Made by a program: the position numbers and the translations under genes | Notes under the pieces: model-generated | Databases searched by the model: none | What the model was told of the DNA's origin: nothing | Seen by the model: the letters and a program-made list of their open reading frames with translations, nothing else | Shown: one piece after another, positions 1-64,000 of the stretch | How the letters are laid out: each line of letters opens with the position of its first letter | Position numbering within the stretch: the first letter of the stretch is position 1 | Source of the DNA: Bacteroidetes bacterium 2013_40CM_41_45 | GTDB taxonomy: Bacteria; Bacteroidota; Bacteroidia; AKYH767-A; 2013-40CM-41-45 | Length of the DNA: 64,000 nt | Reading direction: 5' to 3' | Assembly: GCA_002215675.1 (NCBI GenBank) | Contig: NGFH01000002.1 | Coordinates: 347,887 to 411,886 of the forward strand

Positions 1-165
1 ACAAAGCTGAAACGGCTGCTGGTTAAACATGCGGATACCCTGCTTTCCATCAGTGCAAGTAGAGACCAGGAATCCTCTCGACTCAAGATTTTCCCTGAGC
101 AGGTAGCCGAGGTTATCATCGTCTTCTACAATCAGAATGTTATGCGATGGGGTTGGTGTGCTCAT
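1..165 (-). CDS. Response regulator receiver domain (5' part only)
   Basis: Only the first 55 codons are inside the window; the gene continues beyond base 1. The translation begins MSTPTPSHNILIVEDDDNLG, with the acidic cluster (VEDDD) of a CheY-like receiver followed by the first helix (LLRENLESRGF). The start ATG lies two bases after the stop of the sensor kinase gene, so the two form an operon, kinase first. This is normal for OmpR-type systems, but the output domain is not visible, so the subfamily is an inference. Confidence 0.85.
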   Translation of the reverse strand, partial: MSTPTPSHNILIVEDDDNLGYLLRENLESRGFLVSTCTDGKQGIRMFNQQPFQLC

Positions 166-167
166 GT

Positions 168-1700
168 TTATTGGCTGTGTGGAAGATATACCTGGAATTC
201 GCTGCCTGCATTTAGCTGGCTCCGTACAATGATTCTACCCTTATGTGAATCCACAATAGTTTTTACGTAGGTCAATCCCAGCCCGAATCCTTTTACGGTA
301 TGCACATCGCTGTTGCTTGCACGGTAAAACTTTTCAAAGATTTTTTTCTGCGCTTCCTTAGGTATGCCTTCTCCGTTGTCTTTGACGCTGAACATAACGC
401 CTTCGCGGAAATTTTCCGTTCGTATATCAAGATGCAAACCGTTGGATGAATATTTAATTGAATTGTCTATAAGATTGCAGATTATATTTATCAGGTGTGT
501 TTCATCGGCTTCAACTATAGGTTTTGAAGCCTTAAAATCAAATTTCACCTCGGCGTTTCTTCCTTCCAGAACCGGTTCAAAGCTCGAGGCGGCTTTCTGG
601 ATAACGTTGTGTATATCCAGTTTCTCAAATGATAAATTAATTTTTTCTTTTTCAAACCGTGCCACCTGGAGAATTTTTTCAATATTCTCTCTTAGCCGTT
701 CTGTTTCCTGCCCGAGTATTTTATAAACTTTTGAGGCGGGTTGTTTTTCTGCTTCATGTTTTTCCGCTAATGTTTCCAAAGCAACAGAGATATTGGCAAG
801 GGGGGTTTTAAATTCATGCGTCATATTGTTGATGAAATCATTTTTAAGCTCGGATAATTTTCGCTGCCTGAAAATAATCCGGATAAAAAGATAAAAGGAA
901 ATAAGCAATATGGCAGTGATTATAAATGAAACAATAAGAACGGTCCTGATTCCTGCCAGCAGCATGGAAGAATAATTTTCAAAATATAAAACCAAATCGT
1001 ATGGCTGGCTGAAATACTTATTATTGGTAAGCTGCACGCGGAGAGGGGAGACGAGCAATTTATTACTCTCAGCGCCTTCATTTTTATACTCAACCTTAAG
1101 CCTGCTGCTTCTTATAAATCCGAAATGAAATTTATCGTGAATAGAATTATTACCCAGCTCCATTTTCAGAACAGAATCTATGAAGGACGTGTCGTAACGC
1201 TCCGCAATGGGAACATTATCTGAAAGTTTATCGCGATAATTTTTGAGATTCACACCTTCCGGAATTCTTCGCTCCGTTTTTGCAGCCAGCGTGTCATTGA
1301 GCAGGTAACGGAATTTAAGAACCATCTCCAGGTCAATAGGATATTGAAACTTAACACTTCCCCATCGGAATGGAAAATCACCTTCGGCATTTGCAAAGTA
1401 CATCGGCACGGTGTCCGGCACACTTGAACCGCTGGCTACAAATTTATCATTACTCCATTTTTGCCTTATCATATAAAAACCTTCATGAGGATTTATAGGA
1501 ACTTTGGAAAAAAGTTCGAAGCACATGATATTCTCGTTTGCAACATCAACAGTTTTTTTCATGGCATCCATTGATTTTGAAGCAATATTCTTTTCACTCA
1601 GTCTGTACGATGAATATGCCCAGAAAACCTGTATGGTAATAAGCGAGAGCAGCGCAACAGAGACAAGGCCTATAATAAGTTTTACTCTCTTAAATTCCAT
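168..1700 (-). CDS. Sensor histidine kinase, membrane-bound
   Basis: 510-residue two-component sensor. One membrane helix lies at about residues 7-29, a periplasmic sensor region of about 220 residues follows, and a second helix at about 250-275 leads into the cytoplasmic kinase. The H-box is NNMTHEFKTPL with the phosphorylated His near residue 295. The N-box is ICNLIDNSIKYS, the G1 box VKDNGEGIP, and the F/G2 region FEKFYRA...GFGLGL. It presumably autophosphorylates and passes the phosphate to the regulator immediately downstream. The sensor domain is not recognisable, so the signal is unknown. Three TTAAG direct repeats lie upstream and may be the regulator's own binding site. Confidence 0.93.
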   Translation of the reverse strand: MEFKRVKLIIGLVSVALLSLITIQVFWAYSSYRLSEKNIASKSMDAMKKTVDVANENIMCFELFSKVPINPHEGFYMIRQKWSNDKFVASGSSVPDTVPMYFANAEGDFPFRWGSVKFQYPIDLEMVLKFRYLLNDTLAAKTERRIPEGVNLKNYRDKLSDNVPIAERYDTSFIDSVLKMELGNNSIHDKFHFGFIRSSRLKVEYKNEGAESNKLLVSPLRVQLTNNKYFSQPYDLVLYFENYSSMLLAGIRTVLIVSFIITAILLISFYLFIRIIFRQRKLSELKNDFINNMTHEFKTPLANISVALETLAEKHEAEKQPASKVYKILGQETERLRENIEKILQVARFEKEKINLSFEKLDIHNVIQKAASSFEPVLEGRNAEVKFDFKASKPIVEADETHLINIICNLIDNSIKYSSNGLHLDIRTENFREGVMFSVKDNGEGIPKEAQKKIFEKFYRASNSDVHTVKGFGLGLTYVKTIVDSHKGRIIVRSQLNAGSEFQVYLPHSQ

Positions 1701-1738
1701 GCATCAAATTTCCTTAATTATTTCTTAACTCGAAAGAT

Positions 1739-1764
1739 TTAAGAATATTTTAAGAATTGTTAAG
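1739..1764 (-). promoter_or_regulatory. Direct repeats upstream of the kinase gene, possible OmpR-type site
   Basis: TTAAG occurs at 1739, 1750 and 1760, i.e. with 11 and 10 base spacing, about 40-65 bases upstream of the kinase start. OmpR/PhoB-type regulators usually bind direct repeats spaced by one helical turn, and the regulator encoded in this operon appears to be of that type. That it binds here is an inference. Confidence 0.35.
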
Positions 1765-1823
1765 GATTTGATAAGAAAACCGCGCTAAAAAATAAAGGCG
1801 GCATCTCATGAATTCAGCCGTTG

Positions 1824-1909
1824 TACCCGGGGCGGGAATCGAACCCGCACGGACGTTTCGGTCCAAGGGATTTTAAGTCCCTCTTGTCTACCAGTTCCAA
1901 CACCCGGGC
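1824..1909 (-). tRNA. tRNA-Leu (anticodon TAA)
   Basis: Class II tRNA of about 86 bases. The acceptor stem is GCCCGGG with CCCGGGT (G1-U72 wobble), the anticodon loop sits in GGGACTTAAAATCCCT giving TAA, a long variable arm follows, and the T arm GCGGGTTCGATTCCCGC is canonical. It decodes UUA/UUG leucine codons. Confidence 0.95.
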
Positions 1910-1923
1910 AGAAATGAAAAAAA

Positions 1924-1985
1924 GTTAGACGTTAGAGGTTAGTCGTTGTTCTGATATTCATAACGTCTAACGTCTAACGTCCAAC
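1924..1985. repeat. Heptad-repeat inverted element, copy 1 (between two tRNAs)
   Basis: The left arm (1924-1948) is built from GTTAGAC-type heptads. The right arm (1961-1985) is its reverse complement at 21 of 25 positions, built from AACGTCT heptads. The 12-base spacer would form a loop. It occupies nearly all of the gap between the two tRNA genes. Confidence 0.85.
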
Positions 1986-1997
1986 ATTTAATTTCAG

Positions 1998-2070
<73 letters not shown>

Positions 2071-2195
2071 TTATTGTATAAAGAACTTGGGGGCGCAAAT
2101 CTATAAAATAAGTTATATCCTATCCCAGCTTGTAAAGACAGGCGTTATTTATCATAACGAATAAAAATAATAAATAATCATTAATCAATCCAGAA

Positions 2196-4826
2196 TTATC
2201 CACCCGTCAACTTTTTAATTTCATTCAGCTTATTAAGCGCCTCCACAGGGGTAAGATTGTTAATGTCTGTATTTTTAATTTCTTCTCTTATTTGCTCCAG
2301 CACGGGGTCATCAAGCTGAAAAAAGCTTAACTGCATTCCGTCAGGAGTATCTGATAACCGTTTTTTTCCTTCGCCCGATTTTTCTCTTGTCTTTTCAAGC
2401 TGGGTTAAAATTTCATTGGCACGATGAACAACAGAAACGGGAATACCTGCCATCCTGGCCACGTGAATTCCAAAGCTGTGTTCTGTCCCTCCCGGCTCCA
2501 GCTTGCGCAGAAATAAAACTTTCTGTCCTACTTCTTTCACAGATACATGATAATTTTTTACACGTGGAAGTGAAGAAGCCAGTTCATTGAGCTCGTGATA
2601 GTGTGTTGCAAAAAGTGTTTTTGCTTTGTATTGAGAATGATTATGCAGGAATTCTGCCACCGCCCACGCAATGGAAATTCCATCATACGTGCTTGTGCCA
2701 CGCCCGATTTCATCAAGCAGAATCAGGCACCGGTCGGAAAGATTATGGAGGATGCTGGCTGTTTCATTCATCTCTACCATAAACGTAGATTCACCCGAAG
2801 AAATATTATCCGATGCCCCTACACGCGAAAAAATTTTATCTACGATCCCTATTTCTGCTGACGAGGCGGGTACAAAACTTCCCGACTGCGCCATAAGAAC
2901 TGTCAAAGCGGTTTGTCTCAGCAAAGCTGACTTTCCTGACATGTTCGGTCCGGTAATCATCATGATTTGCTGAGTATCAGTGTCGAGGTAAACATCGTTG
3001 GCAATATATTTTTCGCCGGGCGGAAGATTTTTTTCAATCACCGCATGGCGTCCGCCTTTAATGCTGAGTGTTTTTGAATCGCTCATCTGCGGGCGCACAT
3101 AACTGTTGTTTGCTGCAGCAGACGAAAATGATTGCAGGCAATCCAGTTGCGCCATCACCATGGCGTTCACCTGGATAGGGTGGATGTATTCTGAAAGGGC
3201 TGTCACCAGTTCCTGGAAAAGTTTGGTTTCGAGGGCAAGAATTTTTTCTTCTGCTCCCAGAATTTTTTCTTCATATTCTTTCAATTCGGGAGTGATGTAA
3301 CGTTCCGCATTGACAAGTGTCTGCTTGCGAATCCAATCCGCGGGAACTTTTTCACGGTGCGTGTGCGTCACTTCAATGTAATAGCCAAACACACTGTTAA
3401 AAGCAACTTTCAGCGAGCCTATGCCGGTGCGTCTTGCTTCGCGCTGTTGGATTTTCAATAAGAAATCTTTACCGTGGTAGGCAATAGCACGAAGTTCATC
3501 CAGTTCCTTTGAAACACCTTCACCAATTACATTGCCTTTGCTGACTAAAAGCGGAGCATCAGGCTTCAGCTCTTTAGTTATTTTTTCCCTGATAACAGGA
3601 CATGGATTCAATTGGTCTCCCAGGGTTTTAAGAATGGTGTTCTCCGACTGCAGGCAAAGTTCTTTAAGCGGCACGGCAAGGTCAAGCGTATTTTTCAGGT
3701 ACAATACTTCCCGCGGATTAATCCGGTTCAGAGCCGCACGAGAAATCAAACGCTCAGGGTCTCCTGCCTGGCGTAGCAACTGCCGGATGCGGTCGGCAAC
3801 ATTTGTATTCTGTAAAAGATAACCCACCGCATCGAGCCGCTCGTTAATGGCAGTTATATCATTCAGCGGAAGCAGCAGCCATCTGCGCACCATGCGCCCG
3901 CCCATAGGGCTAAGTGTATGGTCAAGCACATCGAGCAACGTCATTGCTTTTTCGTTTGCTGATGAAACCAGTTCAAGGTTTCTAACGGTAAACTTATCAA
4001 GCCACACAAATTTTTCTTCTTCTATTCGAGAGATACCCTGTATATGCCGGAGCTGTTCGTTTCGTGTTTCACTCACGTAATGAAGCGCAGCGCCTGCCGC
4101 GGTAATAGCGGCCTCCATTTCATCAATACCGAAACCCTTGAGCGAAACGGTTCCGAAATGTTTTTGCAACGTTTCCTTTCCGAAATCGGGCCTGAATGCC
4201 CAGTCATCGAGGCAATACGTGTAGTACCGGCTGCCGTAATTTTCAGAAAATAATTTGCGGAAATTTTTCTGGAAAATTATTTCACTTGGATTAAAGCTTT
4301 GAAGCAGCTTGTCGAGATGCTCATGGTTCCCCTGCGATACCAAAAACTCTCCCGTAGAAACATCAATAAATGCAATGCCATGAATATTATCGGTGAAATG
4401 AACCGAGCACAGAAAATTATTTTTGTTGTGTTCGAGAATTTTATCGCTGTATGAAATTCCCGGGGTGACTACTTCGGTAACTCCGCGCTTCACAATCTTC
4501 TTTGCAAACTTAGGGTCTTCGAGCTGGTCGCAAATGGCAACCCGCTGGCCGGCACGCACAAGCTTGGGTAAATATGTATCCAGTGCATGATGTGGAAATC
4601 CTGCCAGCTCAACAAACGAAGCGCTTCCGTTTGCTCTGCGGGTCAAAACAATTCCCAGTATGCCGGCGGCTTTCTTCGCATCCTCACCAAAAGTTTCATA
4701 AAAATCGCCCACGCGGAACAGCAGCAACGCATCGGGGTATTTTCCCTTGATATCATTGTATTGTTTCATCAACGGTGTTTCCACTTCCGACATTGCACTC
4801 TTAACCATGGAGCGGTGTTTAGCCAT
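2196..4826 (-). CDS. mutS: DNA mismatch repair protein MutS
   Basis: 876 residues, the usual MutS length. The N-terminal mismatch-recognition domain carries GDFYETF (Phe and Glu contact the mispaired base). The connector, lever and clamp regions follow. The C-terminal ATPase has Walker [14 protein letters not shown] (about residue 626), the signature [16 protein letters not shown], Walker [17 protein letters not shown] (about 700) and ATHYHEL. It binds mismatches and small loops and recruits MutL. Several Met codons lie close together at the N-terminus (M1, M7, M12), so the start is uncertain by about 12 residues. The start is 16 bases from a heptad-repeat element that fills the gap to the divergent methyltransferase gene. 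Confidence 0.98.
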
Positions 4827-4841
4827 GTGGGTAAAAATAAA

Positions 4842-4937
4842 GTTATTAATTATTGGTTATTAGTTATTAGAAAAAAATATATGTTCCGAAAGGGACATCA
4901 GCCAATTCGTACATTCGTACAGATTCGTAGTTCGTAG
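4842..4937. repeat. Heptad-repeat element, copy 2 (mutS/trmH divergent region)
   Basis: The left arm (4842-4870) has GTTATTA-type heptads. The right arm (4904-4937) has ATTCGTA-type units of 7-8 bases. Between them a small hairpin, ATGTTCCGAAAGGGACAT (4881-4898), is visible. The element starts 16 bases from the mutS start and ends 2 bases before the start codon of the methyltransferase, so any promoter for either gene must lie in or overlap it. Confidence 0.75.
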
Positions 4938-4939
4938 CT

Positions 4940-5473
4940 ATGCGTAAACTCAAAAACGAAGAACTCAACAGGATTTCAAAAGAAGAATTTAAAGCGAGGA
5001 AAAAGATACCGGTAATACTCGTTCTTGATAACGTGCGCAGTATGAACAACGTGGGTTCCATTTTCCGTACCGCAGATGCTTTCCTGCTTGAAGGCATTTA
5101 CTTGTGCGGCATCACCTCGCAGCCACCTCACCGCGAAATAGAAAAGACAGCGCTGGGCGCAACTTCAACAGTAGCCTGGAAATATTTTAAAAATATATCT
5201 GAAGCAATCCTCGAACTCAGGCGGAAGGATTATTTAATTGTTTCGGTCGAGCAAACAGACCATAACGTTCCATTAAATAAATTTTTTCCGTTGCCGGAAA
5301 AAAAATATGCGCTCATTTTTGGCCATGAAATGAACGGCATAAGCGAAGAGGCCATTCAAATGTCTGACCTTGCTTTGGAAGTGCCTCAATACGGAACAAA
5401 GCATTCGCTGAACATTGCTGTATGCGCGGGCATCGTGATTTGGGATATATATTCCAAACTACAGAGGCAATAA
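4940..5473 (+). CDS. RNA 2'-O-methyltransferase, SpoU/TrmH family
   Basis: 177 residues with the knotted SPOUT fold. Motif 1 is VRSMNNVGSIFRTADAF with the catalytic Asn/Arg region, motif 2 ALIFGHEMNGIS, and motif 3 VPQYGTKHSLNIAVCAGIV, which builds the SAM-binding knot. Such enzymes 2'-O-methylate tRNA or rRNA ribose using SAM. The short length, with no extra RNA-binding domain, fits the Bacteroidota TrmH-like group; the target nucleotide cannot be told from sequence. The ATG at 4940 immediately follows a heptad repeat. Confidence 0.9.
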   Translation: MRKLKNEELNRISKEEFKARKKIPVILVLDNVRSMNNVGSIFRTADAFLLEGIYLCGITSQPPHREIEKTALGATSTVAWKYFKNISEAILELRRKDYLIVSVEQTDHNVPLNKFFPLPEKKYALIFGHEMNGISEEAIQMSDLALEVPQYGTKHSLNIAVCAGIVIWDIYSKLQRQ

Positions 5474-5490
5474 TGATTTCCAACCGTGTT

Positions 5491-5528
5491 CCCCCTCTCC
5501 AAACGGAGAGGGGGCTAGGGGGTGAGGC
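5491..5528 (+). repeat. CCCTCTCC/GGAGAGGG palindrome, copy A (intergenic)
   Basis: Palindrome CCCCCTCTCC-AAAC-GGAGAGGGGG followed by CTAGGGGGTGAGG. It lies 17 bases downstream of the methyltransferase stop. It is the only one of four copies in the window that neither lies in nor overlaps a coding sequence. Confidence 0.85.
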
Positions 5529-5533
5529 AAAAT

Positions 5534-5568
5534 AAAAAACCCGCACCGGGATTCCGGAGCGGGTTTGC
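5534..5568. terminator. Bidirectional terminator between convergent genes
   Basis: The stem AAACCCGC (5537-5544) pairs with GCGGGTTT (5559-5566). An inner CCGG/CCGG pairing tightens the hairpin. An A-run precedes and T residues follow, and it sits between the methyltransferase and the convergent OmpA-like gene. Confidence 0.8.
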
Positions 5569-5585
5569 CTTGTACGCAGAAAATA

Positions 5586-7007
5586 TTATTTCATCGCACT
5601 GAAATCAACCCTGCGGTTTACAGAATTGGTTTTCGTATTCAGCGGCTCTGATTCTCCTTTTGTTGTTGTTGAGAGGCGTGCTGCATCTATGCCATACTGC
5701 TTCACAAGGGCGTCCTTAACTGCATCAGCGCGTTTTTGTCCGAGTTGAGTGTTAATTTGTTCAGAACCGGTTTTGTCTGCATTGCCGGTAATGGTCACTT
5801 TAAGGTCAGGATTATTTTTGAGCGTCATTGCCACTGTAGCAATAGCAGCGTTGCTTCCTGCTATAATCTTAGCGCTATTCAAGCCAAAATAAACCGAAGG
5901 CCAATACGCAGCTGCTGTACTCGTACTGGATGATGTAATTATAATGCTCTTACCCTGGAAGTTTACAAGCTGCCCTGCAGGCGTGTTGGGTTCCAAATCT
6001 TTGCTATCCGGAACGCCATCTCCGTCGGTATCTGCTTCCTTCCCTGATGCGTCAACAACTGCGCCTTTGTTAGTGAACGGGTCAGCATCTTTACTGTCAG
6101 GAACTCCGTCACCGTCAGTATCAACGGCAGTTCCGTCACCATATACTTTTACTCCTTCGGGAGTCGAATTGTCCTTATCAAAAATATCTGCTACTCCGTC
6201 TTTATCCTTATCGCCTGTAAGCGCATCCATTTTATCTTTCATATCGTTCATGTCAGAATAAATGGTTTCCATCGGGTTCACCCATTCAATATTCTTTTCC
6301 TTCTTTCCTAATTTATAAGTAAGTCCCAGGTTTATGTAACTATAAGAATCATAGCTGCTTAAGGGTACTTTAAGCCCGTCAACAAGGTCGGTGTTGGTAA
6401 GGTTAAAGTTATATTCAAGCTGAAGGTCCACCTTATTGCCCAGTTTATATTTTCCACCTATAGCAAGCGGAATTACCGTAGCCGTGTTATCCTTTACGTC
6501 GGTTTGGAATTCATTTGAATCTCCAACATGGTCTTTGGTTTTTGCATCCCATGCCATGGTGCCGAGTCCTCCCGCCATATAAAGGTGGAACTTATTTTGT
6601 CGTCTTTGAAATGAGACGTTACCCAGTGTAAGCACTGCCCGCAATGACAGTTGGTATTTAATGGTAGATTCAAAGGAGTATTTAACCGCAGTCATTTGTC
6701 TTACGCCCTTCAGCATACCCATAAGAAAATGCCCCTGCAAGCCGAATGTATGCGAAATGCCCTTGTTTATATGTAAACCATAAGCAAAAGACGTAGTAAA
6801 ATTATCCTGGTTAAATGCATCATCGGCAATATCACCGCTGAAAATGGTGGGGCCAAAATGCACTCCTATAGCCCAGGTATTATAGTCGCTTGCAACCGGC
6901 ATCCGGTGGGTGCTTGCAGGTTTGTTGCCTGCCCCTGCATCGGTCTGTGCTTGAACTGCGCTGGCGCAGATGACGAAGGCGATAATTGCAGTAAAAAGTT
7001 TTTTCAT
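5586..7007 (-). CDS. OmpA-family outer membrane protein with TSP3-type repeats
   Basis: 473 residues. A signal peptide (ending in ASAVQAQ) is followed by an eight-strand-like beta-barrel to about residue 235. Calcium-binding thrombospondin type-3-like repeats (DKDKDGVADIFD, DTDGDGVPDSKD twice) occupy about 262-340. A C-terminal OmpA domain follows, with the conserved TGNADKTGSEQINTQLGQ...R and NRRVDF ending. The OmpA domain is expected to bind peptidoglycan and tether the outer membrane to the wall. The barrel-TSP3-OmpA arrangement is common in Bacteroidota. A TACTTTTA element upstream (near 7046) could be the -7 box. Confidence 0.93.
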   Translation of the reverse strand: MKKLFTAIIAFVICASAVQAQTDAGAGNKPASTHRMPVASDYNTWAIGVHFGPTIFSGDIADDAFNQDNFTTSFAYGLHINKGISHTFGLQGHFLMGMLKGVRQMTAVKYSFESTIKYQLSLRAVLTLGNVSFQRRQNKFHLYMAGGLGTMAWDAKTKDHVGDSNEFQTDVKDNTATVIPLAIGGKYKLGNKVDLQLEYNFNLTNTDLVDGLKVPLSSYDSYSYINLGLTYKLGKKEKNIEWVNPMETIYSDMNDMKDKMDALTGDKDKDGVADIFDKDNSTPEGVKVYGDGTAVDTDGDGVPDSKDADPFTNKGAVVDASGKEADTDGDGVPDSKDLEPNTPAGQLVNFQGKSIIITSSSTSTAAAYWPSVYFGLNSAKIIAGSNAAIATVAMTLKNNPDLKVTITGNADKTGSEQINTQLGQKRADAVKDALVKQYGIDAARLSTTTKGESEPLNTKTNSVNRRVDFSAMK

Positions 7008-7158
7008 TATAGGGTTGGTTTTAAAAAGTGAAATAAAAGTAAACGTTTAATTTCGGTCGTAAAAATAAATTCCCCCGAATATTGACAAATTATATTGGAA
7101 AAATTTTATTAACACCGTTTTTTCAAAAGTTTCATATCTCTAAGCGGCAGATAACAGC

Positions 7159-7650
7159 TCAATGCTTAAGCAATTCTACGCGCATACTATCATTGCATTC
7201 TGCCAATAATTCCCTTATGTTTTTCTTCAGGACCGGATGTATAAAACCGGGCGCAATTTCAGATAGAGGAATCAAAGCGAATTTTCTTTTTTCCATTTCA
7301 GGATGAGGAATGTTCAAATCTTTTTGTGAAATAACCTGGTCACTGAAAAACAAAATGTCAACATCAATAATGCGCGGCTCCCATTTTTTATCTCTCCGCC
7401 GCCCCATATTCCGTTCAATATTAAGAATTATTTTCATCAATTCATAAGGGGAAACACGCGTATGGAACTTTCCTGCCTGGTTAATAAATTTTGCCTGGTT
7501 GGTATTGCCCCATGGTTCAGTCTCATACAGCGAAGAAAGTTTTACTGCGCCTACTCCCCAATTTTCAAGGCGTGTTACAGCGTTTGCGATATTTGCAGTC
7601 CGGTCACCGATATTGCTCCCGAATAATAAGTAAACCTCGTAATATTGCAT
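7159..7650 (-). CDS. folK: 2-amino-4-hydroxy-6-hydroxymethyldihydropteridine pyrophosphokinase
   Basis: 163 residues. It carries the HPPK hallmarks LLFGSNIGDR at the N-terminus, the substrate-binding YETEPWGNTNQAKFIN, and RRRDKKWEPRIIDVDILFF, where the two Asp residues bind magnesium, followed by IPHPEMEKRKFALIPL. The enzyme transfers pyrophosphate from ATP to the pterin, a step of folate synthesis. It is a single-domain protein without folB or folP fusion. It is divergent from sppA across a 50-base gap holding a heptad repeat. Confidence 0.96.
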   Translation of the reverse strand: MQYYEVYLLFGSNIGDRTANIANAVTRLENWGVGAVKLSSLYETEPWGNTNQAKFINQAGKFHTRVSPYELMKIILNIERNMGRRRDKKWEPRIIDVDILFFSDQVISQKDLNIPHPEMEKRKFALIPLSEIAPGFIHPVLKKNIRELLAECNDSMRVELLKH

Positions 7651-7666
7651 AAATATATTGGTTGCA

Positions 7667-7690
7667 ATTCTAAACTCTAAACTTTAAATA
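7667..7690. repeat. Heptad-repeat array, copy 3 (folK/sppA)
   Basis: Three consecutive heptads, ATTCTAA, ACTCTAA and ACTTTAA, then ATA, in a single arm between the divergent folK and sppA starts. Confidence 0.7.
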
Positions 7691-7700
7691 TTTTTCTCCG

Positions 7701-9470
7701 ATGAAACAATTTTTCAAAATGATGTTTGCCTCCATGCTGGGCACATTTCTAACCCTCCTGCTCATCATATTTATTTCCCTTATGGTGATGTTCGGAATGA
7801 TTTACTCACTAAAAGATGAATCGAAAACAAAGGTGGAAAAAAACTCGGTTCTAGAAATCAGGTTTGATGAAAAAATAAATGAGCGCAGTTCTGATAAGTT
7901 TCCGAAAATAAATCCCTTCACACAGGATATTGAACCCGGGCTGGGCCTCGACAAAATTCTGGCTTCCATAAAGCGTGCTGAAGACGATGACGATATTAAA
8001 GGTATCTATCTTAATATAGAGGGCATTGATGCCGGCATTACCACCGTTAGTGAAATCAGAAATGCGCTGGTAGAATTTAAAAAATCAAAAAAGTTTATCA
8101 TCTCATACAGTGAAATCTATTCCTTGAAATCGTATTACCTGTCATCGGTGGCTGATAAAATATATGTGAATCCCGAAGGGTATCTAGACTTTCGCGGGCT
8201 GCATACCAACCTGATGTTCTTTAAAGGGACGCTGGAAAAGCTCGATATTGAAGCGCAGATTATCCGTCATGGCAAATATAAAAGTGCAGTAGAGCCTTTT
8301 ATGCTCGATAAGATGAGTAAAGAAAACCGGGAGCAAATCCAGGAGTTGCTTTCCACCATATGGGACGATATGCTGGAAAAGATTTCAGTATCAAGAAATA
8401 TTCCGGTTGATGAGTTAAAGAAAATTGCCAATGAGTTGAAAATCCATAAAGCATCGGATGCTGTGGATGTGAAACTTGCCGATGAAGTAGCCTTCTACGA
8501 CCAGGTGGAGGGTGAGCTTAAGAAATTGTGTGGTGATGAAAAAGCTAAAAAGCTGAAAGAAGTTTCGCTCGCGCAGTATTCCAAGGGCAGCTCTGTATCG
8601 GGGAAATCAACTGCAAAAAATAAAATTGCGGTCATCTATGCAGTCGGCGGCATCCAGGGTGGCAGCGGCAACGAAGAAACCATTGGCTCTGAAACAACTT
8701 CAGCAGCCATACGCAAAGCGCGGCTCGACAGCACTGTGAAAGCGATTGTGATGCGTGTTAATTCACCGGGTGGCAGCGCACTTGCATCCGACGTAATCTG
8801 GAGAGAAGTCATCCTCGCCAAAAAAGCAAAACCGTTTGTTGTTTCCATGGGCGATGTAGCGGCTTCGGGCGGATATTATATTGCCTGCGCTGCCGATACC
8901 ATAGTTTGTGAACCCACTACTATTACGGGCTCGATTGGCGTACTCGGTGTTTTGCTGAACATGCAGAAAATGTTTTCGAACAAGCTCGGCATTACGTTTG
9001 ACACGGTAAAGACAGGCCGCTTTGCCGACATTCTTAACCAGACGCGCCCGCTTACCGAAGAAGAAAAACGGATTGCAACTGCCGAAGTGGAACGCATTTA
9101 TAATTCATTCCTGCAACATGTAGCCGAGGGAAGAAATATGAAGAAAGCAGATGTTGATAGCATAGGGCAGGGAAGAGTATGGAGCGGAGCGGATGCAAAG
9201 CGTCTCGGGCTGATTGATGTCCTCGGCGGTATGAATGATGCCATGAAGATTGCAGCCCGTATGGCAAAAATTGAATCGTACAAGATTATTTCGCTGCCGG
9301 AGCAAAAGGATTTCCTGGAGCGCATTCTTGAAAATATTTCTGCTGATGCAAAAGCGGGTGCCATTAAAACAGAGCTGGGCGATGCCTATCCCTATTACAA
9401 TCAGGTGAAAAATATTTTAAATATGAGAGGCATGCAGGCGCGTATGCCTGTGGATATTATAATAGAATAG
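7701..9470 (+). CDS. sppA: Signal peptide peptidase SppA, 67-kDa type
   Basis: 589 residues, matching the long two-domain SppA. An N-terminal membrane helix spans about residues 9-33 and anchors the protein in the inner membrane. The catalytic Lys is expected in RHGKYKSAVEPF (about residue 195) of the first half. The nucleophile Ser lies in GDVAASGGYYIAC (about 389) of the second half. TITGSIGVLGV after it is also conserved. It degrades leftover signal peptides in the membrane. It is upstream of the exonuclease III gene, separated by 44 bases holding a heptad array. Confidence 0.96.
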   Translation: MKQFFKMMFASMLGTFLTLLLIIFISLMVMFGMIYSLKDESKTKVEKNSVLEIRFDEKINERSSDKFPKINPFTQDIEPGLGLDKILASIKRAEDDDDIKGIYLNIEGIDAGITTVSEIRNALVEFKKSKKFIISYSEIYSLKSYYLSSVADKIYVNPEGYLDFRGLHTNLMFFKGTLEKLDIEAQIIRHGKYKSAVEPFMLDKMSKENREQIQELLSTIWDDMLEKISVSRNIPVDELKKIANELKIHKASDAVDVKLADEVAFYDQVEGELKKLCGDEKAKKLKEVSLAQYSKGSSVSGKSTAKNKIAVIYAVGGIQGGSGNEETIGSETTSAAIRKARLDSTVKAIVMRVNSPGGSALASDVIWREVILAKKAKPFVVSMGDVAASGGYYIACAADTIVCEPTTITGSIGVLGVLLNMQKMFSNKLGITFDTVKTGRFADILNQTRPLTEEEKRIATAEVERIYNSFLQHVAEGRNMKKADVDSIGQGRVWSGADAKRLGLIDVLGGMNDAMKIAARMAKIESYKIISLPEQKDFLERILENISADAKAGAIKTELGDAYPYYNQVKNILNMRGMQARMPVDIIIE

Positions 9471-9473
9471 TTT

Positions 9474-9501
9474 GGTCATTGGTCATTGGTCATTAGTCAT
9501 A
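9474..9501. repeat. Heptad-repeat array, copy 4 (sppA/xth)
   Basis: Four heptads: GGTCATT three times, then AGTCATA. The array starts 3 bases after the sppA stop and ends 13 bases before the exonuclease start. The same heptad type is known from cyanobacterial STRR sequences. Confidence 0.85.
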
Positions 9502-9514
9502 GTAGAAATAATTT

Positions 9515-10297
9515 ATGAATGGAAACGGAAACTTCAGAATCCTTTGTTGGAACGTCAACGGCATCCGAGCCATCAGCAAAAAAAATTTTCCTGAATGGTT
9601 TGCCAAAGAATCGCCCGATATTCTCTGCCTGCAGGAAACCAAAGCGCATCCATCGCAGATTGATGAAGAACTAAGAAATTTCAACGGGTATAAGAGCTGG
9701 TTTTTTTCTGCCGAGAAGAAGGGCTATTCCGGCGTTGCCATTTATTCAAAACATGTGCCGCAGCGGGTTGCTGCAGGATTTAATGAACCCGAGTTTGATT
9801 CGGAAGGAAGGGTGATTGAAATGGAGTTTGAAAAATTTATTTTGTTCAATGCTTATTTCCCTAATGGCGGCAGAGGTGAAGAGAGGGTAAGGTATAAACT
9901 GAAATTTTATGATTCACTTTTCAAAAGAGCCGAAGCTTTGCGCCCAAAACAAAAGAACATCATCATCTGCGGTGATTATAATACGGCGCACAAAGAAATT
10001 GACCTGGCCCGGCCTAAAGAAAATCAAAAGACATCGGGATTTTTACCCGAAGAACGCGCATGGCTCGACAAGATTGTCAGCATGAAATATGTAGACGTTT
10101 TTCGTGAATTCAATAAACAGCCCGGGCAATACACGTACTGGGACCAAATCACACGCGCCCGTGAAAGGAATGTTGGATGGAGAATCGATTACTTTTTTGT
10201 TTCAGAAGAAGCCAGACCACTGGTAAAAAAAGCTTCAATCTATATGGACGTAATGGGCAGCGACCATTGCCCCATCGGCCTTGAGCTGAAAATTTAA
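9515..10297 (+). CDS. xth: Exodeoxyribonuclease III (AP endonuclease)
   Basis: 260 residues of the exonuclease-endonuclease-phosphatase fold. Catalytic motifs are visible in order: CWNVNGIRA (metal/Asn), CLQETKAHP (metal Glu), GDYNTAHKEIDLARP (Asp/Asn), YTYWDQITRARERNVGWRID, and the C-terminal GSDHCPIGLEL with the catalytic Asp-His. It cleaves DNA 5' to abasic sites and removes 3' blocking groups in base excision repair. The start MNGNGNFRILCWN fits the family. It probably follows sppA in transcription. Confidence 0.96.
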   Translation: MNGNGNFRILCWNVNGIRAISKKNFPEWFAKESPDILCLQETKAHPSQIDEELRNFNGYKSWFFSAEKKGYSGVAIYSKHVPQRVAAGFNEPEFDSEGRVIEMEFEKFILFNAYFPNGGRGEERVRYKLKFYDSLFKRAEALRPKQKNIIICGDYNTAHKEIDLARPKENQKTSGFLPEERAWLDKIVSMKYVDVFREFNKQPGQYTYWDQITRARERNVGWRIDYFFVSEEARPLVKKASIYMDVMGSDHCPIGLELKI

Positions 10298-10326
10298 CAT
10301 CCAACGTCCAACGTCCAACGTCTAAC
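10298..10326. repeat. Heptad-repeat array, copy 5 (xth/yqeY)
   Basis: Heptads CATCCAA, CGTCCAA, CGTCCAA and CGTCTAA follow directly after the xth stop codon. The heptad matches the right arm of copy 1. It precedes the -7 promoter box of yqeY by 6 bases. Confidence 0.85.
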
Positions 10327-10332
10327 ATTTTT

Positions 10333-10340
10333 TACTTTTG
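10333..10340 (+). promoter_or_regulatory. -7 promoter box of yqeY
   Basis: TACTTTTG matches the Bacteroidota -7 consensus TAnnTTTG exactly and lies 4 bases before the ATG. Transcription would start at or within the start codon, suggesting a leaderless mRNA. No clear -33 TTTG is visible in the heptad array upstream. Confidence 0.6.
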
Positions 10341-10344
10341 CACT

Positions 10345-10791
10345 ATGACTTTTGAAGAAAAAATAAATTCCGACTTAAAAAATGCCATGCTTGCGCGTGA
10401 CGAGAAATCCGTTCGCGGGCTGCGCGCCATAAAACAGGCAATACTTCTTGCCAAAACATCGGGCAACGGTGCAGAGCTGGCTGCTGCCGATGAAATAAAA
10501 ATGCTGCAGAAACTGGTGAAGCAAAGAAAAGAGTCGGCAGAAATATATCATCAACAGGGCAGGGCAGACCTTGCCGCAACTGAGGAAGAAGAAATTGCAA
10601 TAGTGGAACGGTATCTCCCCAAGCAGATGAGCGAGGAAGAAATCAAATTAATATTGAAAGAAATTATTTCTACCGTAGGCGCAACCTCTGCTGCCGATTT
10701 GGGAAAGGTAATGGGTGCCGCAACCAAGCAGTTCGCAGGCAAGGCGGATAATAAAATCGTTTCCGCTTTGGTAAAACAAATGCTATCGTAA
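10345..10791 (+). CDS. yqeY: GatB/YqeY domain protein
   Basis: 148 residues, wholly the helical YqeY domain. Visible are the N-terminal helix with the family's ALKNAMLARD-like segment (here DLKNAMLARDEKSVRGLRAI), the VKQRKESAEIYHQQGR segment, EEEIAIVERYLPKQMSEEEI, and the C-terminal GKVMGAATKQFAGKADNKIV. The same fold forms the tRNA-binding tail of GatB amidotransferase, so tRNA binding is plausible, but the role of free YqeY is unsettled. Its last 9 bases overlap the convergent trmN6 gene. Confidence 0.93.
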   Translation: MTFEEKINSDLKNAMLARDEKSVRGLRAIKQAILLAKTSGNGAELAAADEIKMLQKLVKQRKESAEIYHQQGRADLAATEEEEIAIVERYLPKQMSEEEIKLILKEIISTVGATSAADLGKVMGAATKQFAGKADNKIVSALVKQMLS

Positions 10792-11502
10792 TTGTTTTTC
10801 GGTTAAATAAAATTCCCGCGTCAAGTCAGCATACTCCTTGCTGAACGAATGTTCATCGTTCTGAATGGTGATTTCGTCTTCGGTAATAGGTTTCATTTGC
10901 TGCGAGAGCTCCAGCAGGATTCGCTTCTCCTTGTCGTGAATGGTTTTTACACGGAGAATCTTGTTTGAAAAAAGTCCGCTGCGGAGGGCAATATCCATAA
11001 AGTCTTTTGCTTCACGGCACGGCAGCACCACGCAGAATTTACCGAAGGGTGAAATAATTTTCTTAACGCCTTCTATCAGCGCATCAAACGGAAGCGTGTC
11101 TGTATGGCGCGATTGAATGCGCTCGATGGTCAGCGGTTTTGGCGCATCGCTGAAGTAGGGAGGATTGGAAACAACCAGGTCGTATTTATCAACGGATGAG
11201 GATGAAAATTTCTGGAAAGAAATATTATAGATACGGATTCGTTCTGCCCATGTGCTTTCGTTCACATTTTCTTTCGCCTGCACGCAGGCATTCGGGTCAA
11301 TATCAATGGCATCAATTTCCGCTGATGATTTTTGGGCAAGCATCATGGCAATAATTCCGGTGCCGGTACCAATGTCGAGAATTTTTTTTGCATCATGGAT
11401 ATCAACCCACGAGCCGAGCAGCACCGCATCGGTGCCAACTTTCATAGCACATTTATCCTGGTGAACCGTAAACTGCTTAAACCGAAAAACACTCTCTGAC
11501 AT
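10783..11502 (-). CDS. trmN6: tRNA1(Val) (adenine(37)-N6)-methyltransferase
   Basis: 239-residue Rossmann-fold methyltransferase. The SAM motif I is ILDIGTGTGIIAMMLAQ, and the DIDPNACVQAKENV acidic residue binds the ribose. The catalytic motif NPPYF is typical of exocyclic amino-group methylation. The N-terminal FRFKQFTVHQDKCAMKVGTDAVLLGSW is characteristic of the YfiC group. The target is inferred from the family. It follows rpsP and rimM on the same strand in the position where trmD usually stands. Confidence 0.9.
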   Translation of the reverse strand: MSESVFRFKQFTVHQDKCAMKVGTDAVLLGSWVDIHDAKKILDIGTGTGIIAMMLAQKSSAEIDAIDIDPNACVQAKENVNESTWAERIRIYNISFQKFSSSSVDKYDLVVSNPPYFSDAPKPLTIERIQSRHTDTLPFDALIEGVKKIISPFGKFCVVLPCREAKDFMDIALRSGLFSNKILRVKTIHDKEKRILLELSQQMKPITEDEITIQNDEHSFSKEYADLTREFYLTEKQLR

Positions 11503-11557
11503 AGACAGGATCTGTGTTCCGCCAAGTTAACACATTAATTAAAATACGAAATGAAGT

Positions 11558-12094
11558 TTATTTTTTCTTCCCGCCTGTGTAGACTTCAAGAAGCCCGTCA
11601 GGAATATTGACGTGAATCTCTTTTTTCTTCTTCACGATTTTGAGAAGCGTTTTGTCATTTATGGGGAGCATCGCTTCGATATTTCCGTATTCAAAAAGGA
11701 TGATGACCTGACCCGGTGTTTCAATTACATCTTTTACAAAACCCACGTTACCCCGCTTACGGTCGACAATAGTAAAGCCGGTTATGCTTCTCAAAGCATC
11801 GTCCTGCATGAAGTCTGCAGGGAGTTCATCATTCGGAAGAAGAACTTTTTTTGAAATAAGGGCAGCAGCGGCTTCATACGTATTCACGTCCTCAAACCGG
11901 ACAATGGCACCGGTGGCTTCTATCGAAAAATGTTCAACATAAAACGGAACGATGCTTCCGTCCATATTCAGAAACAGGTATTTGCTTTTGAGAAAATCTT
12001 CCGGCTCACCGTTATTTACGGCAAGGATTATGTCGCCTTTGAATCCCTGCGTTTTCCGGATGAAACCGATTTCGATAAAGACTTTTTCTTGCAT
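11558..12094 (-). CDS. rimM: 16S rRNA processing / ribosome maturation factor RimM
   Basis: 178 residues from the chosen ATG; an in-frame upstream ATG at 12127 would add 11 residues. The shorter start gives MQEKVFIEIGFIRKTQGFKG, matching the family N-terminus. The longer one would put the initiator inside a transcription-terminator-like hairpin. The RimM N domain and the C-terminal PRC-barrel (GFTIVDRKRGNVGFV...AMLPINDKTLLKIV...IHVNIPDGLLEVY) are both present. RimM binds S19 and assists 30S head assembly. Its gene sits with rpsP, as in most bacteria. Confidence 0.93.
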   Translation of the reverse strand: MQEKVFIEIGFIRKTQGFKGDIILAVNNGEPEDFLKSKYLFLNMDGSIVPFYVEHFSIEATGAIVRFEDVNTYEAAAALISKKVLLPNDELPADFMQDDALRSITGFTIVDRKRGNVGFVKDVIETPGQVIILFEYGNIEAMLPINDKTLLKIVKKKKEIHVNIPDGLLEVYTGGKKK

Positions 12095-12097
12095 AAA

Positions 12098-12126
12098 AAA
12101 TGACCGGAGATTTGTATCAACGGTCA
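12098..12126 (-). terminator. Hairpin plus T-run between rpsP and rimM
   Basis: Read on the minus strand, ATGACCG pairs with CGGTCAT around a 14-base loop and is followed by TTTTTT, then three bases before the rimM ATG. It looks like an intrinsic terminator or attenuator, setting rimM expression below that of rpsP. Alternatively it only restricts initiation. Confidence 0.6.
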
Positions 12127-12171
12127 TATAAAAATATTAATTCTCCGTAAGGAGAAAGTACGTGAGAAAAA

Positions 12172-12714
12172 CTATTCTGCAGGAGGAGCTTCAGGTGTTT
12201 CCGCAGTAGGTGCTTCAGCAGCCGGAGCTTCAGGTGCTGCTGCTTCAGCGGGTGGAGGTATGTTCTTTTTGCGGATAGCTTCGGCACGCTCTTCCTTCTT
12301 TTTACTTTCTGTTTCAAGCGCAGATACAGTAGCTTTTTTCTTTTCAGCCAGCACGCGTACACGTTTCTCGCTCACTTTCCTGTTTTTTTCTTCGAGCCAT
12401 GCATTATACTTTTCATCGGCTTGTTCTTGCGTAAGAACTCCTTTAGCGACTCCATTCTGGAGATGTTGTTTGTAAAGCACTCCTTTGTATGAAAGAATAG
12501 CGCGGGTAGTGTCTGTGGGCTGCGCTCCGTTTTTCAGCCACTGCAATGCTTTCTCATTATCAAGAATAATGGTTGCTGGATTTGAATTGGGGTCATACGA
12601 ACCGATTTGTTCTATGAACCTTCCGTCTCTTGACCTGCGGCTGTCTGCCACAACAATATGGTAATAAGGAATTCCTCTTTTACCGAGTCGTTTTAATCTG
12701 ATTTTTACAGGCAT
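12172..12714 (-). CDS. rpsP: Small ribosomal subunit protein bS16 with long C-terminal extension
   Basis: 180 residues, about twice the size of Escherichia coli bS16. The first 85 or so are the ribosomal domain ([55 protein letters not shown]). A charged helical stretch rich in Lys/Glu (about 95-150) follows. The last 30 residues are almost only Pro, Ala and Glu. Long tails on bS16 are known in Bacteroidota, but their role is unknown. It is the first gene of rpsP-rimM-trmN6. Confidence 0.97.
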
Positions 12715-12719
12715 TTAAT

Positions 12720-12761
12720 AATTGATAATTGATAGTTGATAATTAATAATTGACTAATGAC
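12720..12761. repeat. Heptad-repeat array, copy 6 (upstream of rpsP)
   Basis: Six units: AATTGAT, AATTGAT, AGTTGAT, AATTAAT, AATTGAC, TAATGAC. They start 6 bases upstream of the rpsP start codon. The array therefore covers the place where the untranslated leader of a major ribosomal operon should be. Confidence 0.85.
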
Positions 12762-12819
12762 CTCATTTTTCCAAAAGGGACGCAAATATGGGAATTTTTA
12801 TGATACCAGAAAACAACAA

Positions 12820-13629
12820 TTAATGGCTGTTTTTGACTGCATTCAGCGCTTTTCTCACGCTTCCATATTTCAGGAGGATTTTTTCCGCCTCTGGCTTACT
12901 GATTTTAAGGGCTGTCATCAGCATGTTTGTGCCCCGCCTGATGAGCTTGTTGTTGGTAAGCTGCATGTCCACCATTCGGTTGCCTAACACTCTCCCCAGC
13001 TTTATCATTACGGTTGTAGAAATTAAATTAAGCACAAGCTTTTGAGCCGTTCCTGCTTTCATCCGCGTACTTCCCGTAACAAATTCGGGTCCTACAATTA
13101 CTTCGATGGGATATTTTGCTGCCCGTGCCAATGGTGAATCATGATTGCAGATGATTGCCCCGGTCAGAATTTTCTTTTGAGCACATCTCTGAATTGCGCC
13201 TACAACATAAGGCGTAGTTCCGGATGCAGCTATTCCTATAACCACATCTTTAGTACTCACTTTATATTTCTGCAAATCCTTCCAGCCCTGGTTGGGATTA
13301 TCTTCTGCAAATTCAACGGCTTTGCGAATGGCAGAATCGCCTCCGGCTATCAAACCAATCACCAGCCCTTGCGGGACTCCGAAAGTGGGAGGGCATTCTG
13401 ATGCGTCAACAATTCCCAATCGCCCGCTGGTTCCTGCACCTATATAAAACATGCGGCCTCCCTTTTTCATTCGCGGAACAATTTGCTGCACCAGCTTTTC
13501 AATCTGCGGTAAAACTTTTTCTATGGCGTAAGGAACCGTTTTGTCTTCGCGGTTTATGTTGGTAAGCAAATCATGCACGCTCATCTTTTCCAGGTGATGG
13601 TACTTTGATTCTGCTTCGGTAGTTTTCAT
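12820..13629 (-). CDS. murQ: N-acetylmuramic acid 6-phosphate etherase
   Basis: 269 residues of the SIS fold. Conserved segments include the substrate loop GAGTSGRLGIVDASECPPTF, the GLIAGGDSAIRKAVEFAEDN motif with acidic catalytic residues, GIAASGTTPYVVGAI, and TGSTRMKAGTAQKLVLNLIS. It cleaves the lactyl ether of MurNAc-6-phosphate to give GlcNAc-6-phosphate and lactate during cell-wall recycling. No PTS transporter or anhydro-MurNAc kinase gene is adjacent, so recycled or scavenged substrate must come from genes elsewhere. Confidence 0.96.
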   Translation of the reverse strand: MKTTEAESKYHHLEKMSVHDLLTNINREDKTVPYAIEKVLPQIEKLVQQIVPRMKKGGRMFYIGAGTSGRLGIVDASECPPTFGVPQGLVIGLIAGGDSAIRKAVEFAEDNPNQGWKDLQKYKVSTKDVVIGIAASGTTPYVVGAIQRCAQKKILTGAIICNHDSPLARAAKYPIEVIVGPEFVTGSTRMKAGTAQKLVLNLISTTVMIKLGRVLGNRMVDMQLTNNKLIRRGTNMLMTALKISKPEAEKILLKYGSVRKALNAVKNSH

Positions 13630-13632
13630 GGT

Positions 13633-13788
13633 GCGAATAACGAATGGATGCGAATTTGCGAATAAACTTCAGACAATCTTTTAAATTTTTTCACGCAAAG
13701 TGCGCTAAGGTTTCGCAAAAGACCGCTGAGAAAAAAGAAGGAAAACTATAAAATGCTGCAAATCGTAAGTCGTAAATAGTAAATCGTA
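13633..13788. repeat. Heptad-repeat region, copy 7 (murQ/E1 gap)
   Basis: The 161-base gap holds two repeat blocks. One has irregular CGAAT units (13633-13665). The other is a clean array AATCGTA, AGTCGTA, AATAGTA, AATCGTA (13761-13788), which ends 2 bases before the E1 stop codon. Between them lies a region with ACGCAAAG, TGCGCTAAGG and CGCAAAAG units (13692-13725) that looks like a third, period-variable repeat. No gene is seen here. Confidence 0.7.
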
Positions 13789-13790
13789 CA

Positions 13791-16220
13791 TCAGTATATC
13801 GGAGGGTACTTTTGAGGATTGTACTCACTCATCATTTCGTAAACAACATCGAAAACGTCTTCAGTATTTGGCTTGGAAAAATAATCTCCGTCTGAACCAT
13901 AAGGAGGACGGTGCGGTTTTGAAGTCAGAGTTCTCGGCTCTGCATCCAGGAATTGAAATGCTTTTTGCTCTTCAATTATTTTTTGAAGGATGTACGCGCT
14001 TGCTCCCCCGGGAACATCTTCATCCACAACAAGAAGCTTGTTGGTTTTTTTTACTGACTCCGCAATGCTGTGATGAATGTCGAATGGAAGCAGGGTCTGC
14101 ACATCAATTACTTCACAACTTATTCCGAATTGCTCGAGCTGCTTAATTGCTTCCAAAACTATTCTATGTGTGGAACCATAGGTTGCAATGGTTATATCAG
14201 TTCCTTCATGAAGAATTTCCGGAACTCCAAGCGGTATACGGAACTCACCTACATTGACGGGAAGTTTTTCTTTAAGGCGGTATGAATTCAATGGCTCCAC
14301 AATCAATGCCGGCTCATCGCTTGCAAGCATGGTGTTGTAAAAGCCCGCAGCCTGAGTCATATTGCGCGGCACAAGAACATGAATTCCACGGATGGCATGA
14401 GTAATCATTCCCATAGGCGAACCGCTGTGCCAGATTCCTTCGAGGCGGTGTCCCCGCGTGCGGATGATGAGCGGAGCCTTTTGTCCGCCTTTGGTGCGGT
14501 ATAAAAGTGTTGCGAGGTCATCGCTCAAAACCTGCATTGCAAATAAAAAGTAATCGAGATATTGAATCTCTGCAATGGGCCTTAGTCCGCGCATCGCCAG
14601 CCCGATTCCCTGTCCTGCAATGGTTGCTTCGCGAATACCGGTATCCGTAATCCGGATTTCTCCATACTTCGCCTGCAATCCGGCAAACCCCTGGTTCACG
14701 TCACCTATTTTTCCAAGGTCTTCGCCAAAGGCAACCAGCAACGGGTTGTTCTTAAACAGCGCATCGAAATTCGCCTGCAAAACTTCGCGCCCGTCAACAA
14801 CAGGAGCATTATTATCATAGCGCGCTGCAACCGGCTCCACCTTAAGAGCGGAATCCGCTGACTCACTGTACAAATATGAATTGTACCGTTTGGCATTTTG
14901 TTTTACGCTTTCATTCAGCCAATCAACCAGCCGGTGTTTTGGTACAGTATCCTCATCGCGCATAAGACGCAAAACTTTTTTTACAGCCCCTAATATATCC
15001 CTGCGCATGGCATCGGGAAGAGAATTCAAATCATTGCTGATTTTTTCCACTTCATCCCGCTGCTGACTTTCAGCCGCAATCTCAGAAAAGATAGTTGTAA
15101 CTTCTTTTATTTCTGCGCGAATAGGTGAAAGAAATTCTTCCCATGCTTTCCGCTTGCTTTCATTTACAAACTTTTTTGCTTCTTCTTCAATGGAATCAAG
15201 CGCTTCGTCTTTTGCAATGGCAGAATCTATAATCCACCGGCGCATCCTGGAAATGCAATCATATTCTTCTTCCCACGCCAAGCGCTCTTTTGATTTGTAC
15301 CGCTCGTGCGAGCCGGAAGTAGAATGCCCCTGCGGCTGCGTCATTTCCTGTATGTGGAAAATTACAGGCACATGATTTTTTCTACACTGCGCAATTCCTT
15401 CCTCATACATTTCACAAAGCCCTGCGTAATCCCAGCCCTTTCCGCGATAGATTAAATATCCCGGTCCGTTTTCATCCTGCTCAAATCCCTTCAGCGCCTC
15501 TGAAATACTACTCTTGGTAGTTTGGTATTCGATGGGAACGGAAATTCCGTAACCATCATCCCAAACAGAAACAGCCATAGGTATCTGCAAAACTCCGGCA
15601 GCGTTGATGCTCTCCCAAAATAATCCTTCCGATGTTCCGGCATCACCGATGGTGCAAAAAGTCACTTCATTTCCCTTATCAGAAAACTGTGTGAACTGGT
15701 GCAGGTCTTTATTGTTACGAAATAATTTTGACGCCCATGCCAGCCCTACTGCTCTTGGCATCTGCGTAGAAATAGGCGCCAGGTCTGACGAAGAATTTTT
15801 TATTTCGGTTAAATTTTTCCAACTGCCATCATCGTTTAAGCTGCGGGTAGCAAAGTGAGCATCCATTTGCCTGCCGGCAGAAAAGGGTTCATGATTCAAA
15901 TCGGTATCGGCATACAGCTGGGCAAAGAGTTGTTGGACAGTTGCTGTTCCGGTAGCAAACATAAAAGTCTGGTCACGGTAATAGCCCGCACGGAAATCAC
16001 CTTTGTGGAAAGCCTTTGCCATTGCAAGCTGCGCTATTTCCTTCCCATCGCCAAAAATGCCAAACTTAGCTTTGCCGGTAAGTACTTCTTTTCTTCCGAG
16101 CAGCGATGCCTGCCGGCTGTAGAAAGCAACGCGGTAATCGTCCAGGACTTCTTTTTTGAAATCCTCAAACGACATATCCTTTTTCTCCACTTGCGAATCG
16201 GGCTTTTTTCCTTTTGCCAT
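13791..16220 (-). CDS. 2-oxoacid dehydrogenase E1, fused alpha and beta subunits
   Basis: 809 residues from the ATG giving MAKGKKPDSQVEKKDMS; an upstream in-frame ATG at 16274 lies beyond the -7 promoter box and is rejected. The N-terminal half (to about 420) is the thiamine-diphosphate-binding alpha part, with GDAGTSEGLFWESINAAG and SVWDDGYGIS. The C-terminal half is the beta part (AFGEDLGKIGDVNQGFAGL, EATIAGQGIGLAMRGLRPIAE, VVDEDVPGGASAYI). With E2 and E3 it would decarboxylate pyruvate or a branched-chain 2-oxoacid; the substrate is not decidable here. The usual GDG before the cofactor motif reads GDA. E2 and E3 genes are not adjacent. Confidence 0.92.
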   Translation of the reverse strand: MAKGKKPDSQVEKKDMSFEDFKKEVLDDYRVAFYSRQASLLGRKEVLTGKAKFGIFGDGKEIAQLAMAKAFHKGDFRAGYYRDQTFMFATGTATVQQLFAQLYADTDLNHEPFSAGRQMDAHFATRSLNDDGSWKNLTEIKNSSSDLAPISTQMPRAVGLAWASKLFRNNKDLHQFTQFSDKGNEVTFCTIGDAGTSEGLFWESINAAGVLQIPMAVSVWDDGYGISVPIEYQTTKSSISEALKGFEQDENGPGYLIYRGKGWDYAGLCEMYEEGIAQCRKNHVPVIFHIQEMTQPQGHSTSGSHERYKSKERLAWEEEYDCISRMRRWIIDSAIAKDEALDSIEEEAKKFVNESKRKAWEEFLSPIRAEIKEVTTIFSEIAAESQQRDEVEKISNDLNSLPDAMRRDILGAVKKVLRLMRDEDTVPKHRLVDWLNESVKQNAKRYNSYLYSESADSALKVEPVAARYDNNAPVVDGREVLQANFDALFKNNPLLVAFGEDLGKIGDVNQGFAGLQAKYGEIRITDTGIREATIAGQGIGLAMRGLRPIAEIQYLDYFLFAMQVLSDDLATLLYRTKGGQKAPLIIRTRGHRLEGIWHSGSPMGMITHAIRGIHVLVPRNMTQAAGFYNTMLASDEPALIVEPLNSYRLKEKLPVNVGEFRIPLGVPEILHEGTDITIATYGSTHRIVLEAIKQLEQFGISCEVIDVQTLLPFDIHHSIAESVKKTNKLLVVDEDVPGGASAYILQKIIEEQKAFQFLDAEPRTLTSKPHRPPYGSDGDYFSKPNTEDVFDVVYEMMSEYNPQKYPPIY

Positions 16221-16223
16221 GGG

Positions 16224-16249
16224 TTGTTGCTTCAATTGCAACAAAAATA
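16224..16249 (-). promoter_or_regulatory. -7 promoter box and overlapping inverted repeat, E1 gene
   Basis: TATTTTTG (16242-16249 read on the minus strand) is an exact TAnnTTTG match 21 bases before the chosen ATG. A perfect 7-base inverted repeat, TTGTTGC/GCAACAA with a 7-base spacer (16224-16244), overlaps its end. That position suits a repressor operator or an mRNA hairpin near the start. Confidence 0.5.
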
Positions 16250-16348
16250 AAAAACGCAGGGTATCTGCGCTCACTTATTTTACATAGGAGCAAAAAATAT
16301 GGATTAACTGCGTAAAAAGGTGTACGTCCGCCTATGCCGCACTAATAG

Positions 16349-17584
16349 TCATTTCAATCGCTGCAATTCTTCCGCTGCCTTTTGAGAGTAAAATCCATTT
16401 TCCTCCGTGATTTCGCGCAGCAGCTTTTCAGCATTTCCCTTTTGATTCAGAGAAATATAACAGAGCGCAAGCTTGAATTTTGCTTCCTCGTAGAATGTTT
16501 TATCGGAATTAAGCATCGTATTATTGAGCAGCGCTGATGCCTCTGAATAATTCCGCATTTCCATTTTACATAACCCTTTATAGAAAAGCGAATTTACATC
16601 GTTAGGAAACCGCTCCAATATAACACTGAAGGTTTGTGATGCTTCGTTGTATTGTTTGTTGTGAAAATAATTCATGCCGTCTCTCAATGTTTTGGAATAA
16701 ACAAACGGCATTTCCCTTGCCGAAGTTTCGGCTGACTGCTGGTTTGAATTTTCATACATGGCAGGAGTTCCGGTAACTACTGTATCTGACTTTTCAGAAT
16801 CTGACATGGCCGGAGTGCGGGCAACTTTTAAATCATTGTAATAAATAATTTTTGATGATTCAGTATTGGCAGATTTTTTCTCCGTATTGGTGTCACTTTT
16901 CTTTCTCGAGACAGAGGAAAGCATCTTCTCTTCTGCCCGGCTTGTCCGGACGGCCGGTTGTGCGGGTGCAGAATACCCGGTCGCTGTTTCTTCCGTGGCT
17001 GTGGTCACATCTTCCTGGTCAGAATTTTTTGCAACAACAGGTTCTTCCTGCTTGTCAGCATCAGGAGCGGCAGTAAGATTTTCCTGTGGAGAAGGGGAAG
17101 AAGTTTCATCAGCAACATGTGATGTTACTTTCTTTACCGATGGCTCTTGTATTTTTGAAGCGCTTGTAATTTCCTGATGTGGCATTGTAATATCTAATGT
17201 AACCTGTTGCTCCTCCTTCTTATCTTCTGGCTTAATCAGTTGCGTAATTTCTTTTTTATCCTGTTTGTTGGAAGAATTTATCACGTAAGTGAAAACAATA
17301 AGAACCGCGGCAGCTGCGGCGGCAGACAGAATGCGGTAATCATAAAAGCGAATCACTTTTTTGGAAGCAGAAATATTACGGACGCTTTTGCGCAGCCCTG
17401 CAATCATTTCATCGGCTTCCATATTCATCATTCCTGCAAGCGCATCGCTGCATAATTCACAGTCGGTAAGATGCACTTCCACGGCATGTTTTTCCGATGC
17501 GGAGAGCTTTCCCTGCCTGTATTTCCAGAGTATTTCGTGAGAGATACAGCCGGTTTCGGAGAATATGTTAATTGAATTTTTCAT
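16349..17584 (-). CDS. Anti-sigma-factor-like membrane protein with zinc finger and TPR
   Basis: 411 residues. The N-terminus has a zinc-binding anti-sigma motif HLTDCELC (His-x3-Cys-x2-Cys, about residues 32-39). One membrane helix follows (RILSAAAAAAVLIVFTYVIN, about 85-104). A long low-complexity Ser/Thr/Glu region links it to a C-terminal TPR block (GMNYFHNKQYNEASQTF, LFYKGLCKMEMRNYSEA, AKFKLALCYISLNQKGNAE). Its start overlaps the end of the sigma gene by 17 bases, so the two are co-translated. Most likely it holds the sigma factor at the inner membrane, with the TPR part sensing on the other side. The ligand is unknown. Confidence 0.8.
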   Translation of the reverse strand: MKNSINIFSETGCISHEILWKYRQGKLSASEKHAVEVHLTDCELCSDALAGMMNMEADEMIAGLRKSVRNISASKKVIRFYDYRILSAAAAAAVLIVFTYVINSSNKQDKKEITQLIKPEDKKEEQQVTLDITMPHQEITSASKIQEPSVKKVTSHVADETSSPSPQENLTAAPDADKQEEPVVAKNSDQEDVTTATEETATGYSAPAQPAVRTSRAEEKMLSSVSRKKSDTNTEKKSANTESSKIIYYNDLKVARTPAMSDSEKSDTVVTGTPAMYENSNQQSAETSAREMPFVYSKTLRDGMNYFHNKQYNEASQTFSVILERFPNDVNSLFYKGLCKMEMRNYSEASALLNNTMLNSDKTFYEEAKFKLALCYISLNQKGNAEKLLREITEENGFYSQKAAEELQRLK

Positions 17585-18182
17585 TTTGTCGTAAATGGTT
17601 TGCCAGGTAAATTTTCAGGTTACGTTTTCCATTTTGGATGTAACTCTTTACCTGTTTCATGGTGTACCCGGTGATTTCAGAAACTTCTTCGTAGCACTTT
17701 TCTTTCAAATAAAATAATTCAATGCAGGCGCGCTGTTCAGCATTCAGATTTTGTATGGCGTGCGGAAGAATCTCGAGAAAATGCTCTGAACTATTTTCTT
17801 CAAACAAACCCGGCATCAATCCCTCTTCCATTACACCGTCTTCAGTTACCAGCAGCGCATCATCATAATTCTTCATAGCATCACGGCTGCGAAGCTGCAT
17901 CAAACAGTAATTCTTAGAGACGGTGTGAAGCCAATAGCTGAATTTTTCTACTTCATGCTTCTGCAAGTCCGTACGCAGCTTTTCAAAAATCTGCATGGTG
18001 GCATCGCGGCTTTCTTCTTTATCTTTTAAATATTTCATGCAAACTCCACATACAAGGTGCACATACCGCTCAAACAACACACCCAGCGCCTGCGCGTTTT
18101 TACCCGACTTAAATTCATGAATCAGCTCTGCATCGCTCTTTTCAGAAGATGCCGATTGGGTTTTTCTCTTAATCCAAAGCAT
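17568..18182 (-). CDS. RNA polymerase sigma factor, ECF subfamily
   Basis: 204 residues with sigma region 2 (LFERYVHLVCGVCMKYLKD, DATMQIFEKL) and region 4 (LNAEQRACIELFYLKEKCYEEVSEITGYTMKQVKSYIQNGKRNLK), and no region 1 or 3. The intervening linker is acidic and longer than average. It would direct polymerase to a small regulon under control of the overlapping zinc-finger protein. The divergent neighbour encoding a von Willebrand A protein is a candidate target. A heptad-repeat inverted element begins 5 bases upstream of its start. Confidence 0.92.
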   Translation of the reverse strand: MLWIKRKTQSASSEKSDAELIHEFKSGKNAQALGVLFERYVHLVCGVCMKYLKDKEESRDATMQIFEKLRTDLQKHEVEKFSYWLHTVSKNYCLMQLRSRDAMKNYDDALLVTEDGVMEEGLMPGLFEENSSEHFLEILPHAIQNLNAEQRACIELFYLKEKCYEEVSEITGYTMKQVKSYIQNGKRNLKIYLANHLRQNEKFN

Positions 18183-18186
18183 TGGG

Positions 18187-18263
18187 CGTTAGACGTTAGA
18201 TGTTAGACGTTATACAATTACTGAACCACGTCATTTTTTTCGTATAACTTATAACATGTAACG
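18187..18263. repeat. Heptad-repeat inverted element, copy 8 (sigma/VWA divergent region)
   Basis: The left arm (18187-18215) has heptads CGTTAGA, CGTTAGA, TGTTAGA, CGTTATA. The right arm (18242-18263) has GTATAAC, TTATAAC, ATGTAAC, roughly the reverse complement. It lies between the sigma gene and the divergent VWA gene; the remaining 125 bases before the VWA start show no gene. Confidence 0.8.
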
Positions 18264-18388
18264 ATTTCCATATTTTAAGATGCAACGGCAAACATTATTC
18301 CATAAATGTAAAGCAAAAAATAATTGAATGTTTTTATGGAATTTCCTATCTCCCGTCATCTAATCATTAAAACCTCAAACCACTTCCT

Positions 18389-20389
18389 ATGAAATCTATC
18401 AAATTAATTGTTTCATTGCTCCTTGCAGCAGGAACAGCAATTACCATCTCCGCCTTTAAACTAAGCAGCGAATCCTGCTCGGTTACCGGTAAAGTTAAAG
18501 ACAAGACCACTCAAGCCGTACTTGCGTTTGTTAACATGGACCTGCTTGACCAGTCCGGAAAAAAAATCTCATCTGCAATTACTGACTTTGAAGGAAAGTA
18601 TATGCTTACATCCTCTTCGGTTGGAACGTTCAATATCCGCGCTTCTTTTAACGGGTATAAGACATCGTTGAAAAACGGAATTACTCTTTCAGCAGGAAAA
18701 ACAGTTGTTATTGATTTTGATTTGGAAGCAAAGAATAAAGATGTCGCTGTAACCGATGAAATAAAAGCAGTTCCCATTCAAAAAGATAAAACATATAAAG
18801 AGAAAAAATCTGAACAAACAGTGGGTCTGGATCAGATGGAAGCCCCTGCTCCCGCGGAATCGTATACCAAAGCAGAAGGAGCATCACGTAAAGGATTTCC
18901 AGCCACAGGATATGCTCAGCCCGATTTCAACACGGAGCAATACGACTACGTTGCAGAAAATAATTTTAAAAATGTCCGTAGCAATCCATTGTCAACATTT
19001 TCAATTGACGTGGATGCAGCATCGTATTCCAACATCAGGCGATTTATAAACAGCGGCTCGCTGCCTCCTGTTGATGCAGTGCGCATTGAAGAGATGGTGA
19101 ATTATTTTACCTATACTTTTTCGGAACCAAAAGATGGAGCTCCGTTTTCAGTTTATACCGAAGCGGCTCCATGCCCGTGGAATAAAGAACACCGTCTTGT
19201 GGGTGTTGCTCTTCAGGGAAAGAAAATTGCTACGGAAAACCTGCCTCCGGCCAACCTGGTTTTTCTTATTGATGTTTCCGGCTCCATGATGAGCGAGAAC
19301 AAGCTTCCTCTCGTAAAAAAATCACTGCTGTTGTTGGTTAAACAACTTCGCCCGCAGGATAGAGTTGCTATTACCGTATATGCGGGTCAGGCAGGGCTGG
19401 TGCTTCCTTCAACGCGTGGTTCTGAGAAAGAAAAAATTATGGAAGCCATCAACGGGCTTGAAGCGGGTGGCAGCACAGCAGGCGGAGCAGGAATTAAGCT
19501 GGCTTATAAAGTTGCGAAAGAAAATTTCAACGAGGAAGGTAGCAACCGTGTAATCCTCTGCACTGATGGTGATTTCAACGTAGGTGTGTCAGGTGATGGA
19601 GAGTTAGTAAGGATGATTGAAGAAAAACGCGGCTCCGGAATTTTTCTTTCTGTACTCGGATTTGGAACAGGTAACTACAAAGACAGCAAAATGGAAAAGC
19701 TTGCCGATAAAGGAAACGGAAACTACGCATACATAGATAATATTATGGAAGCGAAAAAAGTTTTTGTAAATGAAATAGGTGGTACGCTGATGACTATAGC
19801 AAAGGATGTCAAGGTTCAAATTGAATTTAATCCTTCAAAGGTGAAAGAGTATAAGCTTATCGGGTATGAGAACAGGATTCTTAATGATGAGGATTTTAAC
19901 AATGACAAAAAAGATGCAGGTGAAATGGGCTCCGGTCACCGGGTAATGGCGCTGTATGAAATTGTTTCTATAAGTTCATCTTCCACGGGAATTTCTATTG
20001 ACCCGCTTAAATACCAGGTCACCGATGGAAAGAAAAAAGATTTTTCGGATGAGATGATGACGGTGAAAGTCCGTTATAAAGAACCGCAAGGCAGCACGAG
20101 CAAGCTAATTGCACGTCCTGTAAAATGGAGCGATCCGACCATCGAAAAGATGAGCGACAACCTGAAGTTTGCCTGTGCTGTTGCCGAGTTCGGATTAATC
20201 CTGCGCAACTCTGCACATAAAGCAAAATCATCGTATGAGCAGGTACTGAATCTTGCGCGCGCATCGAAAGATAAAGATGAACAAGGTTACCGCTCAGAGT
20301 TTGTGCGCCTGGTAGAAGCCGCTAAACTGCTTGACAATCGCAAACTTGACGACCACGTAGATTATACAGATGTTGTAAGAGATAAATAA
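18389..20389 (+). CDS. von Willebrand factor A domain protein, YfbK-like
   Basis: 666 residues. A hydrophobic N-terminal signal is followed by a carboxypeptidase-regulatory-like beta-sandwich (SVTGKVKDKTTQAVLAFVNM, about 30-110) and a Ser/Lys linker. The VWA N-terminal domain contains RSNPLSTFSIDVDAASYSNI. The VWA domain has a complete MIDAS metal site (FLIDVSGSMMSENK, with Asp-x-Ser-x-Ser) and TDGDFNVGVSG. A C-terminal DUF3520-type region ends the protein. Such proteins are exported and bind metal-dependent partners, but their function is unknown. It is divergent from the ECF sigma/anti-sigma pair. Its last 28 bases overlap the convergent miaA. Confidence 0.9.
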   Translation: MKSIKLIVSLLLAAGTAITISAFKLSSESCSVTGKVKDKTTQAVLAFVNMDLLDQSGKKISSAITDFEGKYMLTSSSVGTFNIRASFNGYKTSLKNGITLSAGKTVVIDFDLEAKNKDVAVTDEIKAVPIQKDKTYKEKKSEQTVGLDQMEAPAPAESYTKAEGASRKGFPATGYAQPDFNTEQYDYVAENNFKNVRSNPLSTFSIDVDAASYSNIRRFINSGSLPPVDAVRIEEMVNYFTYTFSEPKDGAPFSVYTEAAPCPWNKEHRLVGVALQGKKIATENLPPANLVFLIDVSGSMMSENKLPLVKKSLLLLVKQLRPQDRVAITVYAGQAGLVLPSTRGSEKEKIMEAINGLEAGGSTAGGAGIKLAYKVAKENFNEEGSNRVILCTDGDFNVGVSGDGELVRMIEEKRGSGIFLSVLGFGTGNYKDSKMEKLADKGNGNYAYIDNIMEAKKVFVNEIGGTLMTIAKDVKVQIEFNPSKVKEYKLIGYENRILNDEDFNNDKKDAGEMGSGHRVMALYEIVSISSSSTGISIDPLKYQVTDGKKKDFSDEMMTVKVRYKEPQGSTSKLIARPVKWSDPTIEKMSDNLKFACAVAEFGLILRNSAHKAKSSYEQVLNLARASKDKDEQGYRSEFVRLVEAAKLLDNRKLDDHVDYTDVVRDK

Positions 20390-21270
20390 GAAAATATTTC
20401 CTCCCTGTTTTCAGGATGAAACCATTTTATCTCTTTGTCTTTGTTAAACCATGTAAGCTGTCGCTTGGCATACCGCCTCGAATTTCTTTGGATGAGCTCA
20501 ACCGCCTCCTCGAGAGAAATTTTCCCCTCCAGGTGAGCAAATAGTTCTTTGTATCCAACCGTTTGAAGTGCATGATGATGGCGAAACGGGAAAAGCTGTT
20601 TCGCTTCATCCAGTAAACCATCCCGCATCATTTGAGCAACGCGTTCATTTATTCTTTCGTACAGGGTTTTTCTATCCGCTTTCAGCCCGATTTTTAAGAC
20701 TGAAAAATTCCGCTTCGCTTTTTTTCGGGAGCGCAGTTCCGAAAATTTTTTCCCCGTAAGCATGCAGACCTCGATGGCACGCATGACCCGGTGTGTGTTA
20801 TTTAAGTCAACAGCATTATAATAATCAATGTCAAGCTGTTTTAGTTTTTCCTGCAGGGCTTCAATTCCTTTCGATTCGAAAAGCGCAGATAATTCAGCGC
20901 GGATAGTTGAATCGCGCTCGGGCAGCCGGTCAAACCCGCTGCAGACGGCATCTATGTATAAACCTGAACCACCTGCAAGAATAGCAACATCATTTGACGA
21001 AAAAACCTCATCCAGTTTTTTAAGAGCATCCGTTTCAAATTTACCTGCATCATAATCATCTTTAACCGAGAGTGAATTTATAAAATGATGCTTTACTTTT
21101 TTTAACTGTTCTTCCGTTGGCTTTGCCGTGCCGATATTCATCTCTCTGAAAAACTGCCTGGAGTCGGCAGAAATAATTTCTGTTTTCAGCAGCAACGCCA
21201 GTTCAACAGCAAGAACCGTTTTGCCGGAAGCCGTAGGCCCGGTAATTATTAGTAATACTTTTTTTTTAAT
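20362..21270 (-). CDS. miaA: tRNA dimethylallyltransferase, apparent AUU start
   Basis: 302 residues if translation starts at the ATT codon at 21268-21270. The P-loop GPTASGKT lies upstream of the first TTG or ATG, so any conventional start would delete the ATP site. Reading up from the P-loop gives KKKVLLIITGPTASGKT, preceded by ATT exactly where homologues have Met, and the frame closes with TAA ten bases above it. The rest is typical: EIISADSRQFFREMNIGTAKP, LAGGSGLYIDAVCSGFD, NNTHRVMRAIEV, and a Tyr/Arg-rich tail. It adds dimethylallyl to A37 of tRNAs reading U-starting codons. It overlaps the VWA gene end. Confidence 0.9.
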   Translation of the reverse strand: MKKKVLLIITGPTASGKTVLAVELALLLKTEIISADSRQFFREMNIGTAKPTEEQLKKVKHHFINSLSVKDDYDAGKFETDALKKLDEVFSSNDVAILAGGSGLYIDAVCSGFDRLPERDSTIRAELSALFESKGIEALQEKLKQLDIDYYNAVDLNNTHRVMRAIEVCMLTGKKFSELRSRKKAKRNFSVLKIGLKADRKTLYERINERVAQMMRDGLLDEAKQLFPFRHHHALQTVGYKELFAHLEGKISLEEAVELIQRNSRRYAKRQLTWFNKDKEIKWFHPENREEIFSYLSLTTSV

Positions 21271-21281
21271 GGGAGGGATGG

Positions 21282-21360
21282 CGTTATACGTTATTAGTTA
21301 TACGTTATACGAATTAACCAGTATCAAAAGCGTATAACTTATAACGTATAACATATAACT
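21282..21360. repeat. Heptad-repeat inverted element, copy 9 (upstream of miaA)
   Basis: The left arm 21282-21311 (CGTTATA, CGTTATT, AGTTATA, CGTTATA, CG) and right arm 21331-21360 (GTATAAC, TTATAAC, GTATAAC, ATATAAC) are inverted copies matching at 25 of 30 positions around a 19-base loop. It lies 11 bases from the miaA start and 7 bases from the stop of the next gene. Confidence 0.9.
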
Positions 21361-21367
21361 ATTTTTG

Positions 21368-21964
21368 TCAGTCTTCACCTTCGCGTGGCTCTTCCTCTGC
21401 ATCCGGCTCTCCCGGGGTCAATTCATCGAGGCTGATTTTTTCAACACCATCTTCCGCATCTGCTTCTTCTGAATCTGACGATTCATTGGATTCTTCGACA
21501 AGGACCTCTTCTTCAACAAAATCTTCAGGGACAGGAACAACTTTCGGGCCGGCATCGTGCTGCTTGGGAGCCTCACCATTTATTTTTACGCATCGCGGAT
21601 ACATGGCCCCGATTTCTTCGCTGACAATAATTTTTAAAAGCTCAACGCGGAACGCCCACTCATTCAAAAAATCATATACGTAATAAATTTTCTGGTGAGG
21701 GTCGGCAATAAAATCGCAGAGCCGCGATTTTTTCATCATCGGAATTTTCCCTTCTCCGTCAGACATATCGGCCAGCGTAATTTCCCGGCCCTTCTTCCAA
21801 TTGTCATCGCTCATAAAGAAGGATGCCATTTCTTTATTGTCAAAACCGATGGAGCTTAGAATTGCCGAATGCAAATCCTCGAACGACTGGGTAGATTTTA
21901 TTTCCAGGTCGCGGCTTACATCCTCGTGGTCTTCAAACGTAACTCTGAATTTATAGACAGCCAT
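21368..21964 (-). CDS. pRiA4b ORF-3-like protein
   Basis: 198 residues. The N-terminal 150 match the pRiA4b ORF-3 family pattern (VYKFRVTFEDHEDVSRDLEI, SFEDLHSAILSSIGFD, MASFFMSDDNWKKGREI, YYVYDFLNEWAFRVELLKI). The last 50 residues are extremely acidic (runs of Glu/Asp). The family is named after plasmid and insertion-element passengers, but no transposase or terminal repeats are near, so here it seems a resident gene of unknown function. A TATTTTTG promoter box lies 63 bases upstream. Confidence 0.85.
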   Translation of the reverse strand: MAVYKFRVTFEDHEDVSRDLEIKSTQSFEDLHSAILSSIGFDNKEMASFFMSDDNWKKGREITLADMSDGEGKIPMMKKSRLCDFIADPHQKIYYVYDFLNEWAFRVELLKIIVSEEIGAMYPRCVKINGEAPKQHDAGPKVVPVPEDFVEEEVLVEESNESSDSEEADAEDGVEKISLDELTPGEPDAEEEPREGED

Positions 21965-22027
21965 TTTTTAGGAGGGAACGTTATACTCTATTGTTTATGC
22001 ACCTTATAACAAATTCAAATTCGAATA

Positions 22028-22035
22028 CAAAAATA
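22028..22035 (-). promoter_or_regulatory. -7 promoter box of the pRiA4b ORF-3-like gene
   Basis: TATTTTTG read on the minus strand matches TAnnTTTG. It is 63 bases upstream of the start, leaving a leader of about 55-60 bases. Confidence 0.45.
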
Positions 22036-22056
22036 TGATTTTTTATTTTCCAAATA

Positions 22057-23487
22057 TCACATTTCGTTTTTCACTTCCAATCCCATTTCTTTTCCCTTCC
22101 GAATCATAAACGCGTAGGCAGAATCAAAATCGTTTTTTATCTCACCATCCAGTATGGCTTCGCGAATCAAGTTCTTTAAAATACCCACTTCTCTTCCCGG
22201 CCGAAGCCCAAAAACATTCATAATATCTGAACCCGTTACGGGCGGCTGCCAGTTGCGCACGCGGTCTTTTTCTTCTACCTCTTTCAATTTCTCTTTTACG
22301 AGCTCAAAATTCTGACGGTATCTTTTTATTTTGTATTCATTTTTTGTAGTGATGTCGGCATGGCAAAGCATCATGAGAGCATCAATATCATCACCAGCTT
22401 CAAATAGCAGGCGTCTCACTGCAGAATCGGTAACAGAGCTTTCTGCAAGCACAATGGGCCGCAAATGAAGGAGGACAAGCTTTTCCACGAACTTCATTTT
22501 TTCATTGAGCGGAAGTTTTAATTGTTTGAAAATATGTTTCACCATCCGTGCGCCTTTGTCTTCGTGTCCGTGAAAGGTCCATCCGCTCACAGAATCAAAA
22601 CGTTTGGTAAGCGGCTTGGCAATGTCGTGCAGCAACGCGGCCCATCGCAGCCATAAATCATTCGTCATGTTCGAGAGGTTATCCAAAACTTGCAACGTGT
22701 GATAAAAATTATCCTTGTGCGCTTTGCCTTGTATTTTTTCTACTCCCTGCATTGCGGCAAGCTGCGGAAAAACGATGTGAAGCAACCCGGTATTAAACAA
22801 CAATTCAAAACCCATGGAAGGCACGGGCGACAGGATAATTTTGTTAAGCTCATCAGAGATTCTTTCTGCAGAAACAATTTTTATGCGCTCCCTGTTTTTG
22901 ACAATTGCTTCGAGGACTGATTTTTCAATTGTGAATCCAAGCTGCGCCGCAAAACGAATGGCACGAAGCATTCGCAGCGGGTCGTCAGAAAAAGTAAGCG
23001 TGGCGTCCTGCGGCGTGCGGATGATTTGATGCTCCAAATCTTCCAGCCCCTGAAACGGGTCTACCAACTCTCCGAAATTTTTTTTGTTTAGTGAAAGAGC
23101 CAATGCATTAATGGTAAAGTCGCGCCTTAGCTGGTCATCGCTTATGGTACCGTCCTCTATAATAGGTTTTCTTGAATCGAAACGGTACGATTCTTTTCTT
23201 GCCCCCACGAATTCAATATCCAGCCCTTCAAGATTCATCATAGCCGTTCCGAAATTTCTGAAAACATTCACCTGTACGTTGCCCAAACGTGCGGCTACCG
23301 CTTCGGCCATATTGATTCCGCTGCCCGTAACAACAATATCAATGTCCTTTGAATCGCGGTTCAGAAAAATATCGCGTACGTATCCGCCAACCACATACGC
23401 TTCGCATCCCGCTTTTTCACTCTCCTGCGAAACAATGCCGAAAACTTTATGAGATAATTTTTCTTTGAAAATTTTTTGAGCAACCAT
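22057..23487 (-). CDS. cca: tRNA CCA-adding enzyme / poly(A)-polymerase-like nucleotidyltransferase with HD domain
   Basis: 476 residues. The head has the class II nucleotidyltransferase motif GGYVRDIFLNRDSKDIDIV, with catalytic Asp-x-Asp, and RRDFTINALAL. The neck has DPLRMLRAIRFAAQLGF and the RNA-binding segments ERISDELNKI. A C-terminal HD phosphohydrolase domain (LWLRWAALLHDIAKP, HLRPIVLAESSVTDSAVRRL) follows, an arrangement common in Bacteroidota. It most likely repairs or adds the 3' CCA of tRNA. A CC-only or A-only specificity cannot be excluded from sequence. Confidence 0.9.
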   Translation of the reverse strand: MVAQKIFKEKLSHKVFGIVSQESEKAGCEAYVVGGYVRDIFLNRDSKDIDIVVTGSGINMAEAVAARLGNVQVNVFRNFGTAMMNLEGLDIEFVGARKESYRFDSRKPIIEDGTISDDQLRRDFTINALALSLNKKNFGELVDPFQGLEDLEHQIIRTPQDATLTFSDDPLRMLRAIRFAAQLGFTIEKSVLEAIVKNRERIKIVSAERISDELNKIILSPVPSMGFELLFNTGLLHIVFPQLAAMQGVEKIQGKAHKDNFYHTLQVLDNLSNMTNDLWLRWAALLHDIAKPLTKRFDSVSGWTFHGHEDKGARMVKHIFKQLKLPLNEKMKFVEKLVLLHLRPIVLAESSVTDSAVRRLLFEAGDDIDALMMLCHADITTKNEYKIKRYRQNFELVKEKLKEVEEKDRVRNWQPPVTGSDIMNVFGLRPGREVGILKNLIREAILDGEIKNDFDSAYAFMIRKGKEMGLEVKNEM

Positions 23488-23534
23488 CAGAATGCAAAGG
23501 AAAGAAAAACCAAGAGTGAGTTTAAATTTTTAGA

Positions 23535-23587
23535 GACCCCTAAAGGGGACTTTTCCCAGCGGGCTCCCTTTAGGGAATTAAAGGGTC
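23535..23587. repeat. GACCCCTAAAGGGG palindromic element
   Basis: GACCCCTAAAGGGGAC at one end and TCCCTTTAGGGAATTAAAGGGTC at the other form an imperfect inverted repeat around a short G/C-rich middle. It is the only copy in the window and lies in the 169-base gap upstream of cca; nothing else is seen in that gap. Confidence 0.7.
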
Positions 23588-23656
23588 AGCATGGGCAAAT
23601 GCAATGTATAGTATGTGATTATAAATTTTTATGGACGCTCTAAACAGACCAATTTT

Positions 23657-24232
23657 TTATTTTCTTATGAATTCAATTTCTCCTTTGTTTCCAATGCGGA
23701 TTACTACAGACGGCTTTGGATTTGATGTTTCGTCCTGGCGGTAGCAGACCACATAATCAACTGCCTTTTTTATTTCTTCACTTATCTTCTGAAAGTTTTC
23801 AGGAGGATTTTCACCGCTCACATTTGCTGAAGTCGAAACAAGGGGCTTGCCCAATTGCTGAATCAACTTTTTACAGAATGAATCCCGGGTAACACGTATT
23901 GCAATACTGCCATCTTCGGCTAAAACATTTTCCGCAAGTTTTTCTTTGTACGCCGAAGGATAAATAATGGTAAGAGGCCGCTCGGCGGTTTCTATAAGCG
24001 CCAATGCTTCCCTGGGAACATGCTTAACATAATTTTTCAGCTTCGAAGCATCGTCCAGCAGAATAATTAAACTTTTTTCCGCGCTGCGTTTTTTTATGGT
24101 AAATATTTTTTCTACAACCGCGGCATTTGTTGCATCGCAGCCAATACCCCATATAGTGTCTGTAGGATAAAGTATGGTGCCGCCATCGTTCAGCGTTTTC
24201 AACGTGCGGTTTATTTCCGTTTCGCTAACCAT
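23657..24232 (-). CDS. tsaC: Threonylcarbamoyl-AMP synthase (Sua5/YrdC/TsaC)
   Basis: 191 residues, the single YrdC domain without the Sua5 C-terminal part. Motifs: GGTILYPTDTIWGIGCDATN (substrate pocket), IKKRSAEKSLIIL, RPLTIIYP, and GKPLVSTSANVSGENPP. It makes threonylcarbamoyl-AMP from threonine, bicarbonate and ATP for the t6A modification of tRNA. Neighbouring cca and miaA are also tRNA-maturation genes on the same strand, but the gaps between them are large. Confidence 0.94.
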   Translation of the reverse strand: MVSETEINRTLKTLNDGGTILYPTDTIWGIGCDATNAAVVEKIFTIKKRSAEKSLIILLDDASKLKNYVKHVPREALALIETAERPLTIIYPSAYKEKLAENVLAEDGSIAIRVTRDSFCKKLIQQLGKPLVSTSANVSGENPPENFQKISEEIKKAVDYVVCYRQDETSNPKPSVVIRIGNKGEIEFIRK

Positions 24233-24279
24233 TTAAACAAAAGGTAAGATAGCTGCCCCGAAAATTCTGGTAATACTTC

Positions 24280-25101
24280 TTAAAAATAAAAAGCGAGATT
24301 TATAGACGCAGCGTCATAAAAATTATCGAGCTCAAAGGCGGGCTGCCTGGGCATGCGCTTCGTGGTTGATTTTACTTTGTTCGACCCAAAATCCCAGTGT
24401 TCGCTTACCTCTTTAGATTCTCCTATTACAAAATAATTTATTCCCCAACTATACTCTGCCGACAAGGACATTTTGGGAGCGAAGAAAAATTCGGCTCCTA
24501 AAATATAACGGAGGTTCAACCCTACTTTATTTCCTTCCTTAAATTCTGTAACTCCAGCTCCCTGGCCAAACGTATTGGTGTGAGTCCAAACCAATGCTGT
24601 AAGCGGGCCATCGCCATAGGTGTATGTTGTTTTTTTTGAAGAATACTTTACAAGAAGTTCCAATCCTTTGTAACCCTTAAGCCGTCCTTTGCCTTTGCTT
24701 TTTTGAAAGCCCAATCCAACGGCAATATTCTGCCGGGTTATTATTCTGCTATCGGTAACACTTGGTTCAGGACTGGTGCTTGATAAGCCGACAACTATTG
24801 TATCTAACTTTTCCCTTGTTATGCCAATACGCATTTTAATACGGAGTTTGCGGTTATCCTCTTTCAATTTTTTAAGCACCAGCGTATTCTCATAGCCATT
24901 GGGAAATTCGGACCGTACTGAATTGCTGCCCGAGTTGTTTAATACATTCCCCGTATAGATTATAAATGGAACTGCATCAAATGAAAGACACCAGTCGCCT
25001 TTTTCCGGAAGGATAGGTTCGCCTCTGGTACCGGTTATTTCCTGTGCAGCAGCAGTAATTGCCAGGTTGATGCAGAAACAGGCCAGGAAGTATTTTCTCA
25101 T
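24280..25101 (-). CDS. Predicted outer-membrane protein, paralogue of the next gene
   Basis: 273 residues from the ATG giving MRKYFLACFCINLAITAAAQ, a clear signal peptide. A longer frame would begin inside the terminator region. Alternating hydrophobic strands and the aromatic C-terminus (DAASINLAFYF) suggest a beta-barrel. Shared blocks with the next gene (GEPILPEKGDWCLSFDA / GVPILPETGDWSIGFDA, KGRLKGYKGLELLVKYSSKKTTYTYG / KGRLKGIYGAELGIMLGSGKTEYTYG, EYFFAPKMSLSAEYSWG) show a tandem duplication. Function unknown. Confidence 0.75.
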   Translation of the reverse strand: MRKYFLACFCINLAITAAAQEITGTRGEPILPEKGDWCLSFDAVPFIIYTGNVLNNSGSNSVRSEFPNGYENTLVLKKLKEDNRKLRIKMRIGITREKLDTIVVGLSSTSPEPSVTDSRIITRQNIAVGLGFQKSKGKGRLKGYKGLELLVKYSSKKTTYTYGDGPLTALVWTHTNTFGQGAGVTEFKEGNKVGLNLRYILGAEFFFAPKMSLSAEYSWGINYFVIGESKEVSEHWDFGSNKVKSTTKRMPRQPAFELDNFYDAASINLAFYF

Positions 25102-25143
25102 CTTAGTTCTATGAAAAGCCAAAAGTAAACTTTTCATAAAGCC

Positions 25144-25180
25144 AAAAAAAAAGTCCTCCGAATTTCAGAGGACTTTTTCT
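25144..25180 (-). terminator. Terminator after the second outer-membrane paralogue
   Basis: The perfect stem AAAGTCCTC (25150-25158) / GAGGACTTT (25168-25176) is followed, on the minus strand, by a run of T. It separates the two paralogous genes, so the downstream one needs its own promoter. Confidence 0.85.
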
Positions 25181-25195
25181 TTGGAAAAATATTTT

Positions 25196-26047
25196 CTAGA
25201 AATAACAGTGGAATACGATAGAACCTGCATTCATTACATCAATGCTGAAAGAAGATGATTTACCAACTTTTGATGTTATCTTTTCGCCTGCATTACCTGC
25301 TGCGTTCAACCTTTCTTGAATGTTTTCACCTTCGCCGGTCGAGCTCATCACCAATCCCCAGCCATATTCTGCGCTGATAGACATTTTAGGAGCAAAGAAG
25401 TATTCAGCGCCAATGAATCCGTTTAGCTGAATGCCAAAGGTGGAACCATTTTTAGCCTCTGTAGTTCTTTGACCCGTAGCAGCTTGAGCAAATCCGCCTC
25501 CTGCAAGAGGAGTATTCCAGTCAGTTGAATTTGGAGCTGTTGCAGTTGATGTGAAATTATTTCCATAGGTATATTCTGTTTTGCCGCTGCCAAGCATAAT
25601 GCCCAGTTCAGCTCCATAAATACCTTTTAGACGCCCTTTCCCACGCATTTTCTCAATACCGCCACCAATGGTTATATTCATTGAGCTGGTTTTCTTTTCA
25701 TCTGTAGTAGTAGCCGGAGGATTTGAAGCGCTGCCATCCACATCTACAAGATTGTCCGTTGTTGTGCTTCCGAATCCGATACGGAGTTTGCCACGGTATG
25801 CGGTGCTTTCATCCTTCATATACTTGCCAACAAGGGTAAAGCTTTGTTGCGGGCTCATAGATGGGCTGTTGTTTGTGCCGTTATTGGCCAGGTTTCCGAA
25901 ATACTGTAAAAGACTGGTGGCATCGAAGCCGATAGACCAATCACCGGTTTCGGGAAGAATAGGAACGCCTTTCTTGGAGGTCATGTCCTGTGCATTAGCA
26001 AAGGCAACTGCAGATGCCAGTGCGAGAGATAAGAATAGTTTTTTCAT
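25196..26047 (-). CDS. Predicted outer-membrane protein with signal peptide
   Basis: 283 residues from MKKLFLSLALASAVAFANAQ, a classic signal peptide. The mature part starts DMTSKKGVPILPETGDWSIG, then barrel-like strands with glycine/aromatic alternation, and ends in SIVFHCYF, a C-terminal aromatic pattern typical of outer-membrane proteins. It is related along its length to the following gene. Its position divergent from the SusC gene may be coincidental. Function unknown. Confidence 0.78.
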   Translation of the reverse strand: MKKLFLSLALASAVAFANAQDMTSKKGVPILPETGDWSIGFDATSLLQYFGNLANNGTNNSPSMSPQQSFTLVGKYMKDESTAYRGKLRIGFGSTTTDNLVDVDGSASNPPATTTDEKKTSSMNITIGGGIEKMRGKGRLKGIYGAELGIMLGSGKTEYTYGNNFTSTATAPNSTDWNTPLAGGGFAQAATGQRTTEAKNGSTFGIQLNGFIGAEYFFAPKMSISAEYGWGLVMSSTGEGENIQERLNAAGNAGEKITSKVGKSSSFSIDVMNAGSIVFHCYF

Positions 26048-26368
26048 TTTTTCGTTTTTTTGGTTTATTACGCGCAAATATATGGCGAGGTTCGGTTACC
26101 AGACAAATTTATTTTTCAATTTATGAACCTACAAATGTGGAAAAGCTGAGTCTACCCTATGATTTTCAACCAGATAAATTCAAATATGATTCATACAATT
26201 TTTTTTTAATAACATTTCCTTTAAATTCTGTTAAAAAAAAATTCAGGGCTTGTTTTGATTTGTTCTCAAAGTTTTTTATAGCTTGCATTCGATTTAATTT
26301 TATTTTTCTTTACTTTCGTATTGTTTTTTTTTAAATCAACTTTTTCTCACATATAAAAATCAAATCAC
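26048..26368. other. AT-rich gap between divergent outer-membrane genes
   Basis: 321 bases with long A and T runs and no credible gene. It must hold the promoters for the leftward outer-membrane gene and the rightward SusC gene. A TACTTTCG element at 26313-26320, about 48 bases before the SusC start, resembles the -7 consensus. No convincing -33 element is visible. Confidence 0.5.
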
Positions 26369-29300
26369 ATGAAACGACTTCTACTACTGATTGCTGTTAT
26401 TGCAGCATGTTCCTGTCATTGTGCATTTGCCCAAGACAGAACTATTACGGGAAAAGTAACTTCTTCTGAAGACCAGAAAACCATTCCAGGAGTAAGTGTC
26501 TATGTTAAGGGCACTACTATTGCCACATCAACAGATATAGATGGGAATTATAAACTGATGGTTCCTGCATCGGGGAAAACAATTGTTTTCTCTTCTGTTG
26601 GTATGAAAACAAAAGAAGCTGAACTGGGAGCGTCAAACGTTATTGATGCTGTTATGGAACCTGATGTTTTAAAGCTGAATGAGGTTGTTGTTACAGCATT
26701 AGGTATAGAGCGTGAACAAAGGTCGCTCGGCTATTCCACCACAAAAGTTGATGGTGGTAGTGTTGAAAAGTCACGGGAAGCTAATGTTATAAATTCTCTT
26801 GCCGGCAAGGTGGCCGGAATTCAGGTTACAAGCAGCGGAGGTGTGCCCGGGGCATCCAGTAAAATTCTTTTACGGGGAAATAAATCTATTCTTTTAGAAT
26901 CTCAGCCCTTGATGGTTATCGATGGTGTTCCTATGGATAACCGTACAAGGTCTATCGGAAACACGAAAGACTATCCTTTCAACCCATACCTGGAGCAAGT
27001 TAATTACTCGAATCGGGGAATTGATATTAACCCTGACGATATCGACAATATTCAGGTTCTGAAAGGTCCTGCTGCTGCCGTGCTTTATGGTGAAAGAGGG
27101 GCAAACGGGGCTATAATTATTACTACAAAAAGAGCTAAATATGGTCAAAAAACAGAGGTTACCGTGTCTTCCAATGTTGCCTGGGATATGGTTAATAAGC
27201 TTCCTAAGTTCCAGGAAACATACGCTCAGGGAGTTGGCGGAGGAAGTTCATTAAGCACTCCGGTTTATAAGACTCGCACACCCGGCGCGGACGGTATATT
27301 TGGTACAGCTGACGATGGTGCCGGCACTCCTAATTCCTGGGGCCCGACCATGAGCAGCTTGGGGATATCGCCAACTGATAATGTGAAAGACTTTTTCCAA
27401 ACAGGAATGACGTACACAAGTGATGTTTCTGTTTCTTCCGGAAGCGAGAAAAATGCATTCAGGGCGTCTTTATCAAATACCTCTCAAAGCGGAATAGTTC
27501 CGAACACTGATTTCAAAAGGTGGTCGTTCAGAATAAACACCCAGTCTCAGTTCAGCAATAAAATTTCGGTGCAGGGTTATGCTAATTTAATTACGGATGG
27601 TACGCGAAGGGCACAGCAGGGAAGTAATCTTTCCGGCACAATGCTTAGTTTATTCCGTACCCCGGAAAGCTATAATTTAAGGGCGTACGAAGCGAATGGT
27701 TATGAATATGACAATGGAACGGAGGCAAATTATTTCGCCAATTACGATAATCCATTATGGTCTGCCTTAAACAATGTTTACTCCGATAGGAATACCCGGT
27801 TCATTGGAAATGTTACTTTAATGTACCTACCCAAAGATTGGCTTAAGTTTACATTCAGACCAGGAATAGATACCTACACAGACCAAATCTCAAGCATCTA
27901 TGCCGTTGGTTCAAAAAATTCGTTTCAGACGCAACCTGGCCAGGTAACAGACGGGTCAGCCTATTACCAGGAAATTAATACAGACATAATAGGTACGGTT
28001 ACCCACGATTTCAGTAAGAAATTTTCGGGAACTCTTAATGTCGGATGGAATTTGAATCAGCAGCTTGATGATGAAGTATATGCCAGGGGACGAAACCTAG
28101 CGATCAATAAATTCTATAACTTAGGTAATGCCTCTGACTTGTACGGAGAAAATAATACCAACAGACAAAGAGGCATGGCTGGTTTTGCAGATTTTTCGTT
28201 TGCTTATAATGAATTATTGTTTTTAGGAATTACCGGGCGTGACCAATATTCAAGCACTTTTGGTGCAAACAAGAGAAGCTTCTTCTTTCCGGGAGCGAAT
28301 CTTTCCTTTATTTTCACTGAACTGTCTTCTTTGAAAAAGAATCCTAAAACGTTATCGTTCGGCAAATTAAGATTTGCATATGCAACTGCCGGTAAATCCC
28401 CCCAAGCGTATTCTTCAATAAACACTTTTTATAAACCATTCTTTACCGATGGTTTCACCAACGGATTTTCGTTTCCTTATCAAGGGCCGGGTGGAAACGT
28501 AATTGGTTACGCAGATGGACAGGTTATTAAAAACCCTGATTTGGAGCCAGAACTTACCACCGGTATCGAATATGGAGTGGATTTAAAATTGTTTCAGGAT
28601 AGGGTTAATGTAAGTCTTACTCTTTACAATCAGCACTCTAAAAATCTTTTGATTCAACAACCTATTCCCTTTTCAACAGGTAATTGGTTTATCTTAAACA
28701 ATTTAGGTGAAATGACAAATAAGGGAATTGAACTGGAAGTTGGGGGTACTCCTATAAAGACTAAGAATTTTACATGGCTTATTGAAGCCAATTATGCGAA
28801 GAATCAAAATGAGGTTACTAAGCTAGTTAAGGGAGCGGAGCAAATTGAAGTTGAAGTCGGATTTGGAGACCCTGGCGTATTCATTAAGGAGAATGAACCA
28901 TTCGGTGTTATCTATGGTACAACCTGGGAAAGAAATTCGGGCGGACAGCTTATCATAGGCACAGATGGATTACCGATACCTTCAGTCCAGTTATCAAAAA
29001 TAGGAGATGGTTTCCCCGAGATAACGGCCGGAATAAGAAATACATTTACATATAAGAATTTAACGCTTTCCGGTTTGATTGACATACGCGGTAAATTCCA
29101 GATTTGGAATGGAACCCAGGCAAGGTTGAACCGCATTGGCCGTTCAGAGGATTCGCAAGACCGTGAACACACTTTTATTATCGAAGGTGTTAAACAAGAC
29201 GGTACGCCAAATAATGTCCCCGTTGAAGCTATTGACTATTGGCAGGTTTACAAAGGAGATTTTGGAGCTTCAGAAAACACAATTCAAGAAGCAAGCTGGG

Positions 29301-29527
29301 TTCGCTTAAGAGAAATTTCTTTGGGTTATACATTCAAGGATTTAAAGAAGGTATTTAGGTCTATAGAACTGACTCTTATGGCAAGAAATCTGTGGCTGAA
29401 GACAGACTATGCCGGTATTGACCCTGAGCAAAGTTTAACCGGTGCGGGTTCCAAATATTCAGGTGTTGATTGGTTTGGAATGCCCAATACCAAGTCTATC
29501 AATTTTGGTGTTAAGGCAACATATTAA
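26369..29527 (+). CDS. SusC/RagA-type TonB-dependent outer-membrane transporter
   Basis: 1052 residues. A signal peptide (ending HCAFAQ) is followed by the carboxypeptidase-regulatory-like domain (ITGKVTSSEDQKTIPGVSVY). The TonB-dependent plug follows (LAGKVAGIQVTSSGGVPGAS, ILLRGNKSI, IDGVPMDNR, VLKGPAAAVLYGERGANGAI). The rest is the 22-strand barrel, ending in KSINFGVKATY. It imports a large nutrient together with the SusD lipoprotein encoded 40 bases downstream. No glycoside hydrolase, peptidase or regulator lies beside it, so the substrate is unknown. Confidence 0.96.
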   Translation: MKRLLLLIAVIAACSCHCAFAQDRTITGKVTSSEDQKTIPGVSVYVKGTTIATSTDIDGNYKLMVPASGKTIVFSSVGMKTKEAELGASNVIDAVMEPDVLKLNEVVVTALGIEREQRSLGYSTTKVDGGSVEKSREANVINSLAGKVAGIQVTSSGGVPGASSKILLRGNKSILLESQPLMVIDGVPMDNRTRSIGNTKDYPFNPYLEQVNYSNRGIDINPDDIDNIQVLKGPAAAVLYGERGANGAIIITTKRAKYGQKTEVTVSSNVAWDMVNKLPKFQETYAQGVGGGSSLSTPVYKTRTPGADGIFGTADDGAGTPNSWGPTMSSLGISPTDNVKDFFQTGMTYTSDVSVSSGSEKNAFRASLSNTSQSGIVPNTDFKRWSFRINTQSQFSNKISVQGYANLITDGTRRAQQGSNLSGTMLSLFRTPESYNLRAYEANGYEYDNGTEANYFANYDNPLWSALNNVYSDRNTRFIGNVTLMYLPKDWLKFTFRPGIDTYTDQISSIYAVGSKNSFQTQPGQVTDGSAYYQEINTDIIGTVTHDFSKKFSGTLNVGWNLNQQLDDEVYARGRNLAINKFYNLGNASDLYGENNTNRQRGMAGFADFSFAYNELLFLGITGRDQYSSTFGANKRSFFFPGANLSFIFTELSSLKKNPKTLSFGKLRFAYATAGKSPQAYSSINTFYKPFFTDGFTNGFSFPYQGPGGNVIGYADGQVIKNPDLEPELTTGIEYGVDLKLFQDRVNVSLTLYNQHSKNLLIQQPIPFSTGNWFILNNLGEMTNKGIELEVGGTPIKTKNFTWLIEANYAKNQNEVTKLVKGAEQIEVEVGFGDPGVFIKENEPFGVIYGTTWERNSGGQLIIGTDGLPIPSVQLSKIGDGFPEITAGIRNTFTYKNLTLSGLIDIRGKFQIWNGTQARLNRIGRSEDSQDREHTFIIEGVKQDGTPNNVPVEAIDYWQVYKGDFGASENTIQEASWVRLREISLGYTFKDLKKVFRSIELTLMARNLWLKTDYAGIDPEQSLTGAGSKYSGVDWFGMPNTKSINFGVKATY

Positions 29528-29567
29528 ATAAACGGAATTGCAAAAAAATATTATAAAACTTAAAGTT

Positions 29568-30965
29568 ATGAAAAAACTAATTCTGATTGCGCTCACAGCG
29601 ATTTTTACGTTTGCAGATACCGGATGTAAAAAATATGTATCGCAAGATGATAACGACCCTAATAATCCCACCGACGTTACGATGCCCACATTGCTGCCAA
29701 CAATTGAGGTAACCATATTTGCTACATATACAGGGCAAATGTCGCGTAATGCGGGTATGTGGACTCAGCATTTTTCAGGATGTCTTTTCCAGGAGGTTGA
29801 GCAGGGCCGCTATTCAGTTTCTGAAAATGACGTTCAAAATGATTGGAATACCCTATATACCAACGGTGTTCGTAATGCAAACATTTTGATACAGAAAGCG
29901 GGTGCAACTTCACCTTATTATGCTGGAATTGGAAAAGTGTGTAAAGCTTTGTTATTAGGTTTGTCTACTGATTACTGGGGTGATATTCCCTCGAGTCAGG
30001 CCGGACTTGGAATTGCAAATCTTACACCCGGATATGATGCTCAGCAAGTTGTAATTTCTGATATTCAAGCCCTGTTGTCAGACGCGATTGCAAATCTGAG
30101 TGTTTCTGCTTCAGCCAATGCTCTATTGCCTGGTGCGGATGACCTTATAAATAGTGGTGATGCAGCCAAGTGGACGAAAACCGCGTGGATTCTTAAAGCA
30201 AGGTATGCAAACAGAATCAGCAAGAGAGACCCTTCCGGGTCAGCCACAAATGCACTTAGCTATATTAACAGTGCTAACCTCACAGATAATAGTGATGACG
30301 CTAATGCTAACTTTAGCTCCTCCGGAGGAACAGCCACCAACCCGTGGTTTGCATTTGAACAGGATAGAGGAGGTTATATCCGGCTTTGTCAAACATTGGT
30401 CGATACGATGGTCGCTTTAAATGACCCTCGTCTTCCTTTCTATGCTGCACCGGACGCAAGCGCTGGTTTTTCAGGAGCTCCTATTGATGGAAATGGCGCC
30501 GATACCACATCTTATGTTTCCGACTATTACGCCGGTGCCGACAGTCCTTTGCCATTAGTTACATATGTGGAAGCCATGTTTATCAAAGCAGAAGCAGCTT
30601 TAAGAAGCGGAGATGCTGCTACAGCTCAGACAGCTTATTTAGCAGCGCTGTCTTCATCTTTAAACAGATACTCAGGAGTTGATACAACAATGGTTAATGC
30701 ATACATTGTTGCAAACGGAACTTTAGTTGGAACTCCTACTCAAATGCAGCAGCGAATTATGTTCCAGAAATGGATTTCAAATTTTCTGCAACCCGAAGCC
30801 TGGGCCGACTGGCGCAGAACCGACATGCCGTCTCTTACTCCAAATCCCTCGGGTGTTCAGGGTACGATCCCGAGAAGATACCCTACCGAGCAAAATGAAA
30901 GGTTGTATAACCCTAATGCTGTAGTAGTTTCAAACCTCACTTCTCATGTGTGGTGGGACCAATAA
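29568..30965 (+). CDS. SusD/RagB-type nutrient-binding lipoprotein
   Basis: 465 residues from MKKLILIALTAIFTFADTGC; the lipobox Cys is followed by KKYVSQDD, with an acidic patch that suits surface export. Helical SusD features include RNANILIQKA, CKALLLGLSTDYWGDIP, and the C-terminal TQMQQRIMFQKWISNFLQPEAWADWRRTD. It belongs to the shorter SusD-like branch. It caps the SusC channel and binds ligand. An upstream TTG in frame is rejected because it would precede the signal peptide by ten residues. Confidence 0.94.
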   Translation: MKKLILIALTAIFTFADTGCKKYVSQDDNDPNNPTDVTMPTLLPTIEVTIFATYTGQMSRNAGMWTQHFSGCLFQEVEQGRYSVSENDVQNDWNTLYTNGVRNANILIQKAGATSPYYAGIGKVCKALLLGLSTDYWGDIPSSQAGLGIANLTPGYDAQQVVISDIQALLSDAIANLSVSASANALLPGADDLINSGDAAKWTKTAWILKARYANRISKRDPSGSATNALSYINSANLTDNSDDANANFSSSGGTATNPWFAFEQDRGGYIRLCQTLVDTMVALNDPRLPFYAAPDASAGFSGAPIDGNGADTTSYVSDYYAGADSPLPLVTYVEAMFIKAEAALRSGDAATAQTAYLAALSSSLNRYSGVDTTMVNAYIVANGTLVGTPTQMQQRIMFQKWISNFLQPEAWADWRRTDMPSLTPNPSGVQGTIPRRYPTEQNERLYNPNAVVVSNLTSHVWWDQ

Positions 30966-30981
30966 CCTAAATTCTTTTGAT

Positions 30982-31016
30982 AAAAAAGGGCTTTCCTCTG
31001 GTAAGCCCTTTTTTGT
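30982..31016 (+). terminator. Terminator after the SusC/SusD pair
   Basis: AAAAAAGGGCTT (30982-30993) pairs with AAGCCCTTTTTT (31003-31014) around a short loop and is followed by further T residues, 17 bases after the SusD stop. Confidence 0.88.
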
Positions 31017-31055
31017 TTTTTGTGTTCGGACCCTGATTCTAAGTTCTACATAATT

Positions 31056-32357
31056 ATGAATGGAAAAATAAATGCTATCTGCATTATAATTTTCCTTTTG
31101 CTTGTCCCTGCCTTCCTTTTTGCACAATCTAATTTCGTGAAGGGTCGAGTAATCACATTTGCAGGAGATACTTTGACCGGACAAATAAATGACCGAAACT
31201 GGCTTCGCAACCCCGAAAGAATCACTTTTAAAATCAATGATTCAGAACAAAGCTTTAAGCCGTCAGAAATCAAAGCTGCAGTAATTGACTCGGGGGATTA
31301 TTTCCAGAGCACCATAGTTCACATTGACAAAATTTATTCCCAGGCCATAAATATTTCTAAGGTAAATTCAACCGATGCTTCGACTAAAGATACCATATTT
31401 TTAAGAGTATTGATTAAAGGAGCACTTTCTCTTTATTTATTTACCGATGACAACCTTAGAGAGCATTTTTTTCTTAAGTCTGATTCGAGTGATTTCATTG
31501 AATTGATTTATAAAAAAGTCCCATACGATCCTAACAGTAAAAATTATGAACACATAAGTTATGTGTATATAAACTCAAACTACAAAGGGCAGCTCAAAAT
31601 ATTTATGCGTCAATGCGCTTCCGTAACTGAATCGAAAATTGACAACACTGATTATTCTGAAAAAGATTTGTCAGAATTGTTTAAGGAATACAATCAATGT
31701 TTGCCAGGCAATAAGATTGAGTATATCAGCCAAAGTAAGATATATCCTACTTCGTTCAATATAATAATCGGGTTAGATATTGCGCAAGTAAGTTTCCTGG
31801 GTGCTGACATTTACTCACAATTAGAAAAAGGGGATTTTTCTAAATCATATCGTCCGATTTTAGGTATTCGGATTATTCTTCCTGTAGGCCGCCTTCGTGA
31901 CAAGTACAGTATAGTAAATGACTTGATGTGGCGGCAATACAATACTACTTCCCGTTATTACGGTGATTTTAATTATGAATATAACATTCGGTTTAAAACA
32001 GATTATTTGAAACTAAACGTTGCTTTCAGATATAAGCAACCTTCAGATTTTATTGAGCCGTACATTATTTGCGGACTTACATATTCTTATTTGTTGAATT
32101 GTATTAACGAAAAGTATAAAATCAATCATAATACTTTAATTGGTACATATAGTTCAAGAGAAACCTTTGGAGATGCAATAAATAATCCAGCACCTTTTGA
32201 CTTCGGTTTTTTTGGAGGCATCGGAGTGCGTTATAAAAGGTTTGGCTTTGAATCACAATATGAACGTACAAGAGGACTTTCAAATAATGGCGGTTTAGCT
32301 TCACCTGTAAATACATTTTATTTTCTTATTTCATTCTGGTTATCAAAATCAAATTAA
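31056..32357 (+). CDS. Secreted protein, predicted outer-membrane barrel, function unknown
   Basis: 433 residues from MNGKINAICIIIFLLLVPAF, a signal peptide ending at LFAQ. The N-terminal half (VKGRVITFAGDTLTGQINDR, ITFKINDSEQSFKPSEIKA) looks like a soluble beta-rich domain. The second half (from about 225) has long aromatic beta strands and ends TFYFLISFWLSKSN, suggesting a barrel anchor. I do not recognise a named family. It follows the SusC/SusD terminator, so it is probably a separate unit. Confidence 0.7.
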   Translation: MNGKINAICIIIFLLLVPAFLFAQSNFVKGRVITFAGDTLTGQINDRNWLRNPERITFKINDSEQSFKPSEIKAAVIDSGDYFQSTIVHIDKIYSQAINISKVNSTDASTKDTIFLRVLIKGALSLYLFTDDNLREHFFLKSDSSDFIELIYKKVPYDPNSKNYEHISYVYINSNYKGQLKIFMRQCASVTESKIDNTDYSEKDLSELFKEYNQCLPGNKIEYISQSKIYPTSFNIIIGLDIAQVSFLGADIYSQLEKGDFSKSYRPILGIRIILPVGRLRDKYSIVNDLMWRQYNTTSRYYGDFNYEYNIRFKTDYLKLNVAFRYKQPSDFIEPYIICGLTYSYLLNCINEKYKINHNTLIGTYSSRETFGDAINNPAPFDFGFFGGIGVRYKRFGFESQYERTRGLSNNGGLASPVNTFYFLISFWLSKSN

Positions 32358-32371
32358 AATCATTTAGACGC

Positions 32372-33556
32372 TTAAATCAATCTTATCGCTTTTGCATGTG
32401 ATGTTACTTGAAAATGGTTTTCGCCAACGCCAGAAATATTAATCAACCCGGGTTGTTTACCTTTTTCAATCGAACCAAACTGTCCTGTTATACCAAGCAG
32501 GTCAGCGCCATTTAAAGTTGCCCATTTTAATATTTCTTCAAACTTAATTTCAGGAAAATTTTTCTGAACGGTTTTTATTTCTTCCAGTATTGAAAGCTGA
32601 TGGTTTGAAGCGAGGCTGTCTGTGCCAAGAGTGATTTTAAGTTTTTTATCGTAAAACATTTTTATATCGGGAAGCCGGTTTTCAATGTAGAGGTTTGCAT
32701 TCGGGCAAAAACACCAATACAGGTTCGGGTTATAATTCATTGCCACATCAATCTCATCACGTGTTGTATGAATATTATGCACCAACTGAATTTTACCTTT
32801 TCCTGGCAGATGAGGCAGGACAGACAGCAGTGAACTTTTCCCCGTCGGCTCAAAAAAGGATGCATCAATACCCAGCGCCTCAAGACGTTTCAGAATTTTC
32901 CCTGTCTTATTGAGAAACAAAAGATTTTCATCTGCATTTTCCTGGTTGTGCATGGTGAGGACAGAATTATTTTCTTCAGCATACTTCCTTATTCTTTTCA
33001 GCAAAGGAATAGAAGCAGAATACGGCGCATGCATGGTTAAAGAGACATTCTTGTTCTTCAGTTCTTCTGCAAGCTGGATTCCTTTCTCAAATGCATATTC
33101 AGCTCTTGATGGATGAAAACCGAGCAATTCAATAAACGTGTGGTAAAATATTTTACTTTTTGTTTTGGTTCTGAAAGAATAATTTTTATTGGAAATATCG
33201 CCAACAGCAACAATCCCTGCACTGTACATTTCTGCATCTGCTTTTTCTGATGCGCTTATAATTTCATCTTCACTTGCAGCGCGTAAAGATTCGATGCCCA
33301 TTATAAATTCATCCAATCCGGCTTTTTCAGGAATCGCTCCTTTAAGGTGAGAGAGTTCAAGATGACAGTGCGCATTTACAAACCCCGGAACAATAATTCC
33401 CTGGTAATATTCCAATTCCCCCTCTTCTTTGGAGAGGGGGTTAGGGGGTGAGGCGATTTCAAGAATCTTCCCTTCCCCGTCCGTAACTACTACTCCATTT
33501 TTTATGGGTGGTGACGAAACAGGAAAAATGATATCTGCTGAAAATTTTCGGGCCAT
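32372..33556 (-). CDS. Amidohydrolase (deaminase-like) with an in-frame repeat insertion
   Basis: 394 residues from MARKFSADIIFPVSS. Metal-binding segments of the amidohydrolase barrel are intact: GFVNAHCHLELSHL, MHAPYSAS, LTMHNQENADE, LVHNIHTT and the final LGTDSLASNHQLSILEE. The sequence resembles S-adenosylhomocysteine/aminodeoxyfutalosine or chlorohydrolase-type deaminases, but the substrate is uncertain. Residues about 35-46 (SPPNPLSKEEGE) are encoded by copy B of the CCCTCTCC palindrome, placed in the loop between the N-terminal beta-sandwich and the barrel. It is divergent from rlmN. Confidence 0.88.
   Translation of the reverse strand: MARKFSADIIFPVSSPPIKNGVVVTDGEGKILEIASPPNPLSKEEGELEYYQGIIVPGFVNAHCHLELSHLKGAIPEKAGLDEFIMGIESLRAASEDEIISASEKADAEMYSAGIVAVGDISNKNYSFRTKTKSKIFYHTFIELLGFHPSRAEYAFEKGIQLAEELKNKNVSLTMHAPYSASIPLLKRIRKYAEENNSVLTMHNQENADENLLFLNKTGKILKRLEALGIDASFFEPTGKSSLLSVLPHLPGKGKIQLVHNIHTTRDEIDVAMNYNPNLYWCFCPNANLYIENRLPDIKMFYDKKLKITLGTDSLASNHQLSILEEIKTVQKNFPEIKFEEILKWATLNGADLLGITGQFGSIEKGKQPGLINISGVGENHFQVTSHAKAIRLI
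33418..33454 (+). repeat. CCCTCTCC/GGAGAGGG palindrome, copy B (inside amidohydrolase)
   Basis: CCCCCTCTTC-TTT-GGAGAGGGGG then TTAGGGGGTGAGGC. It is read through in frame on the minus strand as a Pro/Ser/Lys/Glu-rich peptide, with no stop. Confidence 0.9.
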
Positions 33557-33649
33557 AATATTGCAAAGTAAAACACACTTTTTAATTCTCAGCCATATAT
33601 TATCCCCTTTCTTCACGGAAAACAGAGTAGGGAGTGAGGTGCGTTCTCG

Positions 33650-33657
33650 TACTTTTG
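33650..33657 (+). promoter_or_regulatory. -7 promoter box of rlmN
   Basis: TACTTTTG lies 4 bases before the GTG start. The 11 bases TACTTTTGCAC are identical to those in front of yqeY. Transcription would start at or inside the start codon. Confidence 0.6.
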
Positions 33658-33661
33658 CACC

Positions 33662-34729
33662 GTGGAAACAGTAAATCAGAAACCAAATATCCGTTCGCTT
33701 TCACTTGCTGAATTGGAACATTTTTTTACCTCGGCAGGGGAAAAACCGTATCGTGCAAGGCAGGTGGGTGAATGGCTGTGGAAAAAATCCGCTTGGTCTT
33801 TTGATGAAATGACATCGCTTTCTATTGAAATAAGGAAACTTCTTGAAGAGAATTTCAATATCAATCATCTTACGGTTTCAAATCAGCAGGTAAGCAGCGA
33901 CCGCACTATCAAAAACGCATTCCGCCTTTATGACGGCAACACAATAGAAGGCGTTTTGATTCCGACTACAAAAAGAATGACGGCTTGTGTTTCATCGCAA
34001 GTAGGCTGTAGTCTTACTTGTAAGTTTTGCGCCACCGGCAAGTTGGAAAGAATCAGAAATCTTGAAGCCGATGAAATCTACGACCAGGTAGTTGTTATCA
34101 GCCGGCAGGCAACGGAGAAATACAGCAAGCCACTCACCAACATCGTATACATGGGAATGGGTGAGCCGTTGCTCAATTACCAGAATGTTCTTCAGTCCAT
34201 AGAAAAAATTACATCGCAAAGCGGCTTAGGCATGGCGCAGAAAAGAATTACAGTTTCAACAGCCGGAATTGCGAAAATGATTTGTAAGCTGGGAGATGAC
34301 AAAGTGAAATTTAACCTTGCACTTTCTCTGCACGCTGCCAGCGATGAAAAGAGAAGCAGCATTATGCCTATCAACGATTCTAATTCACTTGCTTCTTTAA
34401 AAGATGCTTTAAGATATTATTACGAAAAGACAGGAAACCCTGTGACATACGAGTATATCATCTTCAAAAACTTTAACGACTCGATAAAAGATGCTGAAGA
34501 GCTTGCGCGTTTTTGCGGAGTTGTTCCGAGTAAGGTGAACATCATTGAATACAATGCTACCGGTGACGGGCTTTTTAATAAAGCCGATGAAGACAGGACG
34601 ATGGCTTTCAGAAATTATTTAGAGAGCAGAAGGATTACAGCTAAAATCCGCAGGAGCAGGGGTAGGGATATTGATGCTGCCTGCGGACAGCTTGCAAACA
34701 AATTCCCCTCTCCTTTGGAGAGGGGTTAG
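33662..34729 (+). CDS. rlmN: 23S rRNA/tRNA adenine C2-methyltransferase RlmN
   Basis: 355 residues with a GTG start. The radical-SAM cluster motif is CSLTCKFCATGKLERIRNLE (Cys at about 117, 121, 124). Supporting motifs include NIVYMGMGEPLLNY, ITVSTAGIA, LALSLHAASDEKRSSIMP and NYNA-like IIEYNATGD. The C-terminal Cys of DAACGQLANK is the methyl-accepting residue. It methylates A2503 of 23S rRNA and A37 of some tRNAs. The final residues FPSPLERG and the TAG stop come from copy C of the CCCTCTCC palindrome. Confidence 0.97.
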   Translation: METVNQKPNIRSLSLAELEHFFTSAGEKPYRARQVGEWLWKKSAWSFDEMTSLSIEIRKLLEENFNINHLTVSNQQVSSDRTIKNAFRLYDGNTIEGVLIPTTKRMTACVSSQVGCSLTCKFCATGKLERIRNLEADEIYDQVVVISRQATEKYSKPLTNIVYMGMGEPLLNYQNVLQSIEKITSQSGLGMAQKRITVSTAGIAKMICKLGDDKVKFNLALSLHAASDEKRSSIMPINDSNSLASLKDALRYYYEKTGNPVTYEYIIFKNFNDSIKDAEELARFCGVVPSKVNIIEYNATGDGLFNKADEDRTMAFRNYLESRRITAKIRRSRGRDIDAACGQLANKFPSPLERG

Positions 34730-34738
34730 GGGTGAGGC
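34705..34738 (+). repeat. CCCTCTCC/GGAGAGGG palindrome, copy C (end of rlmN)
   Basis: CCCCTCTCC-TTT-GGAGAGGGG then TTAGGGGTGAGGC. The TTAG after the palindrome supplies the TAG stop codon of rlmN. The native 3' end of the gene appears to have been replaced. Confidence 0.92.
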
Positions 34739-34743
34739 TTTAG

Positions 34744-35946
34744 TTAAGCTTTTTCAATTACGACAGCCACTCCCTGCCCCACGCCAACACACATCGTAAC
34801 CAAAGCATAGCGCTTATTACGCTCGCGCAATTCAAGAGCAGCGCTTAGTAAAATTCTTGCTCCGCTCATTCCAAGAGGATGACCGAGCGCAATAGCGCCA
34901 CCGTTCGGATTTATTCTTTCGTCATCATCTTTCAATCCCCATGCACGTATGCAGGCAAGGCATTGCGCGGCAAAGGCTTCGTTCAGTTCAATCACATCCA
35001 TATCACTCATCTTTAATCCCGCTTTTGCAAGTGCACGATTAGCTGCTTCCACAGGGCCTATTCCCATAATGCGCGGCTCCACGCCATGAGATGCGGAAGA
35101 AATAATTTTCGCCAGCGGTTTCAGGTTGTATTTTTTGATTCCATTTTCAGAAGCAAATAAAAGCGCTGCCGCTCCATCATTGAGGCCAGCAGAATTTCCG
35201 GCTGTAACGCTTCCGTCTTTTTTAAAGGCAGGTTTTAGTTTTGCAAGAATTTCAGGAGTAGTATCGGGCTTCATGAATTCATCGTGCTCAAATAAAATAG
35301 TTGACTTCTTGTTTTGGATTTCCACCCCAATAATTTCTCTGGCGAAGCGTCCTTTCTGTTTTGCAGCGGCCGCCTTTTTTTGAGAGCGAAAAGCGAATGC
35401 ATCCTGGTCTTCTCTTGAAATAGGTTTCAGCTGGGTTAGATTCTCTGCTGTTTCACCCATGCTATCGGTACCATACATTTCTTTCATCTTCGGATTTATA
35501 AATCTCCATCCGAAGCTGGAATCGTACATCTGCGCATCACGCCCGTACGGAGTTGACGTCTTTGAAATCACCCACGGCCCGCGCGTCATGTTTTCAACGC
35601 CACCTGAAATAATCAAATCGGCATCACCGGTCATAATTTGCCGGGCTGCATTAATGCTTGCCGATAATCCTGAAGCGCATAACCGGTTAACCGTTTCACC
35701 CGGAACCGAAACCGGATATCCTGCGAGCAGAAGTGACATGCGCGCGACATTGCGGTTATCCTCTCCTGCCTGGTTGGCGCAGCCAAGAATTACATCCGTA
35801 ATTTCTTTTGCATCAATACCTGGATTTCTTTTGAGCAGCTCCTTCAAAACAAGCGCAGCCAAATCATCGGTACGAACGCTTGCAAGCGTTCCTCCGAAAC
35901 TCCCAATGGGGGTACGAATGCCGTCAATTATAAATGCTTGTTTCAT
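34744..35946 (-). CDS. Thiolase, 3-oxoadipyl-CoA/acetyl-CoA acyltransferase type
   Basis: 400 residues. The nucleophile Cys is in [17 protein letters not shown] (about residue 90). The His of [19 protein letters not shown] and the Cys of TMCVGVGQG complete the active site. The wording [16 protein letters not shown]...[14 protein letters not shown] and [14 protein letters not shown] is typical of the PcaF/PaaJ branch acting in beta-ketoadipate or phenylacetate breakdown. Its start codon shares one base with the stop of the upstream thioesterase (TAATG), so the two are translationally coupled. Other paa genes are not in the window. Confidence 0.92.
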
Positions 35947-36380
35947 TATTCTTTTCCCTCCGGAAACCAGCTGTTGCTTGTTCTATAAACTGTCCCCTTA
36001 AACAATCCGACTTTTTTATTCTCTTGGTTCGTGATATCAATATAATAAACACCGATTTTATTTGTGAGTGAAATTTCCTCAGCTGTAGCTGTAAGCACAT
36101 CATTAACCCTTACCTGCTCTACAAGAGAGATGGATGTTTCGACCGAAACCGCTTTTCTGCCATGAGAGTTAGATGCAAATGCAAGCGCGCTGTCGGCCAA
36201 TGAATAACAAATCCCTCCATGAGCAATGGCAAAGCCGTTAAGCATTTCTTTTCTAACCGTCATTTTTAAAATACATCTTCCTGCCTCAACCAGCACTCTT
36301 TCAACCCCAAGCCACTGGCTGAACCAATCCTGGTTATACATCGTATCAACAATGCGTTCTGCTAACTTTTGACCGTCCAT
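35946..36380 (-). CDS. paaI: PaaI-type hydroxyphenylacetyl-CoA thioesterase
   Basis: 144 residues from MDGQKLAERIVDTMYNQDWF; the -7 box TACTTTTG 17 bases upstream supports this start over an earlier TTG. The hot-dog fold motif is NGFAIAHGGICYSLADSALAFASN with the catalytic Gly/Asp, then VSVETSISLVEQVRVNDVLTA. In phenylacetate catabolism PaaI hydrolyses stalled ring-hydroxylated CoA intermediates. Coupling to a PaaJ-like thiolase supports that context, although a more general acyl-CoA clean-up role is possible. Confidence 0.88.
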   Translation of the reverse strand: MDGQKLAERIVDTMYNQDWFSQWLGVERVLVEAGRCILKMTVRKEMLNGFAIAHGGICYSLADSALAFASNSHGRKAVSVETSISLVEQVRVNDVLTATAEEISLTNKIGVYYIDITNQENKKVGLFKGTVYRTSNSWFPEGKE

Positions 36381-36397
36381 TATTATTGCTCCAACGA

Positions 36398-36405
36398 CAA
36401 AAGTA
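36398..36405 (-). promoter_or_regulatory. -7 promoter box of paaI-thiolase
   Basis: TACTTTTG on the minus strand, exact TAnnTTTG, 17 bases before the paaI ATG. Confidence 0.55.
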
Positions 36406-36512
36406 AAAAAATTGAGGTGCACAGTTCTGCAGCTGAACAGAGCGCAGCATAAAAATATTTTTTGAAACTCTTTATGAACAAAAGTTGTTTAAAATCTTTC
36501 TTCAAAATAAAA

Positions 36513-36540
36513 TTGACACGGTTCTTTATATTTACTTTCG
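36513..36540 (+). promoter_or_regulatory. Promoter of the PLP-dependent synthase gene
   Basis: TTGACA at 36513 and TACTTTCG at 36533-36540 stand 17 bases apart, close to the Bacteroidota -33/-7 arrangement. The start ATG is 24 bases beyond the -7 box. Confidence 0.5.
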
Positions 36541-36564
36541 GTCGCTGAACTCCAGGTATACTTG

Positions 36565-37890
36565 ATGAATACCCCGTCCTCACAGCAGTTCCCGCAACTG
36601 AAGAGTAAACATCAGCAGATGATTGAGATCATCGATCAGATGCTTACTTCATCGTCTCGCCTGGGAATTACTCACCTCACAACCGAGGATGAGCATTTTG
36701 ACGGAAGACACCTTAGGATTAACGGCAGCGACCTTGTCAACTTTGGCTCGTGCAGCTATCTTGGCCTTGAATTAGACAAACGTCTCATCAATGCTGCTAT
36801 TGATGCAGTGAAACGTTTCGGTACGCAGTTTTCTTCTTCACGGGCTTACGTTTCCGTTACATTATACAATGAGATTGAGCAGTTGCTCGCTGAGATTTTC
36901 AACAAGCCAGTAACGCTTGCCTCTACAGCCACACTGGGGCACCTGTCGAATATTCCCGTCCTTGTAAGCGACCATGATGCGGTGATATATGATGTCCAGG
37001 TTCATGCATCGGTGCAGACGGCGCTGGAGATGCTGAAGCCACGCAACATTCAGATTGAACCTCTTAGGCACAACCGTATGGATGCCCTTGAGGAGCGTAT
37101 TTTAAAACTGAAAGATAAGTATGATAAAATCTGGTTTATGGCAGACGGGGTTTACTCCATGTATGGTGATTATCTTCCGGCGCATCAACTGAAAACCCTT
37201 CTCGATAAATACGAACAATTTCATCTCTATGTTGACGATGCTCATGGAATGAGCTGGGCCGGAAAAAACGGTTCGGGATATGTGCTGAGCCAGATTGATT
37301 TTCATCCTAAATTATTTTTGGTGTTAGGCCTTGCCAAAGCTTTTGGTTCCTGCGGCGGGGTATTGGTTTATCCGGATGAAGATTCCAGAAGGGTAGTTCG
37401 CAACTGCGGTAAAACACTAATCTTTTCGGGACCTATTCAACCGCCTGTGCTGGGAGCTTCTATTGCGTCAGCTAAAATTCACCTTACTAATGAAATCTAT
37501 AAGCTGCAAGGCGAACTAAAAAAACGCGTTACACATTTTAATACACTGGCAAAAAATCTCCAGTTGCCTCTCATTGCTGAAACCGATTCGCCCATTACTT
37601 TCATTGGCCTTGGAAAACCAATTGTCGGCTATAACCTTGTAAGGCGGCTAATGAACCTGGGTTACTACACTAACTTGTCCGTCTTCCCCAGTGTTTCATA
37701 TAACAATACGGGTTTGCGTTCCACTATAAATATTCACCAAAGTTTGAAGGACATAGAAGGTTTGCTGCATACAGTAGCTGAACAGCTTCCCAAAGCTCTG
37801 GCAGACAGCCAATCGAGTATGGAGGAAGTACATAAATTCTTCAGACTGGAATATAACACCTCGCACAACGCCACTCACAAGGCGGGCTGA
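36565..37890 (+). CDS. PLP-dependent alpha-oxoamine-synthase-like enzyme
   Basis: 441 residues. The fold-type I features of the serine palmitoyltransferase / KBL / BioF family are present: NFGSCSYLGLELDKRLINAA, FSSSRAYVSVTLYNEIE, DVQVHASVQTALEM, MADGVYSMYGDYLP, YVDDAHGMSWAGKNGSGYV, and the Schiff-base Lys in LGLAKAFGSCGGVLV. Such enzymes condense an amino acid with an acyl thioester. Which pair is used here is unclear; a sphingolipid, an amino-ketone signal or a pigment precursor are possible. It is convergent with the response regulator across 9 bases. Confidence 0.85.
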   Translation: MNTPSSQQFPQLKSKHQQMIEIIDQMLTSSSRLGITHLTTEDEHFDGRHLRINGSDLVNFGSCSYLGLELDKRLINAAIDAVKRFGTQFSSSRAYVSVTLYNEIEQLLAEIFNKPVTLASTATLGHLSNIPVLVSDHDAVIYDVQVHASVQTALEMLKPRNIQIEPLRHNRMDALEERILKLKDKYDKIWFMADGVYSMYGDYLPAHQLKTLLDKYEQFHLYVDDAHGMSWAGKNGSGYVLSQIDFHPKLFLVLGLAKAFGSCGGVLVYPDEDSRRVVRNCGKTLIFSGPIQPPVLGASIASAKIHLTNEIYKLQGELKKRVTHFNTLAKNLQLPLIAETDSPITFIGLGKPIVGYNLVRRLMNLGYYTNLSVFPSVSYNNTGLRSTINIHQSLKDIEGLLHTVAEQLPKALADSQSSMEEVHKFFRLEYNTSHNATHKAG

Positions 37891-37899
37891 TAGCCGGCG

Positions 37900-38331
37900 C
37901 TAATCAGGTAGTTCGCAAAGCTTCCAATACGTATCGAGCACGGTAAAGGCGTGCAAAAACACTTCAAAGTCAATGGGTTTAATAATGTATCCGGCTACAT
38001 TATGATAAAATGCGCCCACTTTATCTTTGTCGTCACTGGAGGTGGTTAATACAAAAACAATCAGGGATTTAAGTTTGGCGTCACCACGTAATGCCTCGAG
38101 AAACTCAATGCCACCCATTCTTGGCATATTCAGGTCGAGAAGAATTATTTTAGGGGTGGGATTCAGCTTTGGATAATCATGGTCACCCCGCAGCATATCC
38201 AGCGCCTCCTGGCCGTCATGAGCAACATACAGCGGATTGGCTATATTATTCCTCTCAAACGCTCTCCGCACGTTCTTGATGTCAATTTCATCGTCTTCTA
38301 CAAGAAGAATATGAACAAGCTTTTCAGACAT
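37900..38331 (-). CDS. Single-domain response regulator, Rcp1-like
   Basis: 143 residues from MSEKLVHILLVEDDEIDIKN; the ORF could be extended to a TTG three codons earlier. The acidic pair is in LLVEDDEID, the phosphoacceptor Asp in ILLDLNMPRMGG, Thr in VLTTSSDDKD and Lys in YIIKPIDF. No output domain is present. It resembles the small regulators that pair with phytochrome-like kinases. The divergent gene encodes such a kinase, so they are probably partners, with output by protein contact. Confidence 0.93.
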   Translation of the reverse strand: MSEKLVHILLVEDDEIDIKNVRRAFERNNIANPLYVAHDGQEALDMLRGDHDYPKLNPTPKIILLDLNMPRMGGIEFLEALRGDAKLKSLIVFVLTTSSDDKDKVGAFYHNVAGYIIKPIDFEVFLHAFTVLDTYWKLCELPD

Positions 38332-38485
38332 CGGGTTCAAAATCAGGTTAGACCATGTAAAAATGAATTCAAACTTGCGGGATAATCTTTCGTATACGTT
38401 GCGTTAAAATTAAGGGCGTAAAAGTAATTTGTAATTAACACTAAATTGATAAAAGTAATATTTTTTTTAACAGGAAAAGCAGACC

Positions 38486-39901
38486 ATGAGCATTAAAACA
38501 TCAATGCAAAATTTTATTCCTAAACCATTAAGGGAACTTATTGCATCGCTTGCAAGCAAAGACCTGTACCACCAAATTGAAGAGGATGATTTGCTTGCCA
38601 AGCAACGATACCGCCTGTTTACTATTTTTAGTTTCGCGGGACTTCTTATAGCTCTCCTGGTTGCCCTGGAAGCATATTTTTTGCTCAACCAGGCCAATCT
38701 TATTCCCTGGAGTTTAGTCATGATTGCGGGCGTATATGTTCTTAATTATGCGCTGCTGCTTAGGCATAAGAATACGAAGGTTGCGTACACGGTTACCCTT
38801 CTTTCCACCTTTTCCATTATCCATTTTTTAACCTATTACTCCGGCGGAATACGCAATTCAGGAATGTTTTATCTCGGAGCCATTGTGCTCTGTGCATTTA
38901 TGCTTCTTGGCAGCAAGGGAGGAAAAATAATTGCGTTTTTATCCGTATTGCATATTATCTATTTCTACATAATAACCGAACATACAGAGTGGGTTACTAA
39001 TATTCTTGTGGGCGGTTCGGATGAGAGTATGCTCGACCAGGATTTTCTTATTACCGGTGTGCTTGCCATCTTTTTTATAGCAGCGCAGGTAAATTATCTC
39101 GAGAGCGGAAAAAATATCGTTATCCAGCGCATTACACAGTCGCGCAACGAACTGCGGAAAAAAAATATAGAGCTTGCCGATAATATCCGTGCGCTTGAAA
39201 AAACCAACCGCGAGCTCGACAAATTTGCATCCATAGTTTCTCATGATTTAAAAGCGCCTCTCCGTGCCATAGGCAATCTTACCGGCTGGATTGAAGATGA
39301 TATGAAAGGCAAAATGCCTCCGGAGGTACAGGAAAATTTTAATGCCATCAAGCAACGAGTCAGAAGAATGGAAGGACTTATTAATGGCCTGCTTGAATAT
39401 TCGAAAGCGGACAGGAAGCGGGGAGAAATTGTTAAAGTCGATTTGAAAAAACTTATTACCGACACGTTCGACTTTATTGGCAAGCCCACTAATGTGCAGC
39501 TTGAATTCAGTACGTCACTGCCCGTATTTCCCACAGACAAGCTTTTGCTGGAGCAGATTTTTTCAAACCTTCTCGATAATGCCGTTAAATATAATGACAA
39601 GGAAACGGTGCGGATAAAAATTTCGGCAGAAGACAAGCATAATGAGTGGGTATTTGCTGTTTCTGATAACGGACCAGGCATAGAGCCACAGTACCACGAA
39701 AAGGTTTTTGTTATTTTTCAAACCCTTAAAAGGCGCGATGAAGTAGAAAGCACAGGTGTTGGATTGGCCATTGTGAAGAAAATTGTCGAGGAAAAGGGAG
39801 GTAAGATTTGGGTTGAATCCGAGCCGGGCAAAGGCGCCGCTTTTAAATTTACATGGCCTAAATCTGAAGAATTGGCTAAAAACCTTGTGGTTGCTGCATA
39901 G
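38486..39901 (+). CDS. Membrane sensor histidine kinase, multi-helix N-terminus
   Basis: 471 residues. About six membrane helices occupy residues 45-205 with very short external loops, so the signal may be sensed in the membrane. A coiled-coil linker (NELRKKNIELADNIRALEKT) leads to the H-box FASIVSHDLKAPLRAIG, which is typical of phytochrome-type kinases. The ATPase domain has IFSNLLDNAVKYND, VSDNGPGIEPQYHEKVF, FQTLKRRDEVESTGVGLAIV. The divergent Rcp1-like regulator is the likely partner. Two small genes follow on the same strand. Confidence 0.93.
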   Translation: MSIKTSMQNFIPKPLRELIASLASKDLYHQIEEDDLLAKQRYRLFTIFSFAGLLIALLVALEAYFLLNQANLIPWSLVMIAGVYVLNYALLLRHKNTKVAYTVTLLSTFSIIHFLTYYSGGIRNSGMFYLGAIVLCAFMLLGSKGGKIIAFLSVLHIIYFYIITEHTEWVTNILVGGSDESMLDQDFLITGVLAIFFIAAQVNYLESGKNIVIQRITQSRNELRKKNIELADNIRALEKTNRELDKFASIVSHDLKAPLRAIGNLTGWIEDDMKGKMPPEVQENFNAIKQRVRRMEGLINGLLEYSKADRKRGEIVKVDLKKLITDTFDFIGKPTNVQLEFSTSLPVFPTDKLLLEQIFSNLLDNAVKYNDKETVRIKISAEDKHNEWVFAVSDNGPGIEPQYHEKVFVIFQTLKRRDEVESTGVGLAIVKKIVEEKGGKIWVESEPGKGAAFKFTWPKSEELAKNLVVAA

Positions 39902-39985
39902 TATTTACTGTAAGAATCTCCTTTTTTTCAGTTTAACTTAATAGGGGGGTAGCGGGTTTAAGAGGTAAACTTAAAACCAGCTATC

Positions 39986-40225
39986 ATGAAAACAAACCCC
40001 AATCCATCAAATCCTATGGCTGCAACTCCTCCGTCAACGGATGACAAGTCGGCTGTTGTAAAAAGAATCCAGACCATTATCGGCAAGTTCGGCTCATCAG
40101 ATATGCGCCAGTATTATTCGGGATTGCTCACTTTTATTCTGTGCAGCGCTTCTCCCAACGTGCTGAATATTCTTTCAGAATTTTCGCACAAGCTCGAGCA
40201 AATCTATCGTTCCACTAACTTTTAA
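39986..40225 (+). CDS. Small helical protein, unknown function
   Basis: 79 residues. A disordered Pro/Asn/Ser N-terminus (about 20 residues) precedes two predicted amphipathic helices (SAVVKRIQTIIGKFGS and VLNILSEFSHKLEQIY) with a hydrophobic middle (YYSGLLTFILCSASP). There is no signal peptide. It lies 84 bases after the kinase gene and 11 bases before an even smaller gene that ends at a terminator, so the two small genes probably form the end of a transcription unit. I do not recognise the family. Confidence 0.6.
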   Translation: MKTNPNPSNPMAATPPSTDDKSAVVKRIQTIIGKFGSSDMRQYYSGLLTFILCSASPNVLNILSEFSHKLEQIYRSTNF

Positions 40226-40236
40226 TAAGCACTGCC

Positions 40237-40413
40237 ATGACTCACTATAAAGGTTCAAACACCAACAATATAAAAACGATTGAATCGTCCAAACCGGTTT
40301 TATCAGAACAGGAATTGGAGCTGATTCGCGAAACGGCCCGGCTTACAGAAAATCTGTATGTCAAAATGATTTACGATAAACTGGCAGTAGAAAACATTTT
40401 ACGACTTCTATAA
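40237..40413 (+). CDS. Very small protein, unknown function
   Basis: 58 residues, MTHYKGSNTNNIKTIES at the start and LYVKMIYDKLAVENILRLL at the end. The second half is a predicted amphipathic helix (LSEQELELIRETARLTENLY...). The gene starts 11 bases after the previous small gene and is followed within 20 bases by a strong terminator, which supports that it is real. No recognisable family. Confidence 0.5.
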   Translation: MTHYKGSNTNNIKTIESSKPVLSEQELELIRETARLTENLYVKMIYDKLAVENILRLL

Positions 40414-40432
40414 CTTTCTTTCCCGCGCCCTT

Positions 40433-40466
40433 AAAAGCATCTCGATATTTTTCGGGGTGCTTTTTT
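40433..40466 (+). terminator. Terminator after the kinase/small-protein unit
   Basis: AAAAGCA (40434-40440) pairs with TGCTTTT (40458-40464), with extra pairing CGA/TCG inside, followed by TTTTTTG. Confidence 0.82.
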
Positions 40467-40475
40467 GTTTTGAAC

Positions 40476-40500
40476 GACCCTGCCTGGCGGCAGGCAGGTC
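40476..40500. repeat. CCTGCCTG/CAGGCAGG palindrome
   Basis: GACC-CTGCCTG-GCGG-CAGGCAG-GTC forms a strong GC-rich hairpin directly against heptad array copy 10. Only one copy is present in the window. Confidence 0.75.
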
Positions 40501-40521
40501 TAAACTTTAAACCCTAAACTT
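40501..40521. repeat. Heptad-repeat array, copy 10
   Basis: Heptads TAAACTT, TAAACCC, TAAACTT between the palindrome and the thioesterase gene. They are the same family as copy 3 read in a shifted phase. Confidence 0.7.
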
Positions 40522-40557
40522 TTTCTCGTTTATCTTAGCTGCCTAAACCCGATTACC

Positions 40558-41073
40558 ATGAAACCAAAAACAGCTAAGGAATCTGTTGCCGTTCTTACCG
40601 AACTTGTTTTGCCAAACGATACCAATGTGCTGGGCAACCTAATGGGCGGGCGCCTGCTGCAATGGATGGACGTGGCATCGGCAATTGCTTCTAAAAGACA
40701 CTGCAACCGTGTGGTAGTAACTGCTTCAGTTAACAATGTTTCTTTTGACCGCCCTATTCACCTGGGTGATGTGGTTACGCTCCAAGCAAAAGTTTCGCGC
40801 TCGTTTCATACATCAATGGAAGTATTTATTGATGTATGGTTGGAAGATAGGATAACCGGCGAGAAATTAAAATGCAATGAAGCCATCTATACTTTTGTTG
40901 CCGTTGACCAGATGGGAAATCCAATCAGCATTCCCGAACTAATCCCCGAAACCGAAGAAGAAAAAAAGCGCCATGCCGGTGCATTGCGCAGGCGCCAGCT
41001 CTCCCTTATTCTGGCAGGTAAAATGAAACCTGAAGATGCAACAGAATTGAAAGCGCTATTCTCTGATAAGTAG
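40558..41073 (+). CDS. Acyl-CoA thioesterase, YciA/hot-dog family
   Basis: 171 residues with one hot-dog domain. The motif VLPNDTNVLGNLMGGRLLQWMD carries the catalytic Asn and Asp. ASVNNVSFDRPIHLGDVVTLQAKV is the second conserved segment. The C-terminal third is charged and helical. Such hexameric enzymes release fatty acids from acyl-CoA and tune free CoA levels; chain-length preference cannot be judged. The gene is preceded by palindrome and heptad repeats and followed 21 bases later by a lipoprotein gene. Confidence 0.92.
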   Translation: MKPKTAKESVAVLTELVLPNDTNVLGNLMGGRLLQWMDVASAIASKRHCNRVVVTASVNNVSFDRPIHLGDVVTLQAKVSRSFHTSMEVFIDVWLEDRITGEKLKCNEAIYTFVAVDQMGNPISIPELIPETEEEKKRHAGALRRRQLSLILAGKMKPEDATELKALFSDK

Positions 41074-41094
41074 ACATCCCCCTCTTTGTTGAGA

Positions 41095-41574
41095 ATGACA
41101 AAAGTTCATATTTGGAAGTTAGCACTAATTGCTTTTTTTATATTTTTTGGTTGCAGTAATTCTAAGATTTTAAGGACTCCCAATATTTTAAAAACGGGTT
41201 GGTATTATATCTCTGACACTTCGAATGCTTATAAACGACAGCTTGATAAAACAGATGAATTTTATTACATAATCCCTGAACCAATCGTTACAGTGAATAA
41301 TTTTAAGCAACTTGAAATTCGAGAAAGGGAATACGAAGGAAAAAAATATTTTTGGCTTAAAATGTCTCTTGACGAAGAAGGAACAAAGGCATGGAGCATA
41401 GCCACTGGTAAATCAATTGGAAAGCATCTCGCATTTATTCTTGACAATAAACTTATTTCTACTCCGAAAGTAAATGCACAAATTGATGGTGGAATGACAG
41501 CATTGAATCGCGGGAATGAAACCAGAGCAGAGTTGGAAAAAATTAAAACAATTATAGAAGGAGAGAAAAAATAA
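41095..41574 (+). CDS. Lipoprotein with a SecD-P1-head-like domain
   Basis: 159 residues from MTKVHIWKLALIAFFIFFGC, a lipoprotein signal with the lipobox FFGC. The second half (WLKMSLDEEGTKAWSIATGK, SIGKHLAFILDNKLISTPKV, NAQIDGGMTAL) resembles the periplasmic P1 head domain of SecD (pattern L..EG...F...T....G..LAI.LD..V...P.V...I.GG). SecD's membrane helices are absent, so this is a stand-alone domain tethered to a membrane. A relative lies at 44213-44716. Function unknown. Confidence 0.72.
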   Translation: MTKVHIWKLALIAFFIFFGCSNSKILRTPNILKTGWYYISDTSNAYKRQLDKTDEFYYIIPEPIVTVNNFKQLEIREREYEGKKYFWLKMSLDEEGTKAWSIATGKSIGKHLAFILDNKLISTPKVNAQIDGGMTALNRGNETRAELEKIKTIIEGEKK

Positions 41575-41579
41575 TTTTT

Positions 41580-43385
41580 TTAGGACTTTTTTATTTGCTT
41601 TCGGAAATAATCAAAGACATATTCCGCTTTCTTTTTTCCGATAACTTTTTCAAGCTCCTCTAAGGATGCCTCGCGTATTTTTTTTACGGAATGAAATTGT
41701 TTCAGCAGTTTTTCTGTAAGCCCTTTTCCAATGCCCTCTATTTCTCCCAGCTCCGATTTAACAACGCCTTTTATTCTTCTTCCGCGGTGGTGTTCTATAC
41801 CGAAACGGTGCGCCTCATCACGCATGCGCTGAATCATTCGGAGTGTTTCGCTTTTCTTGTCGATGTATAGCGGAATGGAATCACCGGGGCGGAAAATTTC
41901 TTCCAGCTTTTTAGCTATGGAAATCATTTCGATTTTTCCTTCAAGCTCAAGTTTTCTCAGGCTGGTCATGGCCGATGATAATTGACCTTTACCTCCATCA
42001 ATTACAATAAGCTGTGGCAGCGGAATTTTCTCATCGAGCATACGCTTATACCTGCGGAAGATTACTTCTTCCATCGAAGCAAAATCATCAGGCCCTTCCA
42101 CGGTTTTTATGTTGAAGTGGCGGTAATCTTTCTTGCTCGGCTTGCCGTGCTTGAAAACGCTCATCGCGGCAACCGGAAACATTCCCTGAATGTTTGAGTT
42201 ATCGAAACATTCTATATGATAAGGGACAGCCCTAAGGCGTAAATCACTTTTTGCCTGCACCAGTAATTTTTCTGTTCTGTTTTTCGGGTCTATTTTTTCC
42301 AGCCGCAATGCCCGTTCTCTTAAATAATACCCGAGGTTTTTTTCTGAGAGCGTAATCAACTGTTTCTTGTCGCCTATTTTGGGGATGACGACTTCTGCCC
42401 CGCGTATTTCCGTTTCAATATCAAAGGGAACAATAATTTCATTGGCTTGGCTGTCGAAACGGCTGCGAAGCTCTGCAATGGCAAGCGCTAAAAGCTCGGC
42501 CGGTTTTTCATCCAGCTTCTTTTTCATTTCAAGTGTGAAGGATTGAATCACTGCTCCGTTTATGATACGCAGGTAATTGACAAAAGCAGTGTTTTCCTCA
42601 TCCCTGAATGAAAACACATCAGCATCACGAATAGAAGGATGCGCCACCAGTGATTTGCTCTGGTATTTTTCCAGCAGCAAAAGTTTTTCTTTGATATCCT
42701 GCGCTTCTTCGTACTTCAGCTTTTCTGAATACACTTTCATTTTCTCTTTAAGAAAAGCCATAACGTCTTGCAGGTTCCCTTTCAGGATGTGGCGTATCTG
42801 TGAAATGCTCTGCTCGTAATCATCAAACGATTGTTTTGCCTCGCAGGGCCCCTGGCAATTGCCGATGTGGTATTCAAGGCAGACGCGGAATTTTTTTGCC
42901 GCAATATTTTCCTGCGTAAGGTTAAGGTTGCAGTTGCGAAGCTGAAAAAGCCGGGTGATGAAATCGAGCAGCGTATTTATCATGCGCACTGATGCATACG
43001 GCCCGAAATATTCCGACCCGTCACGTATAACTTTACGGGTTGAAAACACCCGCGGAAACGGTTCCTTCTTAATGCAAATCCATGGAAATGTTTTGTCATC
43101 TTTGAGCGCTACGTTGTAACGCGGCTGGTATTTTTTTATCAGGTTGTTTTCAAGCAGCAGCGCATCGTATTCCGTGTCAACCACAATAAATTTAATATCT
43201 TCAATCTGATGCACCATGTAAAAAATCTTTCCGTACTCATGGTCTTTATGAAAATAGCTGCTCACTCTTTTGCGCAGCGACTTTGCCTTACCTATATAAA
43301 TAATCTTTCCATACCGGTCGTAATACTGGTAGATGCCCGGCTTGTCGGGCAGGGTTCCGAGTATGAGCTCAAGATTTTTTTTCAT
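41580..43385 (-). CDS. uvrC: Excinuclease ABC subunit C
   Basis: 601 residues. The N-terminal GIY-YIG nuclease (PGIYQYYDRYGKIIYIGKAK, 3' incision) is followed by the Cys-rich region (CNLNLTQENIA...CLEYHIGNCQGPC) and the UVR helix (YSEKLKYEEAQDIKEKLLLL) that contacts UvrB. The RNase H-like 5' nuclease has IECFDNSNIQGMFPVAAMSV and LPQLIVIDGGKGQLSSA. Two helix-hairpin-helix motifs (EIEGIGKGLTEKLLKQFHSV) close the protein. Nucleotide excision repair enzyme. Confidence 0.98.
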   Translation of the reverse strand: MKKNLELILGTLPDKPGIYQYYDRYGKIIYIGKAKSLRKRVSSYFHKDHEYGKIFYMVHQIEDIKFIVVDTEYDALLLENNLIKKYQPRYNVALKDDKTFPWICIKKEPFPRVFSTRKVIRDGSEYFGPYASVRMINTLLDFITRLFQLRNCNLNLTQENIAAKKFRVCLEYHIGNCQGPCEAKQSFDDYEQSISQIRHILKGNLQDVMAFLKEKMKVYSEKLKYEEAQDIKEKLLLLEKYQSKSLVAHPSIRDADVFSFRDEENTAFVNYLRIINGAVIQSFTLEMKKKLDEKPAELLALAIAELRSRFDSQANEIIVPFDIETEIRGAEVVIPKIGDKKQLITLSEKNLGYYLRERALRLEKIDPKNRTEKLLVQAKSDLRLRAVPYHIECFDNSNIQGMFPVAAMSVFKHGKPSKKDYRHFNIKTVEGPDDFASMEEVIFRRYKRMLDEKIPLPQLIVIDGGKGQLSSAMTSLRKLELEGKIEMISIAKKLEEIFRPGDSIPLYIDKKSETLRMIQRMRDEAHRFGIEHHRGRRIKGVVKSELGEIEGIGKGLTEKLLKQFHSVKKIREASLEELEKVIGKKKAEYVFDYFRKQIKKS

Positions 43386-43398
43386 GCCTGTATGCGTG

Positions 43399-43406
43399 CA
43401 AAATTA
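43399..43406 (-). promoter_or_regulatory. -7 promoter box of uvrC
   Basis: TAATTTTG on the minus strand matches TAnnTTTG and lies 13 bases before the uvrC ATG. Confidence 0.5.
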
Positions 43407-43431
43407 ACCTTATAGATAAAGAATGCATGTA

Positions 43432-43464
43432 AAAGAAAATCCCCGCTGCGGTAATGCAACGGGG
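43432..43464 (-). terminator. Terminator of the VOC-protein gene
   Basis: CCCCGctGC/GCaaCGGGG stem (43441-43464) followed on the minus strand by ATTTTCTTTT, 32 bases beyond the VOC gene stop and before the uvrC promoter. Confidence 0.7.
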
Positions 43465-43495
43465 AGATGAATATTCGGTTTACAAAAGCTTGCCG

Positions 43496-44062
43496 TCAGT
43501 TGTTACTGGGCGCTGCATCAAAGCTAATCATCCACTGGATGCCGAACTTGTCTTTGAGCATTCCAAAATATGAACCCCAGAAAGTTTTATTCATGGGCAT
43601 TGTTACTTCGCCGCCCGATGAAAGCCCTTTAAAGAGCCCATCTGCTTTTGTCGGTGATGGCGCGCTGATGGAAACAGAAAAATTATTTCCCGACACTGCC
43701 GTCCCACCGAAAGCCGGAGTGGTGTCGCTGCCCATCAAAATAGTTTCCTTGCTGATGGGAAGTGAAACGTGCATAATTTTGTCTCCGTCCGATTCCGGAA
43801 CCGGAGGCTGGTTCTCTGCGGGCGGCATTTCTTTAAACCTTCCGAGATAAGAAAACTTTCCTCCAAACACTTGCTTGTAGAAGTTGAATGCTTCTTCGCA
43901 GTTGCCGTTGAAGGTTAGGTACGGATTAATTACAGTTCCTTTAGGGGTTGCTGCAACTGCCGGTTTCTTAGCTGCCGGGCGTGCCGTTTTTCTTTTAGCT
44001 GGTTTACGTGCAACTTTCTTTGCAGCTTTTTTCACAGTTTTTTTTGCTTTTTTCTTTGCCAT
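43496..44062 (-). CDS. VOC/PhnB-like protein with histone-H1-like N-terminal tail
   Basis: 188 residues. The C-terminal 145 residues are a vicinal-oxygen-chelate fold of the PhnB type (INPYLTFNGNCEEAFNFYKQ, VFGGKFSYLGRFKEMP, DKIMHVSLPISKETILMGSD, KFGIQWMIS). The first 42 residues are almost only Lys, Ala, Arg and Pro (repeats like AKKxAKK and ARKPAKRKTA), as in bacterial histone-H1-like proteins. The fusion may bind DNA or acidic polymers. PhnB-type proteins have no settled enzymatic role, and catalytic metal residues are not obvious here. Confidence 0.85.
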   Translation of the reverse strand: MAKKKAKKTVKKAAKKVARKPAKRKTARPAAKKPAVAATPKGTVINPYLTFNGNCEEAFNFYKQVFGGKFSYLGRFKEMPPAENQPPVPESDGDKIMHVSLPISKETILMGSDTTPAFGGTAVSGNNFSVSISAPSPTKADGLFKGLSSGGEVTMPMNKTFWGSYFGMLKDKFGIQWMISFDAAPSNN

Positions 44063-44212
44063 GTTAATTGAGATTTTTAGTTGGTGCCTGCGTTTTATTT
44101 CCTGCCCGCCAGTGCAGCAGACACTTGCAATGGCAACAGGTTTAGCTTCTTTTTTAAATTGGGGATGCTAATTTAAATAAATATTTTGAATTTTAGGTTG
44201 ATTAGGAACGTT

Positions 44213-44716
44213 TTACTTGTCCTTCACTACATTATTATTCTTCAACGTCACATAAATACGCTGGCAGGCATTGTCGCCCGTTATTTCCATTTTGCCACCG
44301 CGGATTGCGTCCCTGATTTTGTGAACCGTTAATGCTTCCCCATTTACAATCATGGTGACCTGCTTCATGACATTCGCAGCCGTAAAATGCTCCAGTTTTT
44401 CAGAAGCAAGGCGGCTGAAAGTAAGCTGAAGCTTCATTTTTGTCCCTGTTTGCGGAAGAAGCAAAGGTTCTTCTCCTAATACCAGGGGAACAAAATCCGA
44501 AGTATTCACAAGCAGTCCTGTTGAGCTATCGGGAGCGTTTTCGATAAAATCGTGATTGAAATGCACAAGCGCCTGGTTGCTTTTCAGGGTAACTGTCTTT
44601 GTATCGTGAAGCTCTTTGTCTACCAGGTACAAACCGTCTTTTAATTGTTTGTTTTGTTGGGCGATGCCCATAGTATAGATGCACGCGAAGAGCATCAATA
44701 TGATTATCTTTTTCAT
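44213..44716 (-). CDS. Secreted protein with a SecD-P1-head-like domain
   Basis: 167 residues. A signal peptide (MKKIIILMLFACIYTMGIAQ) is followed by a region starting KQLKDGLYLVDK. The C-terminal half (LQLTFSRLASEKLEHFTAAN, VMKQVTMIVNGEALTVHKIR, DAIRGGKMEITGDNA) fits the SecD P1-head pattern (L.F....A.......N....++..+G..+....+...I.GG...I.G). It resembles the lipoprotein at 41095 in architecture, though overall identity is low. It is a soluble periplasmic or surface protein; no partner is evident. Confidence 0.7.
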   Translation of the reverse strand: MKKIIILMLFACIYTMGIAQQNKQLKDGLYLVDKELHDTKTVTLKSNQALVHFNHDFIENAPDSSTGLLVNTSDFVPLVLGEEPLLLPQTGTKMKLQLTFSRLASEKLEHFTAANVMKQVTMIVNGEALTVHKIRDAIRGGKMEITGDNACQRIYVTLKNNNVVKDK

Positions 44717-44752
44717 AAGATTATTTTTTTTAAATAATTAAATAATAAGCTA

Positions 44753-44779
44753 AGGTGGCTGAGCTTGTCGAAGCCACCT
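44753..44779. repeat. TGAGCTTGTCGAA hairpin, copy 1
   Basis: A perfect 8-base stem AGGTGGCT/AGCCACCT around the loop GAGCTTGTCGA. It lies upstream of the 44213 gene in an otherwise featureless gap. A second copy of the loop sequence occurs near 52885. Confidence 0.75.
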
Positions 44780-44811
44780 CTGTTAAGTCAGAATAAATTG
44801 ACCGGAAAAAA

Positions 44812-45180
44812 TTAAGCAGCTATAGGCGGCTCGTGCAAGCCGGAAGCAAAATATAAATTGTAGCTGCTTTGCTTTAAAAGAATTTTAATTTGTAAAAAGT
44901 TCTTCTCCCAAATGGTTGGCCGTTGCGCTCTGCTATCCTGCGAATTTGTTTTTGTTAATTCAGGAGAAGAGGAATACGATAATGACCCGGGGATTTTTAC
45001 CTCATGCTTTTCTGAAACAGCAGGACTTTTATAGGATAAAACATACTCACTATGCTTTTGAGCTTTTACCTGTTTTCTTGATTCTGAAAGATGATTGAAG
45101 AAATAAAAAAGCGCGCCAAATAAAAAGCAGGCAAGGAGAATATCTCTAAGGCCTTCGAATTTTTTATTCGGGTTATTCAC
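44812..45180 (-). CDS. Small membrane protein, unknown
   Basis: 122 residues with a GTG start (MNNPNKKFEGLRDILLACFL). One membrane helix lies at about residues 12-29. The remainder is polar, with a Ser-rich middle (SLSYSSSPELTKTNSQ), and ends SGLHEPPIAA. No Cys pair, no recognisable domain. The gene lies between secreted-protein genes on the same strand. The reading frame is consistent, but without family support it remains a moderate call. Confidence 0.5.
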   Translation of the reverse strand: MNNPNKKFEGLRDILLACFLFGALFYFFNHLSESRKQVKAQKHSEYVLSYKSPAVSEKHEVKIPGSLSYSSSPELTKTNSQDSRAQRPTIWEKNFLQIKILLKQSSYNLYFASGLHEPPIAA

Positions 45181-45222
45181 GGAGCAAAAGTATGAAATAG
45201 ATGCTTTGGTTGCCGCTTCCTA

Positions 45223-45654
45223 TTATTTTGACATGGCGAGAATACCCGGTGTACCGCGGGGAATTAATTTGTTATTTATGGATACCACATAAAAATGAAA
45301 CCCGATGGAGGCATGCTCCCTTGCTTTGAAGAAAGCTGTTATCCTTGTACCTCTTGCGTTTTCTTCTCCCACCTCAACGCGGTCTATATTTAAATTCTCT
45401 GACAAAGCAGGGTTGAGAAAAATTTTCAAGTGATTAAAGCTCTGATAAAGATTCATTCCTTTCGCAGGTCTATGAACTCTCTGCCAAACGGAATCCTCCG
45501 GCGACCATAGATTAACGAACGATACGCTGTCTGATGTTTTTAAATAACCCCACACTTTTTCTAAAAACTGCTGCGCTTCTTTTTCACTTATCTTCTGTGC
45601 ATGCGCAACAGCAAGTAATAAAACACAAATTATTATGGTGAATATTTTTTTCAT
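45223..45654 (-). CDS. Small secreted protein, tandem duplicate 1
   Basis: 143 residues. Signal peptide MKKIFTIIICVLLLAVAHAQ, then KISEKEAQQFLEKVWGYLKT, SDSVSFVNLW and a C-terminal beta-rich part (ITAFFKAREHASIGFHFYVV). The helix-then-sheet pattern and length suggest an NTF2-like fold, but this is only a guess. The first 60 residues are nearly identical to those of the adjacent gene, while the rest differs strongly. Function unknown. Confidence 0.72.
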   Translation of the reverse strand: MKKIFTIIICVLLLAVAHAQKISEKEAQQFLEKVWGYLKTSDSVSFVNLWSPEDSVWQRVHRPAKGMNLYQSFNHLKIFLNPALSENLNIDRVEVGEENARGTRITAFFKAREHASIGFHFYVVSINNKLIPRGTPGILAMSK

Positions 45655-45673
45655 GACTTAGTGGAATTCTTTG

Positions 45674-46114
45674 TCACTTCGTATCATCCATCCCTGCTAT
45701 AAAATGTGGCTGACTTCGGGCGCTCCAGTTGTCATTTATTTTTATAACATGGAACGAAAATCCCATTCTGCCATGCAACCTGGTATTGAACATGGCTGTT
45801 ATTTCGTTTCCTTTGCCATCCTCGTTTCCAATTTCAATGGGTTCCATTTTTGCATCAGATATTATAGCAGGAAAGAGAAAATCCTGCAGCCAATGAAAGC
45901 TTTTCATGTAATCAGTTCCACCAATCGGTGTGTGAATTCTCTGCCAAACGGAATCCTCAGGCAACCATAGATTAACGAACGATACGCTATCCGATGTTTT
46001 TAAATAGCCCCACACTTTTTCTAAAAACTGCTGCGCTTCTTTTTCATTTATCTTCTGTGCATGCGCAACGGTAAGTAGTAACAAGCAAATTGTTGTGGTG
46101 AATATTTTTTTCAT
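45674..46114 (-). CDS. Small secreted protein, tandem duplicate 2
   Basis: 146 residues from MKKIFTTTICLLLLTVAHAQ; the open frame extends 43 codons further up, but the signal peptide fixes the start. It is the paralogue of the gene 19 bases downstream. The 5' 180 bases or so of the two genes are close to 90 percent alike by eye, whereas the 3' halves share only scattered residues (NEITAMFNTRLHGRMGFSFHV vs the partner). Mosaic similarity suggests gene conversion or selection on one half. Confidence 0.75.
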   Translation of the reverse strand: MKKIFTTTICLLLLTVAHAQKINEKEAQQFLEKVWGYLKTSDSVSFVNLWLPEDSVWQRIHTPIGGTDYMKSFHWLQDFLFPAIISDAKMEPIEIGNEDGKGNEITAMFNTRLHGRMGFSFHVIKINDNWSARSQPHFIAGMDDTK

Positions 46115-46189
46115 AACAGGACGGATAAAGATAAAGCTTTTGCAAATCATTTTCTCCTCCGAAAAATTTTGCCATATTTGTCTTCCATT

Positions 46190-47749
46190 ATGGAACTTTT
46201 CGGCAGGCGAACAAAGTATTATTACCTGTCTTTTCTCAAGCACGACTTTAAAGCAAGCATTACGGTTTTCTTTGTTGCGCTTCCGCTTTGCTTGGGAATT
46301 TCGCTGGCATCGGGCGCACCGGTTTATTCAGGACTTATAGCCGGCATCATCGGTGGCGTTGTAATTTCTTTCATCAGTAAATCAGAGCTAAGCGTAAGCG
46401 GACCGGCTGCCGGGCTCACTGCCATCTGTGCTTCGGCCATTATACAGCTCGGCTCCCTCGAAATATTTTTTATGGCTGTCGCTCTTGCAGGGCTGCTCCA
46501 GGTTTTGCTTGGAGTATTCCGGTTAGGTGGATTTACGCACTTCATCCCTTCCTCTGTCATTAAAGCCATGCTGGCTGCTATTGGAATTATTTTAATCACC
46601 AAGCAGGTTCCGCTGTTGATGGGCTACGACAAACCCGATTTCTGGACAAAAGAATTATTCAACATTATCACCTTCAAAAGCGGTTTCCATTATGTAGATG
46701 ATTTATACCGGCATACATCGGCAGGAGCGGTGGTGATTTCCTTGCTTTCGTTTGTAGTGCTTTTTGTCTGGAGAAAATACCTTTGGAAGAGCATTCCGTT
46801 TATTCCTGCATCGTTTGTCACTGTTTTCACCGGGGCGTTGCTTGCATGGCTCTTCAACAGTTATCTAAGTAGGCTAAGACTTGAGCCGGAACAGTTTGTT
46901 TCGGTGCCGCATGATGTTTTCTCGCACCTGCAACTCACCGGTTTTACCGAAGTGTTCAGCAGCATTGAAATATGGAAGTACGCTGTAGTCATTTGCTTTG
47001 TTGCCGTGCTGGAAACGCTGCTGAGCATAGAAGCTATAGACAAGCTTGACCCGTACAACCGCATTACTCCGCAAAACCGTGAGCTCATTGCTCAGGGAAC
47101 GGGAAATTTTCTGAGCGGGCTCATAGGCGGGCTTCCCATCACGGCAGTTATTGTGCGCAGCTCTGCCAATGCTGAAGCAGGAGCGAGAACAAAACTTTCT
47201 TCTATCACACACGGATTATGGCTGCTGCTTGCGGTGATGCTTGCTGTGCCACTCATTAACCGCGTGCCGTATTGCGTACTTGCTGTTATCCTGGTGCGCA
47301 CGGGCTACAACCTGGCAAAACCGCGCATGATTAAATCCGTTTTAAGACAGGGGAGAGAGCAGTTTCTGCCGTTTATCGTTACAGTGGTTGCTGTTTTGTT
47401 TACCGATTTGCTCATCGGTGTACTCATCGGTGTTACCTATGCCATTTATTTCCTGATGAAGCATACCTACCGCGCAGGATTTACAATAGAGGAAAGCACT
47501 GAAGGAACCATAAAACATTTTACCATTGAGCTTGCTCTTAACGTCAGCTTCCTGAACAAGAAAAGATTTATTGAAATGCTCGATAAGCTTCCTGAATATT
47601 CTGTGGTAGAAATCAACGGTTCAAAAAGTGTTTACATAGACCGTGACATTCTTGAAATCTTTCACGACTTCAAATCCAAAGCTCACCAAAGGCACATTCA
47701 GCTCACGCTGAAAAATATTCCTGATGTGGAAACGATAGAGCTGCATTGA
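46190..47749 (+). CDS. SulP-family anion transporter with STAS domain
   Basis: 519 residues from MELFGRRTKYYYLSFLKHDF. It has ten or more membrane helices with SulP signatures: FVALPLCLGISLASGAPVYS near the N-terminus, SELSVSGPAAGLTAICAS, and IAQGTGNFLSGLIGGLPITA. The C-terminal 100 residues form a STAS domain (YSVVEINGSKSVYIDRDILE). SulP proteins carry sulfate, bicarbonate or dicarboxylates. No carbonic anhydrase gene is beside it, so the substrate is open. It is divergent from the duplicated secreted-protein genes; a TATTTG-like element precedes the ATG. Confidence 0.93.
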   Translation: MELFGRRTKYYYLSFLKHDFKASITVFFVALPLCLGISLASGAPVYSGLIAGIIGGVVISFISKSELSVSGPAAGLTAICASAIIQLGSLEIFFMAVALAGLLQVLLGVFRLGGFTHFIPSSVIKAMLAAIGIILITKQVPLLMGYDKPDFWTKELFNIITFKSGFHYVDDLYRHTSAGAVVISLLSFVVLFVWRKYLWKSIPFIPASFVTVFTGALLAWLFNSYLSRLRLEPEQFVSVPHDVFSHLQLTGFTEVFSSIEIWKYAVVICFVAVLETLLSIEAIDKLDPYNRITPQNRELIAQGTGNFLSGLIGGLPITAVIVRSSANAEAGARTKLSSITHGLWLLLAVMLAVPLINRVPYCVLAVILVRTGYNLAKPRMIKSVLRQGREQFLPFIVTVVAVLFTDLLIGVLIGVTYAIYFLMKHTYRAGFTIEESTEGTIKHFTIELALNVSFLNKKRFIEMLDKLPEYSVVEINGSKSVYIDRDILEIFHDFKSKAHQRHIQLTLKNIPDVETIELH

Positions 47750-47763
47750 AGCAGGGTTAAAAC

Positions 47764-47794
47764 AAAAAAACCACGCCTTGCAGCGTGGTCTTAA
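47764..47794 (-). terminator. Terminator between SulP and the coiled-coil gene
   Basis: ACCACGC/GCGTGGT stem (47770-47776 and 47783-47789). The T-run is on the minus strand, so it chiefly stops transcription of the leftward coiled-coil gene; the hairpin may serve both directions. Confidence 0.82.
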
Positions 47795-47811
47795 AGTAAA
47801 ACTTTTAAGTT

Positions 47812-48705
47812 TTATTTCAGCGTAAACGTAGTTGTTCCACTCAGGGCGCCATCGGTATAAATCTCAGCCGTGTAGGTTCCTTTGGAGTAAATGCGCTCGG
47901 CTTCTTCGTAAGCCGTGCAAACATTTTGCTTTGCGTTGTTGTATGTAATGGTTTGCATGGAGCTGTACATTACGTCTTCGCCTGTGCCGGGTTTTTTAAA
48001 CGTGGCAGAGCCGGCGCCGCGGTCGCCCATCACTTTTCCTTCGGGAGTAAGAATACGCAGGTACACATTTTTGTCGCCTGCTTTGGCAATCTTGTTTTCC
48101 AACAAGTCAAAGCACACTTGCACCTTGTTGGTGCGCCTGGCAAGCGCTGTCTCGGTGTATTTATCTTTCGATTTTTTCTTGTAGGGAGTTACTTTAAGGT
48201 ATTCAGCCGCCAGCACCGATGCAGTGCTCACCGTGGTCTCAAGGTTTTTGGTAAGCGATTTCACCGATGTGGTAAGCACTTCCTTTTCTTCCTTCAGCAT
48301 CTGGTTAGATACCAGCAGCGAATCAATTTTGCTCAGGTATTCCTCGCGCATGGAACGCAGTTCATCCAACTCTGCTTTAAGCTTGGTGTTAAGTACCGAT
48401 GCATTTTTTTCGGTTTTAACAAGCTCTTTAATGCGCTGGTCCTGCTTGTCAACGCGGGAGTTGGCTTCGGCAAGCATGCTGTCGAGCTGCGAATTCATGC
48501 CTTTGTAATTATTCAGCTCGTTGCGGGTTTCGCCCAGTTCTTTTTCCACGTTAACCCTTTCAATAATGAGCGTATCCACCCGCTGCTCGTAAACGGTAAC
48601 GGTGTCGGAATGATTCCACCATTGATAAACGTTGATGAGAACGGATAAAATAAGCAGCACGATAAGGGTAGTGTTATTTTTTTTGCCTGAAGGGTTGTTT
48701 TCCAT
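47812..48705 (-). CDS. Membrane-anchored coiled-coil protein, unknown
   Basis: 297 residues. A single N-terminal helix (TTLIVLLILSVLINVYQWW, about 12-30) is followed by a coiled coil of about 125 residues (NVEKELGETRNELNNYKGMN, ELVKTEKNASVLNTKLKAEL). A C-terminal beta domain follows (VCFDLLENKIAKAGDKNVYL, RILTPEGKVMGDRGAGSATF, KGTYTAEIYTDGALSGTTTF). The topology suggests an envelope protein reaching into the periplasm. It is divergent from the Hpt/receiver pair. I do not recognise the family. Confidence 0.75.
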   Translation of the reverse strand: MENNPSGKKNNTTLIVLLILSVLINVYQWWNHSDTVTVYEQRVDTLIIERVNVEKELGETRNELNNYKGMNSQLDSMLAEANSRVDKQDQRIKELVKTEKNASVLNTKLKAELDELRSMREEYLSKIDSLLVSNQMLKEEKEVLTTSVKSLTKNLETTVSTASVLAAEYLKVTPYKKKSKDKYTETALARRTNKVQVCFDLLENKIAKAGDKNVYLRILTPEGKVMGDRGAGSATFKKPGTGEDVMYSSMQTITYNNAKQNVCTAYEEAERIYSKGTYTAEIYTDGALSGTTTFTLK

Positions 48706-48843
48706 AGAGCTTGATTTTAGAACGAGGGGTAAAAATAAATATTTTTAGGTAACGACACTGTTACCTGCATTATGAAAACTTTTTGACAGCAGAATTGACA
48801 GATTAATTTATTGCTGTATTATTGTATCCGAATCAAGACCGTT

Positions 48844-49197
48844 ATGGAAGAGACGCAAAAAATAACCGACCTTAGTTTTCTTACGAACTTTGCTGCGGGC
48901 GATACGGCAAGGATGAAAAAATACATTGGTATGTTCCTGCAGATAGCGCCCCAGCAGATGGAAAAAATAAAGGCAGCGCTTGCCGCATCGGACTGGGATG
49001 CTGTGCGCGCCAACGCCCATTCGCTAAAGCCGCAGATTACGTATATGGGAATTAACGGAGGTGATGTGCTCATCAAAAAGATTGAAGACGATGCCGCAGC
49101 GCGCGCCAACCTTGCCGAACTTCCGGGCATAGTAAGCCGTATGGATGACTTATGCGGTAAAGCCATTACCGAGCTTGAACTCTTTATGAAACAATAA
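48844..49197 (+). CDS. Histidine phosphotransfer (Hpt) domain protein
   Basis: 117 residues from MEETQKITDLSFLTNFAAGD. A four-helix bundle with the phosphoacceptor His in ANAHSLKPQITYMG (about residue 60), preceded by MKKYIGMFLQIAPQQMEKIK. It would pass phosphate between receiver domains. The next gene, 14 bases downstream, encodes a receiver anchored to the membrane, its obvious partner. No hybrid kinase is nearby. Confidence 0.92.
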   Translation: MEETQKITDLSFLTNFAAGDTARMKKYIGMFLQIAPQQMEKIKAALAASDWDAVRANAHSLKPQITYMGINGGDVLIKKIEDDAAARANLAELPGIVSRMDDLCGKAITELELFMKQ

Positions 49198-49211
49198 TAT
49201 ATTTTTAAGGC

Positions 49212-49733
49212 ATGAAAGAAATCCGGAATATCTTTATAGTGGATGATGACGCAATGCAGTCCACGATGCTTGCTGACCACCTCAGTAAATATTCGTACCT
49301 GAACATACAATCGTATTTATCGGGCGAAGAGTGCATGAAAAACCTGGAAACCGAAAAACCGCAGATTGTATTCCTCGATTATTATTTCGATAAAGTAGGC
49401 ATAGGCGCCATGAACGGGCTTGATATTCTTAAAGCCATCAAAGCCAAAAGCCCTGCCACAGAAGTGGTGATGTGGTCGGGCCAGGATAAAATTGAAGTGG
49501 CTGTCAACACCATGAAATACGGGGCGTTTGATTACATCGTAAAAAGCGAAAGCGCATTTCACCGTTCGGAAAATGTCATTTTCAACATCATCCGCAAACT
49601 CAAGCTCGAATATAGTGCGAAGTATTATAAGCGGCTCACCATTATTTTCGGAGTTGTACTGGCGCTAATGATAATTGCAGCCATTGTCCTTCAACTCATG
49701 GGCAAAATTTCGGTGAATCCGGGCTGGATGTGA
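49212..49733 (+). CDS. Receiver domain with C-terminal membrane anchor
   Basis: 173 residues. An N-terminal receiver carries the acidic residues in IFIVDDDAMQS, the phosphoacceptor Asp in IVFLDYYFDK (about residue 56), and Lys in DYIVKSESAF. After it, at about residues 141-165, a single hydrophobic helix (LTIIFGVVLALMIIAAIVLQ) is followed by a short tail. Response regulators with a C-terminal membrane helix are unusual. The likely partner is the Hpt protein encoded just upstream. Output is unknown. Confidence 0.88.
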   Translation: MKEIRNIFIVDDDAMQSTMLADHLSKYSYLNIQSYLSGEECMKNLETEKPQIVFLDYYFDKVGIGAMNGLDILKAIKAKSPATEVVMWSGQDKIEVAVNTMKYGAFDYIVKSESAFHRSENVIFNIIRKLKLEYSAKYYKRLTIIFGVVLALMIIAAIVLQLMGKISVNPGWM

Positions 49734-49737
49734 TAGT

Positions 49738-49823
49738 AGTTATAAGTTATATGTTATTCATTATACGTCTGCCTAGAACTGGTTTTGTTTTCGTATGACT
49801 AATAACGTATGACGTATAATTAT
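49738..49823. repeat. Heptad-repeat inverted element, copy 11
   Basis: The left arm (49738-49766) has AGTTATA, AGTTATA, TGTTATT, CATTATA. The right arm (49792-49823) has CGTATGA, CTAATAA, CGTATGA, CGTATAA, inverted relative to the left. It fills the gap between the receiver gene and the omega-amidase gene. Confidence 0.82.
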
Positions 49824-49831
49824 TTATCCTG

Positions 49832-50617
49832 ATGGACGACCTCCGCATAACTCTTATACAGACGTCCCTCCATTGGGAAAACCCTGCTGCCAACCGGCAG
49901 ATGTTTTCAAAGCATTTCGATTCCGTTAAAGAAGAAACAGATATAATTGTTTTGCCCGAAATGTTCAGCACCGGCTTTACGATGAATACTTCTGCAGCAG
50001 AACCTATGAATGGCGAAACGGTTGAATGGCTGAAGCAGGAAGCTCAACGAAAAAAGTGCGTCATCACGGGTAGTTTGCTTATCGAAGAAACAGGAGAATA
50101 TTTTAACCGGCTCTTCTGGATGAAACCGGATGGAATTTTTTTGACGTATGACAAGCGTCACCTGTTTCGTCTTTCAGGAGAAGAAAAAGTTTTCACTCCA
50201 GGAAATAAAAAACTTATAACAGAATTGAAGGGATGGAAAATCTGCCCGATGGTTTGTTATGACCTTCGCTTTCCGGTATGGTCAAGAAGAACGCCTGAAT
50301 CGGATTACGATGTTTTAATTTATGCAGCCAACTGGCCGCGGAAAAGAATTGCTGCGTGGAACCTGCTGTTGCCGGCGCGTGCCGTAGAAAACCAGTCGTA
50401 TGTTATTGGCGTTAACCGGTGGGGTAAAGATGGAACCAACGCAGAGCATCCCGGTTATTCTGTTGCTCTTGATTTTGCAGGAAAAAAATTAAACAATAAA
50501 GAATCAGGAGAATTTATTGAAACCATTTCGCTTTCCGCTTCAACGCTTCAGCAATTCCGTAACCAATTTCCTTTTCACCTGGATGCTGATAGATTTAAGC
50601 TGGAGAACGGAGAATAA
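49832..50617 (+). CDS. Omega-amidase, YafV-type carbon-nitrogen hydrolase
   Basis: 261 residues of the nitrilase superfamily. Catalytic Glu in VLPEMFSTGFTM, Lys in YDKRHLFRLSGE, and Cys in CPMVCYDLRFPVWSR; also NWPRKRIAAWNLLLPARAVE. The pattern matches the omega-amidase/YafV branch, which hydrolyses 2-oxoglutaramate or 2-oxosuccinamate and repairs side products of transamination. The start ATG lies 8 bases after heptad array copy 11. Confidence 0.93.
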   Translation: MDDLRITLIQTSLHWENPAANRQMFSKHFDSVKEETDIIVLPEMFSTGFTMNTSAAEPMNGETVEWLKQEAQRKKCVITGSLLIEETGEYFNRLFWMKPDGIFLTYDKRHLFRLSGEEKVFTPGNKKLITELKGWKICPMVCYDLRFPVWSRRTPESDYDVLIYAANWPRKRIAAWNLLLPARAVENQSYVIGVNRWGKDGTNAEHPGYSVALDFAGKKLNNKESGEFIETISLSASTLQQFRNQFPFHLDADRFKLENGE

Positions 50618-50654
50618 AAAAAATCCTCCTGCCGTTTCCGACAGAAGGATTTTC
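50617..50654. terminator. Terminator between convergent genes (amidase / T9SS cargo)
   Basis: AAATCCTcCTGcCG (from 50621) pairs imperfectly with CGaCAGaAGGATTT (to 50651). T residues follow in both directions, most strongly on the minus strand. Confidence 0.8.
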
Positions 50655-50672
50655 CAACCTCTTTAGAAAAAA

Positions 50673-51716
50673 TTATTTTATAACAGAAAACTTACCGGTG
50701 CTCACAGCACTTCCCGAAGTTACTGTATACAAATACGTTCCCGCGGAAAGATTTTCTACATTGAGTGGCAGCGAATATTTTCCTGAAACATTAGCGACCT
50801 GGCGTTTAGTGATTTCGCTTCCTAAAATATCCGTAACCCTTACGGTAACATCTGATGTTCCATTCACAGTAAAGTTAAGAGCGGTATTTCGTGTTGCCGG
50901 GTTAGGAAAAGCATATATTTTCAGCGGGTCGTGTTTGATTTCATTAACGCCGATGGCAGCTGTGCCGGTTACAAGAATATCGTCCAATGAAAGTAAATTA
51001 TCATCGTGGGTATAATGTAAAAAGGCGATATAAATGTCTTGTCCCGAGAAAGCAGCTAAGCTTGCGCTGGTATCTTTTTGAATACCCCTAAGCCGTATCG
51101 AATCGCCATGATATTCTACATCTGTTCCGCTCAATCCCTGGATATAGGTATTTGGTGGCGCAAAGAAATATGAACCAAAGCTGCTGTCCGGTGGATCAGC
51201 AGGTTGATTTATCCATCCGGTCATTTCAGCTGCTTTAAAAAGAGTATCCTGGAAAGCATTCAAATCATTGGTGGCCGTAGAAAGAAGCACCATATAACCA
51301 TCCAGGTAGCGGGGAGTCTGAAACGTGGCTGATTTCCAGCTAACTTTTGCATTTCCATCAATAATATGAATGGAAGGAGTAATAAGATAATTTTCAACCG
51401 GTGTACTGGCATTGTTTGTCCATGAATTACTTGCCATGCAACCATCAGAGGAATCCACATCGGCAAAGCCACCCGATTGCCAAAACCACTCTCCCGGACG
51501 TCCGCCTTGAGTACTTGCGTCAGCCAGGTTGTCCTGGTCCCAATCGTACCAGTTTGGATCTGCCATTGCTGCCGGAGGCGCAGCCTGGTATTGAAAGTTT
51601 CCGTTTGGATTCGTTGTAACATCCACCTCAAAAGGTTCATACAGCAGCGTGTCGTTTTGTGCAAGACACACCACCGCAAGAAAAGAAAATAAAAAAGTAG
51701 TACTAATTTTTTTCAT
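50673..51716 (-). CDS. T9SS-secreted protein, choice-of-anchor-J type
   Basis: 347 residues. The signal peptide (MKKISTTFLFSFLAVVCLAQ) is followed by a jelly-roll domain of the cleaved-adhesin/choice-of-anchor-J type (FEVDVTTNPNG, NYLITPSIHIIDGNAKVSWK, YIAFLHYTHDDNLLSLDDIL). The last 75 residues form a T9SS type A sorting domain (YAFPNPATRNTALNFTV, TDILGSEITKRQ, LSAGTYLYTV, GKFSVIK). It should be exported by T9SS and either anchored or released. The PorU/PorV-like genes at 54-60 kb may belong to the same pathway. Confidence 0.9.
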   Translation of the reverse strand: MKKISTTFLFSFLAVVCLAQNDTLLYEPFEVDVTTNPNGNFQYQAAPPAAMADPNWYDWDQDNLADASTQGGRPGEWFWQSGGFADVDSSDGCMASNSWTNNASTPVENYLITPSIHIIDGNAKVSWKSATFQTPRYLDGYMVLLSTATNDLNAFQDTLFKAAEMTGWINQPADPPDSSFGSYFFAPPNTYIQGLSGTDVEYHGDSIRLRGIQKDTSASLAAFSGQDIYIAFLHYTHDDNLLSLDDILVTGTAAIGVNEIKHDPLKIYAFPNPATRNTALNFTVNGTSDVTVRVTDILGSEITKRQVANVSGKYSLPLNVENLSAGTYLYTVTSGSAVSTGKFSVIK

Positions 51717-51814
51717 GAGTTTTTGTTTTATGCGTTTATTAAATCCGGCTCTAAATTAGTCAGAAATTTTCTATCAGCAAATGTAATATTTATCGCTGAA
51801 AAATTTATGTGCAG

Positions 51815-52822
51815 TTATGCCGCCTCGGTGAATGAATATTTTTCCTCAACTTCATCCAGCACCGCCATTACTTCTTCATAAGAGTTGAGCGTTACCAAAC
51901 GCATGCGATATTCCTTAAAGTGCTCAATCCCTTTAAAATAATTGGCATAATGCCTGCGCATTTCAAGTATACCAAGCGTTTGGCCTTTCCATTCAATTGA
52001 TTTTCGCAGATGAGTGCGACAAACATCAACGCGTTCATCCATTCGCCTCACCCCTAACCCCTCTCCAAAGGTGAGGGGAACTCCGCGGAGGTAACTTTTT
52101 ATCTGGTTGAATATCCATGGGTTGCCAATACTTGCCCTGCCAATCATAACACCGTCAACACCATAGCGGTCGCGCATAAGCTTGGCTTTCTGCGGTGAAT
52201 CCACATCGCCATTGCCGAAGATAGGAATGGTGATGCGCGGGTTGTTTTTTATTTCGCCAATCAGGGTCCAGTCGGCAGGGCCTTTATACATCTGCTTGCG
52301 TGTACGCCCATGAATGGTAAGCGCTTTGATGCCTATGTCCTGCAGGCGTTCTGCAACTTCAGTAACGTTGAGTGTTTTTTCATCCCATCCCAAACGTGTC
52401 TTAACGGTGACCGGCATATTCACCGCGTCTACAACCGCTTTGGTCATCATTATCATCTTGGGAATGTCCTGCAGCAAGGCAGCGCCTGCGCCTTTGCATG
52501 CCACGTTCTTCACCGGGCAGCCATAGTTAATGTCAATCAAATCGGGTTGCGCCTGGGCAGCAATGATGGCGGCTTCGCGCATGCTGTCCACATCACTGCC
52601 AAAAAGCTGTATGCCTATTGGGCGTTCGTATTCAAATATGTCGAGCTTCTGTTTGCTCTTTGCCGCATCGCGAATTAATCCTTCAGAAGAAATGAATTCG
52701 GTGTACATCAAATCGGCACCGTTCATCTTGCAGACATAACGGAAGGGCGGGTCGCTCACATCCTCCATGGGCGCAAGCAGCAGTGGGAACTCTCCTAATT
52801 CTATGTTGCCGATTTTTACCAT
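51815..52822 (-). CDS. dus: tRNA-dihydrouridine synthase, with an in-frame repeat insertion
   Basis: 335 residues. TIM-barrel FMN motifs: LLLAPMEDVSDPPFRYVCK, DINYGCPVKNVACKGAGAAL with the catalytic Cys, ALTIHGRTRKQMYKGPADW, and GNGDVDSPQKA, GVMIGRASIGNPWIF. It reduces uridines in the tRNA D loop, like DusB. Residues about 249-259 (PLTFGEGLGVR) come from copy D of the CCCTCTCC palindrome, inserted in the linker before the helical C-terminal domain. It is divergent from the CPBP protease gene. Confidence 0.95.
   Translation of the reverse strand: MVKIGNIELGEFPLLLAPMEDVSDPPFRYVCKMNGADLMYTEFISSEGLIRDAAKSKQKLDIFEYERPIGIQLFGSDVDSMREAAIIAAQAQPDLIDINYGCPVKNVACKGAGAALLQDIPKMIMMTKAVVDAVNMPVTVKTRLGWDEKTLNVTEVAERLQDIGIKALTIHGRTRKQMYKGPADWTLIGEIKNNPRITIPIFGNGDVDSPQKAKLMRDRYGVDGVMIGRASIGNPWIFNQIKSYLRGVPLTFGEGLGVRRMDERVDVCRTHLRKSIEWKGQTLGILEMRRHYANYFKGIEHFKEYRMRLVTLNSYEEVMAVLDEVEEKYSFTEAA
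52045..52078 (-). repeat. CCCTCTCC/GGAGAGGG palindrome, copy D (inside dus)
   Basis: On the minus strand, CCCCTCACC-TTT-GGAGAGGGG then TTAGGGGTGAGGC. The reading frame encodes the peptide LTFGEGLGVR with no interruption. One base change in the first stem arm weakens the palindrome. Confidence 0.9.
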
Positions 52823-52827
52823 CGCGG

Positions 52828-52835
52828 CAAAAATA
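52828..52835 (-). promoter_or_regulatory. -7 promoter box of dus
   Basis: TATTTTTG on the minus strand, 5 bases before the ATG. A TTTG lies 18 bases upstream of it, as expected for the -33 element. Suggests a leaderless or near-leaderless mRNA. Confidence 0.62.
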
Positions 52836-52872
52836 GTTTAAAGTTGACTTCGGCAAACTCGGTCATCCGCCT

Positions 52873-52897
52873 GGTGATTGAGCTTGTCGAAAACACC
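52873..52897. repeat. TGAGCTTGTCGAA hairpin, copy 2
   Basis: The stem GGTG/CACC encloses TTGAGCTTGTCGAAA. The 13-base core matches the copy at 44753. It sits between the divergent dus and CPBP promoters. Confidence 0.6.
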
Positions 52898-52918
52898 GCT
52901 CTGGTCTCTCACATTTTC

Positions 52919-52926
52919 TACTTTAG
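52919..52926 (+). promoter_or_regulatory. -7 promoter box of the CPBP protease gene
   Basis: TACTTTAG, one base off the TAnnTTTG consensus, 4 bases before the chosen ATG. The position matches that of yqeY and rlmN. Confidence 0.5.
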
Positions 52927-52930
52927 CCCC

Positions 52931-53863
52931 ATGAACAATGCAGGCATCTGGCGAGAAAGCACACCGTATTCAAAGCTGCTGATTACGGTTGGCATTGTGT
53001 TGATTTCAACAGTTGCATTTACTTTTCTTTCTACCGCTTGTGCAGTGTTCTTTTTACATATAAGCATTAACGACTTACAGGCCGTATTATCAGACCCCGA
53101 TAACCCGGATTACCTTCCTGCATTAAAGTTAATTCAAACCTTTTCATCCATTGGTTCATTTGTTATTCCGGCATTCATACTTGCATATTTGTTTTCGCTA
53201 AGTACAGGAGAATACCTGTTTCTGAATAAAGGAATTTCTGTAACCGATGTTTTACTTGTGCTCACAGCCATGTTCGCTTCGGTTCCGCTGATTAATTACC
53301 TGGCTGAGCTGAATCAAAAAATGTCGCTGCCATCTTTTCTGGGCGGGCTCGAAGCATGGATGAAAGAAAAAGAATCACTTGCCGGTGAAATCACAGAAAA
53401 GTTTCTCAAAGTAAATTCCGTCTCCGGACTGGCGCTTAATATTTTTATCATTGCTCTTATTCCTGCCCTTGGCGAAGAGCTTTTGTTCCGTGGAATTTTG
53501 CAACGGATTTTTATTGAATGGTCAAAAAATGCGTTGGTAGGAATTCTTATTTCATCGGCTCTGTTCAGCGCTTTGCACTTGCAGTTTTATGGTTTTCTGC
53601 CTCGCATGCTCTTAGGTGTATTGCTGGGATACATGCTGCTCTGGAGTGGCTCTTTGTGGCTTCCTATAGTTGCGCATTTCATTAATAATGCCGCAGCAGT
53701 AGTAATGATTTATTTATACCGTAATGGCAGCATCAGCATTGACCCTGATAAGGTGGGATCAAGCAGTGGTTCGTATTCTGAACTTTTGATTGGAACTCTT
53801 TTTTTTGTGGCAGCCATGTGGCTGCTATACAATAGATACCGAGTGAAAAAAGCAGATATATAG
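52931..53863 (+). CDS. CPBP-family intramembrane metalloprotease
   Basis: 310 residues from MNNAGIWRESTPYSKLLITV; the open frame extends 29 codons further upstream across a repeat and the promoter box, so the shorter start is preferred. About eight membrane helices. Active-site motifs: PALGEELLFRGILQR (two Glu, Arg), SALFSALHLQFYGFLPRML (His) and HFINNAAAVV (His, Asn). Relatives process prenylated proteins or act in bacteriocin immunity. The substrate here is unknown. Confidence 0.9.
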   Translation: MNNAGIWRESTPYSKLLITVGIVLISTVAFTFLSTACAVFFLHISINDLQAVLSDPDNPDYLPALKLIQTFSSIGSFVIPAFILAYLFSLSTGEYLFLNKGISVTDVLLVLTAMFASVPLINYLAELNQKMSLPSFLGGLEAWMKEKESLAGEITEKFLKVNSVSGLALNIFIIALIPALGEELLFRGILQRIFIEWSKNALVGILISSALFSALHLQFYGFLPRMLLGVLLGYMLLWSGSLWLPIVAHFINNAAAVVMIYLYRNGSISIDPDKVGSSSGSYSELLIGTLFFVAAMWLLYNRYRVKKADI

Positions 53864-54015
53864 AGGCAAAAACCGCATGGTTTACCCGTTTGAAATAATT
53901 TCATGAATTTTACGTATAAACGGAAATTTTCACCAATCATATTTGTTAAATCACAACTGATAGGACGCTGTTGGCGTAAAAAATAAATTTATCATTGTAA
54001 AACTTTCCTAATTTT

Positions 54016-55113
54016 ATGGACAACATGAAAAGAACATTACGTGTTACTGTATTTATTGCGTGCATTTTAAGCAGCAAATTTTTGTTTGCGCAGGCGCCAA
54101 AATATTCCAACGAGTTTCTTTCTATAGGAGTAGGGGCAAGAGCTCTTGCCATGTCGGGCGCGCAGGTGGCCACGGTGAATGATGCTACATCGTGTTTCTG
54201 GAATCCGGCCGGACTGGTAAATGTAAAAGGCAATCTTCAGCTTGCGCTGATGCACAACTCTTATTTTGCGGGTATTGCCGATTATGATTTCGGTTCACTT
54301 GCCGTGCCGGTGGATGCTACCAGCACCATTGGCTTTTCGCTCATTCGGCTGGGCGTTGATAACATTCCCGATACCACCGAGCTTGTGGATGCCAACGGGC
54401 AGGTTAATTACGATAAAGTAAAGTCATTCTCCATTGCCGATTATGGTTTCTTTTTTTCGTATTCAAAAAATTCGAAAGTTCCCGGGTTCACCTATGGCGG
54501 AAGCGCAAAGATTATACACCGCACCGTTGGTGAGTTTGCAAAGGTCTGGGGTTTTGGCATTGACCTGGGAGCCCAGTACAAAAAGGACAAATGGTCTTTT
54601 GGAGTGATGGGAAAAGATGTTACTTCCACATTCAATGCCTGGACGTTTAACACCGAAAAATTCCAGGATGTATTTGAAATAACCGGCAACGAAATCCCGA
54701 AAAATTCTTTGGAGATTACATTGCCTAAACTTATTCTGGGCGCTGCTTATACCACTCCCATTTCAAAAAAGTTTTCGTTCACACTTGCTGCCGATTTCGA
54801 TGTTACATTTGACGGGCAGCGCAACGTTATTATTTCATCAGACCCTGTGAGTGTTGACCCTCACGCCGGTTTTGAGCTCGATTATAATCACTTCCTTTTC
54901 CTTCGCGGAGGGGTTCAGAATATCCAGCAGATAAAGGACTTTGACAACACAAAATACACCGTTGCCCAACCCAATTTAGGCATCGGCATAAAACTTAAAA
55001 ACCTTACTATAGATTATGCGTTAACACATGTGGGAGGCACTACAGAATCGCTGGGTTCAGTGTATTCTAATGTGTTTTCGCTGAAGCTCGACATCCATAA
55101 AAAACCCAAATGA
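54016..55113 (+). CDS. PorV/PorQ-family outer-membrane protein of the type IX secretion system
   Basis: 365 residues. The signal peptide ends LFAQ; MDNMKRTLRV and the ATG three codons later are both possible starts. The mature N-terminus has the family's SNEFLSIGVGARALAMSGAQ and ATVNDATSCFWNPAGL. The rest is a 14-strand FadL-like barrel. PorV carries cargo from the T9SS translocon to the sortase PorU, and the next gene encodes a PorU-type protein with a 4-base ATGA overlap. Pairing with a very long PorU suggests the second-type 'PorV2', not the canonical one. Confidence 0.88.
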   Translation: MDNMKRTLRVTVFIACILSSKFLFAQAPKYSNEFLSIGVGARALAMSGAQVATVNDATSCFWNPAGLVNVKGNLQLALMHNSYFAGIADYDFGSLAVPVDATSTIGFSLIRLGVDNIPDTTELVDANGQVNYDKVKSFSIADYGFFFSYSKNSKVPGFTYGGSAKIIHRTVGEFAKVWGFGIDLGAQYKKDKWSFGVMGKDVTSTFNAWTFNTEKFQDVFEITGNEIPKNSLEITLPKLILGAAYTTPISKKFSFTLAADFDVTFDGQRNVIISSDPVSVDPHAGFELDYNHFLFLRGGVQNIQQIKDFDNTKYTVAQPNLGIGIKLKNLTIDYALTHVGGTTESLGSVYSNVFSLKLDIHKKPK

Positions 55114-58100
55114 AAAAAGCGTACGCTTTAATTATCATTTTTTGTTCGGTATTGGGCGGTGATATTTCGGCACAGTTGTACGGTAACGAGTGGATAAATT
55201 ACAGCCAGAGTTATTATAAGCTAAAAATTACCCAGGAAGGAATTTACCGCGTTGACAGTGTGTACCTGCGCAATGCCGGTGTGCCTTCTTTTTGGCTGGC
55301 CGACCATGCAAAGCTCCAGTTATTTCATAACGGTGTTGAACAATATATTTATGTAAGCGATGTAAATCAGAATGGAATATTAAATCAGAATGACTTTATA
55401 GAATTTTATGGAACCCGCAATGACGGAAGTTTCGATTCCCAGCTTTATGTAGACCAGAACGGAATTCCAAATCCTAACCTTCAGCCGAATGCCCGCTACT
55501 CGCTTTTCAACGACACAGCGATTTACTTCTTAACGCTGAGCACTTCCGTGCAGAATGGTTTGCGGGTGACGGAGATTAATAACGATACTAATTTCATTCA
55601 GACCGATGCTCAATATTTTATCCGTGAAGTCTATCTTGAAAACACGCAGGGATACAGCACGGGCACAATTGACGGCAGCAGCGGAACCGACATGGATTAT
55701 ATTGAAGCCGAAGGATGGGTTGACGATAATATTTACTGGCAGCCTCCAAACTCTGCCGTCACAACTACTAAATCAGCCGCTACACCGAATATTTTTGGAA
55801 GCGGCCCTGTTGCATCTTATAAAACCGTTGTGTGCGGTACCAACAATAACCAGAAAAATCTTTCCATTGATATTACAGGTCCAAACGTCAACTTGGCTAC
55901 AGATTTATTTTACGGACATGTTAAAAGAGAATACACAGGCACTATACAGCTAAGCGACTTAGGAACGCCAACCACTAATTTCCTGTACAAACTCTCCATG
56001 CCTCCCTGGCCCAACGACACGCAGGTTGGGTATGCAGCATTTTCGAACCTGGCACTTCGGTACCCGCACACTTTTAATTTCAGCGGTGAAAGTGCATCGT
56101 CATACAAATTGTTTGTGCAGGATGATGGCTCTTTTCCAAAATCGCAGCTTCATTTCACCAACTTCAATCTCAATGGCAGCCATATTTTTTATGACCTCAC
56201 CAATCACAGGCGGCTTACAGGAGTTCAGCAAGGAAACCAGCTCAGCATCTTTGTTCCCAATTCGGGAGGAGAAAAAGTTTGTTATGTAACCGGCACCGGA
56301 AACGTACTTTCTCCCGCAGGAATCGCACCGGTAAGTTCTTTGTTTGCAGGAACCCAGCCAACAAAATTCACCAACTTTAGTTCGACTAGTATTGCAACCG
56401 ATTCGGCTTTTATTATTATCACCACGGCATCCTTGTGGAACGCGGCATCCTCATACCAGACATACAGAAATGCAAGGTTCAATACATTGCTTGTTGACAT
56501 AGACGAACTCTATGACCAATTTGCTTACGGCATACGCAAACATCCGCTTGCCATAAAAAACCTGGCGCGTTTCATGATGAATGTATGGACTTCACCACCT
56601 TTAAACAAGGTTAAACCGGCTTACATTTTTATCATAGGCAAGGGCTACTCTTCTGTAGATATGCGCTCTAACCCGGTATGGCATAACGCCTGTTTTGTGC
56701 CCAGCATGGGTTATCCCTCTTCAGATAACCTGCTCACTTCCGGAAATGGTTTTCCCATCCAGCATTTCAGGCCCAACATAGCCATAGGGCGTTTAGCTGC
56801 GCAGGCTCCCAGCCAGGTGACTGACTATCTCCACAAAGTCACAGAATACGAAGCGAACGAAACTCTATATCCCCAACCATGGATGAAAGAAATACTTCAC
56901 TTTGGCGGAGGCGATGATGTATGGCTTCAAAACCAGATTCGCACTTATCTCAATACCTATGAAACCATTGCAGAGGGATGCAAATTTGGCGGGCATGTAA
57001 CTTCCTATTTCAAAACCTCGGGTGATGTTATCCAGCAAAACCAATCCGATTCGCTGCAGCAGCAGATTAACAATGGCGTTTGCCTCATGACATTTTTCGG
57101 GCACGCTGCCGCGTCAGTGGGATTTGATATTGCTACCGACCTTCCTTCTAATTACGGAAATCATGGCAAGTATCCTTTAATTATTGCCAACTCGTGCTTT
57201 GCCGGAGATATCTTTACTACAAACATCAGCGTAAGCGAACAGTTTGTGCTGGAGCCCGAAAAAGGAGCTATAGCGTTTCTTGCTTCGGTGGGGTTGGGTT
57301 CCATAGCACACTTGTTTCAATACACGGTTAATTTTTATAAGGCGTTTTCGGACACGCTCTATGGAGGTTCCTTCGGCAATTGTGTTCAGTATGCTATAGG
57401 AGCTATAGACACCACATATGACCAGGCCATAAAAAGAGTCAGCCTTGAAATGACCTTGCACGGAGACCCTGCTTTGCGCATGCCTTCGTGGAATAAAGCG
57501 GAACTCGAAGTTAAACAACCCGATATTTTTTTCTCACCGTCAGAAGTAACCACGCAGCTCGATTCGTTCAGCGTTCATGTGCTGGTGCATAACCTTGCGC
57601 GGGGTGTTTGCGAAACGGATTCATTCAACGTAAATATTAAAAGAACTTTTCCTGACGGAACCGATACCATTTATGTAGTGCGCAATGCCGGCTGCCTGTA
57701 TAGCGATACAGTAACGATAAATATCCCGATGGATTTTTCGCGCTCTGCGGGGCTCAACACATTTGATGTTTATGTTGATTCGATAACCATTAATGAAATC
57801 CCTGAATTTAATGAGGTAGTCAACAACCGTGCAAGCACGCAACTGTTTATTCTTTCTTCCGAAATCTATCCTGTCTATCCATACAAGTATGCTATTTATC
57901 CATACAGTACGGTAATCCTAAAGGCAACTACAGCAAATGTTTTTGCAAGCACAAAAAGATATGTTTTTGAAATTGATACCACCGATACATTCAATAGTCC
58001 CCTCAATAATGGATATCACAAACAGGGATTTGTTGTCAGCAGCGGGGGAATCGTTAGCTGGGCGGATAATCTTGCGTTGCTCCACGATTCTGTAGTTTAC

Positions 58101-60242
58101 TTCTGGCGCGTGGCTCTTGATTCAGTATTGACCGATACAGTAAACTACCGCTGGAACGAAAGCTCATTCATATACCTGCCTGCAAAAACCGGCTGGTCGC
58201 AGGCGCATTTCTTCCAGTTCAAAAACGATAAATACGAAAATGTAATTTATGACAGGCCGAACAGAGAGTTTAAATATGAAGTAACTAATAAAGTACTTAC
58301 CTGCAATACAGGGTGGGTCTACAATCCCAATTATTCAATTGATAATGTTCTGCAGGATGAGGGTACCTGTAATTCCTTTTCTGCAAAAATTAATGTTGCC
58401 GTTCTCGACTCTCTTTCTTTGCAACCATGGACTACCGATACCTGTTTATACCACTATTGGGGCCAGTTGAATTATAACGATTGTGTTGGAGGTTCAACAT
58501 GCACCGGGCATCCGCAGCCCTATAAGTATTTTCAATACGACCTTAGTGACAATAACCAGGTGAGTTCGCTGATTAATTTACTTTATGCCATTCCTGCCGG
58601 TGATTATGTTTTAGCGTTCACATTTAATACCTATCCATACTCATTGATGCCTTCGTGGGGAGGGCCGGGAGGTTTACAAACTGCTTTCAGTAACCTCGGT
58701 TCCAACATGATTTTAACTATCCCTGACAACAGGGCGTTTATTTTCTTCATCAAAAAAGGATACCCGGCAACACGTGTAGAAACCAGCGCTGCGGCAAACC
58801 TCGATACCATTTCAATCAGCGCTCCGTTAATTGCAAACTGGTTTAAAGGCAATATTACTTCAGAAATTATTGGCCCTGCCATTCAGTGGAACTCGCTGCA
58901 CTGGATGCAGAATTCTATTGAAACTCCCACTACAAGAGACAGCATTCACTTGCAGGTGCATGGCGTTTTGAATACCGGCGCAGACACTCTTTTAATTGAC
59001 AGGATTACCACAAGCGCATACGATACTACGCTGAGCTTTATTTCTGCTTCACAGTTTCCGCGGCTGCGGCTCGTTGCGCTTACCAGGGATGATTCACTCA
59101 GGTCTCCACCGCAGTTAAAACGCTGGCAGATTTATTACAGTGAAGCGCCCGAAGCAGCAATCAATCCCAACCGGTACTTTCAGTTTCATGCCAATCCTGT
59201 TACTGAAGGCGACACTCTTTCCTTCTCCGTTGCCGTAGAAAACATAGGTGCGGTTCCGATGGACAGTATTGGTGTCAACTATTATATCTACGACAGCAAC
59301 AGGAATTATTCCAGTCTTAAATCATACAAGGCAGACTCCTTGCGGGTAGGGCAGTATGTTATAGCTGATATGAAACATCCTGTACCCTTCGGTTGGGCGG
59401 GATTGAGCAGCTTGTGGGTTGAAGCCAACCCGTTTAATTCTACTCACCAAACGGAGCAATATCATTTCAATAATTACGGTGTAATTAATCTCAAGGTAAA
59501 CCGCGATCTTACCAATCCTATCCTGGATGTAACATTTGACGGGGTGCATATTCTTGATGGAGATATTGTTTCGGCAAAGCCGCACATTATGGTGCGCCTG
59601 CACGATGAAAATAAGTTCTTTGCCCTTAACGACACTTCTGCGTTCACGTTCCTTCTTAAAACACCTGCACAAACAGCGGTGCTTTCACAAATACATTTTT
59701 TCAATGCGATCACGCAAACGGATAACCTGAGATTTACACCGGCGATTTTACCCAAGAACAGTTGCAAAATAGAATGGGACCCGAATTTTACTGAAGATGG
59801 CACGTATGAACTTACTATCCAGGGACGTGACCGTTCGCTGAATTCTTCGGGAGCGCTACAGTACAAAATCTCGTTTGAAGTCATCAACCGTTCCACTATT
59901 ACCAATGTGATGAATTATCCGAATCCGTTTTCTACGTCTACCCGGTTTGTATTTACGCTCACCGGCTCTGCAATTCCCGATTATTTTAAAATTCAGATTT
60001 TGACTATTTCAGGTAAAGTAGTAAGGGAAATTACCCGGGCAGAATTAGGCAGTATTCATGTAGGAAGAAACATTACCGAGTATGCATGGAACGGAAAAGA
60101 TGAATACGGAGACCAGCTGGCCAATGGGTTATACCTCTACAGGGTAATTACCCGGATTAACGGAAGTGAAATAGAAAAACGCGAGACCGATGCCGATAGC
60201 TTTTTCAAGAAGGGCTGGGGCAAGATGTACCTGATGAGATGA
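55110..60242 (+). CDS. PorU-like type IX secretion sortase, gingipain C25 family
   Basis: 1710 residues with a signal peptide. After a beta-rich N-terminal region (to about 420) comes the gingipain-like C25 peptidase domain (VKPAYIFIIGKGYSSVDM, FRPNIAIGRLAAQ). Its catalytic His is in MTFFGHAAASVG (about 664) and its Cys in IIANSCFAGDIFTT (about 695). Several Ig-like and beta-propeller-like segments follow. The C-terminus is a FlgD-type Ig domain (MNYPNPFSTSTRFVFTLTGS, AWNGKDEYGDQLANGLYLYR). PorU removes the sorting domain and attaches cargo to lipopolysaccharide. At this length it resembles the second-type 'PorU2'. It is coupled to the PorV-like gene. Confidence 0.9.
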   Translation: MKKAYALIIIFCSVLGGDISAQLYGNEWINYSQSYYKLKITQEGIYRVDSVYLRNAGVPSFWLADHAKLQLFHNGVEQYIYVSDVNQNGILNQNDFIEFYGTRNDGSFDSQLYVDQNGIPNPNLQPNARYSLFNDTAIYFLTLSTSVQNGLRVTEINNDTNFIQTDAQYFIREVYLENTQGYSTGTIDGSSGTDMDYIEAEGWVDDNIYWQPPNSAVTTTKSAATPNIFGSGPVASYKTVVCGTNNNQKNLSIDITGPNVNLATDLFYGHVKREYTGTIQLSDLGTPTTNFLYKLSMPPWPNDTQVGYAAFSNLALRYPHTFNFSGESASSYKLFVQDDGSFPKSQLHFTNFNLNGSHIFYDLTNHRRLTGVQQGNQLSIFVPNSGGEKVCYVTGTGNVLSPAGIAPVSSLFAGTQPTKFTNFSSTSIATDSAFIIITTASLWNAASSYQTYRNARFNTLLVDIDELYDQFAYGIRKHPLAIKNLARFMMNVWTSPPLNKVKPAYIFIIGKGYSSVDMRSNPVWHNACFVPSMGYPSSDNLLTSGNGFPIQHFRPNIAIGRLAAQAPSQVTDYLHKVTEYEANETLYPQPWMKEILHFGGGDDVWLQNQIRTYLNTYETIAEGCKFGGHVTSYFKTSGDVIQQNQSDSLQQQINNGVCLMTFFGHAAASVGFDIATDLPSNYGNHGKYPLIIANSCFAGDIFTTNISVSEQFVLEPEKGAIAFLASVGLGSIAHLFQYTVNFYKAFSDTLYGGSFGNCVQYAIGAIDTTYDQAIKRVSLEMTLHGDPALRMPSWNKAELEVKQPDIFFSPSEVTTQLDSFSVHVLVHNLARGVCETDSFNVNIKRTFPDGTDTIYVVRNAGCLYSDTVTINIPMDFSRSAGLNTFDVYVDSITINEIPEFNEVVNNRASTQLFILSSEIYPVYPYKYAIYPYSTVILKATTANVFASTKRYVFEIDTTDTFNSPLNNGYHKQGFVVSSGGIVSWADNLALLHDSVVYFWRVALDSVLTDTVNYRWNESSFIYLPAKTGWSQAHFFQFKNDKYENVIYDRPNREFKYEVTNKVLTCNTGWVYNPNYSIDNVLQDEGTCNSFSAKINVAVLDSLSLQPWTTDTCLYHYWGQLNYNDCVGGSTCTGHPQPYKYFQYDLSDNNQVSSLINLLYAIPAGDYVLAFTFNTYPYSLMPSWGGPGGLQTAFSNLGSNMILTIPDNRAFIFFIKKGYPATRVETSAAANLDTISISAPLIANWFKGNITSEIIGPAIQWNSLHWMQNSIETPTTRDSIHLQVHGVLNTGADTLLIDRITTSAYDTTLSFISASQFPRLRLVALTRDDSLRSPPQLKRWQIYYSEAPEAAINPNRYFQFHANPVTEGDTLSFSVAVENIGAVPMDSIGVNYYIYDSNRNYSSLKSYKADSLRVGQYVIADMKHPVPFGWAGLSSLWVEANPFNSTHQTEQYHFNNYGVINLKVNRDLTNPILDVTFDGVHILDGDIVSAKPHIMVRLHDENKFFALNDTSAFTFLLKTPAQTAVLSQIHFFNAITQTDNLRFTPAILPKNSCKIEWDPNFTEDGTYELTIQGRDRSLNSSGALQYKISFEVINRSTITNVMNYPNPFSTSTRFVFTLTGSAIPDYFKIQILTISGKVVREITRAELGSIHVGRNITEYAWNGKDEYGDQLANGLYLYRVITRINGSEIEKRETDADSFFKKGWGKMYLMR

Positions 60243-60272
60243 TTTTCGGTGTTAGTTTTTAACTACTGAATA

Positions 60273-60309
60273 AAAACTCCTTTGTTGCTTAAGCAAAGGA
60301 ATTTTTTTT
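60273..60309 (+). terminator. Terminator after the PorV/PorU pair
   Basis: TCCTTTG/CAAAGGA stem with an inner TTGC/GCAA palindrome, followed by a T-run of eight, about 35 bases after the PorU stop. It separates the sortase from the glycosyltransferase-like gene. Confidence 0.85.
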
Positions 60310-60323
60310 GGAATATTACCGCA

Positions 60324-61919
60324 ATGAAAAACCGCTGGCTTGTTTTTGCCGTTTACCTTTTATCGGCATTGCTTTTTTACCACAAGTCCTTGCAGGTTTA
60401 TTTTTTGTCTGATGACTGGAAACTCTTTTATCTGCTGGACCGCTATGGCTTTGCTGCAATCACTTCTAATTTTGAATCGGAATTTATCAGGATTATTCCC
60501 TGCCTGCTGCTGTCTGCTCTTTATTTCTTATTTGGAATATCATCGGCATTTCCGTTTCATTTGCTAAGTGTTTTGCTGCATGCATTAAATGCTTTTTTCG
60601 TTTTTATTTTGGCCGAAAAAATTTTCACGAAGTATCTGCAGTACGGAAATAGTTTTCCTTATTCACTTGCAGCAGGGCTGATTTTTATTTCACTTCCATA
60701 CCAGGTAGAAGCGGTTACATGGATGTCGGGAACATCAGATTTGCTGGCTTGCTGCTTTGTGCTTCTTTCCCTTATTCTTTATTACGACTATAAAATATCT
60801 GCAGAACGAAAACACCTTTTTCTTTCTGTTTTATTTTTTCTCCTTGCGGTATTGACCAAAGAATCATCTCTGTTTGTACCGCTATTGATTATTTTTCTTG
60901 AAATGGTTGATACCCGAGACAGAAAAAAAATATTTTCCGCTGCGGTTGCCGTTTATTTTGTTCCGGTATTTATATACGCTTTGCTTAATAAATTTATGAC
61001 CGGTTATTTCATCACCCCGGGGGTAAGCATATTTACAAATATTCCCTTCGCGCTTTTTGTAAAAAATTATCTTTTGTACGCAGCTAAATTCTTTGCCCTG
61101 TACCGGCTTCTGCCTTATGAGGTAAGGGATATTCTGAAATTTATTCTGGAGTATAAAGCTGTCGGGTTGGTCGTTGGGGCTGCAGTATTGTTATTGCTTT
61201 ATTTTTTGTTCAGAAAAAAAATAAGCTTGGGAAAAACGGAAAGCAGATTAATCGTTATCATCTTGACAGCATTTGCCGTTTCATTGTTGCCCGTCATCCA
61301 TCTTGAAACATCCTTCGTAGGCAGCCCGCAGTCTGACCGCTACGGCTATCTGCCCTCTATATTTTTTGTGATACTGATTTTCGTAATCGCTGCATTTATT
61401 AACAGGAAGAGAATTTTAATCGGTGTTTTATGTCTGATATTGGTTTGGTTTTATAAAGAAGTCCAATCGCAGAACCGTAGCTGGGTTAAAGCAAGCAGTA
61501 TGGCAAAAAAAATTGTAAATGAGTTCAAACCTACCGTGGGAATTTCGTACGTAACCAACATCCCTGATAATTTTAACGGAGCATATTTTTTAAGGAATGG
61601 GTTAAGCGATGCTGTATCCGTAATTAATCGGCAGGATTTTTCAGGAAGAATACAAGTGATCTCATATCATACCATCACCTCTGGAACAGATAAGGCGAAT
61701 GCAGAAGCAGTATCCGATTCTGTTTACCACGTTACTTTTGCAAAGCCGGAAAAAGGAATACCCCGGTCAGAAAAAATTTTTACAATGGTTCCTGATACTG
61801 CGCATTATTCATATTCCGGAGTTTCAGATACTTCCTTTGTAGTAACCATTAAAAAGCGTCCGTTCAAAAGCGCTGTGTATTATTACAGCGCAGGAAGTTT
61901 AAATATCGTCAAGCGTTGA
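60324..61919 (+). CDS. GT-C-like multi-spanning membrane protein (putative glycosyltransferase)
   Basis: 531 residues from MKNRWLVFAVYLLSALLFYH. About 10-12 membrane helices with the external motif FLSDDWKLFYLLDRYGF near the N-terminus; the Asp-Asp pair fits the catalytic acidic motif of GT-C glycosyltransferases of the PMT/ArnT type. The C-terminal 100 residues are soluble. The gene is coupled to lnt (stop TGA overlapping a TTG start). It could transfer a sugar from a polyprenyl carrier to protein or lipid, but no specific function can be given. Confidence 0.72.
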   Translation: MKNRWLVFAVYLLSALLFYHKSLQVYFLSDDWKLFYLLDRYGFAAITSNFESEFIRIIPCLLLSALYFLFGISSAFPFHLLSVLLHALNAFFVFILAEKIFTKYLQYGNSFPYSLAAGLIFISLPYQVEAVTWMSGTSDLLACCFVLLSLILYYDYKISAERKHLFLSVLFFLLAVLTKESSLFVPLLIIFLEMVDTRDRKKIFSAAVAVYFVPVFIYALLNKFMTGYFITPGVSIFTNIPFALFVKNYLLYAAKFFALYRLLPYEVRDILKFILEYKAVGLVVGAAVLLLLYFLFRKKISLGKTESRLIVIILTAFAVSLLPVIHLETSFVGSPQSDRYGYLPSIFFVILIFVIAAFINRKRILIGVLCLILVWFYKEVQSQNRSWVKASSMAKKIVNEFKPTVGISYVTNIPDNFNGAYFLRNGLSDAVSVINRQDFSGRIQVISYHTITSGTDKANAEAVSDSVYHVTFAKPEKGIPRSEKIFTMVPDTAHYSYSGVSDTSFVVTIKKRPFKSAVYYYSAGSLNIVKR

Positions 61920-63511
61920 AAAAAACTTTTAAATATATTTCACTTGCAACGCTGTCAGGGCTGTTGCTTAGCGCTGCCTGGCCACACAATGGAATTACAG
62001 CATTTCTTTTCATTGCATTTATTCCTTTGTTATGGCTTGAAAATGATTTCAGAAGTCTCGCTACCAGAAATAAAAAGTGGAAGCTTTTCGGGTGCTTTTA
62101 TTTATGCTTCTTGCTTTGGAATGCGATCACCACCTGGTGGATTGTGAATTCAACCGTCTTTGGAGCGGTGATGGCTATTGTGTGCAACTCAATATTCATG
62201 GCTCTTATCTGGCTGCTCTTCCATGTTGCAGCCAAACGTTTGCCGGTAGTTGCGGGTTATATTTTTTTGGTGGTGTTCTGGATTTCATTTGAATATCTTC
62301 ATTATAACTGGGAGCTTACATGGCCCTGGCTAGCGCTTGGGAACGGGTTTGCATCAAAGCCTCAATGGATTCAATGGTATGAATACACAGGAGTTTTTGG
62401 CGGCTCACTCTGGATTTTAGCTGTAAACATCCTGCTGTTTCGTCTTCTGAAAAAAATAATTTCGGAAAAGAAATTTTCAAGACAGGTAATTTCTTTGTCA
62501 CTGGTTTCTTTAGCCCTTATTTTCCTTCCGATTATTTTTTCCATTATAAAATATAATTTGTTTCAAGATTCAGGCGAACCTGTGCATGTTGTCATTGTTC
62601 AGCCCAATGTAGACCCGTATAATGAAAAGTTTACCGGCACAGGCAGCGAACAGCTTGCACGTATTCTGCAGCTTGCTTCTACGGTTGCAGACAGCGCTAC
62701 TGATTATATCATTGCTCCCGAAACGGCATTACCTGATGGTGTATGGGAAAATAATTTTTACAACGATAAAAATATTAAAACCATACAGGCATTTCTTAAG
62801 GCATTTCCACATACTGCTTTTGTAACGGGAGCATCCACGTATCGCGCGTACAGCACGAAAGAAACAGCAACGGCAAGAAAGTTTAAGAACGAAGAAGGAT
62901 ATTTTGACGCATACAATTCTGCGTTGCAATTAAGCAACAACGACACGCTCCAGGTATATCACAAGTCAAAGCTGGTTCCTGGAGTAGAACGCATGCCGTA
63001 TCCTTCCGTCTTCGGGTTTCTTGATAAATATTCCATTGACATGGGAGGCATGTCGGGAAGCTTGGGAACGCAGGATGACAGAAATGTGTTTGCTCATGGT
63101 AATTATAAAGCTGCTCCTGTGATTTGTTATGAATCCATATTCGGTGATTTCCTTTCCGGTTACGTCCGCAATGGTGCCGAAATGATTTTCATTATTACCA
63201 ATGACGGATGGTGGGGAAATACTCCGGGGTACAAGCAGCATGCCGCTTATGCAAGCATTGCTGCCATTGAGTTCAGAAAAAGTATTGCACGTTCAGCAAA
63301 TACGGGAATATCCTGCGTGCTGAACCAGCGGGGAGATATCTTGCAGCAGACAAAATGGTGGGTGGAGGATGTTTTTGCTGCAACGATTTTTAGAAATGAT
63401 GTGAAAACTTTTTATGCAAAGCATGGAGATTACATTGCAATTATTTGTGCAGGGGCAGCGCTGCTGCTGATGCTTTGGTTTTTTTATAAGGTAGTAACCA
63501 AACCAAAATAA
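61916..63511 (+). CDS. lnt: Apolipoprotein N-acyltransferase
   Basis: 531 residues with a TTG start (KKTFKYISLATLSGLLLSAA follows). The first half has about six membrane helices. The second half is the periplasmic nitrilase domain with the Glu of IIAPETALPDG (about 269), Lys of VYHKSKLVPGVERMPYP (about 352) and Cys of APVICYESIFGDF (about 403). It adds the third acyl chain to the N-terminal Cys of lipoproteins. Its start overlaps the stop of the upstream membrane-protein gene as TTGA, so translation of the two is coupled. Confidence 0.96.
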   Translation: MKKTFKYISLATLSGLLLSAAWPHNGITAFLFIAFIPLLWLENDFRSLATRNKKWKLFGCFYLCFLLWNAITTWWIVNSTVFGAVMAIVCNSIFMALIWLLFHVAAKRLPVVAGYIFLVVFWISFEYLHYNWELTWPWLALGNGFASKPQWIQWYEYTGVFGGSLWILAVNILLFRLLKKIISEKKFSRQVISLSLVSLALIFLPIIFSIIKYNLFQDSGEPVHVVIVQPNVDPYNEKFTGTGSEQLARILQLASTVADSATDYIIAPETALPDGVWENNFYNDKNIKTIQAFLKAFPHTAFVTGASTYRAYSTKETATARKFKNEEGYFDAYNSALQLSNNDTLQVYHKSKLVPGVERMPYPSVFGFLDKYSIDMGGMSGSLGTQDDRNVFAHGNYKAAPVICYESIFGDFLSGYVRNGAEMIFIITNDGWWGNTPGYKQHAAYASIAAIEFRKSIARSANTGISCVLNQRGDILQQTKWWVEDVFAATIFRNDVKTFYAKHGDYIAIICAGAALLLMLWFFYKVVTKPK

Positions 63512-63512
63512 A

Positions 63513-64000
63513 TTAAAACATCCTTTCTCTTTTCAGAAGATAGGGCAGAAGCACCTGTTTGTATCCTTGCCGGATGTCAGCTTCAACGAAGTCAATTTTA
63601 TACTGGGCGCATTTCAGCTTGAGTTCTTTTTTGAATTCTCCATAAGACGACAGGTATAAATCCCTGATTTCAGCTGAGTGAGTTTTTATTCTCTCGCCTG
63701 TTTCCACATCAATAAATTCGTAAGGACGGTTGTCATAGAGAAATTCTTCCTCGGTTTGATGGTCTGTTACGTGGAAGAGAATTACCTCGTGTTTATTGTG
63801 ACGTAAATGCTGCAATGCTCCAAACAATTCATCCGACTCCGCGCGGTTTGTTTCCATCATGTCACTGAAAATTACTACGAGCGAACGTTTATGAATGGAT
63901 TCCGCTATCAGGTGCAATGTTGAAGCGGCAGAAGTTTTTTTATTCTTATGCTCGGCAGAAAATATTTTTTCCAGCTCGGCAAACAATAATTTCTGGTGAA
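63513..64000 (-). CDS. DUF58 protein, C-terminal part (continues off the window)
   Basis: The frame is open to the edge of the window; only the C-terminal 162 residues are visible. SLVVIFSDMMETNRAESDEL is the start of a VWA-like half-domain, followed by LRHNKHEVILFHVTDHQTEE, LYDNRPYEFIDVETGERIKT and the ending LKCAQYKIDFVEADIRQGYK. This matches the end of DUF58 proteins, which usually stand with a MoxR ATPase and VWA proteins. No start should be assigned. It is convergent with lnt. Confidence 0.9.
   Translation of the reverse strand, partial: HQKLLFAELEKIFSAEHKNKKTSAASTLHLIAESIHKRSLVVIFSDMMETNRAESDELFGALQHLRHNKHEVILFHVTDHQTEEEFLYDNRPYEFIDVETGERIKTHSAEIRDLYLSSYGEFKKELKLKCAQYKIDFVEADIRQGYKQVLLPYLLKRERMF

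Follow-up and report, generated by a model that had tools for sequence, protein, structure and literature searches.

Heptameric repeats of the sequence GGGAATC have been described in Xanthomonas campestris and X. axonopodis (Rehm et al. 2015, PMC4692102). They are intergenic, comprise four units and occur as 70-75 convergent pairs per genome, with the G strand facing the gap; they are located near stop codons and are rare at divergent pairs. The authors linked the four units to the G-quadruplex minimum and left the function open (PMC4692102). The same paper mentions the STRR heptanucleotides of Calothrix. TAACTGA direct repeats are known from Beggiatoaceae, Cyanobacteria and some Bacteroidetes (MacGregor 2015, PMC4679880). 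In the P6b element of the Nostoc trnL (tRNA-Leu UAA) intron, two unrelated heptad classes lead to similar secondary structures, and 7-base units have been gained and lost (PMC4476775).

The arrays in the genome of the uncultured Bacteroidota bacterium studied here (G000, 3.38 Mb) share with the Xanthomonas GGGAATC repeats the period of 7, the intergenic location, the length of about four units, the convergent arrangement and a G strand directed from the gene to the gap. Unlike the G-rich GGGAATC, which is capable of quadruplex formation, the heptads are mostly AT-rich here, with one or two separated G, and belong to many families. The TAACTGA repeats are similar in their TAACNNN form and intergenic location, being placed in forward orientation before start codons, with one reversed set right after a stop codon; they differ in consisting of one fixed heptad in direct repetition, the main genome having 169 direct sets and only one indirect repeat (PMC4679880). 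Nostoc P6b is likewise a stem-loop with 7-base repeats on both sides, but is found within the group I intron of one gene and not at many gene junctions (PMC4476775). Our best reading of the elements is that they are DNA-level inverted heptad pairs and constitute an AT-rich variant of the kind known as GGGAATC pairs in Xanthomonas.

The window, that is, the whole stretch of 64 kb under analysis, corresponds to G000:C1:347887-411886. A sequence-only reading had noticed that the arrays at 1924, 18187, 21282 and 49738 are each followed by an array of the reverse-complement heptad, and all four were recovered with Tandem Repeats Finder (Table 1). At 21282, direct reading of the 30-base arm CGTTATACGTTATTAGTTATACGTTATACG against 21331-21360 in reverse complement gave 25 identical positions out of 30, with a loop of 19 bases between the arms. 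The long stems expected from such arms were predicted for three of the four elements, which fold strongly (z -5.2 to -6.8), while the element at 18187 folds weakly. The window also contains single arrays, of which those at 9472 and 10296 do not fold; the TTGGTCA unit at 9472 may be one of the units of the Calothrix STRR sequences, which are tandem heptads in direct repetition. Searches of the window against Rfam yielded two tRNAs and no other match.

Table 1. Heptad elements of the 64-kb window (window coordinates). Folds are given as segment, free energy in kcal/mol and z versus shuffles.
Type	Heptad	Extent	Arms	Loop (bases)	Tandem Repeats Finder arrays	Surroundings	RNA fold
Inverted pair	GTTAGAC family	1920..1989	1920-1947 + 1962-1989	14	1924-1947/1961-1985	tRNA-Leu(TAA) and tRNA-Gly(GCC)	1915-1992; -29.3; z -6.8
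Single array	GTTATTA	4843..4870				mutS upstream side	
Single array	TCTAAAC	7666..7688				flanked by divergent genes	
Single array	TTGGTCA	9472..9500				immediately past stop at 9470	without RNA fold
Single array	AACGTCC	10296..10326				overlaps stop at 10297	without RNA fold
Single array	ATAATTG (period 14 too)	12715..12758				immediately upstream of ORF 12172-12714	
Single array	AAATCGT	13760..13801				flanked by two minus-strand genes	
Inverted pair, unlike arms	left mainly GTTAGAC; right the reverse complement of GTTATAC-type heptads	18188..18262	second arm 18240-18262		18187-18212	5 bases from sigma-factor gene start	18180-18270; -19.2; z -2.1 (weak)
Inverted pair	GTTATAC family	21283..21359	21283-21311 + 21331-21359	19	21282-21311/21331-21360	ORF 21368-21964 (minus) and miaA (minus)	21275-21365; -29.8; z -6.4
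Inverted pair	GTTATAC family, drifted	49737..49822			49738-49757/49792-49819	3 bases past stop of ORF 49212-49733, 9 bases before ORF 49832-50617	49734-49831; -28.7; z -5.2

One of the genes beside the 21282 element, miaA, lacks ATG, GTG or TTG at the expected start (window 21195-21262), and its conserved frame reaches the heptad array via a run of nine A. The closest MiaA among named relatives has ~60% identity and originates from Bacteroidetes MAGs.

The feature is real and abundant beyond the window. A scan of 1.5 Mb of G000 detected 184 arrays with period 7, compared to 4-34 for each of the periods 5, 6, 8-11 and 13, and 140 of the 184 were intergenic. Among 87 GTTA-type arrays with at least three units, 83 were intergenic. 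Their length was narrowly distributed, with 4 units in 54 arms, 3 in 26, 5 in 6 and 7 in a single one. All 27 adjacent pairs of such arrays were convergent, with GTTANNN toward the loop and NNNTAAC away from it; counted by mates, 59 were convergent, none divergent and none on the same strand, and 28 had no mate. The paired pattern GTTANNNGTTA-N18..48-TAACNNNTAAC matched the genome 117 times, overlapping registers included, versus 0 matches for the reversed control. The excess of inverted arms over tandem-only arrays, which the sequence-only reading required, is thus large, and it is found again in the relative G006 described below. The loops mostly have 10-38 bases, and elements of the GTTATAC family measure ~77 bp. 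Within the GTTA arms, heptad positions 1-4 are much better conserved than position 7.

We located 66 hairpins of G000 and G006 in gaps for which both neighbouring genes were called by a simple script that gives approximate start positions: 52 separated co-directional genes, 8 divergent and 6 convergent ones. At the co-directional junctions, the nearer boundary was a stop codon in 39 cases versus 11 (Wilcoxon P=0.003). Restricted to cases with 40 bp or more of remaining gap, the bias lost significance (P=0.10). For the same class of gaps, distances to the nearest gene matched random placement, and insertion through recognition of gene ends was rejected. An early impression of an association with start codons was reversed once the full hairpins of both genomes were considered. 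The elements are strongly polar: in G000 and G006 together, G outnumbers C in the 5' arm of 67 out of 69 hairpins, with 2 exceptions. The six convergent junctions all show this polarity too, so it cannot be put down to G being avoided ahead of start codons.

G006 belongs to a different genus of the same family. It contains 49 period-7 arrays in 314 kb, versus 0-9 arrays of other periods, and its heptads are diverse (GTTTAAG, GTTTACR, GAATGCA, GGAATAA, GAGATTT and others), usually with one heptad common to both arms. The best flank score was 14.1 for inverted and 7.9 for direct matches; scores of at least 14 were reached by 37 of 69 arrays in inverted and by 6 of 69 in direct orientation, and by 2 of 150 random 30-mers. 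These flank scores are unbiased, whereas the gap between own and swapped arms in the selected hairpin list of the two genomes is partly built in, because the elements were chosen for having an inverted mate. Arm length is alike in G000 and G006 despite the different heptads. In the stretches sampled from the remaining genomes of the family no arrays were found; arrays do occur in some order-level and class-level relatives. Across the class, the pair GTTATACG..CGTATAAC was confined to 3 of the 395 genomes. Together with the heptad diversity of G006, this indicates that the recurrent feature is the geometry, not the sequence.

Among 32 orthologous junctions conserved between G000 and G006, arrays were present in both genomes at 3, with different heptads each time, compared to ~1 expected (hypergeometric P ~0.04, computed by hand). 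Five junctions had an array in G006 alone. Here the gaps measure 22, 34, 41, 47 and 146 bp in array-free G000 and 80, 81, 126, 152 and 223 bp in G006, each list being sorted on its own and not paired by entry; the means are 58 and 132 bp, a difference of 74. Longer gaps in the presence of an array fit addition rather than replacement. At the miaA junction, a GTTCATR pair is found in L127 and further heptads in other Bacteroidota.

Further repeats were noted in other genomes. G008 contains a 62-bp palindrome GTTAAAAGTTATTCCGGG...CGGAAATAACTTTTAAC in at least 15 identical copies (e.g. C1:865704-865765), which, in contrast to the heptad pairs, has the appearance of an ordinary dispersed repeat. 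In G021, hairpins of GTTATGA heptads are dispersed in nearly identical copies (e.g. C2:30877-30930). Long arrays in L183 (12524-12625 and 17486-17625; GGTTTCGGGTTTT and GTTTCGA) far exceed the arms of four units.

How the two arms relate to each other was addressed mainly in the GTTATAx elements. The statement that both arms share the same local heptad holds in part: the arms usually match in family, most clearly in G006, and are unlike in the 18187 element and at C1:289456 and C1:641909. That slippage alone is insufficient was borne out, as neighbouring heptads within GTTATAx arms were identical in 9 of 111 cases versus 19.3 expected (P=0.0013); identical opposite heptads were below expectation, too. 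The sequence-only reading further held that the arms must be converted together or copied from each other. The heptad family shared within an element is consistent with copying, but a continuing process is not supported by the comparison of own with swapped arms. Own arms fold worse than swapped ones (-20.0 vs -21.9 kcal/mol, 0 of 5000 permutations), and outside the inner heptad their triad identity is 0.510 compared to 0.605 for randomly dealt arms (P=0.0003). When the order of one arm was shuffled, mirroring of heptad order past the innermost heptad was absent in this genome (P=0.45) and weak in G006 (P=0.008). With own arms less alike and this little mirroring, there is no sign of ongoing conversion between the arms. 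Loss of unstable exact repeats would yield the low identity of own arms and of neighbours. Alternatively, the GTTATAx copies might go back to an ancestral element whose two arms already differed, in line with a weak sign of two distinct arm types per element (P=0.015).

For the origin of the elements we prefer a local, DNA-level process at gene junctions through 7-base misalignment and inverted copying, to which we assign a probability of roughly 0.4. Additions of ~75 bp would arise locally in intergenic gaps. Misalignment by 7 bases during replication would generate a short array, and template switching across the loop would then produce its inverted copy, so that both arms would initially have the same heptad. 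Subsequently, the heptads would drift, and exactly identical copies, in tandem or on opposite arms, would be lost owing to their instability. The elements may persist in intergenic gaps because they are harmless there, and GTTATAC has additionally become common at dozens of junctions of this genome. We count for local origin the diverse heptads of G006, the unrelated loops, the longer array-bearing gaps and the differing heptads at orthologous junctions, as well as the balance of G-U and A-C mismatches and the scarcity of identical neighbouring or opposite heptads. SbcD is half of a palindrome-cutting nuclease. It scored above the family cut-off in 3 of the 61 genomes of the relatives set (G001-G060 being the relatives), this genome not among them, and was found in most control genomes; hence hairpins may be tolerated where it is missing. 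Loss of SbcD as the cause was rejected, its absence being nearly order-wide and not separating array-rich from array-poor genomes.

Several observations are not accounted for by misalignment and inverted copying. Slippage predicts a broad spread of lengths, and nearly all arms (80 of 87) have 3-4 units. The G polarity (67:2) is not predicted, and the many loci of one heptad here, with GTTATACG..CGTATAAC in 3 of 395 class genomes, are left unexplained. Mirrored heptad order would be expected right after copying, and its absence or weakness argues against local origin. The conservation of positions 1-4 relative to position 7 looks like constraint or copying in trans and also counts against it.

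Selection on intercistronic RNA stem-loops is a possible if doubtful alternative. A stem of 28-30 bp past the stop codon could be an RNase III processing site or block 3' exonucleases, in the manner of REP or intercistronic processing hairpins, and any pairing heptad would work. The strong folds, the predominance of co-directional junctions (52 of 66) with the stop codon nearer (39 vs 11) and the similar arm length in two genomes with different heptads agree with this explanation. Selection on an RNA stem predicts more G-U than A-C mismatches on the transcribed strand, but on the sense strand of 52 co-directional elements 56 G-U were balanced by 53 A-C mismatches (P=0.85), so selection at the RNA level is not supported. 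The balance speaks for a DNA-level origin or no stem selection, with modest selection possible given 52 elements. The worse pairing of own GTTATAx arms compared to swapped ones, the eight hairpins at divergent junctions and the loss of significance of the stop-side bias in the larger gaps are further points against RNA stems. Intrinsic terminators or G-quadruplex elements are disfavoured and highly improbable, although their intergenic position and, as in Xanthomonas (PMC4692102), the convergent G strand would suit them: the stems are not followed directly by a U-tract (at least 4 T in 6 in 11 of 52 cases, versus a background of 12%), and since heptads of most families contain no more than one or two separated G, a quadruplex is impossible for the dominant ones.

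We regard it as unlikely that the pairs are a dispersed palindromic element of the MITE or REP type, copied in trans, with the GTTATAC family representing copies whose loops diverged or were replaced. Such copying would explain why a single heptad family is found at dozens of loci, the inner end (GTTATACG..CGTATAAC) being constant and the size ~77 bp, and the longer gaps in the presence of an array as well as the two possible arm types are compatible with it. However, kinship among the loops was not recognisable (similarity 5.67 vs 5.35 for shuffled loops), near-identical copies of whole elements were absent from the list of 38 hairpins in G000, and in G006 the heptads change from hairpin to hairpin. 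REP/BIME sequences and REPINs with their RAYT are likewise intergenic palindromes near stop codons, but here a conserved palindrome core is lacking and the arms consist of 7-base units that vary by heptad family. Mobilisation by RAYT was rejected: the sole Y1 transposase (RAYT) match of the genome (G000:C1:282186-282527, minus strand) is broken by an in-frame TAA and adjoins a different, unrelated palindrome family, TTGGCTTTAGCCAA. Y1_Tnp was detected in 19 of 21 genomes, regardless of array abundance. The attC sites of integrons, which have a 7-bp core site GTTRRRY, were considered for this core and excluded by their reversed orientation. A protein with sequence specificity for GTTATA at 7-bp intervals on either side of the loop would fit the conserved positions 1-4, the free position 7 and the constant arm length; such putative binding sites are nevertheless very improbable, because many unrelated heptad families share one geometry within a single genome and the heptads are genome-specific.

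Because the Xanthomonas geometry occurs here with heptads containing one G each, quadruplex formation cannot be its general reason, and some other cause must underlie the length of four units, the step of 7 and the inward G strand. We suggest, tentatively and with considerable doubt, a cross-phylum class of intergenic elements whose defining trait would be geometry, whatever the sequence: convergent arrays, two per element and of about four heptads each, around a short unique loop, with the 5' arm carrying G. Some specific, perhaps dedicated, process would write the heptad of a lineage at its gene junctions; Xanthomonas, Nostoc, Beggiatoa and Bacteroidota would be instances, and the quadruplex would be incidental. 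In Bacteroidota, heptad pairs are a hazard for annotation and for the prediction of promoters and terminators. The combination of lineage-own heptads with constant geometry provides a natural test of whether hairpins are written by mutation or kept by selection.
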